Part shown: piece by piece, positions 1 to 64,000 of the stretch | Numbering within the stretch: position 1 is the stretch's first letter | Layout: each line of letters opens with the position of its first letter | NCBI RefSeq assembly: GCF_024734075.1 | Contig: NZ_CP102850.1 | Location: 930,001 to 994,000, forward strand | Direction: 5' to 3' | DNA from: Gordonia mangrovi | Lineage (GTDB): Bacteria > Actinomycetota > Actinomycetes > Mycobacteriales > Mycobacteriaceae | Length of the DNA: 64,000 nucleotides | Translations under genes and position numbers: made by a program | Notes under the pieces: generated by a model | Seen by the model: only the letters and a program-made list of their open reading frames with translations | Told to the model about the DNA's origin: nothing | The model's database searches: none

Positions 1-1133
1 TCGGTGTCGCCGGTGTTGGTGAAGGTGATGGTGTCGGCGTCCGCGTCATAGGTGTAGGTGATGTCCTCGGCGTCGGCGATGCGGTAGTTGTCGCCGATCA
101 GCACCTGAAAATCGGACGGATCGTAGTAGCGGTTGTCCGGGTCGATCATCCACCACTGCAGGCGTGCGGTCAGCACGTCGAGTGCCTGCGCGATCAGCGA
201 ATCGTCGGTGTCGTCGACGGCGGGCCGGGGATCGACGGCCGAGCCGACGACACTCGCGGCGGGTACCGTCACCCGCTCGCCGGGGCTGAGCAGGCCCAAC
301 AGATCGCTGCCGTCGCCGCGGCTGCGACGCAGGAACGCGCCGCCCGTGGTCAGGCTCTGGTTGAGGAAGATCAGCCCACCCGCGCCGACATCGCCGGTGA
401 AATCGTAGAAGGCACCCGGTTCGGGGGTTTCGACGTCGGCGTCAGCCGCTTTCGATGCGACGGCAGCCGTCCCCGGTTCGCCGATGATCTCCGCGACGAC
501 CGGCGGGAGTGCGGCGTTGACCGCATCATCCGGGAGGGTCGACGCGCGGTGACGGCCGGTCGCGGGTGCATCGGCACGGTGGCGGCCCGACGGCGCCGAC
601 CAGCTCGGGACCGGGCCGACGGTGGTCGGCTCAGCACCGTCGGCGGCAGAGCTCTGGTCGGCCGAACTCTCGGGCACCGGGGTCTGCGGCGTCGACTCCG
701 CCGCGCCGCTCGACACCTCGTCACCCGACGGCGTGCTCCCCGCCGGTTCTGTGGTCCCCGCCGGTTCTGTGGTCTCGACAGGTTCGGTTTCCCCGGACGG
801 TTCCACGGTCTCCGCGGGTGCGGTCGTCTCACCCGACTCACCGGAATCCGCCGGTTCTGTGGTCGCACCGCCGGACTCCCCGGCCGGCGGTGCGGTGGTC
901 TCGGTTGGCTCCCCACTTCCCGAGTCCCCGGCGTCCGGCGGTGTCGGGCCCGGCGGAGCGTCGGTGGAGGTGTCGGCGGCAGAGTCATCCTCGGCGCCGA
1001 CCGGGGATCCCGATTCCGCGCCGGTGAGCTCGTCGGCTGCGGCGACCCCGACCGGCGCCGCCATCAGTAGCGCGACCGCGATCCCGGAGGAGGCGACGAT
1101 GGTTCGAGTGCGGCCCACTCTCTTCACTGACAT
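1..1133 (-). CDS. Exported acidic low-complexity protein (3' end beyond window)
   Basis: The frame is open from ATG at 1133 to the left edge, about 377 residues, with no stop, so the C-terminus is outside the window. The N-terminus is a typical Sec signal: basic MSVKRVGRTRT, a hydrophobic stretch, then AAPVGVAAA as a likely cleavage region. Residues about 35-190 are a Glu/Thr/Pro/Ser/Gly-rich linker with repeated TTEPAG/ETTAP-like units, followed by a more ordered part containing QWWMIDPDNRYYD and YTYDADADTITF. This suggests a secreted or wall-anchored protein with a beta-rich domain. I do not recognise the family and assign no function. Confidence 0.75.
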   Translation of the reverse strand, partial: MSVKRVGRTRTIVASSGIAVALLMAAPVGVAAADELTGAESGSPVGAEDDSAADTSTDAPPGPTPPDAGDSGSGEPTETTAPPAGESGGATTEPADSGESGETTAPAETVEPSGETEPVETTEPAGTTEPAGSTPSGDEVSSGAAESTPQTPVPESSADQSSAADGAEPTTVGPVPSWSAPSGRHRADAPATGRHRASTLPDDAVNAALPPVVAEIIGEPGTAAVASKAADADVETPEPGAFYDFTGDVGAGGLIFLNQSLTTGGAFLRRSRGDGSDLLGLLSPGERVTVPAASVVGSAVDPRPAVDDTDDSLIAQALDVLTARLQWWMIDPDNRYYDPSDFQVLIGDNYRIADAEDITYTYDADADTITFTNTGDT

Positions 1134-1198
1134 ACCAATGGATCGCCGGCCGTTGCCGGATCGTTACGCGAACCGGACATCCGGGGGCGCGGAACGCC

Positions 1199-1855
1199 TT
1201 ACTGCTGGCCGGGATTCAGCTTGATGAACAGCGCATCCATCTCCGCACACAACCGATCGCCGTCGTGCAGGGTGCCCTTGACGAAGACCTTGCGGCCGTC
1301 CACCTTCTCGGCCCAGGTGTGCGCCTGCAGCGGTGTGTTGAGCGGGGTGATCGAGCGGTACTGGACGGTGAGATAGGCAGTGCGACTGACACCTTGGACG
1401 GCGACCGCCGAGGCGTAGCCGCCCAGGTCGTCGAAGGCGACGGCGACGTGCCCACCGTGCGCGGCCTTGTTGCCGCCGAGGTGGAAGTCCCGGAAGGTGA
1501 CCGACGCGAACACCCCGTCGTCGTTGACATCGGTGACCTCGAACGGTGGCAAGGTGATGTTGCCGCGCGCCGGGAGGTCGATGCGGGTGCCCGACGGCGA
1601 ATGCCATTCGTCGATGCGGGCCGCGGCGAGCTTCGCGTTGACCTTCTCGAAGTCGGCGATCAACTCGTCGGCCAACTCGGGCGTCGGGCAGGCGTAGCGG
1701 ACGTTGTCCATCAAGGTGCGCACCTGCTCGCTGAACTCGCCGTAGCGGGGGCCGCCGCGTTCGGTGGTGATGGCGGTGTGTGCCCGGAATCCGCCTTCGT
1801 GCGGATCCTCCTCGATCTCGCTGGCCGCCTCCGGGCCGGTTGAACCATCACTCAT
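1199..1855 (-). CDS. PaaI-type hotdog thioesterase
   Basis: A 218-residue protein of the 4HBT/PaaI hotdog fold. The C-terminal half carries the family pattern: FHLGGNKAAHGGHVAVAFDD (the HGG turn that binds acyl-CoA), then GGYASAVAV on the central helix and TAYLTVQYRSITPL on the dimer strand. Family members hydrolyse acyl-CoA thioesters in the cytosol. It is transcribed away from menB, 236 bp apart, with one small membrane-protein gene between. That proximity makes it a candidate for hydrolysing 1,4-dihydroxy-2-naphthoyl-CoA, the MenB product; this is inference, and fatty or aryl-CoA substrates are equally possible. The N-terminal 70 residues are charged and not typical of minimal hotdog enzymes. 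Confidence 0.8.
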   Translation of the reverse strand: MSDGSTGPEAASEIEEDPHEGGFRAHTAITTERGGPRYGEFSEQVRTLMDNVRYACPTPELADELIADFEKVNAKLAAARIDEWHSPSGTRIDLPARGNITLPPFEVTDVNDDGVFASVTFRDFHLGGNKAAHGGHVAVAFDDLGGYASAVAVQGVSRTAYLTVQYRSITPLNTPLQAHTWAEKVDGRKVFVKGTLHDGDRLCAEMDALFIKLNPGQQ

Positions 1856-1879
1856 GGACCAACCGTATAGAACGTCCGT

Positions 1880-2038
1880 TCACCCGTCGCGACGTGCTCC
1901 CGGCAGATCGTCGTGCCCGATGGGCTGGGGTTTCTCGTTGCGGTCGCGCAGCCGCACCGAACGGCCGATCACCAACGCGAGCACCACCGCCACCGTGAGC
2001 CACACGGTGAGGATGATCGCGGCGATGATCCAGCCCAC
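1880..2038 (-). CDS. Small single-pass membrane protein, 52 aa
   Basis: A short frame starting at GTG 2038 and ending with TGA at 1880-1882. It encodes one hydrophobic helix (about residues 2-24, GWIIAAIILTVW then LTVAVVLALVIG) followed by a basic, hydrophilic tail (RSVRLRDRNEKPQ). The frame is closed upstream by TAG at 2075-2077, and no other start codon gives a longer product. The stop lies 24 bp before the thioesterase start on the same strand, so the two may be co-transcribed. The predicted topology is a membrane anchor with a cytoplasmic tail. The function is unknown. Confidence 0.55.
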   Translation of the reverse strand: MGWIIAAIILTVWLTVAVVLALVIGRSVRLRDRNEKPQPIGHDDLPGARRDG

Positions 2039-2091
2039 GTGTCCAGGATGCCACGACCGTTGCGGATATCCCTCCTACTAGGCTCGATTCC

Positions 2092-3060
2092 ATGACTGAA
2101 ACCGGTGCCGCAGCGTCTGACAACCCGTTCGATCCCGCCCAATGGGCGCCGGTGCCCGGGTTCGACGACCTCACCGACATCACCTACCACCGGCATGCCG
2201 GCGAGGGCCGCAGCAACGGCATCGTCCGCATCGCGTTCGACCGCCCGGAGGTGCGCAACGCCTTCCGTCCGCACACCGTCGACGAGCTCTATCGGACCCT
2301 GGACCATGCGCGCCGCACCCCCGACGTCGGGACCGTTCTGCTGACCGGCAATGGGCCGAGCCCCCGCGACGGCGGCTGGGCATTCTGCAGCGGCGGCGAC
2401 CAGCGGATCCGTGGTCGTTCTGGCTACCAGTACGCGAGCAGTCACGACTCCGACGTCGCCGCAGCCGGTGTGGAGGGCGTCGACGAGGCGCGGGTCAAGG
2501 CCGAGGGCGGAAGGCTGCACATCCTCGAGGTGCAGCGGCTGATCCGCACGATGCCGAAAGTGGTGATCGCGGTGGTCAACGGCTGGGCCGCCGGCGGCGG
2601 ACACTCCCTGCACGCGGTGTGCGATCTGACCCTTGCCTCACGCGAGCACGCCCGGTTCAAGCAGACCGACGCCGATGTCGGGTCCTTCGACGCCGGCTAC
2701 GGCAGCGCCTACCTGGCCAAGCAAGTCGGCCAGAAGTTCGCCCGCGAGATCTTCTTCCTCGGGGAGGCCTATGACGCCGAGACAATGCACCAGATGGGTG
2801 CGGTGAACCGGGTCGTCGACCACGCCGACCTGGAGACCACCGCCATCGAGTGGGGCCGCAAGATCAACGGCAAATCGCCCACCGCGCAGCGGATGCTGAA
2901 GTTCGCGTTCAACCTCACCGACGACGGCCTGATGGGTCAGCAGGTGTTCGCCGGCGAGGCCACCCGCCTGGCGTATATGACCGATGAGGCCGTGGAAGGT
3001 CGGGATGCGTTCCTGCAGAAGCGCAGCCCGGACTGGGACGCTTTCCCTTACTATTACTGA
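2092..3060 (+). CDS. menB: 1,4-dihydroxy-2-naphthoyl-CoA synthase
   Basis: A 322-residue crotonase-superfamily enzyme that closes o-succinylbenzoyl-CoA to 1,4-dihydroxy-2-naphthoyl-CoA in menaquinone synthesis. Family marks visible in order: CSGGDQRIRGRSGY, NGWAAGGGHSLHAVCD (oxyanion-hole region), DADVGSFDAGYGSAYLAKQ (active-site Asp/Gly stretch) and GEAYDAETMHQMGAVN. The end FPYYY matches the aromatic C-terminus of MenB. The length agrees with actinobacterial MenB. The ATG follows a polypurine stretch. menE, which makes its substrate, lies 28 kb away at 31.4 kb, with the whole polysaccharide locus between them. Confidence 0.96.
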   Translation: MTETGAAASDNPFDPAQWAPVPGFDDLTDITYHRHAGEGRSNGIVRIAFDRPEVRNAFRPHTVDELYRTLDHARRTPDVGTVLLTGNGPSPRDGGWAFCSGGDQRIRGRSGYQYASSHDSDVAAAGVEGVDEARVKAEGGRLHILEVQRLIRTMPKVVIAVVNGWAAGGGHSLHAVCDLTLASREHARFKQTDADVGSFDAGYGSAYLAKQVGQKFAREIFFLGEAYDAETMHQMGAVNRVVDHADLETTAIEWGRKINGKSPTAQRMLKFAFNLTDDGLMGQQVFAGEATRLAYMTDEAVEGRDAFLQKRSPDWDAFPYYY

Positions 3061-3191
3061 CGCAGAACCCCGGACCCGACAAGCCGCCGACGACCTCGCG
3101 CGCCTGCCGATCTTCCGCGCGTGCCATTTCACGCGCGAATGATCGACCGGCGCGCGACATCCGACAGCGCCGACCATCGCGGCAGCGCCGA

Positions 3192-4349
3192 CTATCGCGG
3201 TAGCGGCGACGGCTGTCCGAACAGATACCCCTGGGCGAATTCGAAGCCCAGCTCGCGCAACGCCGGGGCCAGCGCCGCGTCGTCCACGCCTTCGGCGACC
3301 ATGGCGATGCCGGTCGACTGGGCCACGTCGCGGATGGCGTGCACCAGCGCCTCACTGGCCGGGTCGTCGAGCACCCCGTCGATCAGCGTCTTGTCCACCT
3401 TCACCACATCCACCGGTAGGTCGCGTACGTATCGGAGCGCGGAGAATCCGGAGCCGAGATCGTCGATGCAGATGGTGCAACCGATCTCGTGAAGCTGCTC
3501 GACGGCGCGCGCGGCCGGGGTGCCGAGATCGACGGCGTCGTTCTCCCGGATCTCGATCCAGACCTGCCGCGCAGCCACGGCATTCGCGTCGATCTGATCC
3601 CGGACGGAGCGGGCGATCGTGGGGTCCCACAGCTGTTGAGCCGACAGATTTAACGACACGAATGAGTGTTCGCCGATCGTGGGCACGACCACCGTTGCCA
3701 GCGCCCGGATCGCTTCGCTGATCGCATGTCTGCCGATGGGCACGATCAATGACGTGTCCTCGGCCACGGCGAGAAACACCTCAGGCGACAGCAGACCGGC
3801 CTCGGTGTTCCATCGCAGCAGCGACTCGTATCCGACCGTCCGATGATCCGACAGCGTGACGATCGGCTGATAGTAGAGGACGAAGTCGTTCCCACCGGAT
3901 CGACTCAGCCGGGTGGCGATGTCCACATCCTTCCGGATTTGCTCCGGTGTCAACGGGTCGGCGAACACCACGGTCTGATGCTGCAGGATGGCGGTCGACA
4001 GCGCAGCGTCGGCACAGTCGGTGACAGCTCGTGCCGTGCCCGCTTCGGGCAGATCCGCCCCGACCGCGACCCCCATGCAGATATCGAGGAATCGGGCGAC
4101 ACCACCGTATTCCACTTGACGGGACAGCAGATGGCCGCGTGCGGCATCGATGAGTCCCGCCAGGCCGGGGTCGTGCGCCGAGAGCCAGATCAACCATTCG
4201 AATGCCGACCGCTGTTCGAACCTCGCCGCAGAGCTCACCGGCCGCAACACCTGATCGACGAATTCGTCAGCAATCAGCGCCGATTCCGCACGACCGTAGG
4301 CCACTGCAGCCCGGTGATACGGGTCTGCCGCCACTGCGATCGCGGTCAT
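3192..4349 (-). CDS. Degenerate GGDEF-EAL c-di-GMP protein
   Basis: A 385-residue cytosolic protein. The C-terminal EAL domain keeps the phosphodiesterase signature in slightly altered form: YESLLRW (EAL motif), NLSAQQLW, WIEIREN, CIDDLGSGFSALRY (normally DDFGTG), VKVDKTLI and VAEGVDD. The metal and catalytic Glu, Asn, Asp and Lys positions appear filled. The N-terminal half resembles a decayed GGDEF fold: SAFEWLIWLS sits where GGDEF should be, and CADAALSTA matches the terminal ADxALYxAK helix, so cyclase activity is not expected. I chose ATG 4349 because GAGGG lies 10 bases upstream; longer starts add an unrelated basic stretch. It is paralogous to the gene at 24426-25646 and lies just outside the polysaccharide genes. 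Confidence 0.87.
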   Translation of the reverse strand: MTAIAVAADPYHRAAVAYGRAESALIADEFVDQVLRPVSSAARFEQRSAFEWLIWLSAHDPGLAGLIDAARGHLLSRQVEYGGVARFLDICMGVAVGADLPEAGTARAVTDCADAALSTAILQHQTVVFADPLTPEQIRKDVDIATRLSRSGGNDFVLYYQPIVTLSDHRTVGYESLLRWNTEAGLLSPEVFLAVAEDTSLIVPIGRHAISEAIRALATVVVPTIGEHSFVSLNLSAQQLWDPTIARSVRDQIDANAVAARQVWIEIRENDAVDLGTPAARAVEQLHEIGCTICIDDLGSGFSALRYVRDLPVDVVKVDKTLIDGVLDDPASEALVHAIRDVAQSTGIAMVAEGVDDAALAPALRELGFEFAQGYLFGQPSPLPR

Positions 4350-4627
4350 CGTCGAATATCCCTCGTCTATCACCGGCGTCCCCGTCCCTAAATCCCGGCC
4401 CCGGTCAGCCGGTCCCCACAGTCTAAGTCCTGTACCCCCCGCAATGGGGACATCGTCCCTGCTGTAGTTCTTGTGAATGGTACGGATTTGGTTGATCCTC
4501 ACCGAATCTCAGACGACGCCAATGCAGCTGGCGATGCGCTCCTGCACGTCAACAAATCCGGCGAGCGCAGGCTATGCTCGGTGCAACGATCACTGGATTG
4601 ACCGATGAAGCCCAGACGGAGGTCGAA
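4350..4627. other. Divergent intergenic region between EAL gene and GT2 gene
   Basis: This 278-bp stretch lies between the EAL gene (leftward) and the GT2 gene (rightward), so it should hold both promoters. It is noticeably more AT-rich than the surrounding coding DNA around 4460-4500. I see no convincing -35/-10 pair, long inverted repeat or extra gene. Confidence 0.4.
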
Positions 4628-5542
4628 GTGCAGCGTCTGAGTGTGTGCGTACCCTTGTTCAACAGCGCGGACACTGTCACGAAATGCCTGGAAAGCGTTC
4701 TGTCACAGACCTACGAGAACTTCGAGTGTCTCGTGGTGGACAACGCCTCCACCGACGGGACGGCCGAACGGGTGCGTGAGTTCGACGACCCGCGCATCCG
4801 GTTGGTGCGCAACGAACACAATGTCGGTCTGGTCGGCAACCACAACAGGTGCATCGAACTCGCCCGCGGCAGCGTTGTCCAGTTCGTCCACGGCGATGAC
4901 TGGCTGCTGCCGCACTGCCTCGAACGGCTACTGCCCTACTTCGACGATCCCCAGGTGGGTCTCGCGTTTGCCCCGCGCACCGTGGAAAGCGACGACACCG
5001 AATGGAAAGCACACTTCTCGCGTCTCGAGACGCCGCTGTCTCCCCTGGCAGCGGTCAACGATGGCCAGGAACTCATCCGCAGACACCTCGCGGCCGGCGG
5101 CGGGGGCAACCCGATCGGTGAGCCGACTGCCGTCATGGTGCGACGCGAGACCCTGATCGAGGCAGGCGGATTCCGCGCCGACGTGCCGCAGCTACAGGAC
5201 ATCGATGCGTGGCTGCGCGTGATGACGTTGGGCGATGTCGCCTACGTGGACGAACCCTTGACCGTGCGATGGCATCATGCCGGTTCGGAGACCGACATCC
5301 ATCAGGGCGCACCCTCCATCGACCGAATGTGGGTGATGACGGGGTTGATGCAACGCCCAGAACTCGACAACTCGTTGCGGCGGCGGGCAGTCAACCTGTG
5401 GCTACGGTCGCTGTGGCACGTACCCGAGGATCTGATGCGCAATCGGAAAGATCAGCGCCTGGCACTGATCAAGCGACTCGGCCGTCAGCTGACCGCCACC
5501 GCCAGGCGCAGACCGCTCACGTTCTCCGCGACATCATCCTGA
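4628..5542 (+). CDS. Family 2 glycosyltransferase
   Basis: A GT-A fold GT2 enzyme, 304 residues from GTG 4628, likely adding one sugar to the lipid-linked repeat unit on the cytoplasmic face. The N-terminus gives RLSVCVPLFNSADTV and VVDNASTDGTAERV (nucleotide-sugar binding), then HGDDWLLPHC with the DxD-like metal motif, and LQDIDAWLRVM for the acceptor-side acid. GGAGG at 4618-4622, five bases before GTG, decides the start; ATG 4574 in the same frame has no good ribosome site. Its 3' end overlaps the convergent GT2-GT4 gene by nine bases. It is the only glycosyltransferase of the locus on the plus strand apart from the initiating enzyme at 21.5 kb. Confidence 0.9.
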   Translation: MQRLSVCVPLFNSADTVTKCLESVLSQTYENFECLVVDNASTDGTAERVREFDDPRIRLVRNEHNVGLVGNHNRCIELARGSVVQFVHGDDWLLPHCLERLLPYFDDPQVGLAFAPRTVESDDTEWKAHFSRLETPLSPLAAVNDGQELIRRHLAAGGGGNPIGEPTAVMVRRETLIEAGGFRADVPQLQDIDAWLRVMTLGDVAYVDEPLTVRWHHAGSETDIHQGAPSIDRMWVMTGLMQRPELDNSLRRRAVNLWLRSLWHVPEDLMRNRKDQRLALIKRLGRQLTATARRRPLTFSATSS

Positions 5543-7666
5543 CGCACACACACCACGCAGTGCCGACGACAACGTCGGACCGATCGTGCGCCAGTCCAGC
5601 GAATTCTGGGCGTCGCCGATGGCTCGCCGGAATTCGCCGTTGACCCGGGAATCCTCGATGGTGGTGAGCGCGTCGGCCAGCGCAACAGGATCCCGGGGCG
5701 CCACGACGAGGCCGATGCCGAGCGCCCGCACCGTCTCCCCCAGCGCACCCACGTCGGACACGATCACCGGTACCCCGTACTCGATGGCCATGTGCAGAAC
5801 CCCACTCTGCGCTTCGAAGTCGGTGTAGGGCAGCACAACAGCCCGTGCGCGGGCAAACAGCTCCAGCACTGCGGCGGGCGCGACGAACCCGTCGATCCAC
5901 TCGATCCGGCGATCTCGATCGGCGGCATCAACGATCCTCGCCCGTGTCGAGTCCTCGGATCGACCGGCGATCATCAGCGTGCACTCGCCCGAGTACTTCG
6001 CGAAGCCCTGCACCAGGATGTCGACACCCTTGTTCTGCCGAATCTCCCCGAAGAACAGGAAGGTCGGCGGCCCCGTGGCCGCGGAGCCGGCAGCCGGAGC
6101 CACCGAAATACCATGCGGAACAACGTCGACGCAGCGCAGGCCATAGTGTGCGCAGGCAACCCGGCGGTTCCCCGCGGTGTGTACCAGCACCGAGTCTGCC
6201 ATCCGCAACCCCCGGCCGGTCAGCCGTTCGTCCACGGCGTCCACCAACGATCCGGCGTAGTCGTGACGTCGGATGTTGTGCAGCCGCACGATCACTCGCC
6301 TTCCCCGCATCCGGGACAGCCCCACCACCAGCGGCAGGGTGAAGCGTTGAATCTCCTCCAGGAGAACGACATCGATGTCGCGGCGCCACAGCAAGAACCA
6401 ACAGAAGGCCATGTCATGCCGTCGCCATGGCCGCGCTCGCTCGCTCACCCATCGCCACGTCGTATCCACGTCGGTTCTCGGGAGTTGAGCCGGAATCGCC
6501 ACGGGTTGATTGATTCGATCGGAGACGAAGCGGCGCTCGAGATCTGGGCGGCGAGGCCAGACGAACCGGATGTCGTCATCGGAGTCGAGGACACCGTCGA
6601 GCGCCTTCAACACGTATTCCGGATGACCACCGGACGGGGTGGGGGCGAACACCGCCACGGTGGTGACCTCACCCCCGTCGCCCCGCTCACTGCAACGGTG
6701 AGCGCGGCGCCGCGAGCGACCCACGGCCCGTCGTGCCGCCGTGTGTACCGCCACCGCGCGTAGGCCGTCGATCAGGCCGGCGAGGGCGGCGTGACATTCG
6801 GCAGCACCGCCTCGCCATCGGCGCTCGCGCAACGGTGCCACGAGCTGGCCGACGGTGCGTTTCGCCCCGGCGCCGACGAACAGCGACAGCAATCCCATGT
6901 GTGCGGCGAGCACGACGGTGCGATTGCGGTTCATGTAACGGTGATAGACGGCGCCGTGCTGCCGGCCGCCGTCGGTCTGCGAGCCACCTTCCGCGTGCCA
7001 GACCCGGGCGCGCGGCTGCACGATCAGCGCCACGCCGCGCGCCGCCCAGCGCAGGGCCAGATCAGCGTCCTCCCAGTACAGGAACAGGGTCTCGTCGAAC
7101 GGCTCAGTGCGCCAGACCTTCAGTGTCGCAGCCAGCACAGCTCCGCTGAGAAACCCCGTCGAGAACACCGACCCGTCGCGGGGCGGCGGCTGCTGTCCAT
7201 ATCCGGAGTGGGTGACCACACCGCGCCGCAGGTCGATCTCTCCGCCGGCGAACCAGGTCACCGGGCGTACCGGGTCGCCGGTGACGATCACCGGTGAGAC
7301 CACCGCGTCCGCACCGATCTCGTCGAGCGCATCCGACAGTGCGCGAAGACACCCCGGCTCCATCCGGGTGTCGGGATTCAACACGCACAGCACCTGATCG
7401 TCGGCGAGCGCCCCGAGATGCCGCGCGATCGCGTTGTGTCCGGCACCGAAGCCGACATTGCGTGGGCTGCGCAGCAGTTCGACGGTGTCGAGACCCGCCG
7501 CGAGCTCCGACAAGCCGGCCCACTGGCCATCGTCCACACTGTTGTCGAGGATGGTCACCGACGCCGCGCCATCGGCCACCAGTTGGCGGACAAGCACATC
7601 CAGGTAGTGCGCGGTGAAATAGTTGACGATCGCCACATGTACGTCACGGCTCTCACGGTCGCTCAT
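5534..7666 (-). CDS. Bifunctional glycosyltransferase, GT2-GT4 fusion
   Basis: A 710-residue protein with two complete glycosyltransferases in one frame. Residues about 1-330 are a rhamnosyltransferase-like GT2: HVAIVNYFTAHYLDVL, NVGFGAGHN, LNPDTR (DxD equivalent) and LYWEDADLALR. Residues about 340-710 are a GT4: APTPSGGHPEYVLKAL, VLVHTAGNR, FFGEIRQNKGVDILV, and YTDFEAQSGVLHMAIEYGVP for the sugar-nucleotide site. No stop or linker domain separates them. A possible internal GTG near the GT4 start is preceded by a GGTGAG-like sequence, so a separate GT4 product is conceivable. The ATG at 7666 overlaps the upstream stop by one base (TGATG), with GAGGG before it. It is the last gene of the minus-strand polysaccharide operon. 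Confidence 0.9.
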   Translation of the reverse strand: MSDRESRDVHVAIVNYFTAHYLDVLVRQLVADGAASVTILDNSVDDGQWAGLSELAAGLDTVELLRSPRNVGFGAGHNAIARHLGALADDQVLCVLNPDTRMEPGCLRALSDALDEIGADAVVSPVIVTGDPVRPVTWFAGGEIDLRRGVVTHSGYGQQPPPRDGSVFSTGFLSGAVLAATLKVWRTEPFDETLFLYWEDADLALRWAARGVALIVQPRARVWHAEGGSQTDGGRQHGAVYHRYMNRNRTVVLAAHMGLLSLFVGAGAKRTVGQLVAPLRERRWRGGAAECHAALAGLIDGLRAVAVHTAARRAVGRSRRRAHRCSERGDGGEVTTVAVFAPTPSGGHPEYVLKALDGVLDSDDDIRFVWPRRPDLERRFVSDRINQPVAIPAQLPRTDVDTTWRWVSERARPWRRHDMAFCWFLLWRRDIDVVLLEEIQRFTLPLVVGLSRMRGRRVIVRLHNIRRHDYAGSLVDAVDERLTGRGLRMADSVLVHTAGNRRVACAHYGLRCVDVVPHGISVAPAAGSAATGPPTFLFFGEIRQNKGVDILVQGFAKYSGECTLMIAGRSEDSTRARIVDAADRDRRIEWIDGFVAPAAVLELFARARAVVLPYTDFEAQSGVLHMAIEYGVPVIVSDVGALGETVRALGIGLVVAPRDPVALADALTTIEDSRVNGEFRRAIGDAQNSLDWRTIGPTLSSALRGVCASG

Positions 7667-9306
7667 CACGCCCTCGGCTCGAATGTTCGCCACTCTGCGA
7701 GCACTGCGGACTGCCGCACTCGGCCGGTCTCGGTCATGAGGCCGTACTCATCGTTGATCAACCCCCACTGGTAGACGCCGTGCACCCGGTCCGATGAGGT
7801 CGCCAGCTGCTCGATGGTTCGATACGTCCCCGCTCGATCCGGGTCGTCGTCGCGACTGGCTCCCGCCTCGCCGAAGACCAGCGGGATGTCGGTGGCCAGT
7901 TCGTACGGCGCGAGGTAGTTGGTACCGGGCGCGAGCCGCGGAGGCCGGTAGACATGGAAGTCGAAGAAATCGACGACCTCGCGCCATCTACTCATTTCCG
8001 TTCGGTCCGTGAGTTTCTCGATGAGGGTTCCGGTGCGGACGTCGGACACCGACAGCGGTAGGTTCGTCTCGTGTCGGATGGCCGCAGCCCACCGACTGAC
8101 AAAAGCGAACACGGTCTCCTTCGGCATCTGCGGGTAGATCACCGACACCTCGTTGCAGAGCTCGATGGCGACCACGTTGTCGTGCGTGGACAGCCGACGC
8201 ACGATCATTCTCGCCAGCGGCTCCACCTCGGCCAAACGGCCCAGCGGTGTATGCCGAAGATCGAGCAGGCAGTAGTAGACCGTCAGTCCCCGCCGCCGGC
8301 AGTAGGTGACCAGCTGGTCGAGTCGGCGACGGTAGGTCGTGGCGTCGACCGAGCCGAGTATCAGGGCGCCGACGTCCCCGATGATCCTGATGGATCTCGA
8401 TCCGGCCTCGACGGCCAGATCGATCGACTCCTGCACCCACGGCCAGTCCCATCGACTCCAGAAGTTCTGCCACGCGGAGCCGTTATCGATGTCGGACGCC
8501 TTCGGGATCACACAACTTCCCTTGAGCCCCATGGGAACCAGTCGTGCCGAACTATGCCGGTGACCGATCAACGGCACAATGGACGCGCCCCACGTCGACC
8601 CCAACACATCGAAGTTTCTCCGCAGCAGAGTGCCCGAGACCGCGCGGTCCCAGCATCGGAGTTGCTGCAGCACACCGGTGAATGACCGATCCGGCCCGTC
8701 GGACCCCAGCGTCAATCGCTGCACGCCTCGAAGCCCGACAGCTCTGGTGGACGTCGCGGCATGCGCTCCGTTCAGAAATCCGTGGACGATCCGCGCGGGA
8801 TCGACGGTCACGGCAAAGACGCAGGACCCCTGCCGGATCGACGCCTCCTGCACTCGCAGCACCTCGACGTCTGCCCACCACACCGCGAGCGTGTCGGGCG
8901 CTGCGAGCACCAACTGCAGGGTGCTGCCCGACGCGTCGCCGACGGTGCAGATCCGCCCGGTTGCGCCGCCGGCGGCGTCGACAACCACCATCAACCCGAA
9001 CTGGTCGAGGCTCGGCAGAATCTCCGCCACCATGGAATTGAAGGCCGAGAAGCGCCAGCCCGCAGGCGTCGGCTCGGGGAGGGTGGCGCCGCGGACCCCG
9101 ACCGGGCCGCGCACACCCGCGTCGACCTGGTTGCGGATCACCGAGGTCGCACCGTCGCGGTCGAACGATGCCCGCCTACCATCGAGGTCGAGTATTCGGG
9201 AGGGTTCGATCGGCTCGCTCGCACCGTGCGATGCCGCACATCCGACGACGGCGGCGGGGGCGGCCGCTGCCGCGAGTTCCAGGAACCGGCGCCGCGTGAT
9301 TCTCAC
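7666..9306 (-). CDS. Tat-exported lipoprotein with LamG-like and GH5-like glycosidase domains
   Basis: A 546-residue protein starting with a twin-arginine signal (RITRRRFLELAAAAAPAA) and a lipobox ending VVGC, so it is probably exported folded and lipid-anchored. Residues about 90-240 resemble a concanavalin/LamG sandwich. Residues about 270-540 look like a GH-A clan (GH5-type) barrel: VAIELCNEVS gives the acid/base Glu386 and LVFGEAGAS the nucleophile Glu480, with HVYRPP and GVYQWGLIND around them. It would cut or trim polysaccharide outside the membrane. The GTG start overlaps the stop of the upstream Wzy-like gene (GTGA), and its own stop overlaps the next start. Embedding in the operon suggests the substrate is the polymer made here. 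Confidence 0.83.
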   Translation of the reverse strand: MRITRRRFLELAAAAAPAAVVGCAASHGASEPIEPSRILDLDGRRASFDRDGATSVIRNQVDAGVRGPVGVRGATLPEPTPAGWRFSAFNSMVAEILPSLDQFGLMVVVDAAGGATGRICTVGDASGSTLQLVLAAPDTLAVWWADVEVLRVQEASIRQGSCVFAVTVDPARIVHGFLNGAHAATSTRAVGLRGVQRLTLGSDGPDRSFTGVLQQLRCWDRAVSGTLLRRNFDVLGSTWGASIVPLIGHRHSSARLVPMGLKGSCVIPKASDIDNGSAWQNFWSRWDWPWVQESIDLAVEAGSRSIRIIGDVGALILGSVDATTYRRRLDQLVTYCRRRGLTVYYCLLDLRHTPLGRLAEVEPLARMIVRRLSTHDNVVAIELCNEVSVIYPQMPKETVFAFVSRWAAAIRHETNLPLSVSDVRTGTLIEKLTDRTEMSRWREVVDFFDFHVYRPPRLAPGTNYLAPYELATDIPLVFGEAGASRDDDPDRAGTYRTIEQLATSSDRVHGVYQWGLINDEYGLMTETGRVRQSAVLAEWRTFEPRA

Positions 9307-10835
9307 CGGAGTGCCTCCGCCCGATGCTCACCCGCCGGCAGACCCGTGCCGATATCGGCCGCGGCGGCCGTGCTCACCGCATTTCTGCGGCGCGCGTATC
9401 GTGCGATCGCGTAGCCCAGCAGGGAGCCGAACACCACCGAGCCGCCATGATCATTCGGCATCGGGGACACGACGACGATCGCTGCCGAACCTGCGATGGC
9501 GGCGCAGACCGCGATACTCACGCCGTCGCGCCATCGGCGGACGATCACCGGCAGCAGGCAGGTGGCCAGTACCGCGATGAACGCGACGAGTCCCAGCAGA
9601 CCGGCCTTGGTCCTGATCCAGCCGTAGTAGTTGTGGGCGTACAGTTGTCCCTCGTTCGCCGCGAACTCGTCGGCTTCACCCATCGGCGGCTTGTACCGGA
9701 ATCCGAGCCCGTTGCCCAGGGTCTCCTTGTCCCCGACGCTGTCGGTGAGGTAACGATTCTCCAGCCGTCTGTCCTGGGTCGACGAGTCGACCGTCCGTAT
9801 CGACTCGTCGAGCCCGGCGAACACCCGGTGGGAGTAGCCGCTGACCTGGCTCTGCACCCACTGCGCCCCACCCATACCGCTCGCGCCGACAAACGCCAAC
9901 GCCATGGCCACCGCCAGCACCGCAAGTGCCGACGCGATCCGGACCAGCAGCCGCATGAGCATGCCGTTCAGCGCGGCCGCCACCACCAGAAACCCGAGCA
10001 TGATCGCCAGACCGAGAAACACGTTGCGCGAGAAGCTGAAGAAGTCGATCAGCACCGCGGGCAGGAGCAGGGCGAGGAGGACCTTCGTCCGGCCCATCCC
10101 GACCAGCAGCATGGCCGAGACCACCAGCGTCACCGCGAGTGCCGCCGGAGTGGTGGCCGTGAGCAACCGGTGGGCATCGGACCCACCGGCCACCAGACGG
10201 CCGGAGATCGTGTAGAGCTGGGCGGCTTCCTCTCGTCCGGCCAGTGCGAACCCGGTGGCCGACGACACCAGCATCAGGAATGCCGACACCGCCAAGGTGA
10301 CGAACAACGCCGGTATGTGGCGCGCCACCTCCCCGAGCGCCACCACCACGGCCACGACGAACACTGCACCCAGCAAGGCCACCGTTGGCCGCAGGTCGTA
10401 CTGGATGTCACGAATCGGGTATCCGGTCAGCAGTCCACGCGAAACCGCGAACAGCAGGGTCACCACGAAGACGCCGATCGCGATGCTGGTCGGAGTCCGC
10501 ACCAGTCGCCGCCCCAGCGACCGCACCTGGCGTAACCGGAGCCCGGCGTAGATCACCGCGGCCAGGACCGCCACCTCGTGGAAGTACACGAACAGGCCGC
10601 CGACGCGCACACCGTCGGACACCGACGCCGGCACGGTCACGAAGGTGACGACGATGGCCAAATCCACCACGGTGGCCGGCCGACGCCACACGACGACCAC
10701 CAGTGCGACCACCGCAGCCACCGCCACTGCCGCGTCGACATGTGCGGTGGCCAGTCCGACCACGACGGCCAGCAGTGCACCACCGGCCAGGGCAACCCAT
10801 CGCAGGTCCCCGGATACCGGTGCTGCACCGCTCAT
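9303..10835 (-). CDS. O-antigen ligase/Wzy-like polysaccharide polymerase
   Basis: A 510-residue integral membrane protein with about 10-12 hydrophobic helices, such as WVALAGGALLAVVVGLA, VALLGAVFVVAVVVAL and LGLVAFIAVLATCLLPV. A long extracytoplasmic loop before the last helices contains ENRYLTDSVGDKETLGNGLG and HNYYGWIRTKAGLLGL, the place where Wzy/WaaL proteins carry their active loop. This fits the O-antigen ligase/polymerase family that joins lipid-linked repeat units. The ATG at 10835 shares ATGA with the upstream GT stop. A longer in-frame extension to 11114 is arginine-rich and lies inside the neighbouring gene, so it was rejected. Polymerase versus ligase cannot be decided from sequence. 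Confidence 0.83.
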   Translation of the reverse strand: MSGAAPVSGDLRWVALAGGALLAVVVGLATAHVDAAVAVAAVVALVVVVWRRPATVVDLAIVVTFVTVPASVSDGVRVGGLFVYFHEVAVLAAVIYAGLRLRQVRSLGRRLVRTPTSIAIGVFVVTLLFAVSRGLLTGYPIRDIQYDLRPTVALLGAVFVVAVVVALGEVARHIPALFVTLAVSAFLMLVSSATGFALAGREEAAQLYTISGRLVAGGSDAHRLLTATTPAALAVTLVVSAMLLVGMGRTKVLLALLLPAVLIDFFSFSRNVFLGLAIMLGFLVVAAALNGMLMRLLVRIASALAVLAVAMALAFVGASGMGGAQWVQSQVSGYSHRVFAGLDESIRTVDSSTQDRRLENRYLTDSVGDKETLGNGLGFRYKPPMGEADEFAANEGQLYAHNYYGWIRTKAGLLGLVAFIAVLATCLLPVIVRRWRDGVSIAVCAAIAGSAAIVVVSPMPNDHGGSVVFGSLLGYAIARYARRRNAVSTAAAADIGTGLPAGEHRAEALR

Positions 10836-12583
10836 GTCGGTGCCAGGATGTCGTCGACGAGGGTCAACCACCGCTCGGCGACGGCTGGTTCGGAGAGGCG
10901 TTCCCGGACCACCTGTACACCGGCATCCAGCGAGTTCCGCGTGGCGTCGTCGTCGAGGCTGCGGACCGATTCCGCGAGTCCAGCGGCATCGTCGACCTCG
11001 AAGCCGAGCGCGGCACCCGATTCGGAGACGAAACCATGGGCGGGGATTCGGCTGACCACCAACGGCACCGCGCACGCGATGCCCTCGAGAAGGACCATCG
11101 GCATCGCTTCCCACCGAGACGGCAGGATGAGTGCGGAGGCGCGTTCCATCATTTCTCTGACCTCGACATTGGGGCGCGGTCCGGCGAACACCACTCGATC
11201 ATCGACCCCCGCAGACCGCGCCTGCGCCTCGAGCTCGGCGGTCAGTGGCCCCTCACCCACCAGCGTCAGGGTCCGGCCGGGTAGGTGGGGCAGGGCATCG
11301 ATCGCCGTGGACACCGACTTCTCGGCCGAGTGTCGCGCCACGACCAGCAGGTCCACCTCGCGACGCGGTGCAGCTCTGCCGAATGCGGCCAACGGGACCG
11401 GGTTCTCGATCACCACTCCGCGACCGGCGTCGGGGCGCACCGATGGCGAGACGAACACCTCCTCGTCGATGAGAGCCTTGCGCACACCGAGCGAGTACAC
11501 CGTCGCCGCCAGTCGCGGATACCGCTCAATCGGCCAATGATGCACCGCCACCACCTTCGGACGGTCGGCCGGCCGCAGCAGCATCGACATCAGCACCACC
11601 GCGGCGATGGCGTAGTGGGTGTGCGCGATCACCGCATCGCGACCGCGCATCAGATCACGGAGCTTGCGCAGCATCGTCACCAGCGCACCAGGCGTCGCCG
11701 GCCGGGACGCAGCCAGGCACCGGGAGCCGGTGAACAGATCGCTGCCGGACTTGTTGTACAGGAAGTACGAACGGAACCCGGGGGTCCCGCACGCCTGGTT
11801 CTCGATCCACCACGACAACGTCTGCGCGCCCGCCCGTTCCAGCTGGGTGACGATCTGGACCACGTCGCGCTCCTCGGCGATGCCCCGGTGCACGAAGAAG
11901 CGCTTGTTGCCGTGGAGCCGCAACCCGGATGCCTCCAGTCGGCGGGCCACGGTGCGCAGCCGCACGGCCGCCACGAACGGTTCTATGGTGTATCGCCCGG
12001 CCAGCCGCCGCGGCTCATGGCACAGCCGCCACAGCCATCCGAGTCGCAGTGCGTGCACCATCGGCGGGAAGTAGTTCTCGGCATGGGCGAGCTGGTCGAA
12101 CCAGCCACCTGCGGTGTAGATCTCGACGCCCGGCAGATCGTCGCGCAACCGGATCGCGATCCGGTCCTGCGCGGGCGAGCCCATGCCGAGCACGATCACC
12201 GACGCACCGGATACTCGCAGACGTTGGACGAGCCGGGGATGATCGGCGACCCCGTCGAATCCGTCAACAGCGAGAACCACGCCGGGGAAGCGTTCGGCAG
12301 CGGCCTTCGCGATGCCGGGGCCACCACCGACGAACGCCATCGTGCGCCCCTCCCGATGTCGCTGACGCAGGATGGCCGGCAGGTCGAGATCCGCCGAGGA
12401 CCGCGCCACCGATGCGCCCTGCAGACGCAGCATCAACTGCAGGAACGTACCGTCGACACCCACCTCGTCGGCTTGGGCCACCGCATCCCAGTCGGCCACC
12501 AGCGCGCTGTGATGATTCAGCCAGGTCGTCACCGTCGACGTTGTGATGATTCCCGGGTCGATGGCGGTTGCCTCACTTGTCAT
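10832..12583 (-). CDS. Bifunctional glycosyltransferase, WecG/TagA/CpsF (GT26)-GT4 fusion
   Basis: A 583-residue protein with two glycosyltransferase units. Residues about 30-200 match the WecG/TagA/CpsF family: TFLQLMLRLQGASVA, VDGFDGVA, VLGMGSPAQDRIAI, TAGGWFDQLA and WRLCHEPRRLAGRY. These enzymes usually add the second sugar to an undecaprenyl-diphosphate-linked sugar. Residues about 215-580 are a GT4: NKRFFVHRG, VIAHTHYAIAA, VVARHSAEKSV, LVGEGPLT and LPSRWEAMPMVLLEGIA (EX7E-type site). The start at ATG 12583 overlaps the Wzz stop as ATGA. A much longer in-frame extension to 13294 runs through the Wzz gene in another frame and is not real. One polypeptide could catalyse two consecutive sugar transfers. 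Confidence 0.9.
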   Translation of the reverse strand: MTSEATAIDPGIITTSTVTTWLNHHSALVADWDAVAQADEVGVDGTFLQLMLRLQGASVARSSADLDLPAILRQRHREGRTMAFVGGGPGIAKAAAERFPGVVLAVDGFDGVADHPRLVQRLRVSGASVIVLGMGSPAQDRIAIRLRDDLPGVEIYTAGGWFDQLAHAENYFPPMVHALRLGWLWRLCHEPRRLAGRYTIEPFVAAVRLRTVARRLEASGLRLHGNKRFFVHRGIAEERDVVQIVTQLERAGAQTLSWWIENQACGTPGFRSYFLYNKSGSDLFTGSRCLAASRPATPGALVTMLRKLRDLMRGRDAVIAHTHYAIAAVVLMSMLLRPADRPKVVAVHHWPIERYPRLAATVYSLGVRKALIDEEVFVSPSVRPDAGRGVVIENPVPLAAFGRAAPRREVDLLVVARHSAEKSVSTAIDALPHLPGRTLTLVGEGPLTAELEAQARSAGVDDRVVFAGPRPNVEVREMMERASALILPSRWEAMPMVLLEGIACAVPLVVSRIPAHGFVSESGAALGFEVDDAAGLAESVRSLDDDATRNSLDAGVQVVRERLSEPAVAERWLTLVDDILAPT

Positions 12584-13341
12584 GGCCGTGACTCCTCTCG
12601 GTCCTGGGGCCGGTCCCCGGAACGCCACGAATCGACGTTCAGTTCCTCGGTCGGCCAGTCCGGCACTTCGAAATGTCGACCGCCGCGGATCTTTTCGTCC
12701 GTGTCCGGTAGGGCACCCCGATCCCGGAAGCCGCGCTCGGCCCGATCCCAGCCGACGACGACGGCCGCAGCCAGCAGCAGGCCGGCCAAGAGTCCGATGC
12801 CGAGGTTGCGCCCGGTGCGCGGCGACGACGGCGTCTCGGGTGTCAGCGGTTCCTGCAGTATTCGAAGTGCCACGATCGGACCACCGCCGTCGTCGGGTGA
12901 GTCTCCCCACCGCGCGGCCTCGACGAGCTGCTGACAGACCTCGCGACTCATTCGAACAGCCTCGGCGGCCGACGTGCCGGTGACGCTCACATCCATCGCC
13001 ACCGACTGCGGCTGGGTCTCGACACTGATTCGGGACTGCAATTCCGGAACGCTCATGTCCAGGCCGAGGGACGCGATGCTCTTCTCCGAGACCCGATCGC
13101 TGAGTGCGAGATCCCGATAGGACATCACCCGGTCCTGCGCCATCAGCGAGCCCTGATACGTCTCCCCGGGCGTTCCGCTCGTCGCCGGCGAGACGTACAG
13201 CGCGCACACGGCGGTGTACTCGCGTGTCGCGGTCGCGTTGCCCACTGCCGCGGCACCCACGCAGAGCAGGCACACAGCTACCGCGACAATCCATTTGAGA
13301 CTGCTCGTGCGCAACGTGCGGTGCAGGTCACCACGATTCAT
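12580..13341 (-). CDS. Wzz-type chain-length determinant / polysaccharide co-polymerase
   Basis: A 253-residue protein with the two-helix Wzz/YveK topology: one transmembrane segment near residues 17-37 (WIVAVAVCLLCVGAAAV) and a second near 180-200 (LGIGLLAGLLLAAAVVVGW), enclosing an extracytoplasmic domain of about 145 residues. The charged C-terminal tail (about 50 residues) has no Walker kinase motifs, so an attached BY-kinase is absent. Family members set polymer length together with Wzy. The gene shares ATGA with the downstream GT26-GT4 gene and lies 71 bp after the flippase gene. Confidence 0.82.
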   Translation of the reverse strand: MNRGDLHRTLRTSSLKWIVAVAVCLLCVGAAAVGNATATREYTAVCALYVSPATSGTPGETYQGSLMAQDRVMSYRDLALSDRVSEKSIASLGLDMSVPELQSRISVETQPQSVAMDVSVTGTSAAEAVRMSREVCQQLVEAARWGDSPDDGGGPIVALRILQEPLTPETPSSPRTGRNLGIGLLAGLLLAAAVVVGWDRAERGFRDRGALPDTDEKIRGGRHFEVPDWPTEELNVDSWRSGDRPQDREESRP

Positions 13342-13412
13342 AGCTGGTCTCCTCCTACGAAGGCGCCTCGACGGTCAGGACCGCGGCGCGGTGGTCTGGT
13401 GGAATCGGTCGA

Positions 13413-14975
13413 TCAGGTGCGCTCGCGATTCGGCTTCCTGCCGCGCACCTGCGGGAGCGTCTTGAGCGCGGCGGCGACGATCACGTATGCCGTCGTGAAC
13501 ACGACGGCCGAGAGCAGGAACGGAAGGACTGCGGCTTCTCTCGTGGTGGGGTCGGCCAGCACACCGATGGGCACCGACACGGCCAAACCCACTGCGGCGG
13601 CCGCATAGCCGGGTGCGACGTTGGTCAGGTAGTCCCGAATCGGCACATCCAACGCCAGGTGCACCAGCACGACACCCACCGCGACGCCCAGGATCACGGC
13701 TGCGGCGGCCGCGACGACGACGCCGTGATAGCCGAACAGGACACCGGCCGGGATCGCCAGCACCAACGCCAGCACGCACGACGCGACGGCGGACCAGATC
13801 AGCATCCGCATCCGGTCGATGGCCAGGGTTGCCGCCGTGCTGACGCCCGTCGCGACGTTGAACGTGAACGCCACCGACAGGATGACCGCCGCCCACAGCA
13901 CGTCGCTGTTGGGTTGCCCCAACCAGAGCGGGATGGCACTGACCGACGTTGCCACCAGCAGGAACGGCCCGAAAATCGAGACACCGCAGTTCAATCGAAC
14001 CAACGGCAGGTAGGCGTCACGCACCGCGCGGTCGCCACCGGACGCGAAGCGGCGGGTCATGTGGGTGGTGAGCGCCACCGAGGCGATCGACCCGAAGGCC
14101 CGCGCACCGAGCGCCAGTCGGCTGCCCAGGTCGTACGCGCCGGCCGCGGCCGGTCCGACGATGAACCCCAGGACCAGCTTGGGAGACTGGAACAAGACGA
14201 TGTCGCCGACGCCGAGGACCTGCCCCTTCAGCCCGAAGGCGATCACGTCGCGGGTGATCTGCACTGTCGGGAGTCCGACTGGAAACTGGCGTTCGTCGAC
14301 CACGACGGCGGCCACGACCACCACCAGGCCGATGAGCGCGCCGAGTGCGCTCGCGACCGCGAACGTCGCGAGTTCGGGTGCCACGATCAGGCCGCCGACC
14401 CCACCGACGGCGATCAACGCCGTTTGGACCGCCAGCCCGATATTGCCCGCGATCATCCGGCCGCGCCCGAAGGCCGCGGCCGCCACCACCCGCGCCACCA
14501 TCCCCGTCACCAGAATCACCACCGCGGCGACGAGCAAGGTCCGTGCCAACCCGACCGATCCGGTGTGCAGCGACCCCTCGAAGGCGAAGGCCGCCACTGC
14601 GCCCAGCCCGATCAAGATGGCACCGAGTCCAACGGTCACCACCAGGGCCACCCCCAGCACGGCGCGCTCGTCGCCGCGTTCATCACGCGCATGATGCAAC
14701 GCGACAAAGCGGGTGACGGCTCGCGACACCCCGAGGTCGAACAACGCGGCATACTGCGCCAACGCACCGGTGACCGACCAGATGCCGTAGTTGTGCATCC
14801 CGAGCCGCAGCACGATGTAGGGGGTGACCAGCAGGTTGACGCCGTAGCCCGCCACCAGCGGCAACATCTGCGCGATGGTCCCCGCGCGCAGCGAATGTTG
14901 TTGTGCGGGCGGCGTCCCCGTCACTTCGGGGTTATCGTCGCCGGTGACGACCGGTGACCGGACCACAAGCCTCAA
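13413..14975 (-). CDS. Wzx-like polysaccharide flippase (MOP superfamily)
   Basis: A protein of about 520 residues with 12-14 predicted membrane helices, beginning with the typical Wzx region (GTIAQMLPLVAGYGVNLLVTPYIVLRLG) and IWSVTGALAQYAALFDLGVS. MOP-superfamily Wzx proteins flip undecaprenyl-linked repeat units to the periplasmic face. The start is uncertain: the longest frame opens with TTG 14975, nine bases after the upstream stop; GTG codons at 14966 and near 14921 are alternatives. Its neighbours Wzz, Wzy-like and GTs support a Wzx/Wzy-dependent pathway. Confidence 0.87.
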   Translation of the reverse strand: MRLVVRSPVVTGDDNPEVTGTPPAQQHSLRAGTIAQMLPLVAGYGVNLLVTPYIVLRLGMHNYGIWSVTGALAQYAALFDLGVSRAVTRFVALHHARDERGDERAVLGVALVVTVGLGAILIGLGAVAAFAFEGSLHTGSVGLARTLLVAAVVILVTGMVARVVAAAAFGRGRMIAGNIGLAVQTALIAVGGVGGLIVAPELATFAVASALGALIGLVVVVAAVVVDERQFPVGLPTVQITRDVIAFGLKGQVLGVGDIVLFQSPKLVLGFIVGPAAAGAYDLGSRLALGARAFGSIASVALTTHMTRRFASGGDRAVRDAYLPLVRLNCGVSIFGPFLLVATSVSAIPLWLGQPNSDVLWAAVILSVAFTFNVATGVSTAATLAIDRMRMLIWSAVASCVLALVLAIPAGVLFGYHGVVVAAAAAVILGVAVGVVLVHLALDVPIRDYLTNVAPGYAAAAVGLAVSVPIGVLADPTTREAAVLPFLLSAVVFTTAYVIVAAALKTLPQVRGRKPNRERT

Positions 14976-14984
14976 CTCTCGTTT

Positions 14985-15914
14985 TCAGTTGACTTCGAGA
15001 ACGGCGGGATCGAACACGAGGACACCGTCGGCGCTGCCGTTGCCGTCGTACATCGCGACGATGTCGTCGGGCAACGGCGCGAAGGTGTCCGCGCACAAAT
15101 AGTCACGCACCGACGTTCCGGTGGAACGCGAATCCACGTTCACCGGTCCGGCGTGTGCCACCAGATCGTCGACGTGCAGCGTCCGGAAGTCGAAACTGAT
15201 TCGTGCGGTGTCGGTTTCATTGGGCACCGTCGAATGCAGTTGCGCACCTGAGAAGGACAGGATCGAACCGGGTTCCCCCACCACGCGCACCGCGGAGCCC
15301 TCCATGCCCGCCGCCGCTTTCGGATGTGGCCGCGGGTCGTGGGTGACATACTTGGCCGCGTCACGTCGCGAGGTACGGTTCCACTCGTAGGCATCGAAAT
15401 CGGCGCTGCTGTTGTCGACCGGACGGCCCCAGAAATCGGGATGGAACTGCATGCCCTTGTCTGCGGCGTTACCGGCCACCGGAACCCACCAGTTGTTCTG
15501 ACAGTCCGGTGAGGCATACCAGGTGTCGCGGTGCGCGGCGTAGTTGTACCCGAGCCCCGACGACAGGTAACTCGCGGTGGGCACCACCCGCAGTTTCGGC
15601 ACGTCGAAGTAGGTCATCGAGATGTCGGCCCCGAGATCGGCCAGGATCTCGCGCAGCAGTTCCTTGCAGCGCCGGTGGTGGGTGAACGCCGGCTTGAGCG
15701 CGGCAAGGACTCCGACGTAGTCCTCCACCGGCATATCCTGGTGGGCCGTCATCGGATCGCGGCCGTCGAACGCACGGGACACCATCTCCAGCGCGAAGTC
15801 GGCAAGCGCTCTGATCGAGTCGCGCGGCGGCATGCAGAACACCGTTCCGGCGTAGAGCCGTTCGCGGCGGATGTCGTCGGGCAGGTTCGCTTCGGTGGAT
15901 ACGACGAAAGGCAT
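14985..15914 (-). CDS. PhyH-like Fe(II)/2-oxoglutarate oxygenase family protein
   Basis: A 309-residue protein with the jelly-roll oxygenase pattern: YAAHRDTWY supplies the HxD iron ligands, SGAQLHSTVPN the distal His, and ARISFDFRTLH the Arg that usually holds 2-oxoglutarate. This matches phytanoyl-CoA dioxygenase-like enzymes, which hydroxylate small molecules. In this operon, between a sugar methyltransferase and the flippase, it may oxidise or hydroxylate a nucleotide sugar or a repeat-unit substituent; that role is inference. AGGAG precedes ATG 15914, and the stop lies 10 bases before the TTG of the flippase gene. Confidence 0.72.
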   Translation of the reverse strand: MPFVVSTEANLPDDIRRERLYAGTVFCMPPRDSIRALADFALEMVSRAFDGRDPMTAHQDMPVEDYVGVLAALKPAFTHHRRCKELLREILADLGADISMTYFDVPKLRVVPTASYLSSGLGYNYAAHRDTWYASPDCQNNWWVPVAGNAADKGMQFHPDFWGRPVDNSSADFDAYEWNRTSRRDAAKYVTHDPRPHPKAAAGMEGSAVRVVGEPGSILSFSGAQLHSTVPNETDTARISFDFRTLHVDDLVAHAGPVNVDSRSTGTSVRDYLCADTFAPLPDDIVAMYDGNGSADGVLVFDPAVLEVN

Positions 15915-15926
15915 GGCAGCTCCTGA

Positions 15927-17180
15927 CTATTGGTCCCCGGACCCGGGGCTGAAGGTCTCCAGATCCGGGATCGGAATGACGAACTGTGCGTCCCACTCCC
16001 CGATGTATTCCAGGTCGCGGACGATCTCGTCACGCAGATTCCACGGCAGGATCAGCACGTGATCGGGCTTGGCCTGCCGGATGTACTCGGGCGCTTTGAT
16101 CGGCAGACGAGTACCCGGAAGGTGGCGGCCCTGCTTGTGCGGACTCCGATCGACGGTGCACTCGATGAGTTCCGGCCCGACACCGCAGTAGTTCAGCAGC
16201 GTGTTCCCCTTGGCCGGCGCCCCGTAGGCGATCACCCGCTCGCCGCGGTCGCGCGCCGAGATCAGGAAGCTCAGCAGATCGCGCTTCACGCGTTCGACCG
16301 CCGGCGCGAAGTCGCGGTACCCCGCCGGCCGGTCGAGGCCGAAGTCGGATTCACTGCGCGCCACCGCCTCCAGGCGTTGCGATGGTGCGTATCGGTTGGC
16401 GTCCTCGTGACAGGCGTAGATCCGCAGCGAACCGCCGTGGGTGGGGACCTGTTCGACGTCGAACAATCGCAGACCGTGGCGGGCGAAGACCCGCGTCACC
16501 GAGTGCAGGGAGAAGTACGAGAAGTGTTCGTGGTAGATGGTGTCGAATTGCGTCTCGCCGATCAGGCGCAGCAGGTGCGGGAACTCCATGGTGATGCGAC
16601 CATCCGCCGCGATCAGCAGCTTCATTCCCGCGACGAAGTCATTGAGATCCGGCACGTGCGCGAGCACGTTGTTGCCGATCAGGTGGTCGGCGAATCGACC
16701 TTCGTCCACCAGTTTCTCGGCGAGTTTCGTCCCGAAGAACTCAACGCGCGTCTCGATCCCGTGGTCCCGCGCCACTTCGGCGACGTTGGCGGCCGGTTCG
16801 ATACCCAGGACCGGGACACCGTTGCGCGCGAAGTACTGCAGCAGGTAACCGTCGTTGCTGGCGATCTCCACCACTCTCGTCGACGAGTCGATGTCGAAGC
16901 GGCGGGTGACGTGTTCGACGTAGGTTCGGGCGTGCTCCAGCCAACTCGTCGAGTATGACGAGAAGTAGGCGTAGTCGGAGAAGATCGCCTCGGGGGTCTC
17001 GAATTCACCGAGTTGGACGAGTAGGCACTCGGTGCAGATGTAGGCGTGCAGGGGATAGAAGACCTCTGGTCTGTCCAGGTCTTCTGGCGCGACGTACGAA
17101 TTCGCCATCGGCGACAGACCCAGATCGCAGAAGGTCTCGGTCAACGGGGTCCAGCAGGATCGGCATACCGGAGAGGTCAT
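15927..17180 (-). CDS. Zinc-binding NDP-sugar C-methyltransferase
   Basis: A 417-residue enzyme of the three-part sugar C-methyltransferase family. Residues 1-60 form the putative zinc-binding domain (CRSCWTPL and, later, YICTECLLVQL). Residues about 80-230 form a class I SAM-binding fold (VVEIASNDGYLLQYF and GIEPAANVAEVA). The C-terminal third (AYGAPAKGNTLLNYC, ECTVDRSPHKQGRHLPGT) is the Methyltransf_14 domain. TylC3/NovU-type relatives methylate C-3 or C-5 of 4-keto-6-deoxy sugars. The start is ATG 17180, one base after the rfbF stop. It implies a branched sugar in the polymer. Confidence 0.88.
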   Translation of the reverse strand: MTSPVCRSCWTPLTETFCDLGLSPMANSYVAPEDLDRPEVFYPLHAYICTECLLVQLGEFETPEAIFSDYAYFSSYSTSWLEHARTYVEHVTRRFDIDSSTRVVEIASNDGYLLQYFARNGVPVLGIEPAANVAEVARDHGIETRVEFFGTKLAEKLVDEGRFADHLIGNNVLAHVPDLNDFVAGMKLLIAADGRITMEFPHLLRLIGETQFDTIYHEHFSYFSLHSVTRVFARHGLRLFDVEQVPTHGGSLRIYACHEDANRYAPSQRLEAVARSESDFGLDRPAGYRDFAPAVERVKRDLLSFLISARDRGERVIAYGAPAKGNTLLNYCGVGPELIECTVDRSPHKQGRHLPGTRLPIKAPEYIRQAKPDHVLILPWNLRDEIVRDLEYIGEWDAQFVIPIPDLETFSPGSGDQ

Positions 17181-17181
17181 C

Positions 17182-17952
17182 TCAGTCGTTCCAGATCTTC
17201 CAGGGTGCCTTGCCGGATTCCCAGAGGTCGTTGAGCATCACCTTGTCCCACAGGGTGTCCATCCCGCGCCAGAAGCCGCCGTGCTGGTACGCCGACAGCT
17301 GACCGTCCGCCGAGAGCTTCTCCAGAGGTTGCCGTTCGAAGATCGTCTCGTCGCCGTCGATGTACTCGAGCAGCTTCGGTGAGGCCACGAAATACCCGCC
17401 GTTGACCCAGCCCGAACTGCCGTGCGGCTTCTCCTGGAACTGCGCGAGACCGCCCTCGATGTCGAGGGTTCCGTAGCGTGCCGGGGGTTGCACAGCGGTC
17501 ACCGTGGCCACCGTGCCGCTGCGCTCGTGGGCGTCGATCACCGCGCGGACGTCCAGATCCGCCACACCGTCGCCGTAGGTGAAGGTGAAGGTGTCGTCGC
17601 CGATGTGGTCACGGGCCCGCAGCAGGCGGCCACCGGTCATCGTCTCCTGGCCGGTGTCGAGCAGCGTCACCTTCCACGGCTCACATTTAGAGCTGTGGGT
17701 GCTCACCGCACCGTCACCGAGATCGACGGTGATGTCGGACATGTGCAGGAAGTAGTTGGCGAAGTATTCCTTGATCATGTAGCCGCGGTAGCCCAGCAGG
17801 ATCACGAAGTCGGTGATGCCCGCGGCACCGTAGATCTTCATGATGTGCCACAGAATCGGCCGTCCGCCGATCTCGACCATCGGTTTGGGACGCGTCTGCG
17901 ATTCCTCGCTGATCCGGGTTCCGCGCCCGCCGGCGAGGATGACTGCTTTCAC
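17182..17952 (-). CDS. rfbF: Glucose-1-phosphate cytidylyltransferase
   Basis: A 256-residue nucleotidyltransferase making CDP-glucose from CTP and glucose-1-phosphate. The N-terminus KAVILAGGRGTRISEESQ is the nucleotide-binding signature, followed by RPKPMVEIGGRPILWHIMK. Inner family marks are YGDGVADLDVRAVI, EKPHGSSGWVNGGYFV and FWRGMDTLWDKVML, all typical of RfbF. Start GTG 17952 has GGAAGGGA upstream and shares GTGA with the stop of the aminotransferase gene. It opens a CDP-deoxysugar route, but I see no clear CDP-glucose 4,6-dehydratase beside it. Confidence 0.93.
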   Translation of the reverse strand: MKAVILAGGRGTRISEESQTRPKPMVEIGGRPILWHIMKIYGAAGITDFVILLGYRGYMIKEYFANYFLHMSDITVDLGDGAVSTHSSKCEPWKVTLLDTGQETMTGGRLLRARDHIGDDTFTFTYGDGVADLDVRAVIDAHERSGTVATVTAVQPPARYGTLDIEGGLAQFQEKPHGSSGWVNGGYFVASPKLLEYIDGDETIFERQPLEKLSADGQLSAYQHGGFWRGMDTLWDKVMLNDLWESGKAPWKIWND

Positions 17953-19130
17953 GATGGGTCCCTTCCGTCGTCGAGGATCGCGGCGAAGGCTGTGCACACG
18001 GCCTCCACCTGGTCCTCGGTGAGCATGAGTGCGGATGGCAGATTGATCGCCCGCGACGCGATGTCGTAGGCAACCGGATTGCGGCGGGCCGCCTCGGCGG
18101 CGCTCTGGTAGCCGTCGAATGCGGGCAGTGAACTCAGGGGCGGCAGGAACGGTCGGCTGTCGATCTGGTGATCGTCGAGGATGGCCATCATCCGGTGGCT
18201 GGACAGTCGCCGTGATCGATCGACCACCGCGGTGACCATCCAGTAGGTGTTGATCGCGTCGGGTTCGCAACTGTTGAGGGTCACACCGGCGATCGGACTT
18301 AGGCGTTGCTCGTACCAGTCGAAGATCTGGCGCTTCTTGTCCACGAGTTGGTCGATGCGGGCCAGCTGCGCGCGACCGAAAGCCGCTTGCAGGCTGCTCA
18401 TCCGGAACTTGTGGCCGATCTCGTCGGTGACGAAGAACTTGTGTCCGGCGGGCGTGCGACCGTGATCCCGAATTCGGGACATCCGTTCGTGCAGCGCGTC
18501 GTCGTCGGTGACGACCATGCCGCCCTCACCCGTCGTCATCGTCTTGGTGCCGTGGAAGCTGAAGACACCGATATCGCCCAGAGCTCCTGCGGGAGAACCG
18601 TTTCGCGATGCCCCGATCGCCTGCGCCGCATCTTCGATGACAGGCGTGTCCCCAGCGATCCGCCGGATTCGGTTCATGTCGGGGGTGTTACCGTACAGGT
18701 CCACGGTGACGATGGCTTTCGTCCGCGGCCCGATCACGCGCTGCAACGAGTCAGGATCGAGACACCAGGTGTCCGGGTCGATATCGGCGAACACCGGCGT
18801 CGCACCGAGGTAGACGATGGGCGCCGCACTGGCCACCCAGGTCGCCTCGGGCACCACCACTTCGTCGCCGGGTCCGATCCCCAAGCCCAGCATTGCCAGG
18901 TGCAGCGCCGAGGTGCCGTGCGGCACGGCGATCCCATGGCGCAGGCCGAGATGATCAGCGAATTCCCGTTCGAACATCGCGACCGAACGTCCGGCATTGC
19001 CGTACCAGTCGGTGGCGGCGGCCTCGCTGACGTAACGCACCTCGAGGTCGGTAACCCAAGGGCCGGCGACCGGGATACGCGGTCCGGTCGGGCACACGAC
19101 CGGTGTGGACAGTGCGGCGAGATCGGTCAT
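17949..19130 (-). CDS. DegT/DnrJ/EryC1-family sugar aminotransferase
   Basis: A 393-residue PLP enzyme. VPHGTSALHLAMLGL and EATWVASAAPIVYLG are the cofactor and substrate loops, VIEDAAQAIGA carries the Asp that binds the PLP nitrogen, and FSFHGTKTMTTGEGG carries the Schiff-base Lys. It therefore looks like a true transaminase rather than the Lys-to-His dehydrase variant (ColD/RfbH). These enzymes aminate 4-keto sugars, as perosamine synthase does. ATG 19130 was chosen because GGAG lies six bases upstream; it shares ATGA with the epimerase stop. An amino sugar in the repeat unit is expected. Confidence 0.9.
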   Translation of the reverse strand: MTDLAALSTPVVCPTGPRIPVAGPWVTDLEVRYVSEAAATDWYGNAGRSVAMFEREFADHLGLRHGIAVPHGTSALHLAMLGLGIGPGDEVVVPEATWVASAAPIVYLGATPVFADIDPDTWCLDPDSLQRVIGPRTKAIVTVDLYGNTPDMNRIRRIAGDTPVIEDAAQAIGASRNGSPAGALGDIGVFSFHGTKTMTTGEGGMVVTDDDALHERMSRIRDHGRTPAGHKFFVTDEIGHKFRMSSLQAAFGRAQLARIDQLVDKKRQIFDWYEQRLSPIAGVTLNSCEPDAINTYWMVTAVVDRSRRLSSHRMMAILDDHQIDSRPFLPPLSSLPAFDGYQSAAEAARRNPVAYDIASRAINLPSALMLTEDQVEAVCTAFAAILDDGRDPS

Positions 19131-20161
19131 GCTGCACTCCATCGAAGGTCCGCCCCCATCGCACCGGCAGCACGCAGACGCTGGATCTCGCGCAACCGGA
19201 CGTAGGCCGGTCCGGCGAACATGTCGGCGGTCATCCCGCCGTGCCGGTAGGCCGCCCAGAGTTGCTCGACCCCGCGCCGTACGGTCCAGCGCGGCCGATA
19301 TCCGGTGAGCGTGCGGTGGATCTTGGTGAAGTCGACCTGGTAGTCGCGGATGTCGGGGGACGCGTTCACACCGAATCCGACGGCACAGTCTCCCACGACG
19401 TCGGCGACGATGTCGGCGATCTCGCGCACCTGGTAGTTCTCCCCGGACCGTCCGACGTTGAACGCCTGGTCGTGGATGGCCTCGGCCGGCGCGTCGAGCA
19501 CCGCGGCGAACGCGTCGGCGATGTCGAGGACGTGGACCAGCGGGCGCCATGGCGTCCCGTCACTTTCCAGCAGGACCTTTCCCGAGGTGGCGGCGTGCGC
19601 GACGAGATTGTTCACCACGATGTCGGCACGCAGCCGGCGCGACAGTCCGTAGGCGGTGGCGTTGCGCAGGTACACCGGCGAGAACGTGTCGTCGGCCATT
19701 GCGCTCAAAGCCTGCTCCACCCGCACCTTGGATTCGCCATACGGCGTCACGGGATGGAACGCGGCGTTCTCGTCGAGCGCGGCGTCGCCGCCCTTGCCGT
19801 AGAGGCTGCACGACGACGAGAACAGGAACCGCCGCACGCCGGCCTGCTTGGCGACCTCCGCCAGGTGCACCGAGCCGTCGAGGTTGATGTCATAGGTCAG
19901 CTGAGGATCGAGGTCCGACAGCGGGTCGTTGGACAGTGCGGCGAGGTGGATCACCGCATCGAGATCGAGGGCCGCGAGGTCGGTGACGGTCACATCTCGG
20001 ACGTCGAGGGGCAGCATCGGCGCGTCGACCGGCACGGCGTGGAAATCGCAGGAACCGTAGAAGTCGGTGTCCAGGCCGATCACCTCATGATCGCGCGCCC
20101 GGAGTACCGGAACCATCTCCGATCCCAGGTATCCCAGGTGTCCGGTGACGAGAATCCTCAT
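19127..20161 (-). CDS. NAD-dependent sugar epimerase/dehydratase (extended SDR)
   Basis: A 344-residue extended short-chain dehydrogenase. VTGHLGYLGSEMVPVL is the NAD-binding GxxGxxG, HLAALSNDPLSD follows, and FSSSCSLYG with TPYGESKVRVE gives the Ser and YxxxK catalytic set. The C-terminal half (RPLVHVLDIADAF, DYQVDFTKIHRTLTGYRP) is typical of nucleotide-sugar epimerases or reductases. It is the first gene of the minus-strand operon, with GGAGG eight bases before ATG 20161. It could be the 4,6-dehydratase, epimerase or ketoreductase of the CDP-sugar route; sequence alone does not decide. Confidence 0.85.
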   Translation of the reverse strand: MRILVTGHLGYLGSEMVPVLRARDHEVIGLDTDFYGSCDFHAVPVDAPMLPLDVRDVTVTDLAALDLDAVIHLAALSNDPLSDLDPQLTYDINLDGSVHLAEVAKQAGVRRFLFSSSCSLYGKGGDAALDENAAFHPVTPYGESKVRVEQALSAMADDTFSPVYLRNATAYGLSRRLRADIVVNNLVAHAATSGKVLLESDGTPWRPLVHVLDIADAFAAVLDAPAEAIHDQAFNVGRSGENYQVREIADIVADVVGDCAVGFGVNASPDIRDYQVDFTKIHRTLTGYRPRWTVRRGVEQLWAAYRHGGMTADMFAGPAYVRLREIQRLRAAGAMGADLRWSAA

Positions 20162-20220
20162 CGACGAACCTCCGGAACGTGTTGCAGCACAACAGGGCCC
20201 GGCAACAGCTGCCCGTCAGG

Positions 20221-20250
20221 AATATTGAGTGAAAGGTTCATGCACGACAA
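20221..20250 (-). promoter_or_regulatory. Candidate promoter of the polysaccharide operon
   Basis: Read on the minus strand, TTGTCG (20250-20245) and AATATT (20226-20221) are 18 bases apart and end 60 bases before the epimerase start. Each box matches its sigma-70 consensus in four of six positions. The surrounding 20162-20498 gap (337 bp) between the operon and the 3' end of the LysR gene holds no gene I can support. Confidence 0.3.
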
Positions 20251-20498
20251 ATCAACTGCCCCCCAGGGAAACTGGATGATGGCTAGGCAATATCGGCAAG
20301 GCCGGTTCGCCACTGAACCGTGCGCTCGTCGAGGTGGTCAAGCCCAAATCTATGGTCCGCCACCGCGGGCCACAATCAGATTCCGCGTGACAATTGACAG
20401 TCAGCCGTTGTCTGCACTGGTCGGAGCAGCCGTCCTGCGAGCAACTGCACCACGATTTCGGATACGCACGCCGCGCTCGGAGCTGCGTGCGTCACGTG

Positions 20499-21395
20499 TC
20501 ACTGGCGCAGCGCCTCGAGAATGCTCGCCCGGATTCCCGACGACGTGTGCGGCAGCCACATGGCCTGCACCGGCACGGTCGGTGTCTCGTTGAGCTCGAT
20601 GATCCGGATCCTGTTGCCGTAGAGCCAGCCCGGTGCATTGGTGACGAAAGTGCAGGCCTGTGGATGCGCGATGACCGCGGTGTGCGGCGGCGTACCTCGC
20701 AGTCTGGACGCCGTGATCTGCGGTTCGAACCCCGCAGCCTGGCAGATCGATATCAGCAGGCGGACGTACTCGCGGTCCTCTTCCGGCTCTGCCACCGACA
20801 CCACGATCTCGTGTTCGGCCAAGTCCGCCAGGGCCACCCGGTCGTGCTGCGCCAGCGGATGGTCGCGGCCCACGGCCAGCCTCAGCTCGTGTTGGCCGGC
20901 GACGGACCCGGCCAGGTCCGGCGGGGTCTGGATGCCTCGCCGCAGGGCGAGGTCGATCTGCCCGTCGAGCAGACTGCTGCGAATCTGGTCGGCAAAGATG
21001 GGTCGCACGGTGATCGGCACCGACGGATCGGCCACCACCACCGGTTCGATGATGCTGAACACCTCGGAGGTCGCCAGATTCGGCGTGTGGCCGATCACGT
21101 ACGGCGGCACGCTTTCCGACGCTGCCGCCTGCACCAGCGTGGTCAGCTGATGTCCTCCGGCGAGCAACGCCGCGGCACCCCGGTACAAGGTCTCGCCGGC
21201 CGGCGTGAGCATCAGGCTGCGCCGAGAGCGCGAGAACAACTCGACACCCAGGGTCCGTTCGAGTTCTTTGATCGCCGACGACGCCGCCTGTTGCGTCATG
21301 AACATCTTCTCGGCCGCAACGCGGAGACTGGGTGCCTCCGCGACCGTCACGAACATCCGCAGTCGGCGCAGGTCCAGATCGTCTCGGCTCTTCAT
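20499..21395 (-). CDS. LysR-family transcriptional regulator
   Basis: A 298-residue LTTR. The N-terminal winged helix-turn-helix is clear (DLRRLRMFVTVAEAPSLRVAAE, MTQQAASSAIKELE, LFSRSRRSLMLTPAG). Residues about 95-295 form the two-lobed co-inducer domain. ATG 21395 follows AGGA by seven bases; the TTG just before it is less likely. It is divergent from the initiating glycosylphosphotransferase gene across 136 bp and reads toward the head of the polysaccharide operon, so control of polysaccharide synthesis is the simplest role. The inducer is unknown. Confidence 0.9.
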   Translation of the reverse strand: MKSRDDLDLRRLRMFVTVAEAPSLRVAAEKMFMTQQAASSAIKELERTLGVELFSRSRRSLMLTPAGETLYRGAAALLAGGHQLTTLVQAAASESVPPYVIGHTPNLATSEVFSIIEPVVVADPSVPITVRPIFADQIRSSLLDGQIDLALRRGIQTPPDLAGSVAGQHELRLAVGRDHPLAQHDRVALADLAEHEIVVSVAEPEEDREYVRLLISICQAAGFEPQITASRLRGTPPHTAVIAHPQACTFVTNAPGWLYGNRIRIIELNETPTVPVQAMWLPHTSSGIRASILEALRQ

Positions 21396-21438
21396 CAACT
21401 CGTCCTTGTCAGTTGTCCACGACGCTGTGATTGTAGGT

Positions 21439-21457
21439 TGTGATTTCCATATTTACA
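21439..21457. promoter_or_regulatory. Possible LysR binding dyad
   Basis: TGTGA and TTACA form an imperfect interrupted dyad within an AT-rich patch, in the middle of the 136-bp divergent region between the LysR gene and the glycosylphosphotransferase gene. LysR-type sites are often T-N11-A dyads in just this position. The arms are short, so this is only a candidate. Confidence 0.28.
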
Positions 21458-21531
21458 TTGGTGATGCGTCGACCGGAGTTCGCACCGTGGGCTGCGAACC
21501 GAAAAACACCATCAGAAGACCTGTTTGGGGG

Positions 21532-23067
21532 ATGATGACCGCGTATCGCACATCGGATCACGAGTCGTCGGGCGCCCCACGTCGCCGTCGGCCCGGTCGA
21601 GATCGAGGTGCGCTGCTGCTGATCTCGTCGACCGAGAACCGACGCGCGTGGGCGCCGCGGTTCGCCACTGCGATCGCGTTGACGGATGTTGCCGTGATAT
21701 CGGCGGCAGTCGTTGGGGCGCAGCTACTTCGGTTCGGATCCAGTCTGGATTCCGAGGGTTTCGGCGGCGTCCATGGCCATCCACTGGTGGTGATGACGGC
21801 GTTGATCGCCGCGTGGCTGTTCTCGCTGCGGGTGTACCAGACGCTGGACCGACGCATCCTCGGCAGCGGCTCGGAGGAGTACAGCAGGGTCGCCACGGCC
21901 TGCCTGAGCGTGTTCGGCGTCCTCGCGATCGTCGTTCTCGTCCTGAATCTGGACGTGTCGCGCGGCTATTTCGCCTTGGCGCTGCCGCTGGGCACCCTCG
22001 GCCTGTTGGTGTCGAGGTGGGTGTGGCGCAGGCGCCTGAGCCGCCAGAGATCGCGTGGCCTGGCCGTGGAACGTCTGCTGGTGGTCGGTGAACCCGAATC
22101 GGTATCCACCGTGACCGATCGGCTCAGTCGGGCTCCGGAACAACCCTTCTCGGTGGTGGGCGCCTGCGTTCGGAACGTCGCATCCGGCTCGGCGTCGACG
22201 ACGATCGGCACGGCGCGCGTACCCGTCTACGGCGACCTCGACGAGGTGGCCACCGCCGCCGCCAGGTGCCACGCGAACACCGTCGCGGTCACGTCCCCGG
22301 ATGCATTTGGACACCGTGCCATGCAGGACCTCTCGTGGAATCTGCACCTCATGGATGTCGATCTTCTGGTCGCTCCCGGGGTCGCCGATGTCGCCGGCCC
22401 ACGCATGATGGTGCACCCCGTCGCCGGATTGCCGCTGCTGCACATCGACCGTCCGCGCTATGCGGGCGCGAACCGGCTCCGCAAGGCGGCCCTCGACCGC
22501 GTGGGCGGCGCGCTGATCGTGCTCGCCCTCTCACCCGTGCTCGTGACCATCGCCGTCGCGATCGCACTCGATACGCGCGGACCCGTATTCCACCGGTCGA
22601 CCCGTCTGGGCGTGAACAATCGACCGTTCCGCATGTGGAAGTTCCGATCGATGGTCCCCGACGCCGAGGCGCTGATCGCCGACCTGGCCGACCGCAACGA
22701 GGGCAGCGGCCCCCTGTTCAAGGTGCGCGACGACCCGAGGGTGACACCGGTGGGCCGCGTCCTCCGCCGATACAGCCTGGACGAACTACCGCAGTTGTTC
22801 AACGTGCTGGGTGGATCGATGAGCCTCGTCGGTCCGCGTCCTCCGCTTCCCGCCGAAGCCTCCACCTACGACGGCCGGGTGGCCCGCCGTATGCTGGTGA
22901 AGCCGGGCATGACGGGTCTCTGGCAGGTGTCCGGACGCTCGAATCTGTCATGGGACGAGTCCGTTCGCCTCGATGTCTCCTACGTCGAGAACTGGTCGAT
23001 CATGCAGGATCTGGTGATTCTGTGGCGCACCCTGCGCGCAGTCGTCTCCACGGACGGGGCCTACTGA
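21532..23067 (+). CDS. WbaP/WcaJ-type polyprenyl glycosylphosphotransferase
   Basis: A 511-residue initiating enzyme for polysaccharide synthesis; it moves a sugar-1-phosphate from a nucleotide sugar to undecaprenyl phosphate at the inner membrane. The N-terminal half has about four to five helices and a Rossmann-like domain (VERLLVVGEPESV). The C-terminal bacterial-sugar-transferase domain shows KAALDRVGGALIVLALSP (re-entrant helix), VFHRSTRLGVNN, WKFRSMVPDAE, SLDELPQLFNVL (catalytic DE) and SLVGPRPPLP. ATG codons at 21532 and 21535 both follow GGGGG; the earlier is given. Genes for flipping, elongation and polymerisation are on the opposite strand to the left. Confidence 0.92.
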   Translation: MMTAYRTSDHESSGAPRRRRPGRDRGALLLISSTENRRAWAPRFATAIALTDVAVISAAVVGAQLLRFGSSLDSEGFGGVHGHPLVVMTALIAAWLFSLRVYQTLDRRILGSGSEEYSRVATACLSVFGVLAIVVLVLNLDVSRGYFALALPLGTLGLLVSRWVWRRRLSRQRSRGLAVERLLVVGEPESVSTVTDRLSRAPEQPFSVVGACVRNVASGSASTTIGTARVPVYGDLDEVATAAARCHANTVAVTSPDAFGHRAMQDLSWNLHLMDVDLLVAPGVADVAGPRMMVHPVAGLPLLHIDRPRYAGANRLRKAALDRVGGALIVLALSPVLVTIAVAIALDTRGPVFHRSTRLGVNNRPFRMWKFRSMVPDAEALIADLADRNEGSGPLFKVRDDPRVTPVGRVLRRYSLDELPQLFNVLGGSMSLVGPRPPLPAEASTYDGRVARRMLVKPGMTGLWQVSGRSNLSWDESVRLDVSYVENWSIMQDLVILWRTLRAVVSTDGAY

Positions 23068-23080
23068 CCGCGACGCACCA

Positions 23081-24211
23081 TCATCGATCGTCGGTCACTC
23101 GTTCGCGCGGTTCGGTAATCCGGCCGGCGGAGTCGTCCGATCGCGACTTCGCCCGGCCCGAGGCCACATCCGTCAACGGGCCGGACACCAGCCCCGCACG
23201 CGTCACCGACACACTGTCGCGACCCTTCCGTTTGGCGTTGTACAGCTGCCGGTCGGCCATCGAGAAGAGTCCGTCGACCATCTCCCGGGTTGCGGCCGGT
23301 GATCGTCCAGGAATGATCGACAGCGACGCACACACCGCCCCGATGCTGACCGTGACATCGGTACTCGCAGCGACGTGCATGCGGAGTTCCTCGCACAGAC
23401 GATCCAGGTCGGCTTCGTCGGCGACATTGCGCACGATGACGAACTCTTCCCCGCCGGTCCGTGCCAGCAGGGTCGCCGGTGGCACAGCTTCGGCGAGCGC
23501 ACCCGACACGGCGACGAGCATGGCGTCGCCCACCGAGTGGCCGAACCTGTCGTTGACGGTTTTGAAATAGTCGATATCGGCCTCGATGAATCCGATCGGC
23601 AACCCGGATTCGACCGCGCCCAGCAAGACCTGCCCCCAGCGCCCGGCCAGCCCACGCCGGTTCAGGATGCCGGTCAGCGGGTCGGTTTCGCTGATCGCGG
23701 CCTGCGCCTCGAGCGCCCGGGACAGGGAGCGCCGCAGCGTCGTCACCAGGTACGTGGGCACGAGAATCGCGAGGATCACCGCCCCGCCGGCAACGAACAT
23801 CGCCGTGGCCGAATGCGCCCGTGTGGCCACCACGGTGACGGCAAGGCCGGCGGCCACCAGCACGAATGCGATGACGGTGCGGGGTGGTGACTCGATCGCC
23901 GCCAACGCGGGTATCGCAGCCAACAGGATCAGCACGGCGTGTGCCGCACCGTCGTCGGCGATGACGGCCGCCGACGTGGCGATCCCGACCATGCCGCCGA
24001 AACTGAGGACGGCGAAGTGAGCATCGTTCAGGGGCCGCGCGAGCACGGTGACGAGAATGGAGACGACGGTGTACACACCGATTGCCACCACCCACCAGCG
24101 AGTCCCGGGGCGAAGGAATTCCGGCGACAGGTATGCGACGACCAACAACGGAATCGCGCCGGTCTCGCTGGCGAGGAGAGCCAGTGTCCGCTGATCGAAA
24201 TCACGGCGCAC
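23081..24211 (-). CDS. Membrane diguanylate cyclase (GGDEF)
   Basis: A 376-residue protein with about six N-terminal membrane helices (residues about 15-175) and a C-terminal GGDEF domain. TDPLTGILNRRGL, EADIDYFKTVNDRFGH, ARTGGEEFVIV (active GGEEF) and MADRQLYNAKRKGRD are all intact, so c-di-GMP synthesis from two GTP is expected. No RxxD inhibitory site precedes GGEEF, so product feedback may be absent. GTG 24211 was chosen because AAGGGAGG lies five bases upstream; ATG 24241 lacks a ribosome site. Its 3' end is 13 bp from the convergent glycosylphosphotransferase gene. A paralogue is at 25933-27102. Confidence 0.92.
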   Translation of the reverse strand: MRRDFDQRTLALLASETGAIPLLVVAYLSPEFLRPGTRWWVVAIGVYTVVSILVTVLARPLNDAHFAVLSFGGMVGIATSAAVIADDGAAHAVLILLAAIPALAAIESPPRTVIAFVLVAAGLAVTVVATRAHSATAMFVAGGAVILAILVPTYLVTTLRRSLSRALEAQAAISETDPLTGILNRRGLAGRWGQVLLGAVESGLPIGFIEADIDYFKTVNDRFGHSVGDAMLVAVSGALAEAVPPATLLARTGGEEFVIVRNVADEADLDRLCEELRMHVAASTDVTVSIGAVCASLSIIPGRSPAATREMVDGLFSMADRQLYNAKRKGRDSVSVTRAGLVSGPLTDVASGRAKSRSDDSAGRITEPRERVTDDR

Positions 24212-24425
24212 GGCGCCTCCCTTCGACGACAGATACGACATCGCCCACTACCGGCACCGGCGGAACGACCCTCGCCACAACGGCTTCTTCGTCATCAAAG
24301 TAGGCGTGGCGCAGCCGCTTACGTCGCAAACCCTACCATTCCCGCACACTCGGACATCGCCCCATCGGGCCGGCAAGGACTCTACATTCGCGATCCGGAA
24401 TGTCTCCGCCCCGGATGCGGCCGGA

Positions 24426-25646
24426 TCACCACTCGAAGGCGGACGAGGCGGGTTGCGGCTTTCCGAACAGGTAACCCTGCGCGAGGTCGAAGCCCAGATC
24501 CACCACCGCGCAGAGCATCTCCTCGGTCTCGACGCCCTCGGCGAGGCTGGTCATCCCGGTCGCCCGCGCCATGTCGCAGATCGCCCGCACAACAGCTCGA
24601 TCCGACTCGTCGTCGGCGATCCCGCCGATGAGACTCCGATCCACCTTGACGACATCGACCGGCAGATCCCGCACGTACCGCAGGGCCGAGTACCCGGCGC
24701 CGAGATCGTCGATGCAAATGGTGCAGCCGAGTTCGTCGAGGCCCTCGATCGCGTGGGCCGCAGCACTGCCCAGCTTGATCACCTCGTCCTCCCGGACCTC
24801 GATCCACACCCGGTGCGACGCCACGCCGCTGGCCGCGATGAGCTCACCGAAGTGCGCGACGATGTCATCGGCCCAGAGCTGCTGGGCGGACAGGTTGATC
24901 GAGACGAACGCCGTGTCACCGCAGGCCGACGTGATCGGGCCGGCCAGTGCTCGGATCGCCATCCCGCTCGCGTGCTGGCCGATCGGCAGGATCAGTGACG
25001 TGGCCTGCGCAGCCGGGAGGAATGACGCAGGGGTGAGAACCTCGGCCTCGACGTACCACCGCAGCAACGACTCGAACCCGACCGGCCGGCGGTCGTCGGA
25101 CCGGACGATCGGCTGGTAGTGCAGCCGGAATTCCTCCGGCTGCGCCGCTGCTAGCCGGTTGGCGATCTCCACCTGTTCGCGCACCAGCGGCAACATCTCG
25201 TCATCGGCGAACACGACCTGGCGCTGCCGGGTCAACGCGAACGACAGTGCCGCGTCGGCACATCGGACCAGGTCATCGTGGTTCACGACCTCGGGCAACT
25301 CGTCACGCACCGCGACGCCCATGCACACGTCGAGGAAGGTGGTCTTCCCGTCGATATGCACCGGGTGCGCACCGCACCGGACCCGCGAAGCCCTGACGAA
25401 GAACTCCGGGTCCCCGTCCTGTGGCGAGAGACTGACGAGCCACTCCCGATCGGAGCGCCGCTCCAAGGAGCCATGCGGACACAACGGCGTGAGCACCTCC
25501 TCCACGAACCGCTGGGCCATCATGGTCGAGGTCGCGTGTCCGTAGGCGGTGGCCGCGCGATGACAAGGATCCGTACAGAGTGCGATCACGGTCGCTGCGA
25601 AGACCGGCGGGTGACCTCCGCAACCGTCAGGGTCACTCATCTGCAT
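24426..25646 (-). CDS. Degenerate GGDEF-EAL c-di-GMP protein
   Basis: A 406-residue paralogue of the 3192-4349 protein. The EAL half shows FESLLRW, NLSAQQLW, WIEVRED, CIDDLGAGYSALRY, VKVDRSLI and LAEGVET, so phosphodiesterase activity is plausible. The N-terminal half keeps the GGDEF fold outline (FLDVCMGVAV, CADAALSFA) but has RSDREWLVSLS in place of the GGDEF loop. It starts near ATG 25646 (or 25640); neither has a clear ribosome site. It sits between two GGDEF cyclase genes, so the three form a synthesis and degradation set. The 286-bp gap to the divergent cyclase gene is AT-rich around 25740-25910 and must hold both promoters. Confidence 0.87.
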   Translation of the reverse strand: MQMSDPDGCGGHPPVFAATVIALCTDPCHRAATAYGHATSTMMAQRFVEEVLTPLCPHGSLERRSDREWLVSLSPQDGDPEFFVRASRVRCGAHPVHIDGKTTFLDVCMGVAVRDELPEVVNHDDLVRCADAALSFALTRQRQVVFADDEMLPLVREQVEIANRLAAAQPEEFRLHYQPIVRSDDRRPVGFESLLRWYVEAEVLTPASFLPAAQATSLILPIGQHASGMAIRALAGPITSACGDTAFVSINLSAQQLWADDIVAHFGELIAASGVASHRVWIEVREDEVIKLGSAAAHAIEGLDELGCTICIDDLGAGYSALRYVRDLPVDVVKVDRSLIGGIADDESDRAVVRAICDMARATGMTSLAEGVETEEMLCAVVDLGFDLAQGYLFGKPQPASSAFEW

Positions 25647-25932
25647 CGTGTGAGTGTATGTGGTCAACGCCCGTTTCACTCGGAGCGTCGGGTGTCGGGT
25701 CACCGCGATATCACCATTCCCGCAACGGGTCGGCCGGTGTCCGACACATCCGAAGGTCAATACATTGGGGTATTTGTGCTCTCATGGTCGCCAGATGCGG
25801 CGTCCTACGCTAATCTCGAAATCTGAAGTGTTCGTGCGTCCACTCTCGGCCAGCCGCGGTTGATGAATTCGTTTCGTTCACAAAGCATTACAGCAAAAGA
25901 AAATGCGGTCGGGGCCGCCAGGGAGCCGAAGT

Positions 25933-27102
25933 GTGACCGTATTCAAGCTATTGCTCGATCGCTATGACGCCCGATCGATGGCCACTCTCATCAGTACCGG
26001 TGGGGTACTCCCGTTACCAATCATCGCGGTGCTCGCTCCCGACTCCCTCCGCCCCGGCGGCATGCTGCTGCTGTTCGTCATCTGGGCCTTCATCGCAGCA
26101 GTGTTCGTGGTCACCGCGGTACGCCGGCACCTCAGCGACGCCGAGTTCGCCGTGCTCGGTGGGATGGGCATCATCGGCATCTGCGGCACCGCGCTGATCT
26201 TGTCGTACAAGACGTCGGCAACCGCGGTCCTCGCGCTGGTCGCGGTGATACCCACGATCGCGGCCATCTCCCCGTCGATTCCATTGATCCTGTCGCTGAG
26301 TTCTCTGGCCGTTCTGGGTTCGGTCATGGTGCTGGCAATGATCACACCGACGGTGGCGGCGTTTCTCATCGGGACCGGGGCGATCGTGGGCGTGATCACC
26401 GTGCCCGTGTTCCTGGTGGTCGCTCTGCGCCGCTCGCTCGAGGCGACGTTGAAACGTCAGACCGAACTCAGCGGTATCGACCCGTTGACCGGCCTGCTGA
26501 ACCGCCGCGGATTCCTGAGCCGGGTGGCCCACCTGCTGTCGGCCGCGCACGTCTCTACGGGGTGGATCGGCATCCTGCTGATGGACCTCGATCACTTCAA
26601 ACGGATCAACGACCGCCACGGTCACCTCGCCGGCGACGGCGTCCTCCTCACCACCGCAGCCGCGATCCGGGAGGTCGCGCCGTCCGGATCGGTGGTCTGC
26701 CGCTTCGGCGGGGAGGAGTTCCTGGTGTTCTGCGTGGTACGCGACGAGGCCGAACTCAGTGCGGCTGCGGAGCGTTTTCGGCGCTCGGTCGCCGAGGCCA
26801 CGCCCGTGACGGTGAGCGTCGGCGGGGTCTGCGCACCCCTGATCGCTTCGGTACGGACCCGCGCCGCACCCACCGACGAAGTCGTGTCGACGTTGCTGGA
26901 CAGCGCCGATCACTGCGTTTATCAGGCGAAAACCCAGGGCCGGGATCGTTCCTTCGTGGAGCCCATGGACCCGGTTCTCTGGCGTCGGCCACCGGCCGAA
27001 CCCGCCTCGACCAAACGACTCGATGCCACCCTGCAGTACACAGTGCTCGAACTCTTCACGCGCGAACTACGCCCGAACGATCAGGCCGCCGATCGCAACT
27101 GA
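25933..27102 (+). CDS. Membrane diguanylate cyclase (GGDEF)
   Basis: A 389-residue paralogue of the 23081-24211 cyclase with the same layout: about six membrane helices (MATLISTGGVLPLPIIAVL onward), then GGDEF. IDPLTGLLNRRGFLS, MDLDHFKRINDRHGH, CRFGGEEFLVF and SADHCVYQAKTQGRD show a full active site; no RxxD I-site is seen. GTG 25933 is preceded by GGGAG; the frame opens earlier at 25903 without a ribosome site. The 3' end overlaps the convergent GNAT gene by 22 bp. Confidence 0.91.
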   Translation: MTVFKLLLDRYDARSMATLISTGGVLPLPIIAVLAPDSLRPGGMLLLFVIWAFIAAVFVVTAVRRHLSDAEFAVLGGMGIIGICGTALILSYKTSATAVLALVAVIPTIAAISPSIPLILSLSSLAVLGSVMVLAMITPTVAAFLIGTGAIVGVITVPVFLVVALRRSLEATLKRQTELSGIDPLTGLLNRRGFLSRVAHLLSAAHVSTGWIGILLMDLDHFKRINDRHGHLAGDGVLLTTAAAIREVAPSGSVVCRFGGEEFLVFCVVRDEAELSAAAERFRRSVAEATPVTVSVGGVCAPLIASVRTRAAPTDEVVSTLLDSADHCVYQAKTQGRDRSFVEPMDPVLWRRPPAEPASTKRLDATLQYTVLELFTRELRPNDQAADRN

Positions 27103-27806
27103 GTCGGATCCGAGGTCCAGAGCGCGTCCGCCTCGGCGCGCATCCGAGCCCACGTCTCCGGAGTGGTGAATTCGGTCAGCCGCGCTCGGTCCCACCACAT
27201 CAGCTGCGTCCGGTAGCGGTCGTCGGGAAACGGGGTGGGCGGGATGGAGCCGTCGACGCGACCGCCGCCGGACTCCCACCTCTTGAGGACGTGGTCGGCG
27301 GCGGTCGCCATCATGTGTCCGACCCCCGCCAACTCCATGATCGGCAGGCCCAGCCGCGACAACTGGCCGGCGACGTCGCGGGCGATCGGCGAGCGTTCGT
27401 CGACCCACGCGGTCTTGACCTCCACCACACCCTCATCGAGTCGGGCCTCGATCGCGTCCACCAGCGGCACCTGTCCGCGTTGCCCCGACCACTCCTCGAG
27501 CGCATGCGACTGCCCGGCGTGCTCGAACCGATGCTGCACCCGCAGGCCGCCGACCACCTTGCGGTCCTCGCCGAGGACGGCAAAGAACCGGGCCGTGCTC
27601 GCGCCGTCGGCGACCAGGTCGTAGTCGAGGGCCGCGGCACATCCGTGACGGGTGTACGCCTGTGCGGCTCCGCGCAGGTACCGCTCCCACAGGCGTCGTT
27701 CGGCGCGCGGAGTGGCGGTGACGAGGGTGTACTCGGGTGCGCGGAGCAAGCCGGTTCGGGCCGAGGCCGATTCGGAGAATTCAGTGCCGTCGAGAATCAC
27801 GGTCAT
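27081..27806 (-). CDS. GNAT-fold acyltransferase, autoinducer-synthase/FeeM-like
   Basis: A 241-residue protein resembling N-acyl amino-acid synthase/LuxI-like GNAT proteins. After a short N-terminal tail, RRLWERYLRGAAQAYTRHG is followed by FFAVLGEDRKVVGGLRVQHR (acyl-donor strand), VEVKTAWVDER and GHMMATAADHVLKRW, and a C-terminal YRTQLMWWDRARL. Such enzymes transfer acyl groups from acyl carriers to amino acids. AAAGG lies nine bases before ATG 27806. It is divergent from the ThiF-nitroreductase gene across a short AT-richer region with a perfect dyad, which suggests a shared pathway. The substrate is unknown; the family call is by pattern only. Confidence 0.6.
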   Translation of the reverse strand: MTVILDGTEFSESASARTGLLRAPEYTLVTATPRAERRLWERYLRGAAQAYTRHGCAAALDYDLVADGASTARFFAVLGEDRKVVGGLRVQHRFEHAGQSHALEEWSGQRGQVPLVDAIEARLDEGVVEVKTAWVDERSPIARDVAGQLSRLGLPIMELAGVGHMMATAADHVLKRWESGGGRVDGSIPPTPFPDDRYRTQLMWWDRARLTEFTTPETWARMRAEADALWTSDPTQLRSAA

Positions 27807-27873
27807 GACGGGGGCTACCTTTCTTAGTTCGCATTGAGTCGATTGACTGCGCGCAACTGACTCACAGACTTGC

Positions 27874-27889
27874 CATACTGCACAGTATG
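27874..27889. promoter_or_regulatory. Perfect 16-bp inverted repeat, candidate operator
   Basis: CATACTG and CAGTATG are exact reverse complements separated by CA. The dyad lies in the divergent gap between the GNAT gene (start 27806) and the ThiF-nitroreductase gene, just upstream of an AT-rich stretch that could be its promoter. A looser pair, TGAGTC and GACTCA, lies at about 27836-27865. No regulator gene is adjacent. Confidence 0.45.
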
Positions 27890-27961
27890 CGCGGTCATCG
27901 GACCATTATTTACCGGATCGGTAGCGTGGCAAACTATTGTTGCGTGAGCGAAGATACGATC

Positions 27962-30073
27962 ATGCAGAACCCCGACGGCGCCGTCGCGACCGTCTACACC
28001 GATGACACGGTTCCCGCAGACCTCCTCTCCGACCCGGGCATCGACGTGATCGACATAACGATATCGTCCGAGGTCGCCTACGCGGGGCTCCTACAACGAT
28101 CGTTGAGGAACCTGAGTGATGAACCTCCACGCTATGCCTACTTTCCGTGGCGCCGGACCCTGGTCCGGATACCCGGCCCGAACACCTATCGGCGCCTTCG
28201 TTTGGACCGCAATCGACACAAGATGACGCTGGAGGAACAGGACCGGGCCGCGAGTCTGCGGATCGGGATCGTCGGATTGAGCGTCGGGCATTCCATCGCA
28301 TTGACGTTGACATTGGAAGGCCTGGCCGGTGAATTACGATTGGCCGATTTCGACGCTCTGGAATTGACGAACCTGAATCGGGTGCCGAGCTCGGTGGTCG
28401 ATGTCAACACCAATAAGGCGATCATCGCGGCACGCCGAATCGCCGAAATAGATCCGTATGTGCAGACGCATTGCTTCACCGACGGAATATCGCCGGAGAA
28501 CATCGATGAATTCGTCGGCGGCCTCGACCTCGTGATCGAGGAGTGCGATTCCTTCGACGTCAAGGTCATGGTGCGCGACCGCTGTCGAGAACTCGGCATC
28601 CCGGTATTGATGGAGACCAGCGACGGCGGCACCCTCGACGTGGAACGCTTCGACCTCGAACCCCAGCGACCGCTTTTCCACGGCCTCGCCGGCGACCTGC
28701 AGGCCGACGACTTGGTGGGTCTGGATCGGGCCGCGACGACCCCGCTCGCGGTCAAGGTGCTGGAGCCGGCGAAGGTGACCGCCGCGATGGCCGCCTCGGC
28801 GCTGGAACTCGGCCAGACCGTCACCGCGTGGCCGCAACTGGGTGGCGACGTCCTGCTGGGGGGCGCCACCGTCGCGGCGGCGGTTCGGCGGTTCGTGCAG
28901 GGCCGGCCGTTACCGTCGGGCCGAGTGCGGTTCGACCGTGACGCGTGGCTCGACGGCCTCACCGATCCCGTCGCGGCGCAGTCGGCGTCGAGCACCGCTG
29001 CGCCCCGTCCCGTCGTCGAACCGCCCGCCCTGGAGAACATGTCCGGACCCGACCTGGTCGCCTACGCGGCGTCGCGGGCGCCGTCGGCGGGCAACCAGCA
29101 GCCGTGGCAGATCGACACCGACGAGCAGATGGTGACCATCTGGCTCGACCCGATCCGCACCTCGATCCTCGACGTCGGTCACCGGGCCTCCGCGGTGGCG
29201 GTGGGTGCTGCGACCTACAACGCGCGCGTCGCTGCCGCGAGCCGCGGACTGACGGCGCACACGCAGATCATCGGCGCCGGTGATCAGCTCGGGGTGCAGA
29301 TCGCGTTCGACGGCGCCGCCGATGCCCCACCCGCCGGCACCGAGCTGTCGGCGATGTGGGCCCGCACCACACGTCGCGGACCGGGTGACGGCACACCGAT
29401 GTCTACGGCCGATGCCGGCCAGGTGACGGCCGCGGCCGAGACCGAGCACACCCGCGCGATCGTGCTCACCGACCGGGCCGACATCGAACGCTATGCGACG
29501 CTCGCGGCGCGATCGGATCGCATCCGGTTCCTGACCCCCGAACTGCACCGGGAGATGTTCGCCGAGCTGACCGAGGACCCCGACGACCCGACCGGCATCT
29601 ACGTCGAGTCCCTGGCGCTGCCGCCGGCGATGAAGGGAATGTTCGAGGTGCTACGGCGGCCGGACGTGATGGCGCTGCTCGACGACTTGGATGCCGGTGA
29701 GGTGTTGGGCGCCGATGCCGCCGCCCGGGTGGTGTCGTCGTCGGCGCTGGTCATCGTGGTGCAGGACAGCGACGACCTGGCCACCTATGTGGATGCCGGC
29801 CAGGTCACCCAACAGGTGTGGCTGACCGCGGAGTCGCTGGGATTCGCGGTGCATCCGATGACGCCGACGTTTCTCTACGCCACCGACGACGCGACCACAC
29901 GCGGTCTGTCGGAGCGGCACGGCGAGGAACTCGTCGAGTTGCGTCGCTCGATGCTGACGACGTGGCCGTTGCGCGACGGCGAGGTACCGACGATCGTTCT
30001 GCGGCTGTTCCGCACAGACGAGGCGGCGGTGCCGAGCCGGCGGGAATCGGCCGGGCAACCGGCGACCCGCTGA
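27962..30073 (+). CDS. MoeY/Rv1355c-family ThiF(E1)-nitroreductase fusion
   Basis: A two-domain protein of 703 residues from ATG 27962. The N-terminal part is an E1/ThiF adenylation fold: RIGIVGLSVGHSIALTL (nucleotide loop), ADFDALELTNLNR (ATP-contacting Asp and Arg) and VIEECDSFDVKVMVRD. I see no CxxC zinc pairs and no catalytic Cys in the LMETSDGG region, unlike classical E1 enzymes. The C-terminal half is nitroreductase-like: SRAPSAGNQQPWQI (FMN-binding Arg/Ser/Asn), with the conserved tail of two-domain flavoproteins. M. tuberculosis Rv1355c has this fusion and also lies among c-di-GMP genes. Starts at GTG 27944 and ATG 27887 are possible; the last would overlap the dyad. The reaction is unknown. 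Confidence 0.8.
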   Translation: MQNPDGAVATVYTDDTVPADLLSDPGIDVIDITISSEVAYAGLLQRSLRNLSDEPPRYAYFPWRRTLVRIPGPNTYRRLRLDRNRHKMTLEEQDRAASLRIGIVGLSVGHSIALTLTLEGLAGELRLADFDALELTNLNRVPSSVVDVNTNKAIIAARRIAEIDPYVQTHCFTDGISPENIDEFVGGLDLVIEECDSFDVKVMVRDRCRELGIPVLMETSDGGTLDVERFDLEPQRPLFHGLAGDLQADDLVGLDRAATTPLAVKVLEPAKVTAAMAASALELGQTVTAWPQLGGDVLLGGATVAAAVRRFVQGRPLPSGRVRFDRDAWLDGLTDPVAAQSASSTAAPRPVVEPPALENMSGPDLVAYAASRAPSAGNQQPWQIDTDEQMVTIWLDPIRTSILDVGHRASAVAVGAATYNARVAAASRGLTAHTQIIGAGDQLGVQIAFDGAADAPPAGTELSAMWARTTRRGPGDGTPMSTADAGQVTAAAETEHTRAIVLTDRADIERYATLAARSDRIRFLTPELHREMFAELTEDPDDPTGIYVESLALPPAMKGMFEVLRRPDVMALLDDLDAGEVLGADAAARVVSSSALVIVVQDSDDLATYVDAGQVTQQVWLTAESLGFAVHPMTPTFLYATDDATTRGLSERHGEELVELRRSMLTTWPLRDGEVPTIVLRLFRTDEAAVPSRRESAGQPATR

Positions 30074-31138
30074 TCAGCCGAAGATCCCCCGCAGCACCTC
30101 CATGTCGGCCACGCGCTCCTTGTGCGTGCTCGCCACCGGCGAGGCCAGCAGGCAGGTGACGCCGGCCGCGCGGAAGGCGTCGGCGCGTTCGGCGACCTCG
30201 GCGCGCGAGCCGATCAGCGACATCGAGTTGACCAGGTCATCCGGGACCGCCTCGGCGGCCTCCTGCTTCTTGCCGTCGAGGTAGAGGTCCTGGATGAGCT
30301 TGGCCTCCTCGACGTAGCCGTAGCGCTGGGCGAGGGTGTTGTAGAAGTTCTTGCCGCGCGCACCCATGCCGCCGATGTAGAGCGCGGCGTGGTGACGCAC
30401 CAGGGTCTTGGCGTTGGTGATCTCCTGCGGGTCGTCGGAGATGCGGGCGGTGGCCTGCACGACGATGCCGAGTTCGCCGAGCGACGGGTCCCGCTTGGCC
30501 TTGCCGGCGCTCAGCGATTCGCCGAAGGCGGCGTTCATCTGCTCGGGGTGGAACAGGATCGGCTGGAACTCCTCGAACATCTCGGCGGCGAGTTCGGTGT
30601 TCTTCGGACCGATCGCGGCCAGCAGCATCGGGATGCGCTCGCGGGTCGGGTGGTTGATGATCTTCAACGGCTTGCCCAGGCCCGATCCGCCGTGCTCCTT
30701 GTCGAGCGGCAGGGTGTAGTGCTTGCCCTGGTAGTCGGTCTTGTCGCGACGCCACACCATGCGGCAGATCTCGGCGTGCTCACGAGCGCGGCCCACCGGG
30801 TAGTCGTACTTGACGCCGTGGAAACCCTCGATGACCTGCGGGCCCGACGCCCCGATACCGAGCACGAACCGGCCGTCGCTGATGTAGTCGATGCCGGCGG
30901 CGGTCATCGCCAGGTTGGTGGGCGTGCGCGAGTACATCGGCAGGATGCCGGTCTGCAGTTCCATCTTTTCGGTCTTGGCGGCGATGTAACCGAGCTGGCT
31001 GACCGCGTCGAAGCTGTACGCCTCCGGCACGGTGATGCGCTCGACGCCGACCGCTTCGTAGTCGACGAGGTTGTTGATGGTCTCGCGGAAGTCGCCCGCG
31101 TAGTTGATGGGCATTCCCAGCTTCATCGCAGCAGTCAT
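30074..31138 (-). CDS. LLM-class F420-dependent oxidoreductase
   Basis: A 354-residue TIM-barrel flavin/F420 oxidoreductase of the luciferase-like family. MKLGMPINYAGDF, ERITVPEAYSFDAVSQLG, LQTGILPMYSRTPTNLAMTA and RFVLGIGASGPQVIEGFHG are strong subgroup signatures of actinobacterial F420-dependent enzymes, followed by GKPLKI and MLLAAIGPKNTELAAE. It transfers hydride between reduced F420 and an unknown substrate. GGAAG precedes ATG 31138. It is divergent from menE across 225 bp. No substrate can be inferred from context. Confidence 0.9.
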   Translation of the reverse strand: MTAAMKLGMPINYAGDFRETINNLVDYEAVGVERITVPEAYSFDAVSQLGYIAAKTEKMELQTGILPMYSRTPTNLAMTAAGIDYISDGRFVLGIGASGPQVIEGFHGVKYDYPVGRAREHAEICRMVWRRDKTDYQGKHYTLPLDKEHGGSGLGKPLKIINHPTRERIPMLLAAIGPKNTELAAEMFEEFQPILFHPEQMNAAFGESLSAGKAKRDPSLGELGIVVQATARISDDPQEITNAKTLVRHHAALYIGGMGARGKNFYNTLAQRYGYVEEAKLIQDLYLDGKKQEAAEAVPDDLVNSMSLIGSRAEVAERADAFRAAGVTCLLASPVASTHKERVADMEVLRGIFG

Positions 31139-31363
31139 GGTCGGATTCTTCCACAGGAGTCGTCCGCATCACAGGGCCGGTCTAACGTTCGATAGCCCGA
31201 CGCCGACGACCGGCCGGGCGCCTACGATGATGCTCGTGCCCTCGCCGACAGCATCCCGCATCCCGCCGAGAGCAACCGCCATCTCGCCGACGGCCACCAT
31301 CGACGCGATCGGGGGCGCACCCTGAGATCGCTGCGCGCCCTGCACCTACCCCCTCGGCCCGAG

Positions 31364-32479
31364 GTGCTCGACCACCGCGCCGAACTCGCCGCGATCCTCG
31401 ACGGCTCGGCCGCCTACGTCCCGGTCCCCGACGACCCGCACGCCACCGCCACGCTGTGTGCGGCTCTCGGCGTCGACGACCCGATCGCCGACGATGTCTC
31501 ACTGGTCATCTCGACGTCGGGCACCACCGGCACGCCGAAGGGCGCCCAACACACCGCCACCACCCTCACCGCATCGGCGCAGGCCACCGCCGAGCACCTC
31601 GGCGGCCCCGGCAACTGGCTGCTGGCACTCGCGCCGCATCACACCGCCGGGCTGCAGGTGCTGTTGCGGGCGTTGGCCGCCGGGTTCACCCCGGCCGTCC
31701 TCGACGTCACCGACGGCTTCGACCCGGACGCCTTCGCCGACGCACTCGAGAACCTCGACGGCCCGCGCCGCTACACCTCGCTGGTCCCCACCCAACTCAT
31801 CAAGGTCCTCGACAACCCGCGCGCCACCACCGCCCTCGCCGCCGCCGACGCCCTGCTCGTCGGCGGTGCCGCCACCCCGGTTCCGTTGCTGCGCAGAGCA
31901 GTCGACGCAGGAGTGCCGATCATCCGGACCTACGGCATGAGCGAGACCGCCGGCGGGTGCGTCTACGACGGCGTTCCGCTGAACGGTGTGACGATCCGGA
32001 TCGACGACCCCAACCCCGACGGCGTCGGCCGGGTGGTGCTCGGCGGCCCGATGGTCGCGCACGGCTACCGCAACCGCCCCGAACATCCCGCGTTCGCCGA
32101 ACCCGGCTGGTTTCGCACCGACGACCTCGGCCGCGTCGACGACCAGGGAGTGCTGTCCATCGTGGGCCGCGCCGACGAGGCCATCAGCACCGGCGGGCTG
32201 ACCGTCGTGCCGCAGGTGGTGGAGGCGGTGATCCTCGACGACCCGGCCGTGCGCGAATGCGCTGTCGTCGGCCTTCCGGACGAGCGGCTGGGCGAGAAGG
32301 TGGTTGCCTTCGTCGTCGCCGCGGAGACCATCGACCCGCAACGCATCCGCGGCATGGTCACCGACCGCCTCGACCGCTACGCGGCTCCCCGCGAGGTGAT
32401 CGAAATCGACGAGTTGCCGACGCGCGGCCCGGGGAAGGTGAACCGCCGCGCCCTGCGCGCCCGCTTCTCGTCGCAGTGA
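31364..32479 (+). CDS. menE: o-Succinylbenzoate-CoA ligase
   Basis: A short (371-residue) ANL-superfamily ligase activating o-succinylbenzoate for menaquinone synthesis. [17 protein letters not shown] is the P-loop, RTYGMSETAGGCVYDG the A5 motif, GWFRTDDLGRVD the A7 Asp and RGPGKVNRRALRA the A10 Lys. The length matches the compact actinobacterial MenE. Sequence similarity appears to begin earlier (LRSLRALHLPPRPEVLD), but that part has no ATG, GTG or TTG in frame after the TAG at 31193; a CTG at 31322 has GGGGG six bases upstream. GTG 31364 is the first standard start. The stop codon lies inside an inverted repeat. Confidence 0.9.
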   Translation: MLDHRAELAAILDGSAAYVPVPDDPHATATLCAALGVDDPIADDVSLVISTSGTTGTPKGAQHTATTLTASAQATAEHLGGPGNWLLALAPHHTAGLQVLLRALAAGFTPAVLDVTDGFDPDAFADALENLDGPRRYTSLVPTQLIKVLDNPRATTALAAADALLVGGAATPVPLLRRAVDAGVPIIRTYGMSETAGGCVYDGVPLNGVTIRIDDPNPDGVGRVVLGGPMVAHGYRNRPEHPAFAEPGWFRTDDLGRVDDQGVLSIVGRADEAISTGGLTVVPQVVEAVILDDPAVRECAVVGLPDERLGEKVVAFVVAAETIDPQRIRGMVTDRLDRYAAPREVIEIDELPTRGPGKVNRRALRARFSSQ

Positions 32480-32515
32480 GGTGAACGTGCCGGAAACCGG
32501 TACGTTCACCTCACT
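32475..32515. repeat. Inverted repeat family A, copy 1 (menE 3' end)
   Basis: Perfect 14-bp arms, AGTGAGGTGAACGT and its complement ACGTTCACCTCACT, enclose a 13-base centre that itself pairs as CCGG-AAA-CCGG. It is the prototype of nine related copies between 32.4 and 49.3 kb. All lie at gene 3' ends, so a hairpin acting as a bidirectional terminator or mRNA stabiliser is likely, although no T-tract follows. The menE stop codon lies in the left arm. Confidence 0.85.
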
Positions 32516-32591
32516 ACGCGTCAGTGGTTGAGACCGCAGCTTCTCGGGTACAACTGTGCGTGACCCCCGCCGCGAGAAAGCGACACACACC

Positions 32592-33593
32592 ATGCGTGAT
32601 TTCCTCTGCCACAACTGTGGCCAGCGTCTGTCCTTCGAGAACAGCAAATGCCTCAACTGCGGCAAGCCCCTGGGTTTCTGGTTGGAGACCCGGACCATCC
32701 ACAACCTCGACGAGAAGGAGCGCACCGAGATCGACGGCACGCTCCTCGAGCGGTGCGAGAACACCAAAGTCGCGCAATGCAACTGGCTGGTCGCCTGGAC
32801 CGGCACCCCCAGCCTGTGCGAGTCGTGCCGACTCACCCGCACCCTGCCACCGGAGACCGACATCGAGGCCCGCGCCGAGTACGGCCGTGCCGAGACCGCC
32901 AAACGACGGCTGGTGTTGGAGCTCGACGAGCTGAAATTGCCGATCGTCGGCCGCGACGACGACCCCCAGACGGGTCTCGCCTTCGATCTGCTGTCGAGTT
33001 CGGATCAGTCGGTGATCACCGGCCACGACAACGGCCTGATCACCCTCGACCTCGCCGAGGGCGATGACGTGCACCGCGAGAAGCTGCGGGTGCAGCTCGA
33101 GGAGCCCTATCGCACCCTGCTCGGCCACTTCCGCCACGAGATCGGGCACTACTATCAGATCGTCCTCATCGACGACGACGTGCGCCCGAAGTTCGAGGAA
33201 CTGTTCGGCAACCCCGACGACGACTATCAGGCCGCGCTGGACCGCCACTACTCCGAGGGCGCACCCGCCGGCTGGCCGCAGAACTACGTGTCGTCCTACG
33301 CGACGATGCACCCGGCCGAGGACTTCGCCGAGACCTTCGCGCACTATCTGCACATCCGCGACACCCTCGACACCGCCGCGGCCTTCGCGATGGCGCCCGC
33401 CGGCTCCACCCTGGACAGCGTGCTGCCCGGCGACGTCGGGTTCGAACAACTCATCGGCTGGTGGTTGCCGCTGAGCTGGGCGCTCAACCAGATCAACCGC
33501 TCGATGGGCCACCCGGATCTGTACCCGTTCGTGCTGCCGCCGGCGGTGCTGGACAAGATCCGCTTCGTGCACAATCTGATGCCGGCGACCTAA
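32592..33593 (+). CDS. Zinc-ribbon putative metallopeptidase
   Basis: A 333-residue cytosolic protein. The N-terminus is a zinc ribbon (CHNCGQRL and CLNCGKPL), followed by another Cys group (CNWLVAW, CESC). The second half has HFRHEIGHYYQ, a HExxH zinc protease site, and AEDFAETFAHYLH, which supplies a downstream Glu/His as third ligand. This matches the putative zinc-binding metallopeptidase family often annotated in actinobacteria. ATG 32592 was chosen because it starts directly on the ribbon; GTG 32556 would add 12 basic residues. The substrate is unknown. It is bracketed by inverted repeats A1 and A2. Confidence 0.82.
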   Translation: MRDFLCHNCGQRLSFENSKCLNCGKPLGFWLETRTIHNLDEKERTEIDGTLLERCENTKVAQCNWLVAWTGTPSLCESCRLTRTLPPETDIEARAEYGRAETAKRRLVLELDELKLPIVGRDDDPQTGLAFDLLSSSDQSVITGHDNGLITLDLAEGDDVHREKLRVQLEEPYRTLLGHFRHEIGHYYQIVLIDDDVRPKFEELFGNPDDDYQAALDRHYSEGAPAGWPQNYVSSYATMHPAEDFAETFAHYLHIRDTLDTAAAFAMAPAGSTLDSVLPGDVGFEQLIGWWLPLSWALNQINRSMGHPDLYPFVLPPAVLDKIRFVHNLMPAT

Positions 33594-33601
33594 CCTCCGC
33601 G

Positions 33602-33642
33602 AGTGAGGTGAACGTTCCGGATTCCGGCACGTTCACCTCACT
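33602..33642. repeat. Inverted repeat family A, copy 2
   Basis: Exact 14-bp arms around TCCGGATTCCGGC, between the convergent 3' ends of the metallopeptidase and RelE genes; this is the expected place for a bidirectional terminator. Confidence 0.85.
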
Positions 33643-33644
33643 GC

Positions 33645-33926
33645 TCATGTGCGATACACATGCGCACGATGGTCGATGTCGACGATCAGCACCGTGCGGT
33701 TGTCATCATCGATCCGCAGGAGAATCCGATAGTCGCCGCGACGGGCACTGTGCAGGCCGTCGAGCTGGTTGCGCAGCGGCTTGCTCAGCCGCCGCGGATT
33801 CTCGGCGAGCGGACCGGAGATGAACTCGATGACGGCGTGCGCAACGCGTCCGGGAAGGCGCGAGAGGGCGCGGCGCGCGGGTGAGGCGATGGCGACGTCG
33901 TAGGGTTGCGGCGTCGAATCGCTCAT
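33645..33926 (-). CDS. RelE/ParE-family toxin
   Basis: A 93-residue RelE-fold protein: YDVAIASPARRALSRLPGRV at the N-terminus, PLRNQLDGLHSARRGDYRILLRID in the core and VLIVDIDHRAHVYR at the end. The basic core Arg residues match mRNA-cleaving RelE toxins. The start shares ATGA with the antitoxin stop, the standard order for Phd/YefM-RelE pairs. Repeat copies A2 and A3 flank the two-gene module on either side. Confidence 0.9.
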   Translation of the reverse strand: MSDSTPQPYDVAIASPARRALSRLPGRVAHAVIEFISGPLAENPRRLSKPLRNQLDGLHSARRGDYRILLRIDDDNRTVLIVDIDHRAHVYRT

Positions 33927-34198
33927 CGTGGGGGAAGACCGTGCTCGGCACGCAGGTCGTCGAGACTGATGGTCTTTCCGGCCGCGGATTCGTCGTCGGC
34001 GGCGGCGACCGCTTCGGCCGTGCCGCGCCGCGACAGCCAGTAGATCGTCTCGTGCAGCGATTCGAGGTCGTCGGCCGACATGAGCACCGCGGCCGGCTTA
34101 CCGTGTTTGGTGATCGTGATGATGTCGTGCGTCGACTCGGCGCTGTCGACCAGCGCGGAGAGCTTGTCCTTGGCCTCGCCAAGCGGCACGGTCGTCAT
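33923..34198 (-). CDS. Phd/YefM-family antitoxin
   Basis: A 91-residue antitoxin: VPLGEAKDKLSALVDSAE is the DNA-binding N-terminus of Phd/YefM, ITITKHGKPAAVLMSADDLE the dimer core, and the acidic C-terminal tail would wrap the toxin. It is encoded immediately before, and overlapping, the RelE gene, and probably represses its own promoter. Confidence 0.9.
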   Translation of the reverse strand: MTTVPLGEAKDKLSALVDSAESTHDIITITKHGKPAAVLMSADDLESLHETIYWLSRRGTAEAVAAADDESAAGKTISLDDLRAEHGLPPR

Positions 34199-34220
34199 AC
34201 GCCCATTTTAGCCACACTTC

Positions 34221-34237
34221 TGGCCTATCGATAGCCA
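34221..34237. promoter_or_regulatory. Candidate TA autoregulatory palindrome
   Basis: The 10-bp palindrome CTATCGATAG (34225-34234), flanked by TGGC and CCA, begins 27 bases upstream of the antitoxin start in an AT-richer gap. Phd/YefM antitoxins bind such short palindromes at their own promoters. Confidence 0.35.
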
Positions 34238-34264
34238 GGAAATAGGCTCCCCCGGACCTCCGCG

Positions 34265-34305
34265 AGTGAGGTGAACGTTCCGATTTCCGGCACGTTCACC
34301 TCACT
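34265..34305. repeat. Inverted repeat family A, copy 3
   Basis: Exact 14-bp arms around TCCGATTTCCGGC, 23 bases past the hydrolase 3' end. The eight bases before it (CCTCCGCG) are the same as before copy 2, so the duplicated unit extends slightly beyond the hairpin on that side. Confidence 0.85.
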
Positions 34306-34327
34306 GCTCATACCGCACCGACCGCCG

Positions 34328-35449
34328 CTACTCCGCGGTCACGAAGGACGCGAGTTTTTCTTCGACCAGCCCCTGGATCTTGTTCTCGTACTTCTCGATC
34401 GGTGTCGTGATGCCTTTGAGATCGGCGCCGGCCTTCTGCACCAGCTGCCCGATGAGTTTGGCCTCATCGATGGAGACGATGTGAAAGGTGCGGCGCGGTG
34501 TGAAGTCCTTGTGCACCTCGCCGGCGATGCCACCTTCCAGCGCGAGCTTGCCGATCAGGTCCAACTTGGTCTCGCCGGACCCCTCGGAGAAGTCGAGGTC
34601 GTTGAGATCGACCCACACAGTGTTGGGTCGGGTGGTGGATTCGAAGGTGTAGCGCAGATTGGTCAGGTCGAGGACGACCTGCCACAAGGTCTGCGACGCA
34701 TCGGGTTTGCCGGGCTCGGGATTGCGGAACGGCTGGGCGCAGTTGCGAATGATGCTCATCATCGCCGCGGTCGCCTGCAGCTGTGAGGTCGGCTCCGGTT
34801 GCACGCCGACGTAGTAGAGCGCGCGGGCGAAGCGGTCGGTGGCCAGGCATGTGCCGGGCAGCGGGTCGTCGCCGCCCAACCCTTCGTACTTCTTGACCAG
34901 TTCGAGTTGCTGGTCGTAGCTCGGCGAATTGGTCATCACCAGGTGATCGCGGCTGTGATGGATCTGGATCTCGCCGTCGATGTACTCGAAGATCGCGGAA
35001 TCCCCGCTGGCATCCTCGATGGCGAGATGCAACGCAGGTTTGCTGTGGCCCGTCGGATCGGCCATCGGAACAATCTGCGGCTGGGCCGACTGCGTCCACG
35101 CCACGGCTTCGGCGACGGTTTCGAAGTTGTCGAGGTAGTACTGCAGCCAGACCGACATGGCCAGCTGCGGCTTCGAGTCATCGGGAGTGCCGTAATCCGA
35201 CTCCGCCAGCCACAAGAGGTGGGCACCCAGCCCGCGTTCATTGAGGCCGTCGGTCGACAGCAGGTCGTACACACCCGCGATGAGGCTTCCGTACTTCGCG
35301 GTCCACTGGAGTTTGCCGGCGACACGATCGTCGCGCTTGATGCCGCGGGGCAGCTTCCACAGGTTGGTGTGCAGGTCCTGGTGGAAGTCCATGTTCCGGC
35401 CGACGATGACCGATCCGTTGGCATCTGGCCACATCACGCGCGTGCACAT
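34328..35449 (-). CDS. Choloylglycine hydrolase / penicillin V acylase-family Ntn hydrolase
   Basis: A 373-residue linear-amide C-N hydrolase. Starting at ATG 35449 places Cys at position 2 (MCTRVMW), the N-terminal nucleophile after Met removal. VGRNMDFH supplies the Arg and Asp, VMTNSPSYDQQ the conserved Asn, and DRFARALYY the later Arg. The longer in-frame version would bury the nucleophile and has no family similarity. Substrates in the family include bile-salt amides, penicillin V and N-acyl homoserine lactones. No signal peptide is present, so it acts in the cytosol. It is divergent from the PLD-helicase gene across 261 bp in which I see no further gene. Confidence 0.9.
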   Translation of the reverse strand: MCTRVMWPDANGSVIVGRNMDFHQDLHTNLWKLPRGIKRDDRVAGKLQWTAKYGSLIAGVYDLLSTDGLNERGLGAHLLWLAESDYGTPDDSKPQLAMSVWLQYYLDNFETVAEAVAWTQSAQPQIVPMADPTGHSKPALHLAIEDASGDSAIFEYIDGEIQIHHSRDHLVMTNSPSYDQQLELVKKYEGLGGDDPLPGTCLATDRFARALYYVGVQPEPTSQLQATAAMMSIIRNCAQPFRNPEPGKPDASQTLWQVVLDLTNLRYTFESTTRPNTVWVDLNDLDFSEGSGETKLDLIGKLALEGGIAGEVHKDFTPRRTFHIVSIDEAKLIGQLVQKAGADLKGITTPIEKYENKIQGLVEEKLASFVTAE

Positions 35450-35710
35450 AATCTTGAGCGTCTCCTTGGGATCGAATGAGGGAGCACCGCGTGGTGCCAC
35501 CTGACCGAGTGTCACGGTTCTCCGCGCCCAGCTAAGCAGCACCCAACGAGCCGCAGCTCCGATTGCAGAGAAATGCGGTGGATTCGGCACAAAAACCTGC
35601 CGCCGATGTCACAATGCGACACCTCGACGGCACGCCGACGTCCACAGCCCGCAATTGCATTCCCCTCCCGCCCGCACTTCAATGAACAACGAGTCAACAC
35701 AGGAGGCGTG

Positions 35711-38700
35711 GTGGTCAGCGAGTACGTCGACAGCTACTCGACGGAAAGCGGCATCGAGGGCGCGCTCTACCGCACCCTCCGGTCCTTCCTCGGCTCAGCC
35801 CAGCAGCGCCTGTGGATCAAGGTCCCGTGGTGGGACGCCTCGCCCCACGCCACCACCCTGCTCGACGACACGATCGCCGCGCACCGACGCCACGTCGACG
35901 TCCTCATCCTCGCCCGCCCCGAAGCCTCCAACGATGCCGCGCTGCGTCGCCTGCGCAGCGCCGGTATCCGCGTGGTCGCCGTCCGCAATCTGCACGAGAA
36001 GGTCGTCCTGGCCGACGACCGCGTCCTCAACCATTCGACGAACTTCACCCGCAAGGAACTCGAGGTCAACGAGAACTCCGGGACCGTGCACACCACGCCG
36101 CGGCTGGTCGACGCGTTCGTCGCGGGTTTCGACCTGATGGCCGACAACCAGGACCGCACCGCATCCGGCGAGGAGACCTGGACGCCGACCGCCACCCTGA
36201 TCCCACCGACGCTGCTGCCCTACCTGGATCGCTTCGACCAACTGAACCCGCTGCAGTCGAAGTCCGTTCCGGCGGTGCTGAACACCTCGGGGCATGTGAT
36301 GGTGGTGGCGCCGACCAGTTCGGGTAAGACGCTGATCGGCGAGGTGGCCGCGCTGCGGTCGATCCTGCTGGAGCACCGGCCCGCGGTGTGGCTGCTGCCG
36401 GCGCGGGCGCTCGCCGCCGAGGTGGCCGCGACCGCCGCCCGCTGGCGTGATCACGGCATTGCGTCGATCGAGCTGACCGGCGAGACCAACATGTCCAGCG
36501 ACCGCATCCGCACCGCGCAGCTGTGGGTGGCGACCACCGAGAAGTTCGAATCTCTCTATCGCCGTTCATCATTGCGGTCCTTCCTGGACACCGTCGGCTG
36601 CCTGATCGTCGACGAGGTACATCTCGTCGGCGACCACGAGCGCGGCGCCACCCTGGAATCGCTGCTCGCGCGGCTGCGGGCGTCAGCCGACCGGACGCGG
36701 ATCGTCGCCCTGTCGGCGACGGCGGCCAACGCCCAAGAACTCGCCGACTGGTTCAACGCCCAACTGATCACGGTGGACTGGCGCCCCACCCGCCTCATCA
36801 CCCAGTTCGTCACCTACGACTCGACGCCGGGCAAACCCTGGGACGACGAGGACGCCAAGGACGAAGCCCTCACCGACCTGCTGCACGAACTGTCCGACGA
36901 CGACGCCTCCGGCACGGGCAGTGTCCTGATCTTCTGCGGCAGCAAGAACGCCGTGCGACGTACCGCGGGCCAACTGGCCGGTGTCCGCTACCGCGGCGTC
37001 GACGACGACACCCTGGTGGAGCAGACCTTCGCCAAAGGCGTCGGTATCCACTTCCGGGACGCGCCGAAATCCCAACGGGCGCTCGCCTCGTTCAACGCAC
37101 GCCAGATCGACACCCTGGTCGCGACGTCGGGCCTGTCGACGGGGGTGAACACACCGGCCCGATCGGTGATCATCCGCGATCTGACCCTCGGCATCTCCGA
37201 ACTCGAGACCAGTCAGGCCCAGCAGATGCTCGGCCGGGCCGGTCGCGCCGGACACGAATCGGAGGGTTTCGGCTTCATCCTGGTGCCGCACAGCGAGGAA
37301 CTCGCGTGGCGCAGCAGGCTTGTCACCGGGTATCGGGTGGACAGCCGATTGATCGACAAACTCGCCGACGCCCTGCTCGCCGAGATTCTCCTCGGCAGCA
37401 TCACCCGTCGCGCCGACGCGCAACTCTGGTACGAGGGCACCTTCGCCTACGCCCAGAACAACCGACGCCGCGACCTCGACGGAGTGCTCGATCACCTCAT
37501 CACCCACCAATTGGTCACCGACGCCGACGACACGCTCACGGTGACCGATCTGGGCGCGCTCACCACCCGCCTGATGGTGGGGGTCGACGCGGCGAGCAAC
37601 CTGCACTCCCGCCTCGCCGCGCTGCCCACTCCCACCGACGCCACCGAAGCCGAACAGCTCATCCTCGCGGCAATCGCGAACAGTGTTCCGGCGCTGCGTG
37701 ATTGGCCGGTCAATCCCAAACCGTACGGGCAATGGGTCGACGACACCCTGGCGACGGCCCCGACGTTGAACCGTCGGCTCGACATCGAGTTCGGCAGCCA
37801 GTTCTGCGCGGCCGCCGCCGTGGCGGCGTTGAACAGCCCGGATCGTCTGCGGGTGTCCGGTGCGATGTCCCGCTCGGAACTCATCCGCGCCATCGACGCG
37901 TTGCCGCGCTACCTCGGCTGGATCGCCGCACTGGGCCATATCGGCATCGGCTCGTGGCAGCCGGTGGTGGCCGGCGACCTCGCCCGCCGCCTGACCTGGT
38001 GGCAACTCACCCCTCATCCGCAGCGCGGCAGCGGGCGGCTGTTGTGGTTCCTCGAACAGCTGCAGGACGAGGAGGCCCGCCGCAAACGCGTGCCGCTGCT
38101 GTGGCGGCGAGCCCGCGGCGCCGACTTCACCAACCCGAACGGGATCAATTCGCCGCCCCGCGGAGTCGATCTGCCCCGCAACGACTTCGAGCATCTCGTC
38201 GGCAGCCGGGCACACCTGGCGCTGGGGCCGGCCGACGGCATCGACCTGCCGCTCGACGCCTCACCGCCCGAGGCCACCCTCGCGATCATCAGCAACGACG
38301 GCGCGAACCGCGCCACCCTGCGCACCCACACCGTTCCGCGGAACGTCGAACTGCCTATGCCGCGGTCGGCACGGGCCACCGTGCTCGCCGCCGACGTGAT
38401 CCTGTTCTCGCGTCGCGGTGATGTTGCCTATCAGAACGCCGTCGTCGACCTGCCGCAGACCGGCGTGGTCGATGCGTCGTCGGCCGTCGACGACGCCCGC
38501 GAGCTGATCGGCCGATTGTCGCCGCCGACGGCGGTGGTCGCCGCACCGGGCCGGGTCCGCAGCATGGTGCAGGGCAAACGCAAACGCCTCCTGTCCGATC
38601 TGCTGCCGCAGATCACCCCGGAACCGCAATTGCTGCCCGTCGCCGAGGCATTGAGCGGGAACGCCGACGACGACGAGACCCGCGTGATCACGCTTCGGGC

Positions 38701-39175
38701 AGCCCTGGAGGAGCTGCTCAGCATCGACGCGTCGGCCGCAAGCGCTCCCCGCCCGGCCGCCGCCGTGCTGAAGGCCGGACGCGCCACACCCCGCGAGTTC
38801 GAATGTGTCCTCCTCGCCCTCGCCGGAGCCCTCGACATCGAGGTGGGCGCCGCGGTCACCGATCACGGCCACCTCGTCGCGCTGGTCAACGCCGGCGGCG
38901 GGTGGCGAACCGCCACACCCCTCGACGACGGCCACGTCATCAGCAAACCGCTATTCCCCGACAAGCTTCCACCGATCATGAGCCCCCTGGGTCTCGTCCC
39001 CGCAAAACCCTCGGAGCCGGCCCGGCCGCTGTTTGGGTGGCTGGCGGAGTTCACGCCGGGTTCGGGTGAGCCGCAGTCGTCCAGTTCCCGCCGATCGGCC
39101 GCCCGGACGGACATCGAGCATGTCTCGGCGGCAGACCACGCCAACGCGGCTCCAGCACCCAGCACCACCACCTGA
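35711..39175 (+). CDS. PLD nuclease-like domain fused to Ski2-type DEVH helicase
   Basis: A protein of 1154 residues from GTG 35711 (AGGAGG at 35701-35706). Residues about 1-145 form a phospholipase-D-type domain with a single HKD motif (H95-x-K97-x4-D102) followed by HSTNFT. The helicase core has APTSSGKT (Walker A, K205), DEVH (301-304), ALSATAAN, IFCGSKNAVRRT, SGLSTGVNTPAR and QMLGRAGRAG (508-512), the signature of Ski2/Hel308-like superfamily 2 enzymes. Residues about 560-1154 hold a winged-helix/ratchet-like part and an unrecognised C-terminal region. A nuclease-helicase fusion beside many toxin-antitoxin genes suggests DNA or RNA defence; that role is inference. Confidence 0.88.
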   Translation: MVSEYVDSYSTESGIEGALYRTLRSFLGSAQQRLWIKVPWWDASPHATTLLDDTIAAHRRHVDVLILARPEASNDAALRRLRSAGIRVVAVRNLHEKVVLADDRVLNHSTNFTRKELEVNENSGTVHTTPRLVDAFVAGFDLMADNQDRTASGEETWTPTATLIPPTLLPYLDRFDQLNPLQSKSVPAVLNTSGHVMVVAPTSSGKTLIGEVAALRSILLEHRPAVWLLPARALAAEVAATAARWRDHGIASIELTGETNMSSDRIRTAQLWVATTEKFESLYRRSSLRSFLDTVGCLIVDEVHLVGDHERGATLESLLARLRASADRTRIVALSATAANAQELADWFNAQLITVDWRPTRLITQFVTYDSTPGKPWDDEDAKDEALTDLLHELSDDDASGTGSVLIFCGSKNAVRRTAGQLAGVRYRGVDDDTLVEQTFAKGVGIHFRDAPKSQRALASFNARQIDTLVATSGLSTGVNTPARSVIIRDLTLGISELETSQAQQMLGRAGRAGHESEGFGFILVPHSEELAWRSRLVTGYRVDSRLIDKLADALLAEILLGSITRRADAQLWYEGTFAYAQNNRRRDLDGVLDHLITHQLVTDADDTLTVTDLGALTTRLMVGVDAASNLHSRLAALPTPTDATEAEQLILAAIANSVPALRDWPVNPKPYGQWVDDTLATAPTLNRRLDIEFGSQFCAAAAVAALNSPDRLRVSGAMSRSELIRAIDALPRYLGWIAALGHIGIGSWQPVVAGDLARRLTWWQLTPHPQRGSGRLLWFLEQLQDEEARRKRVPLLWRRARGADFTNPNGINSPPRGVDLPRNDFEHLVGSRAHLALGPADGIDLPLDASPPEATLAIISNDGANRATLRTHTVPRNVELPMPRSARATVLAADVILFSRRGDVAYQNAVVDLPQTGVVDASSAVDDARELIGRLSPPTAVVAAPGRVRSMVQGKRKRLLSDLLPQITPEPQLLPVAEALSGNADDDETRVITLRAALEELLSIDASAASAPRPAAAVLKAGRATPREFECVLLALAGALDIEVGAAVTDHGHLVALVNAGGGWRTATPLDDGHVISKPLFPDKLPPIMSPLGLVPAKPSEPARPLFGWLAEFTPGSGEPQSSSSRRSAARTDIEHVSAADHANAAPAPSTTT

Positions 39176-39177
39176 TC

Positions 39178-39254
39178 CCTGAGGAACGAGGCGCCACCCC
39201 GACCCCTGAGGAACGAGGCGCTAGCCGAGTGTCACGAAGGGTCACGAAGGGCCC
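39178..39254. repeat. Repeat family B, truncated copy plus full copy
   Basis: A 17-base fragment (CCCTGAGGAACGAGGCG) at 39178 is followed by a complete unit beginning CCCCTGAGG at 39204. The unit's last ten bases, GTCACGAAGG, are doubled at 39231-39250. The unit ends pair (CCCT with AGGG), and the centre contains GGCGCTAGCC, also self-complementary. The first copy begins five bases after the helicase stop. Confidence 0.8.
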
Positions 39255-39282
39255 CAAAGTAATTCACCCAGCAACCCCCGAT

Positions 39283-39324
39283 CCCTGAGGAACGAGGCGC
39301 TAGCCGAGTGTCACGAAGGGCCCC
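39283..39324. repeat. Repeat family B, full intergenic copy
   Basis: A complete 42-bp unit, CCCTGAGGAACGAGGC at the left and TGTCACGAAGGGCCCC at the right. Apart from short flanks it is the same sequence as copies within the NRPS gene at 53860, 54010 and 55357. Confidence 0.85.
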
Positions 39325-39614
39325 ACCACACCCGCATCGCACCTACAGAGCGGATAATGCTCGAAAACAGGCCCGAGCCGCAGAGACCCGTCCGTCAGCC
39401 GAATGAATCAGCCACACACGAGGTGCCAGATCCCACAGCCGCGGATAGGTTGATTGCGTAGCCGGAATCAGCACTGCACAAACCACGGACTCGCATTCCG
39501 AACGCAGTCCAGCTGTGAAACTCACTCTGTCGGGGGACAACGAGCTGTGTACGTAGAGTCCGACATGCGAGTCATAGAACTGGCTCGAGCGAGCTCAGTC
39601 GCGTTGGGCACAAG

Positions 39615-40847
39615 GTGAGACCGTCCGACGCCACCGACACCGCACGGCAGCAGTACTCCAAGCCGAAACTGCGTGCACTGCTTTCGGTGCAACTGTTCAA
39701 CATGCTCGGCGACGGCCTGCTCACCGTCGGGCTCACGCTCATCGTCGTAAACGTCTCGCAAAGCGCCACTGCACTAACGCTTCTACTGGCGTGTAGTACT
39801 GCCGCTGGGATCGTCGCCCTGCTCGGATCGTCGATATGGTTGGACGCCTTCAATCGGCGCCGCACCCTGATCGTGATCGATGTCGGGCGCGTCATCGCGG
39901 CGGTGCTCAGAGTTGCCTACCTCGTCTCTGAGCAGACGTGGCTGCTGGTGTTGATCGGCATCACCGCCGGCATCAGTGTCGCGCTGTATCGTCCCGCGTT
40001 CAGCGCCTACATCGGCGACATTGCCGCACCCGACGACCGTCACGCCGCGAATGCTCTGCGGTCGACGGCATCGAAACTGTCGAGCATTGCCGGCCCGGCT
40101 CTGGCGGGTGTGCTCGCCAACGTCGATGCACAGATGGCGATCCCGATCCTGGCCGGCCTACTCGCCTGCGTTTCGATTGCGGGGTTCACTCTGGGGCCGC
40201 CCGGCATGACTCCGGAAAGGCACTGGCGGATGAGTGGATTCTCAACTGCCGGGTTCCGCTTCGTGTGGTCACACAAATGGGTGATGGCCATCATCGCGCA
40301 AGGTGCGATCCAGATCGGTTTTGTCAGCGCCCCAATCACTCTCATCGTCCCGCTGTGGCTGAGCGATCAGCACGCGTCGGGGCAGTACGGGTATGCGATG
40401 GCGATCGAGGCGGTCGGCGCACTGACCGCGACGCTGCTGTTCACGAGGGGGGTACGAATTCCTGCCACGCTGGGGATGCCAGTGCTCGTCCTGCAGGGGG
40501 CGGTACTGCTCGTCGTGATCTGTGGCGCCCCGACGATCCTGATCTATCCCGCGTATTTCGTTCTCGGACTGGCGATGGGCATATTCGGCACATTGTGGAT
40601 CTCAGCCCTGCAGGCAACCGTCCCGGCCGAGCTGCTCGGCCGAGTCCTTTCGATAGACGCGCTCGGAAACAGCGCTTTCTCGCTCGTCGGCATCCTCATC
40701 ACCGGCCTGGCGCTCGGGTATCTCTCGTTCGGGGAGGTGTCGACCGCATCCCTTGCCGTTTTGATCGCCTCCGTCGTGCTTGCTGCTCTCGTGCCCGGGG
40801 TCCTGACGTTGGGCCGTCAGCACCGGGAGCACAACATCGAACCATGA
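39615..40847 (+). CDS. MFS transporter
   Basis: A 410-residue protein with about 12 membrane helices. The N-terminal part QLFNMLGDGLLTVGLTLIVV and the loop LDAFNRRRTLIVIDVGR (cytoplasmic 2-3 loop with basic residues) are typical of the MFS_3/macrolide-efflux-like group, as is AGPALAGVLANV later. It likely exports a drug or small metabolite by proton antiport. The GTG 39615 start has only a weak AAG ahead of it. It is flanked by repeat-rich DNA and a RES module and has no obvious functional partner. Confidence 0.83.
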   Translation: MRPSDATDTARQQYSKPKLRALLSVQLFNMLGDGLLTVGLTLIVVNVSQSATALTLLLACSTAAGIVALLGSSIWLDAFNRRRTLIVIDVGRVIAAVLRVAYLVSEQTWLLVLIGITAGISVALYRPAFSAYIGDIAAPDDRHAANALRSTASKLSSIAGPALAGVLANVDAQMAIPILAGLLACVSIAGFTLGPPGMTPERHWRMSGFSTAGFRFVWSHKWVMAIIAQGAIQIGFVSAPITLIVPLWLSDQHASGQYGYAMAIEAVGALTATLLFTRGVRIPATLGMPVLVLQGAVLLVVICGAPTILIYPAYFVLGLAMGIFGTLWISALQATVPAELLGRVLSIDALGNSAFSLVGILITGLALGYLSFGEVSTASLAVLIASVVLAALVPGVLTLGRQHREHNIEP

Positions 40848-40981
40848 CCCGCCGCACGAGAAGTGAAGTAGCCACCGATCTGCAGCAGCGGAGGACAGGT
40901 CGGTTCCCTCGACGTCGGCACGATGCTCACGCCGGCCTTGACCAGGTAACGACACCCGATCCCGTGCGGTCTCCTGGCATC

Positions 40982-41629
40982 TCAGACGACCCCATACCCA
41001 AGCCGCTTCGCCGCACCCGCGATGCGGACGGCGAACTCCGGGTGAGTCAGCGGCAAGGACAGTTGCGGGCGGCCGGGCATGGCAGTCGCGGCCGGGGTGA
41101 ACAAGGCCAGGCACGGCGTACCGGCGAATCGGCTGTTGTATCGCAGGCCGTCGATGTCGGGGTGGGCCTCGACGATGTGGCGGGCCCATCGTTGGGTGAT
41201 GTCGTGGCGTCCGGTGGATAGGGCGTAGGTGCCGCCGGCGCGGGTGGCCCAGGCACCTGAGCTGTCGGTCGCGATGTCGATGACGGTGATCGGGCGGCTG
41301 AACGACAGGCCGGTGAGGTAAGGGCGCCCGCGGTCTATCGTGCGGTCGATTTGGAAGGCCTCGGCCAGCGCGGCATCCGGAGTCTCGGCGCCGTACCAGA
41401 CACCCCGCCCGTCAGGGTCCTCACCACGCGGCAGATGGTGGGGGTCGAACCGCAGCACCGGCCCATAGGTGCGCAGCGCGTTCCATGCCAGCACATGGTC
41501 GCCGACGGTGCGGTGCACACGCCACCACACCTCGTCGACTCCGACGACCCGGACCTCGTCGTCCCGCAACCCCAGGGCCCGGAGATCGCCCAGCTCGGGC
41601 GGGGCGGGCAGCATCGGGTCCGAAACCAC
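40982..41629 (-). CDS. RES-domain toxin (NAD-degrading type)
   Basis: A 215-residue RES-domain protein. The family core is present: VWWRVHRTVGD, YGPVLRFDPHH, GVWYGAETPDAALAEAFQ (Arg, Tyr and Glu of the ADP-ribosyltransferase-like fold) and later GLRYNSRFAG. RES toxins deplete NAD+ by phosphorolysis or hydrolysis. GTG 41629 overlaps the antitoxin TAG by one base, giving the usual antitoxin-first order. A second RES module follows directly upstream at 42320-43482. Confidence 0.87.
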   Translation of the reverse strand: MVSDPMLPAPPELGDLRALGLRDDEVRVVGVDEVWWRVHRTVGDHVLAWNALRTYGPVLRFDPHHLPRGEDPDGRGVWYGAETPDAALAEAFQIDRTIDRGRPYLTGLSFSRPITVIDIATDSSGAWATRAGGTYALSTGRHDITQRWARHIVEAHPDIDGLRYNSRFAGTPCLALFTPAATAMPGRPQLSLPLTHPEFAVRIAGAAKRLGYGVV

Positions 41630-42219
41630 TACGAGGCTGTCCAGTCGGCGATCTCGAGCAACTCGAGGACCGCCTGGACGGATTCGCCGTGCAACAGCCA
41701 CTGCCTGACCGACCGGGGCTGTCCACCGATGAGCAGTTGCGGCTGCGGCGACTCCAGGAACCCCGCGACCGCGGTGGGATGCAGCCCACGGGACAGCAAC
41801 TGCGGCAGCACCTGATCCAACCCACGAACGTGCTTGAGCTTGTCCGGCTCGATGTGCTCAAACTGCAGCACCGGGAACACCCACGACCGGCCGTCGTGAA
41901 TTGCCCACAATGTGTGCGCGAGTCGACGTTGACGCACCCGCGAGTCGGAGACCTGTAGCCCCTTGGCCACCTCGGACGCGGACAGGGCGGTGCTGTAGAG
42001 CCGCGCCATGTGCGCGGTCACGTCCGCGGCGATCTGCGCGTAGTCGTCGGGGTTCTCGGTGAACCCGGCGGCGTCGAGCAGCCGGGCTTCGCCCTCGGTC
42101 AGTCGCGCCGCCCCGGGGCGCTGCGCCGGCAAGGTGCGTAACGCTGCGACCAGAGTCTCTCGATCGAGGTCGAAACGATCGCGCAGCAAGTGGTCGAGGT
42201 CGTCGTCCGCGGTCGACAT
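41629..42219 (-). CDS. RES antitoxin (Xre/MbcA/ParS-like)
   Basis: A 196-residue antitoxin. The middle has a helix-turn-helix (SASEVAKGLQVSDSRVRQRR) and GRSWVFPVLQFE, a strand motif seen in this group. The C-terminus (LLIGGQPRSVRQWLLHGESVQAVLELLE, residues about 160-190) is the toxin-binding MbcA/ParS-type region. GGGAGAGGA precedes ATG 42219. It should neutralise the overlapping RES toxin and repress the operon. Confidence 0.83.
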   Translation of the reverse strand: MSTADDDLDHLLRDRFDLDRETLVAALRTLPAQRPGAARLTEGEARLLDAAGFTENPDDYAQIAADVTAHMARLYSTALSASEVAKGLQVSDSRVRQRRLAHTLWAIHDGRSWVFPVLQFEHIEPDKLKHVRGLDQVLPQLLSRGLHPTAVAGFLESPQPQLLIGGQPRSVRQWLLHGESVQAVLELLEIADWTAS

Positions 42220-42288
42220 GGCGATCCTCTCCCTCTAACGGTGTCAGATCAATGCTATGTTCGTTAATCCGATCGCGCGACCAGCTCA

Positions 42289-42329
42289 AGTGAGGTGAAC
42301 GTCCCGGTTCCCAGCACGTTCACCGCACT
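42289..42329. repeat. Inverted repeat family A, copy 4
   Basis: The left arm AGTGAGGTGAACGT is exact; the right arm is ACGTTCACCGCACT, with one mismatch. The right arm contains the stop codon of the second RES toxin gene. Confidence 0.8.
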
Positions 42330-42940
42330 GGCGGCTGCACAACCGTCACCGACGACGGCGCCCGACGCACTTCGATCCCCACACGCCGCGCCACAACACC
42401 AAGACTGACCGATTCACGCTCCGACTCCGGCCAACCCGGATCGCCCATCTCCCCGAACAGCGCCACCGCAACCGCGTCGGGCCCCGTGCTGAACCGCGGC
42501 TCGTAGCGAATGCCGCCTGCGCGCGCGGCCAGTGCCGTCGCCCACCGCTGCGGGACGTCGTACGGAGTCATCGAACACAACTCGCGGGTGACACCGAAGT
42601 CCGCGGCTTCCGACGCCGTGAGGTCGGCGAGCCGGTGCCGCTCGGGCACCCGCACCCGCGACACCCGCCGCGCCGAGGCGAAGTCGGCAGTAATACAGCC
42701 GAAGTCGACGAGCTCCGGGCCGACGGCCTCACGAACGGCAGCCGCCTCGTCAAGGCCGAGGTAGCAGGTCCCCCGCGGCGGCACCAGATCGAACCGGCCT
42801 TGTCCGAGCCCAGTGAACCACCACGGACCCCGCGATGCCCGGTGACAACGGAACAGGTCGACGTCGGCACCGAGATCCCAGACGGGAAAGCCGTCGAGCG
42901 TTGCGGGTGGCGGTTTCTGGAACGAGCGCTGACGGCTCAT
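42320..42940 (-). CDS. RES-domain toxin, second copy
   Basis: A 206-residue RES-domain protein, divergent from the first copy: FRCHRASRGPWWFTGLGQGRF, GTCYLGLDEAAAVREAVG and GGIRYEPRFS fill the same core positions. ATG 42940 shares ATGA with the stop of the upstream antitoxin gene. A longer in-frame version reaching 43168 runs inside the antitoxin and is not real. The two RES genes are too different to be a recent duplication. The NAD+-degrading activity is assigned from the family. Confidence 0.8.
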   Translation of the reverse strand: MSRQRSFQKPPPATLDGFPVWDLGADVDLFRCHRASRGPWWFTGLGQGRFDLVPPRGTCYLGLDEAAAVREAVGPELVDFGCITADFASARRVSRVRVPERHRLADLTASEAADFGVTRELCSMTPYDVPQRWATALAARAGGIRYEPRFSTGPDAVAVALFGEMGDPGWPESERESVSLGVVARRVGIEVRRAPSSVTVVQPPVR

Positions 42941-43482
42941 GCACTCCACCGGGCGGCGGTACGACGAGCCGCGGCCACCACGTCGTCGACGGGTCGGCCC
43001 GCACGCAACCACGCCACCGGCGTCGTCCCGTCGAGGCCGGCGTTGCCGCTGCACATCCACGCTGCTGCGGTCCACGGGTCGGCGTCGACGGTCACGATCG
43101 CCCACGCCTCCGCCATCCCGTCGACGAGCACCGGCTCTCCGCCGAACTGCCACGTCGGGAAAACCCAACTCCGGCTGGCGTTGGCGAGCTGACAGCCGAT
43201 GAGATGGCCGGCGCGCAGCCGTTTGACGACCGCATTCTTGGTGATGCCGAGGAAGCCGATGATGCCCTGCATGTCGTAGAAGGGGCCGATCAACGCGTCG
43301 TAGGGGTCGCCGAGCGGTAATGCCGCAATCATGCGCTCAGCGAGGACATCCGGATCGTCGAGCGCCGAGGACAGATCCACTCCCCGCCGCTGCGCCCTCC
43401 GGACCCGCTCGTCGAGCTGGGTGGCCAGCGCACGCGTCAGCGCCGCAACACGATCATCGACGTCACCAGGCACAGCGATCAT
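42937..43482 (-). CDS. RES antitoxin partner, second module
   Basis: A 181-residue protein with GIIGFLGITKNAVVKRLRAGHLIG, a helix-turn-helix, and SRSWVFPTWQFGGEP, the same strand motif as SWVFPVLQFE in the first antitoxin. The C-terminus (TTPVAWLRAGRPVDDVVAAAR) corresponds to the ParS-like toxin-binding end. It starts at ATG 43482 and overlaps the toxin start. Position and shared motifs support an antitoxin role. Confidence 0.75.
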   Translation of the reverse strand: MIAVPGDVDDRVAALTRALATQLDERVRRAQRRGVDLSSALDDPDVLAERMIAALPLGDPYDALIGPFYDMQGIIGFLGITKNAVVKRLRAGHLIGCQLANASRSWVFPTWQFGGEPVLVDGMAEAWAIVTVDADPWTAAAWMCSGNAGLDGTTPVAWLRAGRPVDDVVAAARRTAARWSA

Positions 43483-43526
43483 CGTACACCTCGTACACCT
43501 GTTTCGATCACCGCAAGCACCCGCCC

Positions 43527-43567
43527 AGTGAGGTGAACGTTCCGGTTTCCGGCACGTTCACCTCACT
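43527..43567. repeat. Inverted repeat family A, copy 5
   Basis: Exact 14-bp arms around TCCGGTTTCCGGC, 12 bases past the 3' end of the AbiEi-like gene and 44 bases upstream of the second antitoxin start. Confidence 0.85.
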
Positions 43568-43579
43568 CGGCACAACCGC

Positions 43580-44458
43580 TCACGCCGCGGCGTGAGCGAG
43601 TGCGTACCGGATCTGCGCGGCAACGTAACCCGGCCGCTCCAGTAGGTCCGACCAGGTGAAGTTCAGCACCGTCCAGCCGGCGTTGATGAGGGCGTTGCGA
43701 CGCCGACGGTCGCGCTGAAAGGTCGCCGCATCGCTGTGGTACGCCATTCCGTCGATCTCGATCGCCACCTTCTGCTCCGGGAACGCGAAGTCGAGTTCGT
43801 AGCCTGCGGCCGGGTGGTTCGCCACCCAGCCGACGATCTCGTGCTCGGTGAACACGTCGACGGCCAACCGTTCCGCCTCCGAGTGAGCATCGGAGCCGAG
43901 CAGCTCGAGAATCCGGGCCATCTGGGCGGCGTTCTTGCCGGTCGCATGCCGTCGGTAGGTGGACATCATGTCCTCGACGGACACGAGGTGCTTTTGCAGC
44001 GCCCGATCCACCACATCCATGCCGCCCTCGACCGCGGCCTCAAGCACCGTCAGCGGAAGTGCGGTGACGCGCAGCCCGTCTCGCTCCACGACGTCGGCGT
44101 CGAGCAACGGACGCCGCACCACCGTCACCCCGGCGACCGTCGACCCGTGCCACCCCAACGGCGCCGTCACCGTCGCCCGCGTCGGACGCTTGCTGATGAC
44201 GCCGTGCCACCAGGCGCCCATCACGCCACCGAGTACTGCACTCGGCGACACCGACAAGGTGGCAATTCGCGTTCGGGTGCGCGCGGTGGCCGGATGGTCG
44301 ACAAGCCGGTAGATCCGGTGCCCCTCGGCCACCCAGTCGCCCGCCGCGATCCGCCGCGCGACCATCCCGCGACTCACCTTGTACTTACGCGCCTGCGCAG
44401 CGGTGATGATGCCGTCACGCTCGAGTGCCAGCTTCCGAAGCTCCGGTGGTATTCCCAT
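43580..44458 (-). CDS. AbiEi-like wHTH plus DUF559 nuclease-like protein
   Basis: A 292-residue protein. Residues about 1-50 (GIITAAQARKYKVSRGMVARR, HRIYRLVDHP) form the winged helix-turn-helix of AbiEi antitoxins. The middle has the AbiEi-like antitoxin body (RVTALPLTVLEAA). The C-terminus YELDFAFPEQKVAIEIDG with RRRRNALINAGWTVLNFTW is a DUF559/Vsr-type PD-(D/E)xK fold. ATG 44458 starts directly on the wHTH. No AbiEii nucleotidyltransferase toxin is next to it, so a solitary regulator or nuclease is possible. Confidence 0.8.
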   Translation of the reverse strand: MGIPPELRKLALERDGIITAAQARKYKVSRGMVARRIAAGDWVAEGHRIYRLVDHPATARTRTRIATLSVSPSAVLGGVMGAWWHGVISKRPTRATVTAPLGWHGSTVAGVTVVRRPLLDADVVERDGLRVTALPLTVLEAAVEGGMDVVDRALQKHLVSVEDMMSTYRRHATGKNAAQMARILELLGSDAHSEAERLAVDVFTEHEIVGWVANHPAAGYELDFAFPEQKVAIEIDGMAYHSDAATFQRDRRRRNALINAGWTVLNFTWSDLLERPGYVAAQIRYALAHAAA

Positions 44459-44515
44459 GCGATTCAGACGCGCCGGACGGCCACTCGGTTCCACCCGATT
44501 TTCGCCCTCGACCCG

Positions 44516-44556
44516 AGTGAGGTGAACGTGCCGTTTTCCGAGACGTTCACCTCACG
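44516..44556. repeat. Inverted repeat family A, copy 6
   Basis: Arms AGTGAGGTGAACGT and ACGTTCACCTCACG, one terminal mismatch, around GCCGTTTTCCGAG. It sits 12 bases past the 3' end of the XRE antitoxin gene. Confidence 0.82.
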
Positions 44557-44567
44557 CGGCACTGGGC

Positions 44568-44921
44568 TCAAGATCCGGGAGGCAACGCGACCTCGACAAT
44601 GCGCTCCCCCAGACGTGCAGTGATGGTGACGTCGGTGGCGCCGGCGGCGGCCAGGTAGTTGGCCAGCGTCGACAGCAACAGGTCCTCACGTGCCTCCAAC
44701 CCCGACACCGCAGCCTGTTTGATACCCATCCGCTGGGCCAGCTCGGTCTGGGTCAGCTGCGCAGCGCGGCGGATCGCCGCCAACCCCATCGCGTGCGCGC
44801 GGTCCGCCTGGGCCATCTCCGCGCGGATCGTCTCGACCCGCCCCGCGGTATCCGGGTCCGCCAACAGCTGCGCGATCCGCTCATTGCCACGACGGAACGT
44901 GACCTGCTTCTCCTCACTCAT
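44568..44921 (-). CDS. XRE-family antitoxin (HigA-like)
   Basis: A 117-residue protein with a central helix-turn-helix, TQTELAQRMGIKQAAVSGLE, and a preceding helix (IRAEMAQADRAHAMGLAAIRRA) typical of HigA antitoxins encoded after their toxin. The C-terminus DVTITARLGERIVEVALPP is a beta-hairpin. Its ATG overlaps by one base the stop that the toxin gene would use if its frame were intact (TGATG), confirming that the pair evolved as one operon. Confidence 0.87.
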   Translation of the reverse strand: MSEEKQVTFRRGNERIAQLLADPDTAGRVETIRAEMAQADRAHAMGLAAIRRAAQLTQTELAQRMGIKQAAVSGLEAREDLLLSTLANYLAAAGATDVTITARLGERIVEVALPPGS

Positions 44922-45336
44922 CAGCTCTCACCTCTCTCAGTCTCGGTCTGCTGTTTCCACGCCTCGATCGCAGCATCGGCGCGCGGCCCGACGCTGTCGT
45001 AGAACACATCCCCCATGCGCGCCTTGTCCCCGGAAAACAGGCCAACCCCACATGCTCGTCGTCGGGGAACCACACGATCAGCCGCACCGCCACGCCCTCG
45101 CGATACGGGTGCGACACCCGCCAGACCACATATCGCCTCGACTGCCGCACCCGCTTGAGCGTCGCCGAGTCCGCCTGCGGCGCCCGCCCGAGATCAGCGA
45201 GCACCTGCAACTCGGCCAGCAACAGATCCAACCGCTGCCGATCCACGACGTTGCCCGCCGCAGCCGACTCCTCCAGCCGAGTCAGGTAGTCGTCGAACTC
45301 CCGCGACCAGTCGATCAACACCCGAATATTACCCAT
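44921..45336 (-). pseudogene. Frameshifted RelE/HigB-family toxin
   Basis: From ATG 45336 the frame reads a normal HigB-type toxin for 99 residues (DWSREFDDYLTRLEESA, LKRVRQSRRYVVWRVSHPY, VAVRLIVWFPDDEHVGLA). At about 45040-45041 one base appears to be missing: restoring it gives FSGDKARMGDVFYDSVG and ends at a TGA that overlaps the antitoxin start. As written, the frame instead continues with unrelated sequence to 44914. The toxin is therefore probably inactive, or this is a base-calling error. The neighbouring antitoxin is intact. Confidence 0.8.
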
Positions 45337-45403
45337 GAGCAATATCGTTTGCAAGCAATACCGCCTGCGTCGACCGGGCGCCACCGACACGCCCCCGACC
45401 CGC

Positions 45404-45442
45404 GTGAGGCGAACGTGCCGGAAACCAGAACGTTCACCTCAC
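45404..45442. repeat. Inverted repeat family A, copy 7
   Basis: Arms GTGAGGCGAACGT and ACGTTCACCTCAC with one mismatch, just past the 3' end of the esterase gene. The centre GCCGGAAACCAGA still pairs weakly. Confidence 0.8.
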
Positions 45443-45445
45443 TCG

Positions 45446-46915
45446 CTACTGAGGCCCCGCGGCATCCGCCGGCGAGTCGGACGCGGACGCCGTATCGGAC
45501 TGCCCGCTCGACGGGATTGGGCGCCCAGTCGACGTCGGCGCGGCACTCGGCGTAGGCACGGCACTCGGCGTAGGCACGGCACTAGATGTAGACGCGCCGG
45601 AATCAGGCGCTGCCCCCGACGTGGGCGCGACCGTCGATGTCGGCGCGAGAGTGTCGCCCGGCACGACACTCGACGCGGCCACAACGGTCGACGTCGGCGC
45701 GGGAGTATCGCTTGGCGCGGACGTGGCACTCGAGCTCGGCGCGACGGTCGCGACACTCGACGTGGGCACCGAAATCGCCGACGCCTCCGTCGTCACCGCC
45801 TCATCCTTCTCGTCCTGCGACACCTGTTCCGCCAGTGCCGCTCCGGTACCGTCGGCAACCACTGTCGCCACCTCATCCCGCTGGAACTCCTCGAGCGCGT
45901 CCTGCACCATGTCCGCTTCTTTCTCGGCGTTGGCGTTCCAGTGCGTCCACGTGTGAGCCCCGTTGGTGTAGTTGAATCGCACCGGCAGGTCGAGCACCAC
46001 GGCCACACCGTTGAGCACCAGCGCCGACGCGAACGACAACGTTTCCAACCCGGCGCCGAAGATCACTTCGCCGATGCCGCCGAGGCCGATCAGCTCGTCG
46101 TATTCGTCTTGCCCGGTCAGCACACCGGTGCCCGCGGACACGATGATGATCTGCCCGTTGTCGCGGGCTTCGATGATGTGGCGGGTCACGTCGTTCTCGG
46201 CCCACGCGTTGCCGACGGCAAACGGGTTGCCCCACATGCCGTCGAAGCCGTTGGCGATGCCGTTGCGGTTGTTCAGGATGTACGGGATCAGCAGGTATCC
46301 GAAGACGCTGTCGGTCTGGTAGTAGCCGGAAATGGAATGCGCGACCTTGAACACCTCGGGGTATTTCAGCGCCAGGTTCACCGCCTGCCCGCCGCCCAGC
46401 GACAGCCCGACGATGGCGTTGTCGGTCGGCTCCACGGAGAAGTCGTCCTCCAGGTACGCCGGCAGTTCCTCGCCGATGAACGTCTCCCACTGCGGGTCGT
46501 AGGTGCCGCCGCTGCGGTTGGTCAGCGTGTTGCCGTCGGCGTCGACGGGCAGCGATTCCCAGTTCGCCGACCACGCATTCGACCCGTCGACCACCTGCAC
46601 CAGCGTGTACCGCTCGTCATACTGCGCGGCGATCCCGTCGGCCTCGGTGCCACCGCCGACCCCACCGAGAAAGTAGACCGCCTGTTCCTGTTGTCCGGCT
46701 TGTTGACTCGATGGCCGCACCTTGATCACCACGTCGGACTGCATTGCCTCCGACCACACCCGGCACGTCTGGATGTTGCGGCTCTGCTCAGCAGAATTGG
46801 CGTAGCTACAGCCGTCCCGCAACGACGTCGGGTCCACCGCGACCGCCACGCCGGCCCCGACCATCAGCAGCACCCCAGCAACGCCGACCCCGGCAACCCA
46901 TCCGCGTGACCTCAT
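45446..46915 (-). CDS. Antigen-85-like exported esterase with Ser/Thr/Pro tail
   Basis: A 489-residue exported alpha/beta hydrolase. The N-terminus MRSRGWVAGVGVAGVLLMVG is a signal or anchor segment. The hydrolase domain has VYFLGGVGGGTEADG, AIVGLSLGGGQAVNLAL (nucleophile Ser) and NGAHTWTHWN (catalytic His), matching the antigen 85/mycolyltransferase-like esterase family acting on the cell envelope. Residues about 355-489 are a Ser/Thr/Ala/Pro-rich tail with repeated TPSAVP units, probably a wall-spanning linker. ATG 46915 overlaps the upstream stop by one base. Mycolyl transfer is possible but not shown by sequence. Confidence 0.85.
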   Translation of the reverse strand: MRSRGWVAGVGVAGVLLMVGAGVAVAVDPTSLRDGCSYANSAEQSRNIQTCRVWSEAMQSDVVIKVRPSSQQAGQQEQAVYFLGGVGGGTEADGIAAQYDERYTLVQVVDGSNAWSANWESLPVDADGNTLTNRSGGTYDPQWETFIGEELPAYLEDDFSVEPTDNAIVGLSLGGGQAVNLALKYPEVFKVAHSISGYYQTDSVFGYLLIPYILNNRNGIANGFDGMWGNPFAVGNAWAENDVTRHIIEARDNGQIIIVSAGTGVLTGQDEYDELIGLGGIGEVIFGAGLETLSFASALVLNGVAVVLDLPVRFNYTNGAHTWTHWNANAEKEADMVQDALEEFQRDEVATVVADGTGAALAEQVSQDEKDEAVTTEASAISVPTSSVATVAPSSSATSAPSDTPAPTSTVVAASSVVPGDTLAPTSTVAPTSGAAPDSGASTSSAVPTPSAVPTPSAAPTSTGRPIPSSGQSDTASASDSPADAAGPQ

Positions 46916-47335
46916 CACTCACCACACACCGGGACGTCAACCTGCACCGTCGGATCATCCACCAACGGCTGAATCGGCACCACAGCCTCACCGCGCGCCA
47001 TCGTCGGCTTCTCCAGCGTCAACTCGATGGTCACCGTCTCACCCGGCGGAATCTGCACCGCCGTCGCCACATACGGCCGCCCGTTCAGCGGCTGCTCCAC
47101 CCGCATCGGCGACGACCCGTCCACGGTGATCTCCTTGACCACCGACCCCTTGGTCATCAGCATCTCCACGTTGGACAGGTTGGTGCCCTTCGGCAGGTTG
47201 CGCACCGTCGCGTCCGAGGCGATCACAGAGTCCAACAAAGACAGCTCATCAAGAGTATTGGTAAGTCTCACCGTCACCGTCCATTCTCGCCTATCCCCGC
47301 CGCATTCGCCCGGCGCCTAACTGATGTCGGGTACA
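46915..47335 (-). pseudogene. Duplicated C-terminal fragment of DUF4012 gene
   Basis: An open frame at 46915-47277 (120 residues) encodes the last part of the DUF4012 protein at 49257-51014: NLSNVEML, KGSVVKEITVDGSSPMRVE, GRPYVATAVQIPPGETVTIE and VQVDVPVCGE are shared almost word for word. DNA similarity runs on to about 47335, where the frame is broken (TATCCCCGC, ATTCGCCCG, CTGATGTCG match the intact gene). No promoter, signal peptide or N-terminal domain remains. It is best read as the remnant of a partial duplication of a DUF4012 gene, still coupled by overlap to the esterase gene. Confidence 0.82.
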
Positions 47336-47389
47336 CCAACGTAGTCCCCGGCGCACGACAGAGTATGCGCGTGCGGCGAAGAATCCCGG

Positions 47390-47428
47390 GTGAGTCGGCC
47401 GTGCCGGAAATCAGAACGTTGGCCTCAC
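47390..47428. repeat. Inverted repeat family A, copy 8 (diverged)
   Basis: Arms GTGAGTCGGCCGT and ACGTTGGCCTCAC pair in most positions; the stem core has changed from GAACGT to GGCCGT. It is placed just past the 3' end of the MDR gene. Confidence 0.65.
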
Positions 47429-47453
47429 TCAGGACTCTGCCGTAGTCACAGAA

Positions 47454-48524
47454 TCACAGGGCGACGACGATCTTTTCTGCGGAGAGACCGCCCGAGCGTA
47501 CCTGTGCGAGAGCGTCGGGAAGGGCGGCCAGGCCGTCGCCGACGATGCGTGCCTTCGGTTCTGCCCGAAAGACGCCGGATGCGAGTGCGCCGGGCAGGAA
47601 GTCGCGGTACACGGCCGGACCGACCTCGTTGTCCTTGAGGGTCCCGCCCCAGATGTAGCTCACGTGGACGCCACGCCGCGCCGCCAGCCGCCCACGGATT
47701 CTGCTCGCGGGGTCGGGTTGCGAGGATGCCACGCGGCGCGTGCCCGTTGTCCGCTCGGCCACCGCGATGCACGGAGGCAGGGAGCCGCGGCCGATGGCCA
47801 TGGTTCCCGCGAGGGTACGGTCGCCGATCAGTCGCACGAGTTGCTCGACGGCATCCGTTGCGGTGCGATCGATTACGGCATCTGCACCAAGTGACCGAAC
47901 TTCCTCCGCGGTGCGGGGTGAGGCTGTCGCGACCACGTCGTAACCGGCGTTCTTTGCCAGCTGGGTCGCGTTCATCCCGACGCCCGTCGCCGCTCCCCAC
48001 ACCAGCACGACGGCATCCTGACGGTCCGGCGCGGCAGTCGGCAGGTGCAGTCCGAGATGATCCTGCTGGAACATGCCGGTCGCTGCAGTCGACAGGGTGA
48101 GCGGGACAACCGACGCCTGCTCGAACGGCAAGGACTCCGGAATCGCCGAGACCATGTGCTCCATGAGGACGACGTACTGCTGGTACGCACCCTCGGCCGC
48201 GCGATTCTGCGACTTCTCGAGTGCCATCGCGTGGCCGAGCACCCGGTCGCCCGGGGCAAACCCGGTCACCGACGACCCCACCTCGACGACGTTTCCGGCC
48301 ACGTCCGAACCGATGATGGCCGGATACCGCAACCAGGGCACGACGACTCGATACGCCGGGCCGGCCATCGCATCGACGAGATTCACGGCAACGGCTCGTG
48401 CCCGCACGACGATCTCGTGCGGCCCCGGCGCCGTATAGGACGCCGGGCCGACCTCGAACCGCGCTCGCCGCTTCGGCATCCACAGGGCGGAATTGTGCGG
48501 GCGATCGTGCTCGTTCGTTGACAT
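47454..48524 (-). CDS. MDR-superfamily quinone oxidoreductase-like protein
   Basis: A 356-residue medium-chain dehydrogenase/reductase. The N-terminal GroES-like domain has PHEIVVRARAVAVNLVDAM and IIGSDVAGNVVEVGSSV; VWGAATGVGMNATQLAKNAG is the NADPH-binding loop. The catalytic and structural zinc Cys clusters are absent, as in zinc-independent quinone oxidoreductase-like enzymes. The start is ATG 48524 (GTG 48530 also possible). It is divergent from a TetR gene across 62 bp that holds a 17-bp dyad, so it is probably the repressed target. Confidence 0.87.
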   Translation of the reverse strand: MSTNEHDRPHNSALWMPKRRARFEVGPASYTAPGPHEIVVRARAVAVNLVDAMAGPAYRVVVPWLRYPAIIGSDVAGNVVEVGSSVTGFAPGDRVLGHAMALEKSQNRAAEGAYQQYVVLMEHMVSAIPESLPFEQASVVPLTLSTAATGMFQQDHLGLHLPTAAPDRQDAVVLVWGAATGVGMNATQLAKNAGYDVVATASPRTAEEVRSLGADAVIDRTATDAVEQLVRLIGDRTLAGTMAIGRGSLPPCIAVAERTTGTRRVASSQPDPASRIRGRLAARRGVHVSYIWGGTLKDNEVGPAVYRDFLPGALASGVFRAEPKARIVGDGLAALPDALAQVRSGGLSAEKIVVAL

Positions 48525-48541
48525 TCCCACAGACTAGACAC

Positions 48542-48558
48542 TGACTATATTCTAGTCA
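48542..48558. promoter_or_regulatory. TetR-type operator dyad
   Basis: TGACTA and TAGTCA are exact complements around TATTC, in the 62-bp divergent gap. The AT-rich centre overlaps a TATATT sequence that would serve as a -10 box, so binding could shut off one or both genes. TAGTC/GACTA-like half-sites recur at about 48530. Confidence 0.6.
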
Positions 48559-48586
48559 ACGTCTACTTTATGGGTAGGATCGATAC

Positions 48587-49174
48587 ATGTCCACGCGTGC
48601 CTTTCACCACGGGAACCTCCGTCAGGAACTGCTCGATCGCGCCGAGGCTATGCTCCGAAAGCGTGGTATCGAAGCACTGTCGCTCCGCGAACTCGCACGC
48701 GAGGCCGGCGTCAGCCATGGCGCGCCACGAAGCCATTTCCCCGACAAGGCGGCCCTACTCGATGCGCTGGCGGCCCGCGGCTACGAGCGGTTGGCTGACC
48801 GAGCCGAAGGTCTCGCCCACGCCGACCTCACCCCGCGTGAGCGCCTGCTTGCACTGGGGCGTGCTCATCTCGACTTCGCACTGCGCGACGCGGCGCTGGC
48901 AGACCTGATGTATGCGGCGAAAGCGGCCGGGCCGTCGCCCATCGTCGAGCCAGGGGTGCATCGTCTGTACGCGGCGTCAAGCACGATCGTCTCCACAAGC
49001 CTGGAGTCGCTGCGTGGCGAGCCGGTCGACCCGCTGCGTACGACGCTTCTGATGTCGTCGATGACACAGGGCATCGCTTCGCTCATCGGATCCGGCCGTA
49101 TACCGGCGGAATTAGGCGAAGTGCTCGTATCTGACGCAGTCGACCTGTTCGAGAGTGGACAGCTCCCGTCATGA
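48587..49174 (+). CDS. TetR-family repressor
   Basis: A 195-residue regulator. The N-terminal DNA-binding domain is clear: RQELLDRAEAMLRKRG, SLRELAREAGVSHGAPRSHF, PDKAALLDALAARG. The C-terminal helical domain (DFALRDAALADLMYA) would bind an inducer. TAGGA lies seven bases before ATG 48587. Its divergence from the MDR oxidoreductase gene and the dyad between them suggest local control of that gene and itself. Confidence 0.9.
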   Translation: MSTRAFHHGNLRQELLDRAEAMLRKRGIEALSLRELAREAGVSHGAPRSHFPDKAALLDALAARGYERLADRAEGLAHADLTPRERLLALGRAHLDFALRDAALADLMYAAKAAGPSPIVEPGVHRLYAASSTIVSTSLESLRGEPVDPLRTTLLMSSMTQGIASLIGSGRIPAELGEVLVSDAVDLFESGQLPS

Positions 49175-49191
49175 ACCGACGTTACGGCCGG

Positions 49192-49232
49192 AGTGCGGCG
49201 AACGTGCCGGAAAACGGAACGTTGGCCTCACT
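49192..49232. repeat. Inverted repeat family A, copy 9 (diverged)
   Basis: Arms AGTGCGGCGAACGT and ACGTTGGCCTCACT with two or three mismatches, between the convergent 3' ends of the TetR and DUF4012 genes. It shares the GGCCTCAC right end with copy 8, so copies 8 and 9 form a subtype, and both neighbour DUF4012 sequence. Confidence 0.7.
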
Positions 49233-49256
49233 CGGCCGCCGGCCACGGGGTGCTCA

Positions 49257-51014
49257 TCACTCACCACACACCGGAACATCAACCTGCACCGTCGGATCAT
49301 CCACCAGCGGCTGAATCGGCACCACGGCCTCACCGCGGGCCAGCGTCGGCTCCTCCAACGTCAGCTCGATGGTGACCGTCTCGCCCGGCGGAATCTGCAC
49401 CGCCGTCGCCACATACGGCCGCCCGTTGAGCGGCTGCTCCACCCGCATCGGCGACGACCCGTCCACGGTGATCTCCTTGACCACCGACCCCTTGGTCGTC
49501 AGCATCTCCACGTTCGAGAGGTTGGTGCCCTTGGGCATACTCCGCACCGTCCCGTTGGGCGCGATCACGTAGTCCGACAGCGTCAGATCGTCGAGGGTGT
49601 TCGTCAGCTTCACCACCACCTTCGATTCACGCGTATCCCCGCTGCACTCGCCCGCCGTGTAGCTGATGTCGCGCCGCAGGTAGTAGTCCAACTTGTTGCC
49701 ACCCGCGTTGCCGATCGCCACCTGCAGATACGGGGCGGTGGTGTCGGAGATCTGATGCCCCAGTTCGGTGGACTCCAGGATGCGTTGCTCGTCGGGGTGG
49801 GTGCTGTAGATCATGATCCGACGTTCCTGCACCCCATGCCCCAACGCCTCCAGCAACGCGCCGGTGTCCCCGCCCGACGACACCGCCTGATCCACCACCG
49901 CTTTCGCGATCGACTGCAGGTACAGCTTGCGTTCGGCGCTGTCGCCGCGGAACCGTTCGTACGACGTGGACAGGGTGATCGGCACGACGTTGTCGGCGGT
50001 GATCTTCTCCCCGTCCGGCAGCGTCACCGGGCCGGTCACCTTCAGTACATAGCTGAGCGCGATCGGGTCGAGCGCCATCGCCCCGTCGAGCTGCTGCCCG
50101 GACTGCCGCTTCCAGTTGGCGATCCAGATCTTCGCCGCGTCGGGGAAGTGGGCGCTGAGGTTGTTGTTCCGGAAATCGGTGTACGGGCGGTACGACGAAT
50201 AGATGGCGTCGTAGTCGGGCCCGAGGTCGATCTGCGGTCGCACCGGATCCCGGAAGGTGGAGTTGGCACCCAACGTCGGCACCGTCACCCGACCATTGCG
50301 GGCATTCAAAATAGCGAAACCGCCGACGAGACCGCCGGTTCCGCGTGCCTCCGACGGCGTCTGGAACGCCAGGAAGTAGTTGCGGGGGCCGTCGCCGCCG
50401 AGCATCGTCGGCACCAGCTGCGCGGCCACATGCGTGCCGGTCATGGTGGCCGCCGCCTCGTCGACCTGCTCCTGCAACTGCGTGTGCGCATCGGACACCA
50501 CACCCAGCCAGCTCGGGTCGATGGCCTCCACCTGCGCGGCGATCTCCGACGATGTAGCCGCCACCTGCGCCAGTTGCGGTTCCGCTTCGGCGAGCGGCGC
50601 GGTGTCGAGGGTGTTGCCGTCCCGGAGTTCGGCCGGGTTGAGCACCGACGCCAACTCCGCCGACGGCACCAGCACGTCGGTGGCCAACGACTCCACCGCG
50701 TCGCTCATCTGCTGCACCGATTGCAGCGGATCACCCAGCCACGGGATCGACGCGGCCGCCGACCATACGATGCCGTGCGACCAGTCCGATGCGCTGCGCG
50801 CCTTGTCGGCGGCGGCGTCGGCGGCCTGCCCGGCGGCCTCCTGGTCGCCGTCGAGCGCCAGCGACCGGGCCTTCGACGCCTCGGAACGTGCGTCGTCGAG
50901 GTCGCCGCGCACCTTCAGCGCCGAAAACCCCAGCCACAGCAGCACGGCGATCATCAGCACCGCCAGCACCAGGCAGATCTGCACGATGCGGTTGCCGAGA
51001 ACACGTCGGATCAT
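49257..51014 (-). CDS. DUF4012-family membrane-anchored protein
   Basis: A 585-residue protein with one N-terminal membrane helix (VQICLVLAVLMIAVLLWLGF) and a long extracytoplasmic part. A helical region follows (DDARSEASKARSLALDGDQEA), then the DUF4012 body: NYFLAFQTPSEARGTGGLVGGFAIL, DFRNNNLSAHFPDAAKIW and YYLRRDISYTAGECSGD. The C-terminal 120 residues are duplicated at 46915-47335. DUF4012 proteins often lie in polysaccharide or envelope loci, but their function is unknown. The ATG overlaps the stop of the phosphatase gene, so the gene belongs to the NRPS-phosphatase operon. Confidence 0.9.
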   Translation of the reverse strand: MIRRVLGNRIVQICLVLAVLMIAVLLWLGFSALKVRGDLDDARSEASKARSLALDGDQEAAGQAADAAADKARSASDWSHGIVWSAAASIPWLGDPLQSVQQMSDAVESLATDVLVPSAELASVLNPAELRDGNTLDTAPLAEAEPQLAQVAATSSEIAAQVEAIDPSWLGVVSDAHTQLQEQVDEAAATMTGTHVAAQLVPTMLGGDGPRNYFLAFQTPSEARGTGGLVGGFAILNARNGRVTVPTLGANSTFRDPVRPQIDLGPDYDAIYSSYRPYTDFRNNNLSAHFPDAAKIWIANWKRQSGQQLDGAMALDPIALSYVLKVTGPVTLPDGEKITADNVVPITLSTSYERFRGDSAERKLYLQSIAKAVVDQAVSSGGDTGALLEALGHGVQERRIMIYSTHPDEQRILESTELGHQISDTTAPYLQVAIGNAGGNKLDYYLRRDISYTAGECSGDTRESKVVVKLTNTLDDLTLSDYVIAPNGTVRSMPKGTNLSNVEMLTTKGSVVKEITVDGSSPMRVEQPLNGRPYVATAVQIPPGETVTIELTLEEPTLARGEAVVPIQPLVDDPTVQVDVPVCGE

Positions 51015-51547
51015 CGGGCCAGCCAGTCGACGATGCCGGCGACCTTGGGTTCGATCTCACCGAACACCCGCTCGAAATCGTCCTTGGGTTTGCCCATCGG
51101 GTCGGCGATGTCGAGGTGCGCGGAGTTCGTGTCGATGCGGGCGCGCGACCCGATGGTGTCGTCGAGCGACCCCGACGCCCCGTCGGCGAGTTCGGCGAAC
51201 TCGGTGAGGGTGAACATCCGCTTCCACCGCACCGGCAGCAGCTGTTGCGCTTTGGCGCGGTGGTCGCGGGTCAGGCACAGCACCAGGTCGGCGTCCTGCA
51301 GCATCGGCGGGCGCAGGTAGCGGGAGGCGAATCCGGTTCCGTCGTAGCCGTGTTCGCCCAGCACCTCGACGGCGTGCGGATGCATCTCGTGGCCGTTCAT
51401 CGCCCCGACACCGGCACTCGCCGACGTCACCGACAGGCCGGCCTTACCCGCCAGGCCGTCCAGGATGCGTTCGCCCATCGGCGACCGGCAGATGTTGCCG
51501 GTGCAGATGAACAGCACCGATGCCGGCTTGTGGTCGGCTGCGCTCAC
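51011..51547 (-). CDS. Low-molecular-weight protein tyrosine phosphatase
   Basis: A 178-residue phosphatase. [14 protein letters not shown] is the C(x)5RS phosphate loop with the nucleophile Cys, and DIADPMGKP supplies the general-acid Asp near the C-terminus. The length is typical of the family, with a modest insertion around residues 110-140. GTG 51547 overlaps the NRPS TGA as GTGA, and its own stop overlaps the DUF4012 start. Such phosphatases often reverse BY-kinase or envelope-enzyme phosphorylation; no kinase is in the window. Confidence 0.92.
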
Positions 51548-54500
51548 AGCTCCTCCTCGAGTAGTCGCGCGATTCGTCGCAGGGTCTCCGGTTCGCCGAG
51601 TGCGGCGTGGGTGGCGCCCGCAGCCACCACCTCGACCGGTCCCACGGCCCGCCCCCACGCGTCGGGGTCGGGGTTGTCGGTCGCCGCAACGTAGCAGGTG
51701 CGTCCGACGGCCACCGGCGTCAGCTGGTAGTCGCGGGCGGCCTGCGCCATCGTCGCCGACCGTTCGTCGAACCGCCGCACCGCCTCGGGGTCACGCTGTT
51801 GTGCCGCGGCCCGCAGCGGGTGGGTGGCGTGCAGTTCATCGTCGGGCACCCTACCGAGTTCGGCGGGGGTGCGCGGGTCGAGCAGCACCAGCTGCGTCAC
51901 CTCCTCGCCGGCCTCGACGAGTTGCCGGGCGATCTCGTGGGCGATCACCCCACCCAACGACCACCCGACCAACCGGTACGGCCCGTGCTCCTGCACCTCA
52001 CGCAAGGTGGCGACGTGCCGCGCCGCCAACGCCGCCACCGTGTCCGGCATGTCGCGGGTGGCGTCGATGAGTTCGGGCAGCTGCAACCCGAACACCGGCG
52101 ACGCCAACGCCTCGGCCAGCGGCCGGAACTGTTCGACGACCCCGGCGGCGGTGTGCACACACCACACCGGGGTGCCGTCGGTGCTCTGCGACAGCCGCAC
52201 CACCCGGTCGTCGGCCGATCCCGAGTCGAGCAGCTCGACGATGTCGGCGGGCGTGGGATGGGTGAACAGCTGCGCCGCCGAAACGTCGATGCCGTTGCCC
52301 GCCAGCGCGTCCCGCAGCGACAGTAGGGCCAGGGAGTTGCCGCCGAGGGCGAAGAAGTCGTCGTCCATGCCGGCCTCGACGCCGAGCACCTCGTCGAACG
52401 CGGCGATCACCGCCTGGTCGACCGGCGTGCCGGGTGCGCGCCGCGACCGCGACCATTGCGGCTCGGGCAGCCGGCGTTCGTCGAGTTTGCCCGCCCCGGA
52501 CAGCGGCAGCTGGTCGACGACGACGATGCGGGCGGGCACCATGTGTCGCGGCAGGGTGCGCCGGCAGGCTGCCCACAGCCGATCCGACGACGTGTCGGGG
52601 CTGACGACGTAGGAGACCAGTGCGGGTCCGACGGGTCCGTCGCGCAGGACAGTGGCCGCACGCTCGGCGCCGGCGGTGGTCAGGACGGCGTCGATCTCGG
52701 CGGGTTCGACACGCTGGCCGCGGATCTTGATCTGCCGGTCGGCGCGGCCGACGTAGACGAGTTGGTCGGCGGCCGGATCGAGGCGCATCAGGTCGCCGGT
52801 GCGGTAGAGCCGTTGCCCGCCAGGACCGGCGACGAACCGGGCGGCGGTGAGCGCCGCGTCGCCGAGATAGCCTCGGGCGACACCGGTTCCGGCGATATAC
52901 AGTTCGCCGACGACTCCGGGCGGGGTGGGTCGCAGCATCCGGTCGAGCAGGAACGCACCGATACCGGGGCGGGGCCGGCCGAGTCGGATGTGCTGCCCGG
53001 TTGTGTGGTGCGAGGTGGAGACGGTGACGGTGGTCTCGGTGGGCCCGTAGATGTTGATGACCTGCGCGGTGTGCGACCAGGTGTCGGCGAGGTCGGCGGT
53101 GAGCGCTTCGCCGCCGATGTAGACCGCGCGCAGGTCGGTCAGCGCGGCGGGGGTGAGCGTGCGCATCACCGACGGGGTGGCGGTGAACACGCTGACCCGT
53201 TGTGCGCGAAGAAAGTCGGTGAGGTCACGGCCGCCGGACACCTCGGCGGGCACCACGACCAGCGCCGCGCCGGTCGCGAGGGGCAGCAGCATGTCGTGGA
53301 AGGTGGCGTCGAAGCCGGGGCTGATGGCCATGCCGACCCGGTCGGTGGTGACGACGTCGCCGAGCGAGGCGACCCGATGCACCCCGCGGTGCGGCACCCC
53401 GACGACGTTCGGTGTGCCCGTGGTGCCCGATGTGGTGATGATGTAGGCGAGTTCGTCCGGCCGCATCGGTGTGAGTGGTTCGGGTGCAACGGTTCCCGTC
53501 GGCTGCGCCGGCACCGCGTCCGGTCCGATGACCCGCGCCCCGATCACCTGCACGACCCGCTCGAGCCGCGCCGCCGGATACGTGACGTCGACGGGCACGC
53601 ACGTCGCGCCGATCCGGGTGACCGCCCACAGCGCCACCACCGATTCGATGGAGCGGGGAATCTCGACCGCGATCACGTCCCCGCGTCCGAGCCCACGCTC
53701 CCGCAGTGCCCGCGCGGTGAACGACACCCAGTCATCGAACTCGCGATAGGTGAGTTGGCGGCGCCCGTCCTCCACGGCGGTGTTGTCCGGGTACCGCGCG
53801 ACCGCCCGAGCAAGCAGTTCCCCAAGCAGTACCTCCCCCCGCACAAGCTCACCCCCGCTCCCTGAGGAACGAGGCGCTAGCCGAGTGTCACGAAGGGCCC
53901 CGCCACCCAACCAACCCCGCGAGGAAGCGTCCCCCCGATCCCTGAGGAGCGCCGGAGCTTGCGGAGGCGCGTCACGAAGGGCCGCCTGCCGCACCAGCTC
54001 ACCCCCGCCCCCTGAGGAACGAGGCGCTAGCCGAGTGTCACGAAGGGCCCCACCCCCCAATAACGCGCACCGAGCCCACACCTCCCACTCCGCATCACTC
54101 AGGAGATCAACCCCTGCCACCGGCGTAGCAGCATCCCCCACAACGGCCGCAACCCCCGCCCCAACCCGCTCCGCAACCACCGCAATCGCCGCATCGTCAA
54201 ACAGATCCCGCGCATACTCCACCCGCAACCGCCACCGGCCGCCGTCCTCCACGGCAACCACATGCAGATCGAATTCGCTGCGTTCCTCCAGCATCTCGCC
54301 GATGTCACCCAGCGCACCGCCAACTCCCCCGGCCGAGAACGCCACCTGCACCAACGGATGCCGACCGGCCTCGCGCGGCGGGTCCACCAACGCGACCACG
54401 TCGTCGAAGGCGACGAGTCCGTGGTCGATGGCGGCGAGGTCGGCATCACGTACCTGCCCGATCAACTCCCCGATGGTCAGCCCGGCCGACATCTGCGTGC

Positions 54501-57500
54501 GCAGCACGACCGTCGAGATCAGCATGCCGACGGTGCCGGCGGTGTCGGCGTCGCGGCGCATCGACACCGGGGTGGCCAACGCGACGTCGTCGACGCCGCC
54601 CTGCACACCCAACGCGAGCGCCAACCCGGCGTGCAGCACATGGAATTCGCTGGCCTGTCCGCGCTCGGCGGCCGCGGCGACCGCCGCCGACACCTCGTCG
54701 CCCAGTTCGACGTCCACCGACCCGGTGCGCAGATCCCGCACTTCGGGTCGCTCGGCGACCAGGTCGAGCTGCCCGCTGTAGCCCTCCAGGGTCTGCGCCC
54801 AAAAGTCGAGCTGCTCGTCGCGCGTCTCGCGGTCCTCAACTGCCAGCCGCCCGGCAACAACATCAAATCCGGTCGCAGCAGCATTCAGCGGAACGCCGGT
54901 CAGCAGCTCGGTGAGTTCGGCGGCGACGATGTCGGCCGATTCCCCGTCGAGGACGATGTGGTGCGCGACCAGCACCACCGCCACCGGAACCGACTCGGAC
55001 TCGATCACCCACGCCCGCACCGGTGGCGCAGCCTCGAGATCGAACGGCGCGGTGAACTCGTCGACGCGAGCGGCGAGTTCAGCAGAGTCGATGTGCCGGA
55101 TCTCGGGCCGCCACCCCTCTACGGCCTGCTGCCGCGGCCCATCAGGCGTGGTGTGGAACCGCATCCGCAACGCAGGATGACGTGCCACCACGGTCTCGAT
55201 CGCCGCCGCGGCCGCATCACCCGTGGCCCCGTCGGGCACGGGCACGATCACCGGCACGCCGTAGATCGGCAGGTCGCCAAGGAGCTGCGCGTTCACCCAC
55301 ATCCGCCGCTGCGTCGGCGCCAGCTCAACCCTCATCTCACCAGCGTCCTCACCGCTCCCTGAGGAACGAGGCGCTAGCCGAGTGTCACGAAGGGCCCCGC
55401 CACCCCCGCCACCCCCGCGAACCGAGGCACTCTCGTAACCCCCGCTCCCTGAGGTGCCCGCAAGGAACGAACGAGAGTCTCCCCCGCTCCCTGAGGAGCG
55501 AGGCGCTAGCCGAGCGTCACGAAGGGCCCCAGAGCCCTCCAACAACGCAACCACCCCCGCCAACTCCCCCGCCGACGGATTCTCGAACAGCAGCCGCGTC
55601 GGCACCCGCACCCCGAGTTCCCGCCCGAGCGTCGATGTCACCCGCGTCGCCGACAGCGACGTCCCACCGAGAGCGAAGAAGTCATCCCCGGCACCGATCT
55701 CGTCGACTGGCACGTCGAGCACCTCGGCCATCACCGCCGCAACCTGCCGCACCAACTCGGCATCCGCCGCCACCACCGCACCCTCGACAACAGCCGAAGC
55801 CGGCACAGTCCCACCGACACCCCCGGACACCACCGGGAACGCCCCAGACACATCCCCCGCCGCAGCCCCGAACACCGTCAGGAAGTCATCGAGAAACGCC
55901 TGCGCCACCGCACCGGGCACAAACCCGGAGTGCACCACCGTCACCGCCAGCCCGGCGGCGTCCTCGGCGAGCACCACTTCGATGTCGAACTTCGCATCCA
56001 CGGTGGCATTCGCCTCGTCGAGCACCGCAGCCTGCCACTCACCGGCACCGAGCACTTCCCCCGACACCGTCGGCAACACATCCTCGTTGACCAGCAGCAC
56101 CGAGATCAGTGGGTCGAAGCCGGTGTGCGCGTGGGGTCGTACCGCGCGGGCGACGACGTCGTAGGGCACGTCGGCGTTGTCGGCCGCGTCCAACGCGACG
56201 TCCCGCGCCTGTTCGACTACGGCAGCGATCGGCTGACGAGCCGACAGCCGGGTACGCAGTGCGACGGTGTTGACGAACATGCCGACCACCGATTCCCAGT
56301 CGGCGGCGCTGCGGCCGTGCACGGGGACGCCGATCACGGTGTCCCACTGTCCGGTCCACTGCCCGAGCAGATCGGCCAGCGCCGCGTGTGCCAGGTGGAA
56401 CACCGTCGCCGACAACCCGTCCGCCGCCGCCCGCAACCCCGCAGCGACCGCCGACGGAAGCCGTCCAGAAATCCGCCCAGCCGCTCCCGCCACGTCACGG
56501 CGCCCCGGTAGTTGCACCGGTTCACCGGCACCGTCCAGCACCGACAGCCAATGGTCGAGTTCGCGGGTGTATCGGCTGGCCGGGTCGTCGGGGCCGCCGA
56601 GTCGCCGCATCTGCCACTGGGTGAAATCGGCGTAGCTCAGTCCCGCCGTCAGCGTCTCACCCTGGTAGGCGCGCAGCAGGTCGGCCAGCACGATGCGCAT
56701 CGACCAGCCGTCGATCGCGATGTGGTGCAACGCCGCCACGAAGTAGCGGGCGTCGTCGGTGTCGAAGACGCCGGCCCGGAAGCCGGGTTCGTGATCGAGG
56801 TCGAACGGGGTGGACAGGAACGTCTCGATGGCCGGCCAGAGTGCGGTGGCGTCCACCGTCTTGTGTCCCAGCACCGACTCGCGACGTTCGACGATCCGCT
56901 GCACCGGTCCGGCCGGTCCGTCCGGGTAGGCGGTGCGCAGCACCGCGTGCACGTCCACCACGGCGTCCACCGCGGCCCGGAGTCGGGTGAGGTCGATGTC
57001 GCCGTCGATGCGGATCACCACGGGCACGTGGTAGGCGGTCGACGTGGGGTCGTAGTGGTGGTGAATCCACATGCGCCGCTGCGGGTAGGCGAGCGGCAGG
57101 TGGTCGGGCAGGGGCAGCAGTTCGGGCCGCGGGTCGGCGCCGGTGCCGCGCAGGTCGTCGACGAGTGCGGCGACCTCGCGCACGGTGCGCGCCTCGAACA
57201 GCACCCGCACCGGCACGTCGACGCCGGTGGCCGCGGACAGGCGGGCGGTGACCCGTGTCGCCGACAGCGACGTGCCACCCGCCTCGAAGAAGTCGGTTTC
57301 AGCACCGAACTCGGTGAGCGGTACCTCCAGGACTTCGGCCCACACCGCCGCGACGAGATGCTGGGTCCCCTCGGCCAACGCCACCCGGGCCGTCGCCGAT
57401 GCCCCCAATTCTGGGGACGGCAACGCGGCGACGTCGGCCTTCCCGGTGCGTCCGATCGGCAGCGTCTCGACCGGGATGATGGCGGCGGGAATGATGGCGC

Positions 57501-60500
57501 GCGGCAGCACGTGTGTCAGCTCGCCGCGCAACGCGTCGGCGTCGAGTTCATGTTCGGGTTCGCCGACCACCCACGACACCAGCACCTTCTCGCCGCTGCT
57601 GCTGGCGCGTACGGCGGTGACGGCGGTGGCCACCTCCGGCAGCCGCGACAGCGCCGCGTCGATCTCGGACGGTTCGAGGCGGATGCCGCGGATCTTCACC
57701 TGGTCGTCGGTGCGGCCGTGAATCACCAGCGTGCCGTCGGCGCGGCGGTGCACGAGGTCACCGGTGCGGTACATGCGGTCGCCGCTGCCGGCCGGGTCGG
57801 CGACGAACGCTGCTGCGGTACGCCCGAATTCGTGCAGGTAGCCGCGAGCCAGCGCAGGCCCGGCGACGTAGAGTTCGCCGACGGTGTAGTCGGGCACCGG
57901 CCGCAGCCGGGTGTCGAGGACGTGCGCGGTGACGCCGGCGAGAGGGCTGCCGATGCTGACCGTGTCGGGGGTGTCGGTGTAGCGGGAGCTGGTGACGGCG
58001 ACGGTGGTTTCGGTGGGCCCGTATTCGTTGCTGAGGGTGGTGGTGGCGGTCCAGTCGCGGATCAGGCCGGCGCCGAGCGCTTCACCGCCGACCGCGACGT
58101 GCCGCACCCCGGGCAGTTCGGCCGGGTGCAGGGTCGGCAGCACCGACGGGGTGGTGAGCAGCACGGTGACGTCGTGGTCCACGACGGTGTCGCGGAGGTC
58201 GTCAGCGGCGATCACGTCGGGTGGGCAGATCACGATGGGTGCGCCGACGATGCGTGGCGGCACCAGCCCCATCAGGTGGGCGTCGAATCCGACTGCGTAG
58301 GTGTGCAACACACGGTCATCGGCGGTCAGTAGCAGGCGATTGACGGTGTCGCGGACCCACCCGGCCAGGCCACGATGGGTGACGATGACGCCCTTGGGTA
58401 CGCCGGTGGTGCCGGAGGTGAAGGTGATGTAGGCGGCGTCGTCGGCGTGCAGCGGCCGCACCCGCTCGGCCGGGTCGAAGGGCCGGTCGTCAGGTGCGAT
58501 CTGATCGACCGCGATCCCCGCCACCCCGGAGTCACCCAACGTCAGCACGGCGGCCGGCCTCGCGCGTTCCAGAATCGTGCGCCGTCGTTCCGCCGGATCG
58601 GCCGGGTCGATGTTGACGAACGCCGCCCCCGCCCGTGCCGTGCCCAGGGTGGCGACCACACCCCACACCGACCGCGGAAGCAGCTGCACCACCACATCTC
58701 CCGGCCCCACACCGGCCGCGATCAGCTCCCGCGCGACCGTCGTCGCCCGACGATCGAGTTCCGCGTTGCTCATCGTGACGGCACCATCGACCACTGCCAC
58801 CGCATCCGGCCGCTCCGCGAGCCCACCAGTGAGCAGCTCCGCCAAGGTCTCCACCGGCGGCGCCGGCGACGCCACTGCCGTCTCCCCCGCGAGCAACGCC
58901 GCAGTGGGTTGATCAACATCGGCAACAGCCCGCGACAGCACGTCGACGACGGCTCCGCACAGCGCTTCCAACCGCTGAGCCGACGCCACCCGGTCGGTGC
59001 AGGTCATGCTGAGATGCGCCCGCCCGTCAATCCGATACATCGACACATCAATCCCAAACAGCGGCACCCCTTGATCCCTGAGGAACGACCGAGCCTGCGA
59101 GGGAGTGCCACGAAGGGTCGCCCCAGCGTCGGCCGAGGCGCCCAAACCGCTGGTTGAGTAGTCCGAGGCGCTAGCCGAGGACGTATCGAAACCAGCCCCA
59201 CCCACCTGGTCTCGATACGCGTCTCCTTCGTCGCCGCTACTCGACCAGCGGTGGGCCACCTCCTCCGGCACCACCCCAAACGACACCTCAAACAACGCCG
59301 TCCCCGCCCCAGCCCGCCCCGGATCAGCGATCTCCGCGATCTCCGTCAGCGGCAGATCCGCATGCGCAAACGCCCCGAGATCCACCTCGGTCACCGACGC
59401 CAGCAACTCCCCGAACGGCACCTCCAGATCAACCGCCGTATGCAACGGCACCGCCCGCGCAAACAACCCGGGCACCTGCGCCAGCCGCGCATCCAACCGC
59501 CCCGACACCGCGGTCCCGATCGTCACCGTCGACGTATCTGCCTGCCGTGCAAGCACTGCCGCCAACGCGGTATGCGCAACCACAAAAGCGGTCGTCCGCC
59601 GCGACACGGCCAACGCATCCAACGCCGCCGTCACCGACTCCCCCAGCACGCCCTCGGCCCGCACCACCTGCGCCGACCGCTCCGACGCCGCCCGCAGATT
59701 CACCTCGGGCAACCGCAGCGCACTCACCGGCTCCGCAAACGCCTGCGTCCAGTGCGCCACCAACTCGTCGTGCCGCGCCGCCACCATCTGCGCGCGCCAC
59801 AGCGAGTACTGCCGGTAGTCGACCCGATCAGACCCCTCGACAGCCTGATCGGTCACCTCCGCCGCCAACTCGGCGGCGAGGATCGGGAACGACTCCCCAT
59901 CCACCGCAATGTGATGCCCGACGACGAGAAGCCATGTCTGCCCGTCATGTTCGACGACCCGCAGCCGCCACGGCAACGACTCCGCCAGATCGATCGGCGT
60001 CACCAAACCTGTCAGCGCCGCATCCACCCCCGCCGACACATCGCGATCCGCATCAAGCTGCACCGCCACAAACCCGGCGACCTCATCGTCGGTCCACCGC
60101 CGCTGATACGGGTCGCCGTCCACCACCGGGAAGCTGGTGCGCAACGCATCATGCCGCGCAGCGATCGCTGCGACGGCCCGCCGCACCGCATCCACCGACG
60201 CCGGCACCGGTAGCGCGGCGTGCATGAGGTAGCCGGTGAAGTCGGGTTCGGTGCGCCACCGCAACCACACGTCCATCTGCTCGGGCGTCAGCGGCAAACG
60301 GTCCGGCTCGGCACGGCGCTCATCCAGCGACGGCAGACGCTCACCCGGGGCCTCCCCTTCCAACAATCGGGCGAGTCCTTCGACCGTCGGATGATCGAAA
60401 ATAGCGGGAACACCCACCGGATGACCGTCGGCCGCGAGAGCCGCTGCGAACCGAGCCGCCGACAGCGACGTACCGCCCGCAGCGAAGAAGTTGGTGCTAG

Positions 60501-63500
60501 GTGTGACGTCCACGGTTTCGGCGACGAAGGCGCGCATGGCCGTTGCCACGATCTCTTCGGACGCGGTCAGGGGTCGCGCCGGTTCGGCCGACTCTGCCAA
60601 ACGCGCCAGCAGTTTTGCCCGATCCAGCTTGCCGCTGGTGGTCATGGGGAAACCGTCGACCACCATTACCCGGGCCGGAACCGCGTGCCCCGGCAGCCGC
60701 GCGCTACAGGCGGCCACCAACATCGCCTCGCTCAACGCCGCGACGTCGACGCGGTCAGCGAAGCCGTCTTCGGTGACGAAGGCGATCAACCGCTCGTCGC
60801 CGACAGACCGGCCAGGCGCCACAACGACACGCACGTTCCCGACCCCGGGGATTGCTCGCAGGGTGGCGGTGATCTCGCCGAGTTCCACACGGTGCCCGCG
60901 GATCTGCACCTGGTCGTCTTCGCGGCCCAGGTACGCCAGCCGACCAGGGGCGACTTCCCGCACCCGATCACCGGTGCGATACATCCGTTCACCTGAACCG
61001 GCAGGGTCAGCGACGAACCTGGCCGCGGTCAGTGCGGGAGCGTTCAGGTAGCCAAGTGACACCTGCCCACCCGCCACATACAGATCACCGACAGCTCCCG
61101 CAGGCACCGGCCGCAGTCGCGAGTCCAGGATGGCCCACCCAACCCCGTCGAGTGGGGCGCCGATGATGCTGCGTTCATCGTGTATATCGACGTCGCAGGC
61201 GGTGAGGATGACCGTTGTCTCGGTGATCCCGTAGAGGTTGATCAGCCGCACATCCGGACGAGCATCCGCGAACTGCCGCAGCGACATCGAATCGAGGGCT
61301 TCACCGCCGAACACCACCGATCGGACGGCGGCCAGGGTTCCCGGCCCCACCAGATTTGGATCGCGCAGTGCGGCGAAGGCGGTCGGCGTCTGCGACAGGA
61401 TGGTCACACCGTGTGCGTCCAGAGTCGCGGCGAGCCGTCGGGGATCGTGCACGATGCCGCGATCGCCGGCCACCACGCAGCCTCCAGAGGCCACGGCGCC
61501 GAGGATCTCCCACACAGAGAAGTCGAAGGTCGAGGAGTGCAGCCAGCTCCACACGTCGTCGGGACCGGCGTCCACCACTTCGAGTCCTGCGCCCAGCAGA
61601 GCCGCCAGATTCGATCGGGTGACGACCACCCCTTTGGGTGCCCCCGTCGACCCGGACGTATGAATGATGTACGCCCCACCCGGTATCGGCTCGGCCACCC
61701 CGAGCCCGGGGCCCGCGGAAAGCTGCAATCCGGGTCGCACCATCGCTGCCGGCTCGGTCGCCTCCAGCATCAGGTCGATCCGCGATTGCGGGTAATCCGG
61801 GTCGACCGGCACGTACACGGCATCAGCCATCAACGTCGCGAGGATCGCGACGACCACATCAGATCCGCCGGACAGCTGCAACGCCACCCGATCGCCCGGG
61901 CGCACACCAGCACCGCGCAGCCGGTCAGCGAACTCGGACGCCTGCGCCACCAGTTGCCGATACGTCAGTCGATCGCCACCGGCGACAAGTGCCGGTGCGT
62001 GCGGACGGGTATCGGCGTGCCGCAACAACGCCTCGATCGGATCCACCAAAGGGGTCTGGCGATCGGTCCGCGGCGGCGCAGATGGCACCGGCGCGCTGTC
62101 GGAGACACGCTGGTCGCGGTCCGCACTCGCCAAGCCGGCGATGTACTCGACGAAGCGATTGAGAATGTGGCCCGCAGCAGCCACGTCGACACTCCGCTCG
62201 GCCACGGCAAGGGTGATCGCGAGCCCGGCCCCGTCATCGACCACGCTGAACTCCAACGCCGTTCGCGCCTGATACATGGGCAGCGACTCGGCTTCGACGA
62301 TGACGCCTGATGCGGCCAGGTCCGGTTGCGCGGCGTGGTAGGCGAAGGTGACGTCGGCCAGGCCGGTGGGTGCGGACGCGGCGTGCCGGCGGGCATCGGC
62401 GATCGCCTTGCTGATGCGGACAAGCGCAGGCGAGACCGCGAGTTCGCGCGCCCCGGTGATGCGTAGCGGCACCGTCTGCACGAACATTCCGACGGTGTGC
62501 AGTTCGTCGCTGGTGTCGCGGCCGGCGACGGGCATGGAGATCACGATGTCGTCGGTGTCGGTGTAGTCGCCGAGGGCGGCGGCCACCGCCAGGCTCAGCA
62601 GCGTGTTGAGTGTGGTGTCGGCCGAGCGCGCCACCTCCACCGCGCGCCCACGAAGGTCGCTGCCGATGGCGCGCCGCAGATACGTGGCGGGGCCTCGGGC
62701 CAGACCGCCCGACTGACTTCGCGCCGGCGCCGGCAGCACCAGGTGTTCCGGCGCGCGCCGCAGCGCGCGTGTCCAGTAGATTCCCGAACCAGAAGGCGTG
62801 TCGCGCGCCTCGAGGGCCGCGCTGAAACCGGTTGCTGGCGACGACCATTCGGGCTCGGCCCCTGCCTGCCGTGCCTGCACGGCGACAGCGAAGTCGGCAA
62901 GCACAAGCGGCAACGACCACTCGTCGATCGCGATGTGATGGGCAACCAGCACCACGTCGACGGTCTCGCCGCTGTCGTCGATAACCGCACGCCAGGGCAG
63001 GTCGACGGTGAGTTCGAACGGGGTGGAGACCGCGCGGTTGATGCCGGCCGCATCCAGAGCGGCGGCGGTGATCGGCGCTGTGGCTGCAGCGTCGGCGACC
63101 AACACGACGATGGCCGTCGGTGCACCGCCTTCGTCGGGGTAGACAGTGCGCAGCGCCTCATGCCGTGCGACGACGTCGATCAACGCGGCCCGCACCGCGT
63201 CCGCGGTGACTCCGGCGGCGAGGCGCAAGTGGACAGGCAGGTGGTCGACGATGGCGTCGCGGTCGGCGCGGTTGAGCAGCCAGATCTCGTGCTGCGCCGG
63301 GGTGGGCCGGTAGGCCGCCGATTCCCCGCGCTCGACAGGCGGAACCGACTTGCTCTGCGCGACAAGTTCGGCGAGCTCGCGGATGGTTGCGGTGGGGGTG
63401 ACCCCGGTGAGCGGGACCGAGATGTTGAGGGCGGCGCCAGCGCGGGCGGCAGCCTGCATCAGGATCAATGATGTGACGCCGAAGTCGATGAGGGCGGTGT

Positions 63501-64000
63501 CCAGGGAGGGGTTGTCGACGCCGGTGAGAACCGAGACCGCCGACGCGATAGTGCGTTCGATCTCGGTGCCCGGCTCTGTTTGTGGCGCCGGGGCCGGAGC
63601 CGCGTGCGAGATCGCAGCGGCGACCGCCGCACGGTCCACCTGGCCGCCGACGTCGAGGGGCAGGGTGCTGAGAACGACGATGCGTCGCGGCCAGAGCACC
63701 GCGGGGAGGTAGGTGGTGAGGTGGGCGCGGACCGCTGCGGTCACCGTCGTGTCGTCGGTCTGCGCGGGTGCGGTGGTCACCGCGAGGTCGAGGCGTTCGC
63801 CGAGTTCGGTGGTGCCCGGGACGGCGACGGCGGTGTGCACGCCGTCGGTATCGGTGGCGGCACGTTCGATCACCTCGGGCTGGACCCGGACGCCATGGAG
63901 GGTGACCTCGTTGTCCCGGTGGGCGTGCGGGCGCAGTTCGCCGGTTGCGGGGTCGATGTAGGCGAGTTGGCGGGTGGCCTCGCCGTCCCGGTGGATCTCC
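51544..64000 (-). CDS. Large nonribosomal peptide synthetase (5' end beyond window)
   Basis: Open to the right edge, about 4,150 residues in view. Order from the edge: partial A (64000-63600), T (Ser near 63470), C (62080-63320; HHIAIDE), A (60560-62070; [19 protein letters not shown]), T (60456-60491; GGTSLSA), C (58930-60300; HHIAVDG), A (57410-58860; [10 protein letters not shown]), T (57256-57295), C (55850-57110; HHIAIDG), T (55645-55685), C (54100-55340; HHIVLDG), A (52440-53830), T (GGNSL, near 52336) and TE (51547-52190; GWSLGG, ATHAAL). One module is C-T without an A domain. The last A domain has [13 protein letters not shown] in place of the usual PKG loop. Family-B and family-C repeats are translated in frame between or within domains. 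The TE implies release of a peptide or cyclic product. Product unknown. Confidence 0.93.
53860..53901. repeat. Repeat family B inside NRPS (C-A linker)
   Basis: A full unit in the NRPS reading frame, translated as [13 protein letters not shown] just before the last A domain. It is nearly identical to the intergenic copy at 39283. It keeps the frame and introduces no stop. Confidence 0.85.
53940..53983. repeat. Repeat family B variant inside NRPS
   Basis: The same ends (CCCTGAGGAGCG and GTCACGAAGGG) with a different centre, GAGCTTGCGGAGG. It is translated as [15 protein letters not shown] in the same C-A linker, between the two full copies. Confidence 0.75.
54010..54051. repeat. Repeat family B inside NRPS (C-A linker)
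   Basis: A full unit translated as [13 protein letters not shown] right after the end of the fourth C domain ([12 protein letters not shown]). With the two preceding entries it makes three units in about 190 bp. Confidence 0.85.
55357..55398. repeat. Repeat family B inside NRPS (T-C linker)
   Basis: A full unit translated as [13 protein letters not shown], just before the C domain opening [11 protein letters not shown]. It is adjacent to a Gly-rich stretch and another copy. Confidence 0.85.
55489..55530. repeat. Repeat family B inside NRPS (T-C linker)
   Basis: A full unit with two changes (AGGAGCGA, GAGCGTCAC), translated as [13 protein letters not shown], immediately after the T domain (VVALLEGSG). 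A truncated relative, CCCTGAGGTGCCCGC, lies at about 55457. Confidence 0.82.
59076..59117. repeat. Repeat family B variant inside NRPS condensation domain
   Basis: A unit with family ends (CCCTGAGGAACGA and GCCACGAAGGG) and an altered centre (CCGAGCCTGCGAGGG). It is translated as [17 protein letters not shown] within the C-terminal lobe of the second C domain, next to the family-C pair. Confidence 0.72.
59149..59249. repeat. Repeat family C, inverted pair inside NRPS
   Basis: Two elements of about 45 bp, 59149-59196 and 59206-59249, are imperfect reverse complements of each other: CTGGTTGAGTAG...GTATCGAAACCAG faces CTGGTCTCGATACG...CTACTCGACCAG. The first shares the GAGGCGCTAGCCGAG core with family B. 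Both are read through in the NRPS frame, giving [14 protein letters not shown] and SDYSTSGLG. Confidence 0.8.

Follow-up and report, generated by a model that had tools for sequence, protein, structure and literature searches.

Rickettsia palindromic elements (RPE; Ogata et al. 2000, described in PMC2229807 and PMC10969869) are palindromes that lie between genes and also in frame inside protein genes. They measure about 105–150 nt, and many unrelated genes have been hit (PMC2229807). REPs of the GTAG and CGTC super-families (Di Nocera et al. 2013, PMC3733652) are palindromes of 20–40 nt that are mostly intergenic, lie near the 3′ ends of genes and sometimes are dimeric. Some GTAG/CGTC REPs also are located in frame inside ORFs, and the CGTC group is without an associated transposase (PMC3733652); the text of that study makes no mention of Actinobacteria or Gordonia. 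The repeat of Gordonia mangrovi that is described here, family 1, resembles RPE in being a palindrome that occurs both in intergenic DNA and in frame in a protein gene, where the insert is predicted to be translated as RPE inserts are.

A short palindrome in intergenic DNA and in an NRPS gene of G. mangrovi

The window is the whole 64-kb stretch of G. mangrovi DNA that was analysed, and coordinates refer to it. The family-1 unit is an imperfect palindrome of 38–42 nt with the arrangement CCCTGAGGA-stem-GTCACGAAGGG. An intergenic gap at 39.2 kb contains two copies of the 38-nt sequence, CCCTGAGGAACGAGGCGCTAGCCGAGTGTCACGAAGGG, and an NRPS gene contains four, with 0–2 mismatches; two 42-nt variants in this gene, whose feet are the same as those of the 38-mer, raise its count to six. 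When the window was scanned exactly, zero family-1 matches were expected in shuffles. The gap contains the following copies.

39204–39241, + strand: intergenic family-1 copy, same sequence as the three perfect NRPS copies
39283–39320, + strand: second intergenic family-1 copy, the 38 nt identical, with a CCCC right flank common to NRPS copies

The 5.39-Mb genome holds 13 distinct family-1 copies, comprising the six in the NRPS gene and seven intergenic copies that mostly are near gene ends. The six copies of the 13 that lie in the 13.9-kb NRPS gene compare with 0.03 copies expected, although the events are not independent. Identical 38-mers are confined to the window. An Rfam search of 38.9–64 kb returned no family match, and a 44-nt family-1 consensus matched nothing in either a plasmid or a phage collection.

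The NRPS gene is intact, as are the catalytic motifs of its product. With a dN/dS of 0.14–0.21 relative to the Gordonia tangerina ortholog the gene is, on this measure, under purifying selection. Pfam boundaries place a C-A linker at 53812–54087 and a T-C linker at 55330–55551. In addition to family 1, the gene harbors elements of a second palindrome family (family 2, considered below).

65415 (ATG, beyond the window) to 51544, − strand: NRPS gene, 4,623 aa, with C-A-T modules and a terminal thioesterase domain
53860–53897, + strand: family-1 copy, 38 nt, C-A linker, 13-aa reading (exact scan, translation, Pfam)
53940–53981, + strand: family-1 copy, 42-nt variant, C-A linker, 15-aa reading (scan, translation, Pfam)
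54010–54047, + strand: family-1 copy, 38 nt, C-A linker, with flanks common to the 53860 copy (local duplication)
55357–55394, + strand: family-1 copy, 38 nt, T-C linker, no counterpart at that place in G. tangerina
about 55447–55479, + strand: truncated and decayed family-1 copy, T-C linker, 11-aa peptide; G. tangerina has a full element at the same site
55489–55526, + strand: family-1 copy, 38 nt, T-C linker, 13-aa reading, without counterpart in G. tangerina
59076–59117, + strand: family-1 copy, 42-nt variant, C-domain loop, 15-aa reading (scan, translation, Pfam)
59152–59193, + strand: slightly decayed family-2 element (GGTTGAGTAG...TATCGAAACC), same C-domain loop as the 59076 copy, 15-aa reading, common to G. 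tangerina
59208–59246, − strand: family-2 element (GGTCGAGTAG...TATCGAGACC), same C-domain loop as the 59076 copy, 14-aa reading, common to G. tangerina

The initial annotation had described the unit, there termed family B, as intergenic at 39.2 kb and present at least six times in the NRPS gene, which agrees with the two gap copies and six NRPS copies recovered by scanning. Its statement that the NRPS copies always share orientation and reading frame also was borne out: all six are on the + strand whereas the gene is on the − strand, and translation gives a single frame, in which three copies have an identical 13-aa reading. By the Pfam boundaries the C-A linker has three copies, the T-C linker two and a C-domain loop the remaining one, as expected from the description of all but one as residing in interdomain linkers and the last in a condensation-domain loop. 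The inventory of six was correct, but the truncated family-1 copy and both family-2 copies had been overlooked, and the tally of elements from the two families is nine. The end of the interval that had been given, 59249, nearly coincides with that of the last family-2 element (59246).

A uniform frame is not as remarkable here as it appears since the 38-mer has few stop-free frames and there are local duplications with shared flanks. Three of its six frames are stop-free, only one of which is in the orientation of the NRPS copies; the 42-nt variants have four stop-free frames in one case and five in the other. The copies at 53860 and 54010 look like such a local duplication, judging from their flanks.

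A second palindrome family and further repeats

Family 2, GGTCGAGTAG-N-TATCGAGACC, is represented by 42 copies in the G. mangrovi genome, and 27 of the 30 examined there are intergenic. It is present in 16 of 59 Gordonia species. The two families have the same hairpin cores (GAGGCGCTAGCCGAG, GAGCTTGCGAG and GAGGAACGAG), the intergenic habit and the occurrence in NRPS linkers in common, but their feet differ. In the G. tangerina NRPS (L073), residues about 1463–1570 comprise about ten tandem CTACTCGACC feet, apparently a coding minisatellite that grew from a family-2 element. A dispersed unit of roughly 250–290 bp that is bounded by family-2 palindromes occupies several intergenic sites of the genome (L144, L153, L164, L167) and may represent a composite mobile element of larger size.

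A third intergenic palindrome, GTGAGGTGAACGT-N-ACGTTCACCTCAC, has six related copies in the window at 42285, 43523, 44512, 45399, 47385 and 49188. Nine strict copies exist genome-wide, six of them within a 13-kb stretch of the window, and the sequence may represent either a site for a regulator or a further repeat. The window also contains a direct duplication of 300 nt (46911–47210 and 49253–49552; 93% identity).

Distribution and hairpin structure of family 1

Family 1 was detected in 23 of 59 Gordonia species, with copy numbers of one to about 150, copies on either strand and element sizes of 27–51 nt; copies in these 59 genomes sometimes form close inverted pairs. Across 271 genomes from 30 other genera of the same bacterial family there were only isolated, chance-level matches without element structure, and a class-wide sample yielded a few copies in one other genus. 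Outside G. mangrovi the census of coding and intergenic copies is a sample with home-made whole-ORF scoring, which was used in place of a strict flank-based coding test that called NRPS linkers non-coding. In G015 (L128, L138), ORFs of about 570–590 aa have family-1 elements (LRDAPSASSGRSSG), one or two per ORF, in frame close to the C-terminal end.

Covariation was assessed with 22 distinct 42-nt copies. Paired cells amounted to 96.7%, a percentage that is biased upward because the aligned copies were picked by eye and the structure was drawn from the same copies. Both-side changes are the more telling measure, and numbered 23 cells in the hairpin compared to 7.5 in shuffles and 0–5 in slid controls. 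This covariation shows that the family-1 unit forms a hairpin.

REP-like size, the hairpin, intergenic placement and close inverted pairs are the features of a repeat that might be mobilised by a Y1 tyrosine transposase, as REPs are in enterobacteria and Pseudomonas. However, the 59 Gordonia genomes, among them the ones that carry about 150 copies, yielded no Y1_Tnp/RAYT domain in a search that was positive for five of 14 control genomes, and the elements do not possess a GTAG foot. RAYT-driven spread is exceedingly improbable.

Orthologous NRPSs with and without the elements

Orthologs within Gordonia were obtained from a genus-wide search and a named collection. Twelve of these NRPSs (G034, G003, G025, G056, G015, G038, G055, G005, G011, G022, G021 and G046) are free of complete family-1 and family-2 elements and contain only two isolated foot-like matches of 8–9 bases; those that were aligned have short linkers at both joints. 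Family-1 elements are found in the ABSL11-1, OPL2, G. tangerina and G033 orthologs, at these joints or elsewhere, and family-2 sequence in those of G. tangerina, G018, OPL2 and ABSL11-1. The closest clade (G. tangerina, ABSL11-1, OPL2 and one further species) has different copies at the same joints, some in another frame or in the opposite orientation, with readings such as PSRRSHARSSG and PEERAGERHEG. The element-free orthologs and these other frames and orientation show that the NRPS repeats are inserted DNA and not a protein motif.

A conserved 13-aa linker motif, with the DNA similarity as a secondary matter, might explain the frame that is constant within this one gene. Nevertheless, identical DNA occurs at intergenic sites, the peptide is missing from orthologs, and in relatives the palindrome is read in different frames and orientation. 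The genomic copies, the ortholog comparison and the frames in relatives refute an old protein motif, the probability of which is next to nil. By the same evidence, the view in the initial annotation that a dispersed DNA repeat is tolerated at linkers has been strengthened: the seven copies outside the NRPS gene are all intergenic, insertion-free orthologs exist, and relatives use different frames and orientation. The checks that it had proposed likewise turned out positively, yielding the seven further genomic copies in a family that is genus-wide and the twelve Gordonia orthologs without a complete element.

The NRPS of the nearest relative, G. tangerina, is 79% identical in amino acids overall, and the later modules mostly are 87–98% identical away from inserts. 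This identity and the dN/dS values indicate an NRPS under constraint whose linkers nonetheless change. The 55357 and 55489 copies differ between these close species, as G. tangerina lacks both and instead has family-2 elements in the C-A linker. Copy-rich genomes gave a less informative comparison: G. lacunae (149 genomic copies) and G015 (106) have none in this NRPS, with 0.25–0.39 expected by chance, and the absence is weak evidence that points in neither direction.

From about 60300 to 65415, the first NRPS module is 30–70% identical to that of G. tangerina over most of its length, compared to mostly 87–98% for the rest. The identities suggest that this module likely was replaced, with an edge near P0001 residue 1180 where there is no repeat.

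Identical repeats at module borders could act as handles for recombination that promote domain or module swaps between genes or strains. The C domain at 54088–55329 is flanked on both sides by identical 38-mers, and similarity changes sharply in the first module of the same NRPS. Yet that apparent breakpoint is devoid of a repeat, and identity to G. tangerina is about 87–95% on either side of the repeat-bearing linkers with no exchange visible. Module exchange at the repeats was rejected in view of the lack of an identity step at these linkers relative to G. tangerina, and a role as recombination handles is very unlikely.

The AlphaFold model, which is of low confidence (mean pLDDT 58.5), assigns pLDDT values of about 26–42 to both insert-bearing linkers, which are predicted to be disordered. 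The repeats may have been retained adaptively because longer, flexible linkers aid domain movement or product output; a linker-lengthening device was the alternative offered in the initial annotation. The predicted disorder of the inserted sequence is in line with this proposal, as are the repeated use of the same joints for insertion, in several species, by two palindrome families with different feet and the acceptance of flexible glycine-serine inserts by engineered NRPSs (PMC10443035). However, the twelve orthologs manage without either family, with short linkers where aligned; linker lengths and sequences vary even between close species and the peptide is not conserved; and one of the insertion sites is in a loop of a C domain rather than at a joint. 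Adaptive lengthening is considered unlikely.

Proposed origin and spread

The NRPS copies probably are REP-like selfish or neutral repeats that were amplified locally and are tolerated in flexible NRPS linkers. On the evidence of the orthologs, a REP-like Gordonia hairpin and the core-sharing family 2 became inserted, in one lineage, into a single NRPS, at interdomain linkers and in one C-domain loop. Local multiplication then may have ensued, probably by slippage or recombination at the hairpins that copies the element with some flanking bases or leaves truncated tandem pieces. Shared flanks, the confinement of identical 38-mers to the window and truncated tandem pieces in relatives all point to this step. 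The distribution of the copies suggests that selection would purge insertions that disrupt the reading frame, introduce a stop codon or fall within folded domains, with the survivors being stop-free frames in flexible joints only. Each copy is predicted to add 13–15 aa of probably disordered linker, and the inserted peptides most likely are neutral or nearly so for the enzyme. The use of one shared frame from at least three that are stop-free counts against this reading as it is unusual under independent random insertion, and local duplication explains part of the pattern, but not clearly all.

More tentatively, the families may belong to a modular set of Gordonia hairpins with different feet and exchangeable cores that spreads with no Y1 transposase dedicated to it, for instance through template switching at hairpins, and for which NRPS linkers are a recurrent nursery that diversifies linker length between species; this broader proposal is regarded as doubtful.

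Comparison with described palindromic repeats

The open papers that were searched gave no description of these Gordonia palindrome families or of palindromes in NRPS linkers. The host lineage, the target and the repeat families appear to be new, whereas in-frame genic palindromes already are known. With these data, the known range of palindromic repeats inserted in frame grows to include Gordonia and a modular megasynthetase for which filled and empty orthologs are at hand. They make it possible to test by what means short hairpins spread in genomes where no Y1 transposase is detected, and whether linker insertions are tolerated by natural NRPSs or benefit them. The latter question is relevant to the choice of sites for cutting and lengthening engineered NRPSs.

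The likeness to the protein-coding palindromic elements of Rickettsia that had been remarked on at the outset holds for behaviour and not for sequence, with family 1 at 38–44 nt compared to about 105–150 nt for RPE. As with RPE, elements lie in frame inside ORFs and insertion-free homologs exist. In contrast to RPE, family 1 is essentially Gordonia-specific in the genomes sampled, and its coding copies in G. mangrovi are restricted to one NRPS. The span of 27–51 nt, set against the length of RPE, speaks against common descent. In the broad sense family 1 is a REP: the palindrome is short (20–45 nt), its many dispersed copies are mainly intergenic, and the hairpin is kept by compensatory changes. 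It shares with the GTAG/CGTC REPs the short length, a mostly intergenic location near gene ends, an occasional dimeric arrangement and partial placement in frame inside ORFs, and with the CGTC group the lack of a detected Y1 transposase. Nevertheless, the feet CCCTGAGGA/GTCACGAAGGG pair at their ends (CCCT/AGGG), and follow neither the GTAG tag nor the CGTC stem rules. All aligned copies have CCCTGAGGA and CGAAGGG as their feet, which separates the family from RAYT-associated GTAG REPs. The CGTC REPs are characterized by a CGTC tag, an 8–9 bp stem, A/T first positions and a CCA tail; in family 1 the GTC is internal, and the stem and tail do not fit. By the features tested, family 1 falls outside the RPE, GTAG and CGTC groups, though it works like them.
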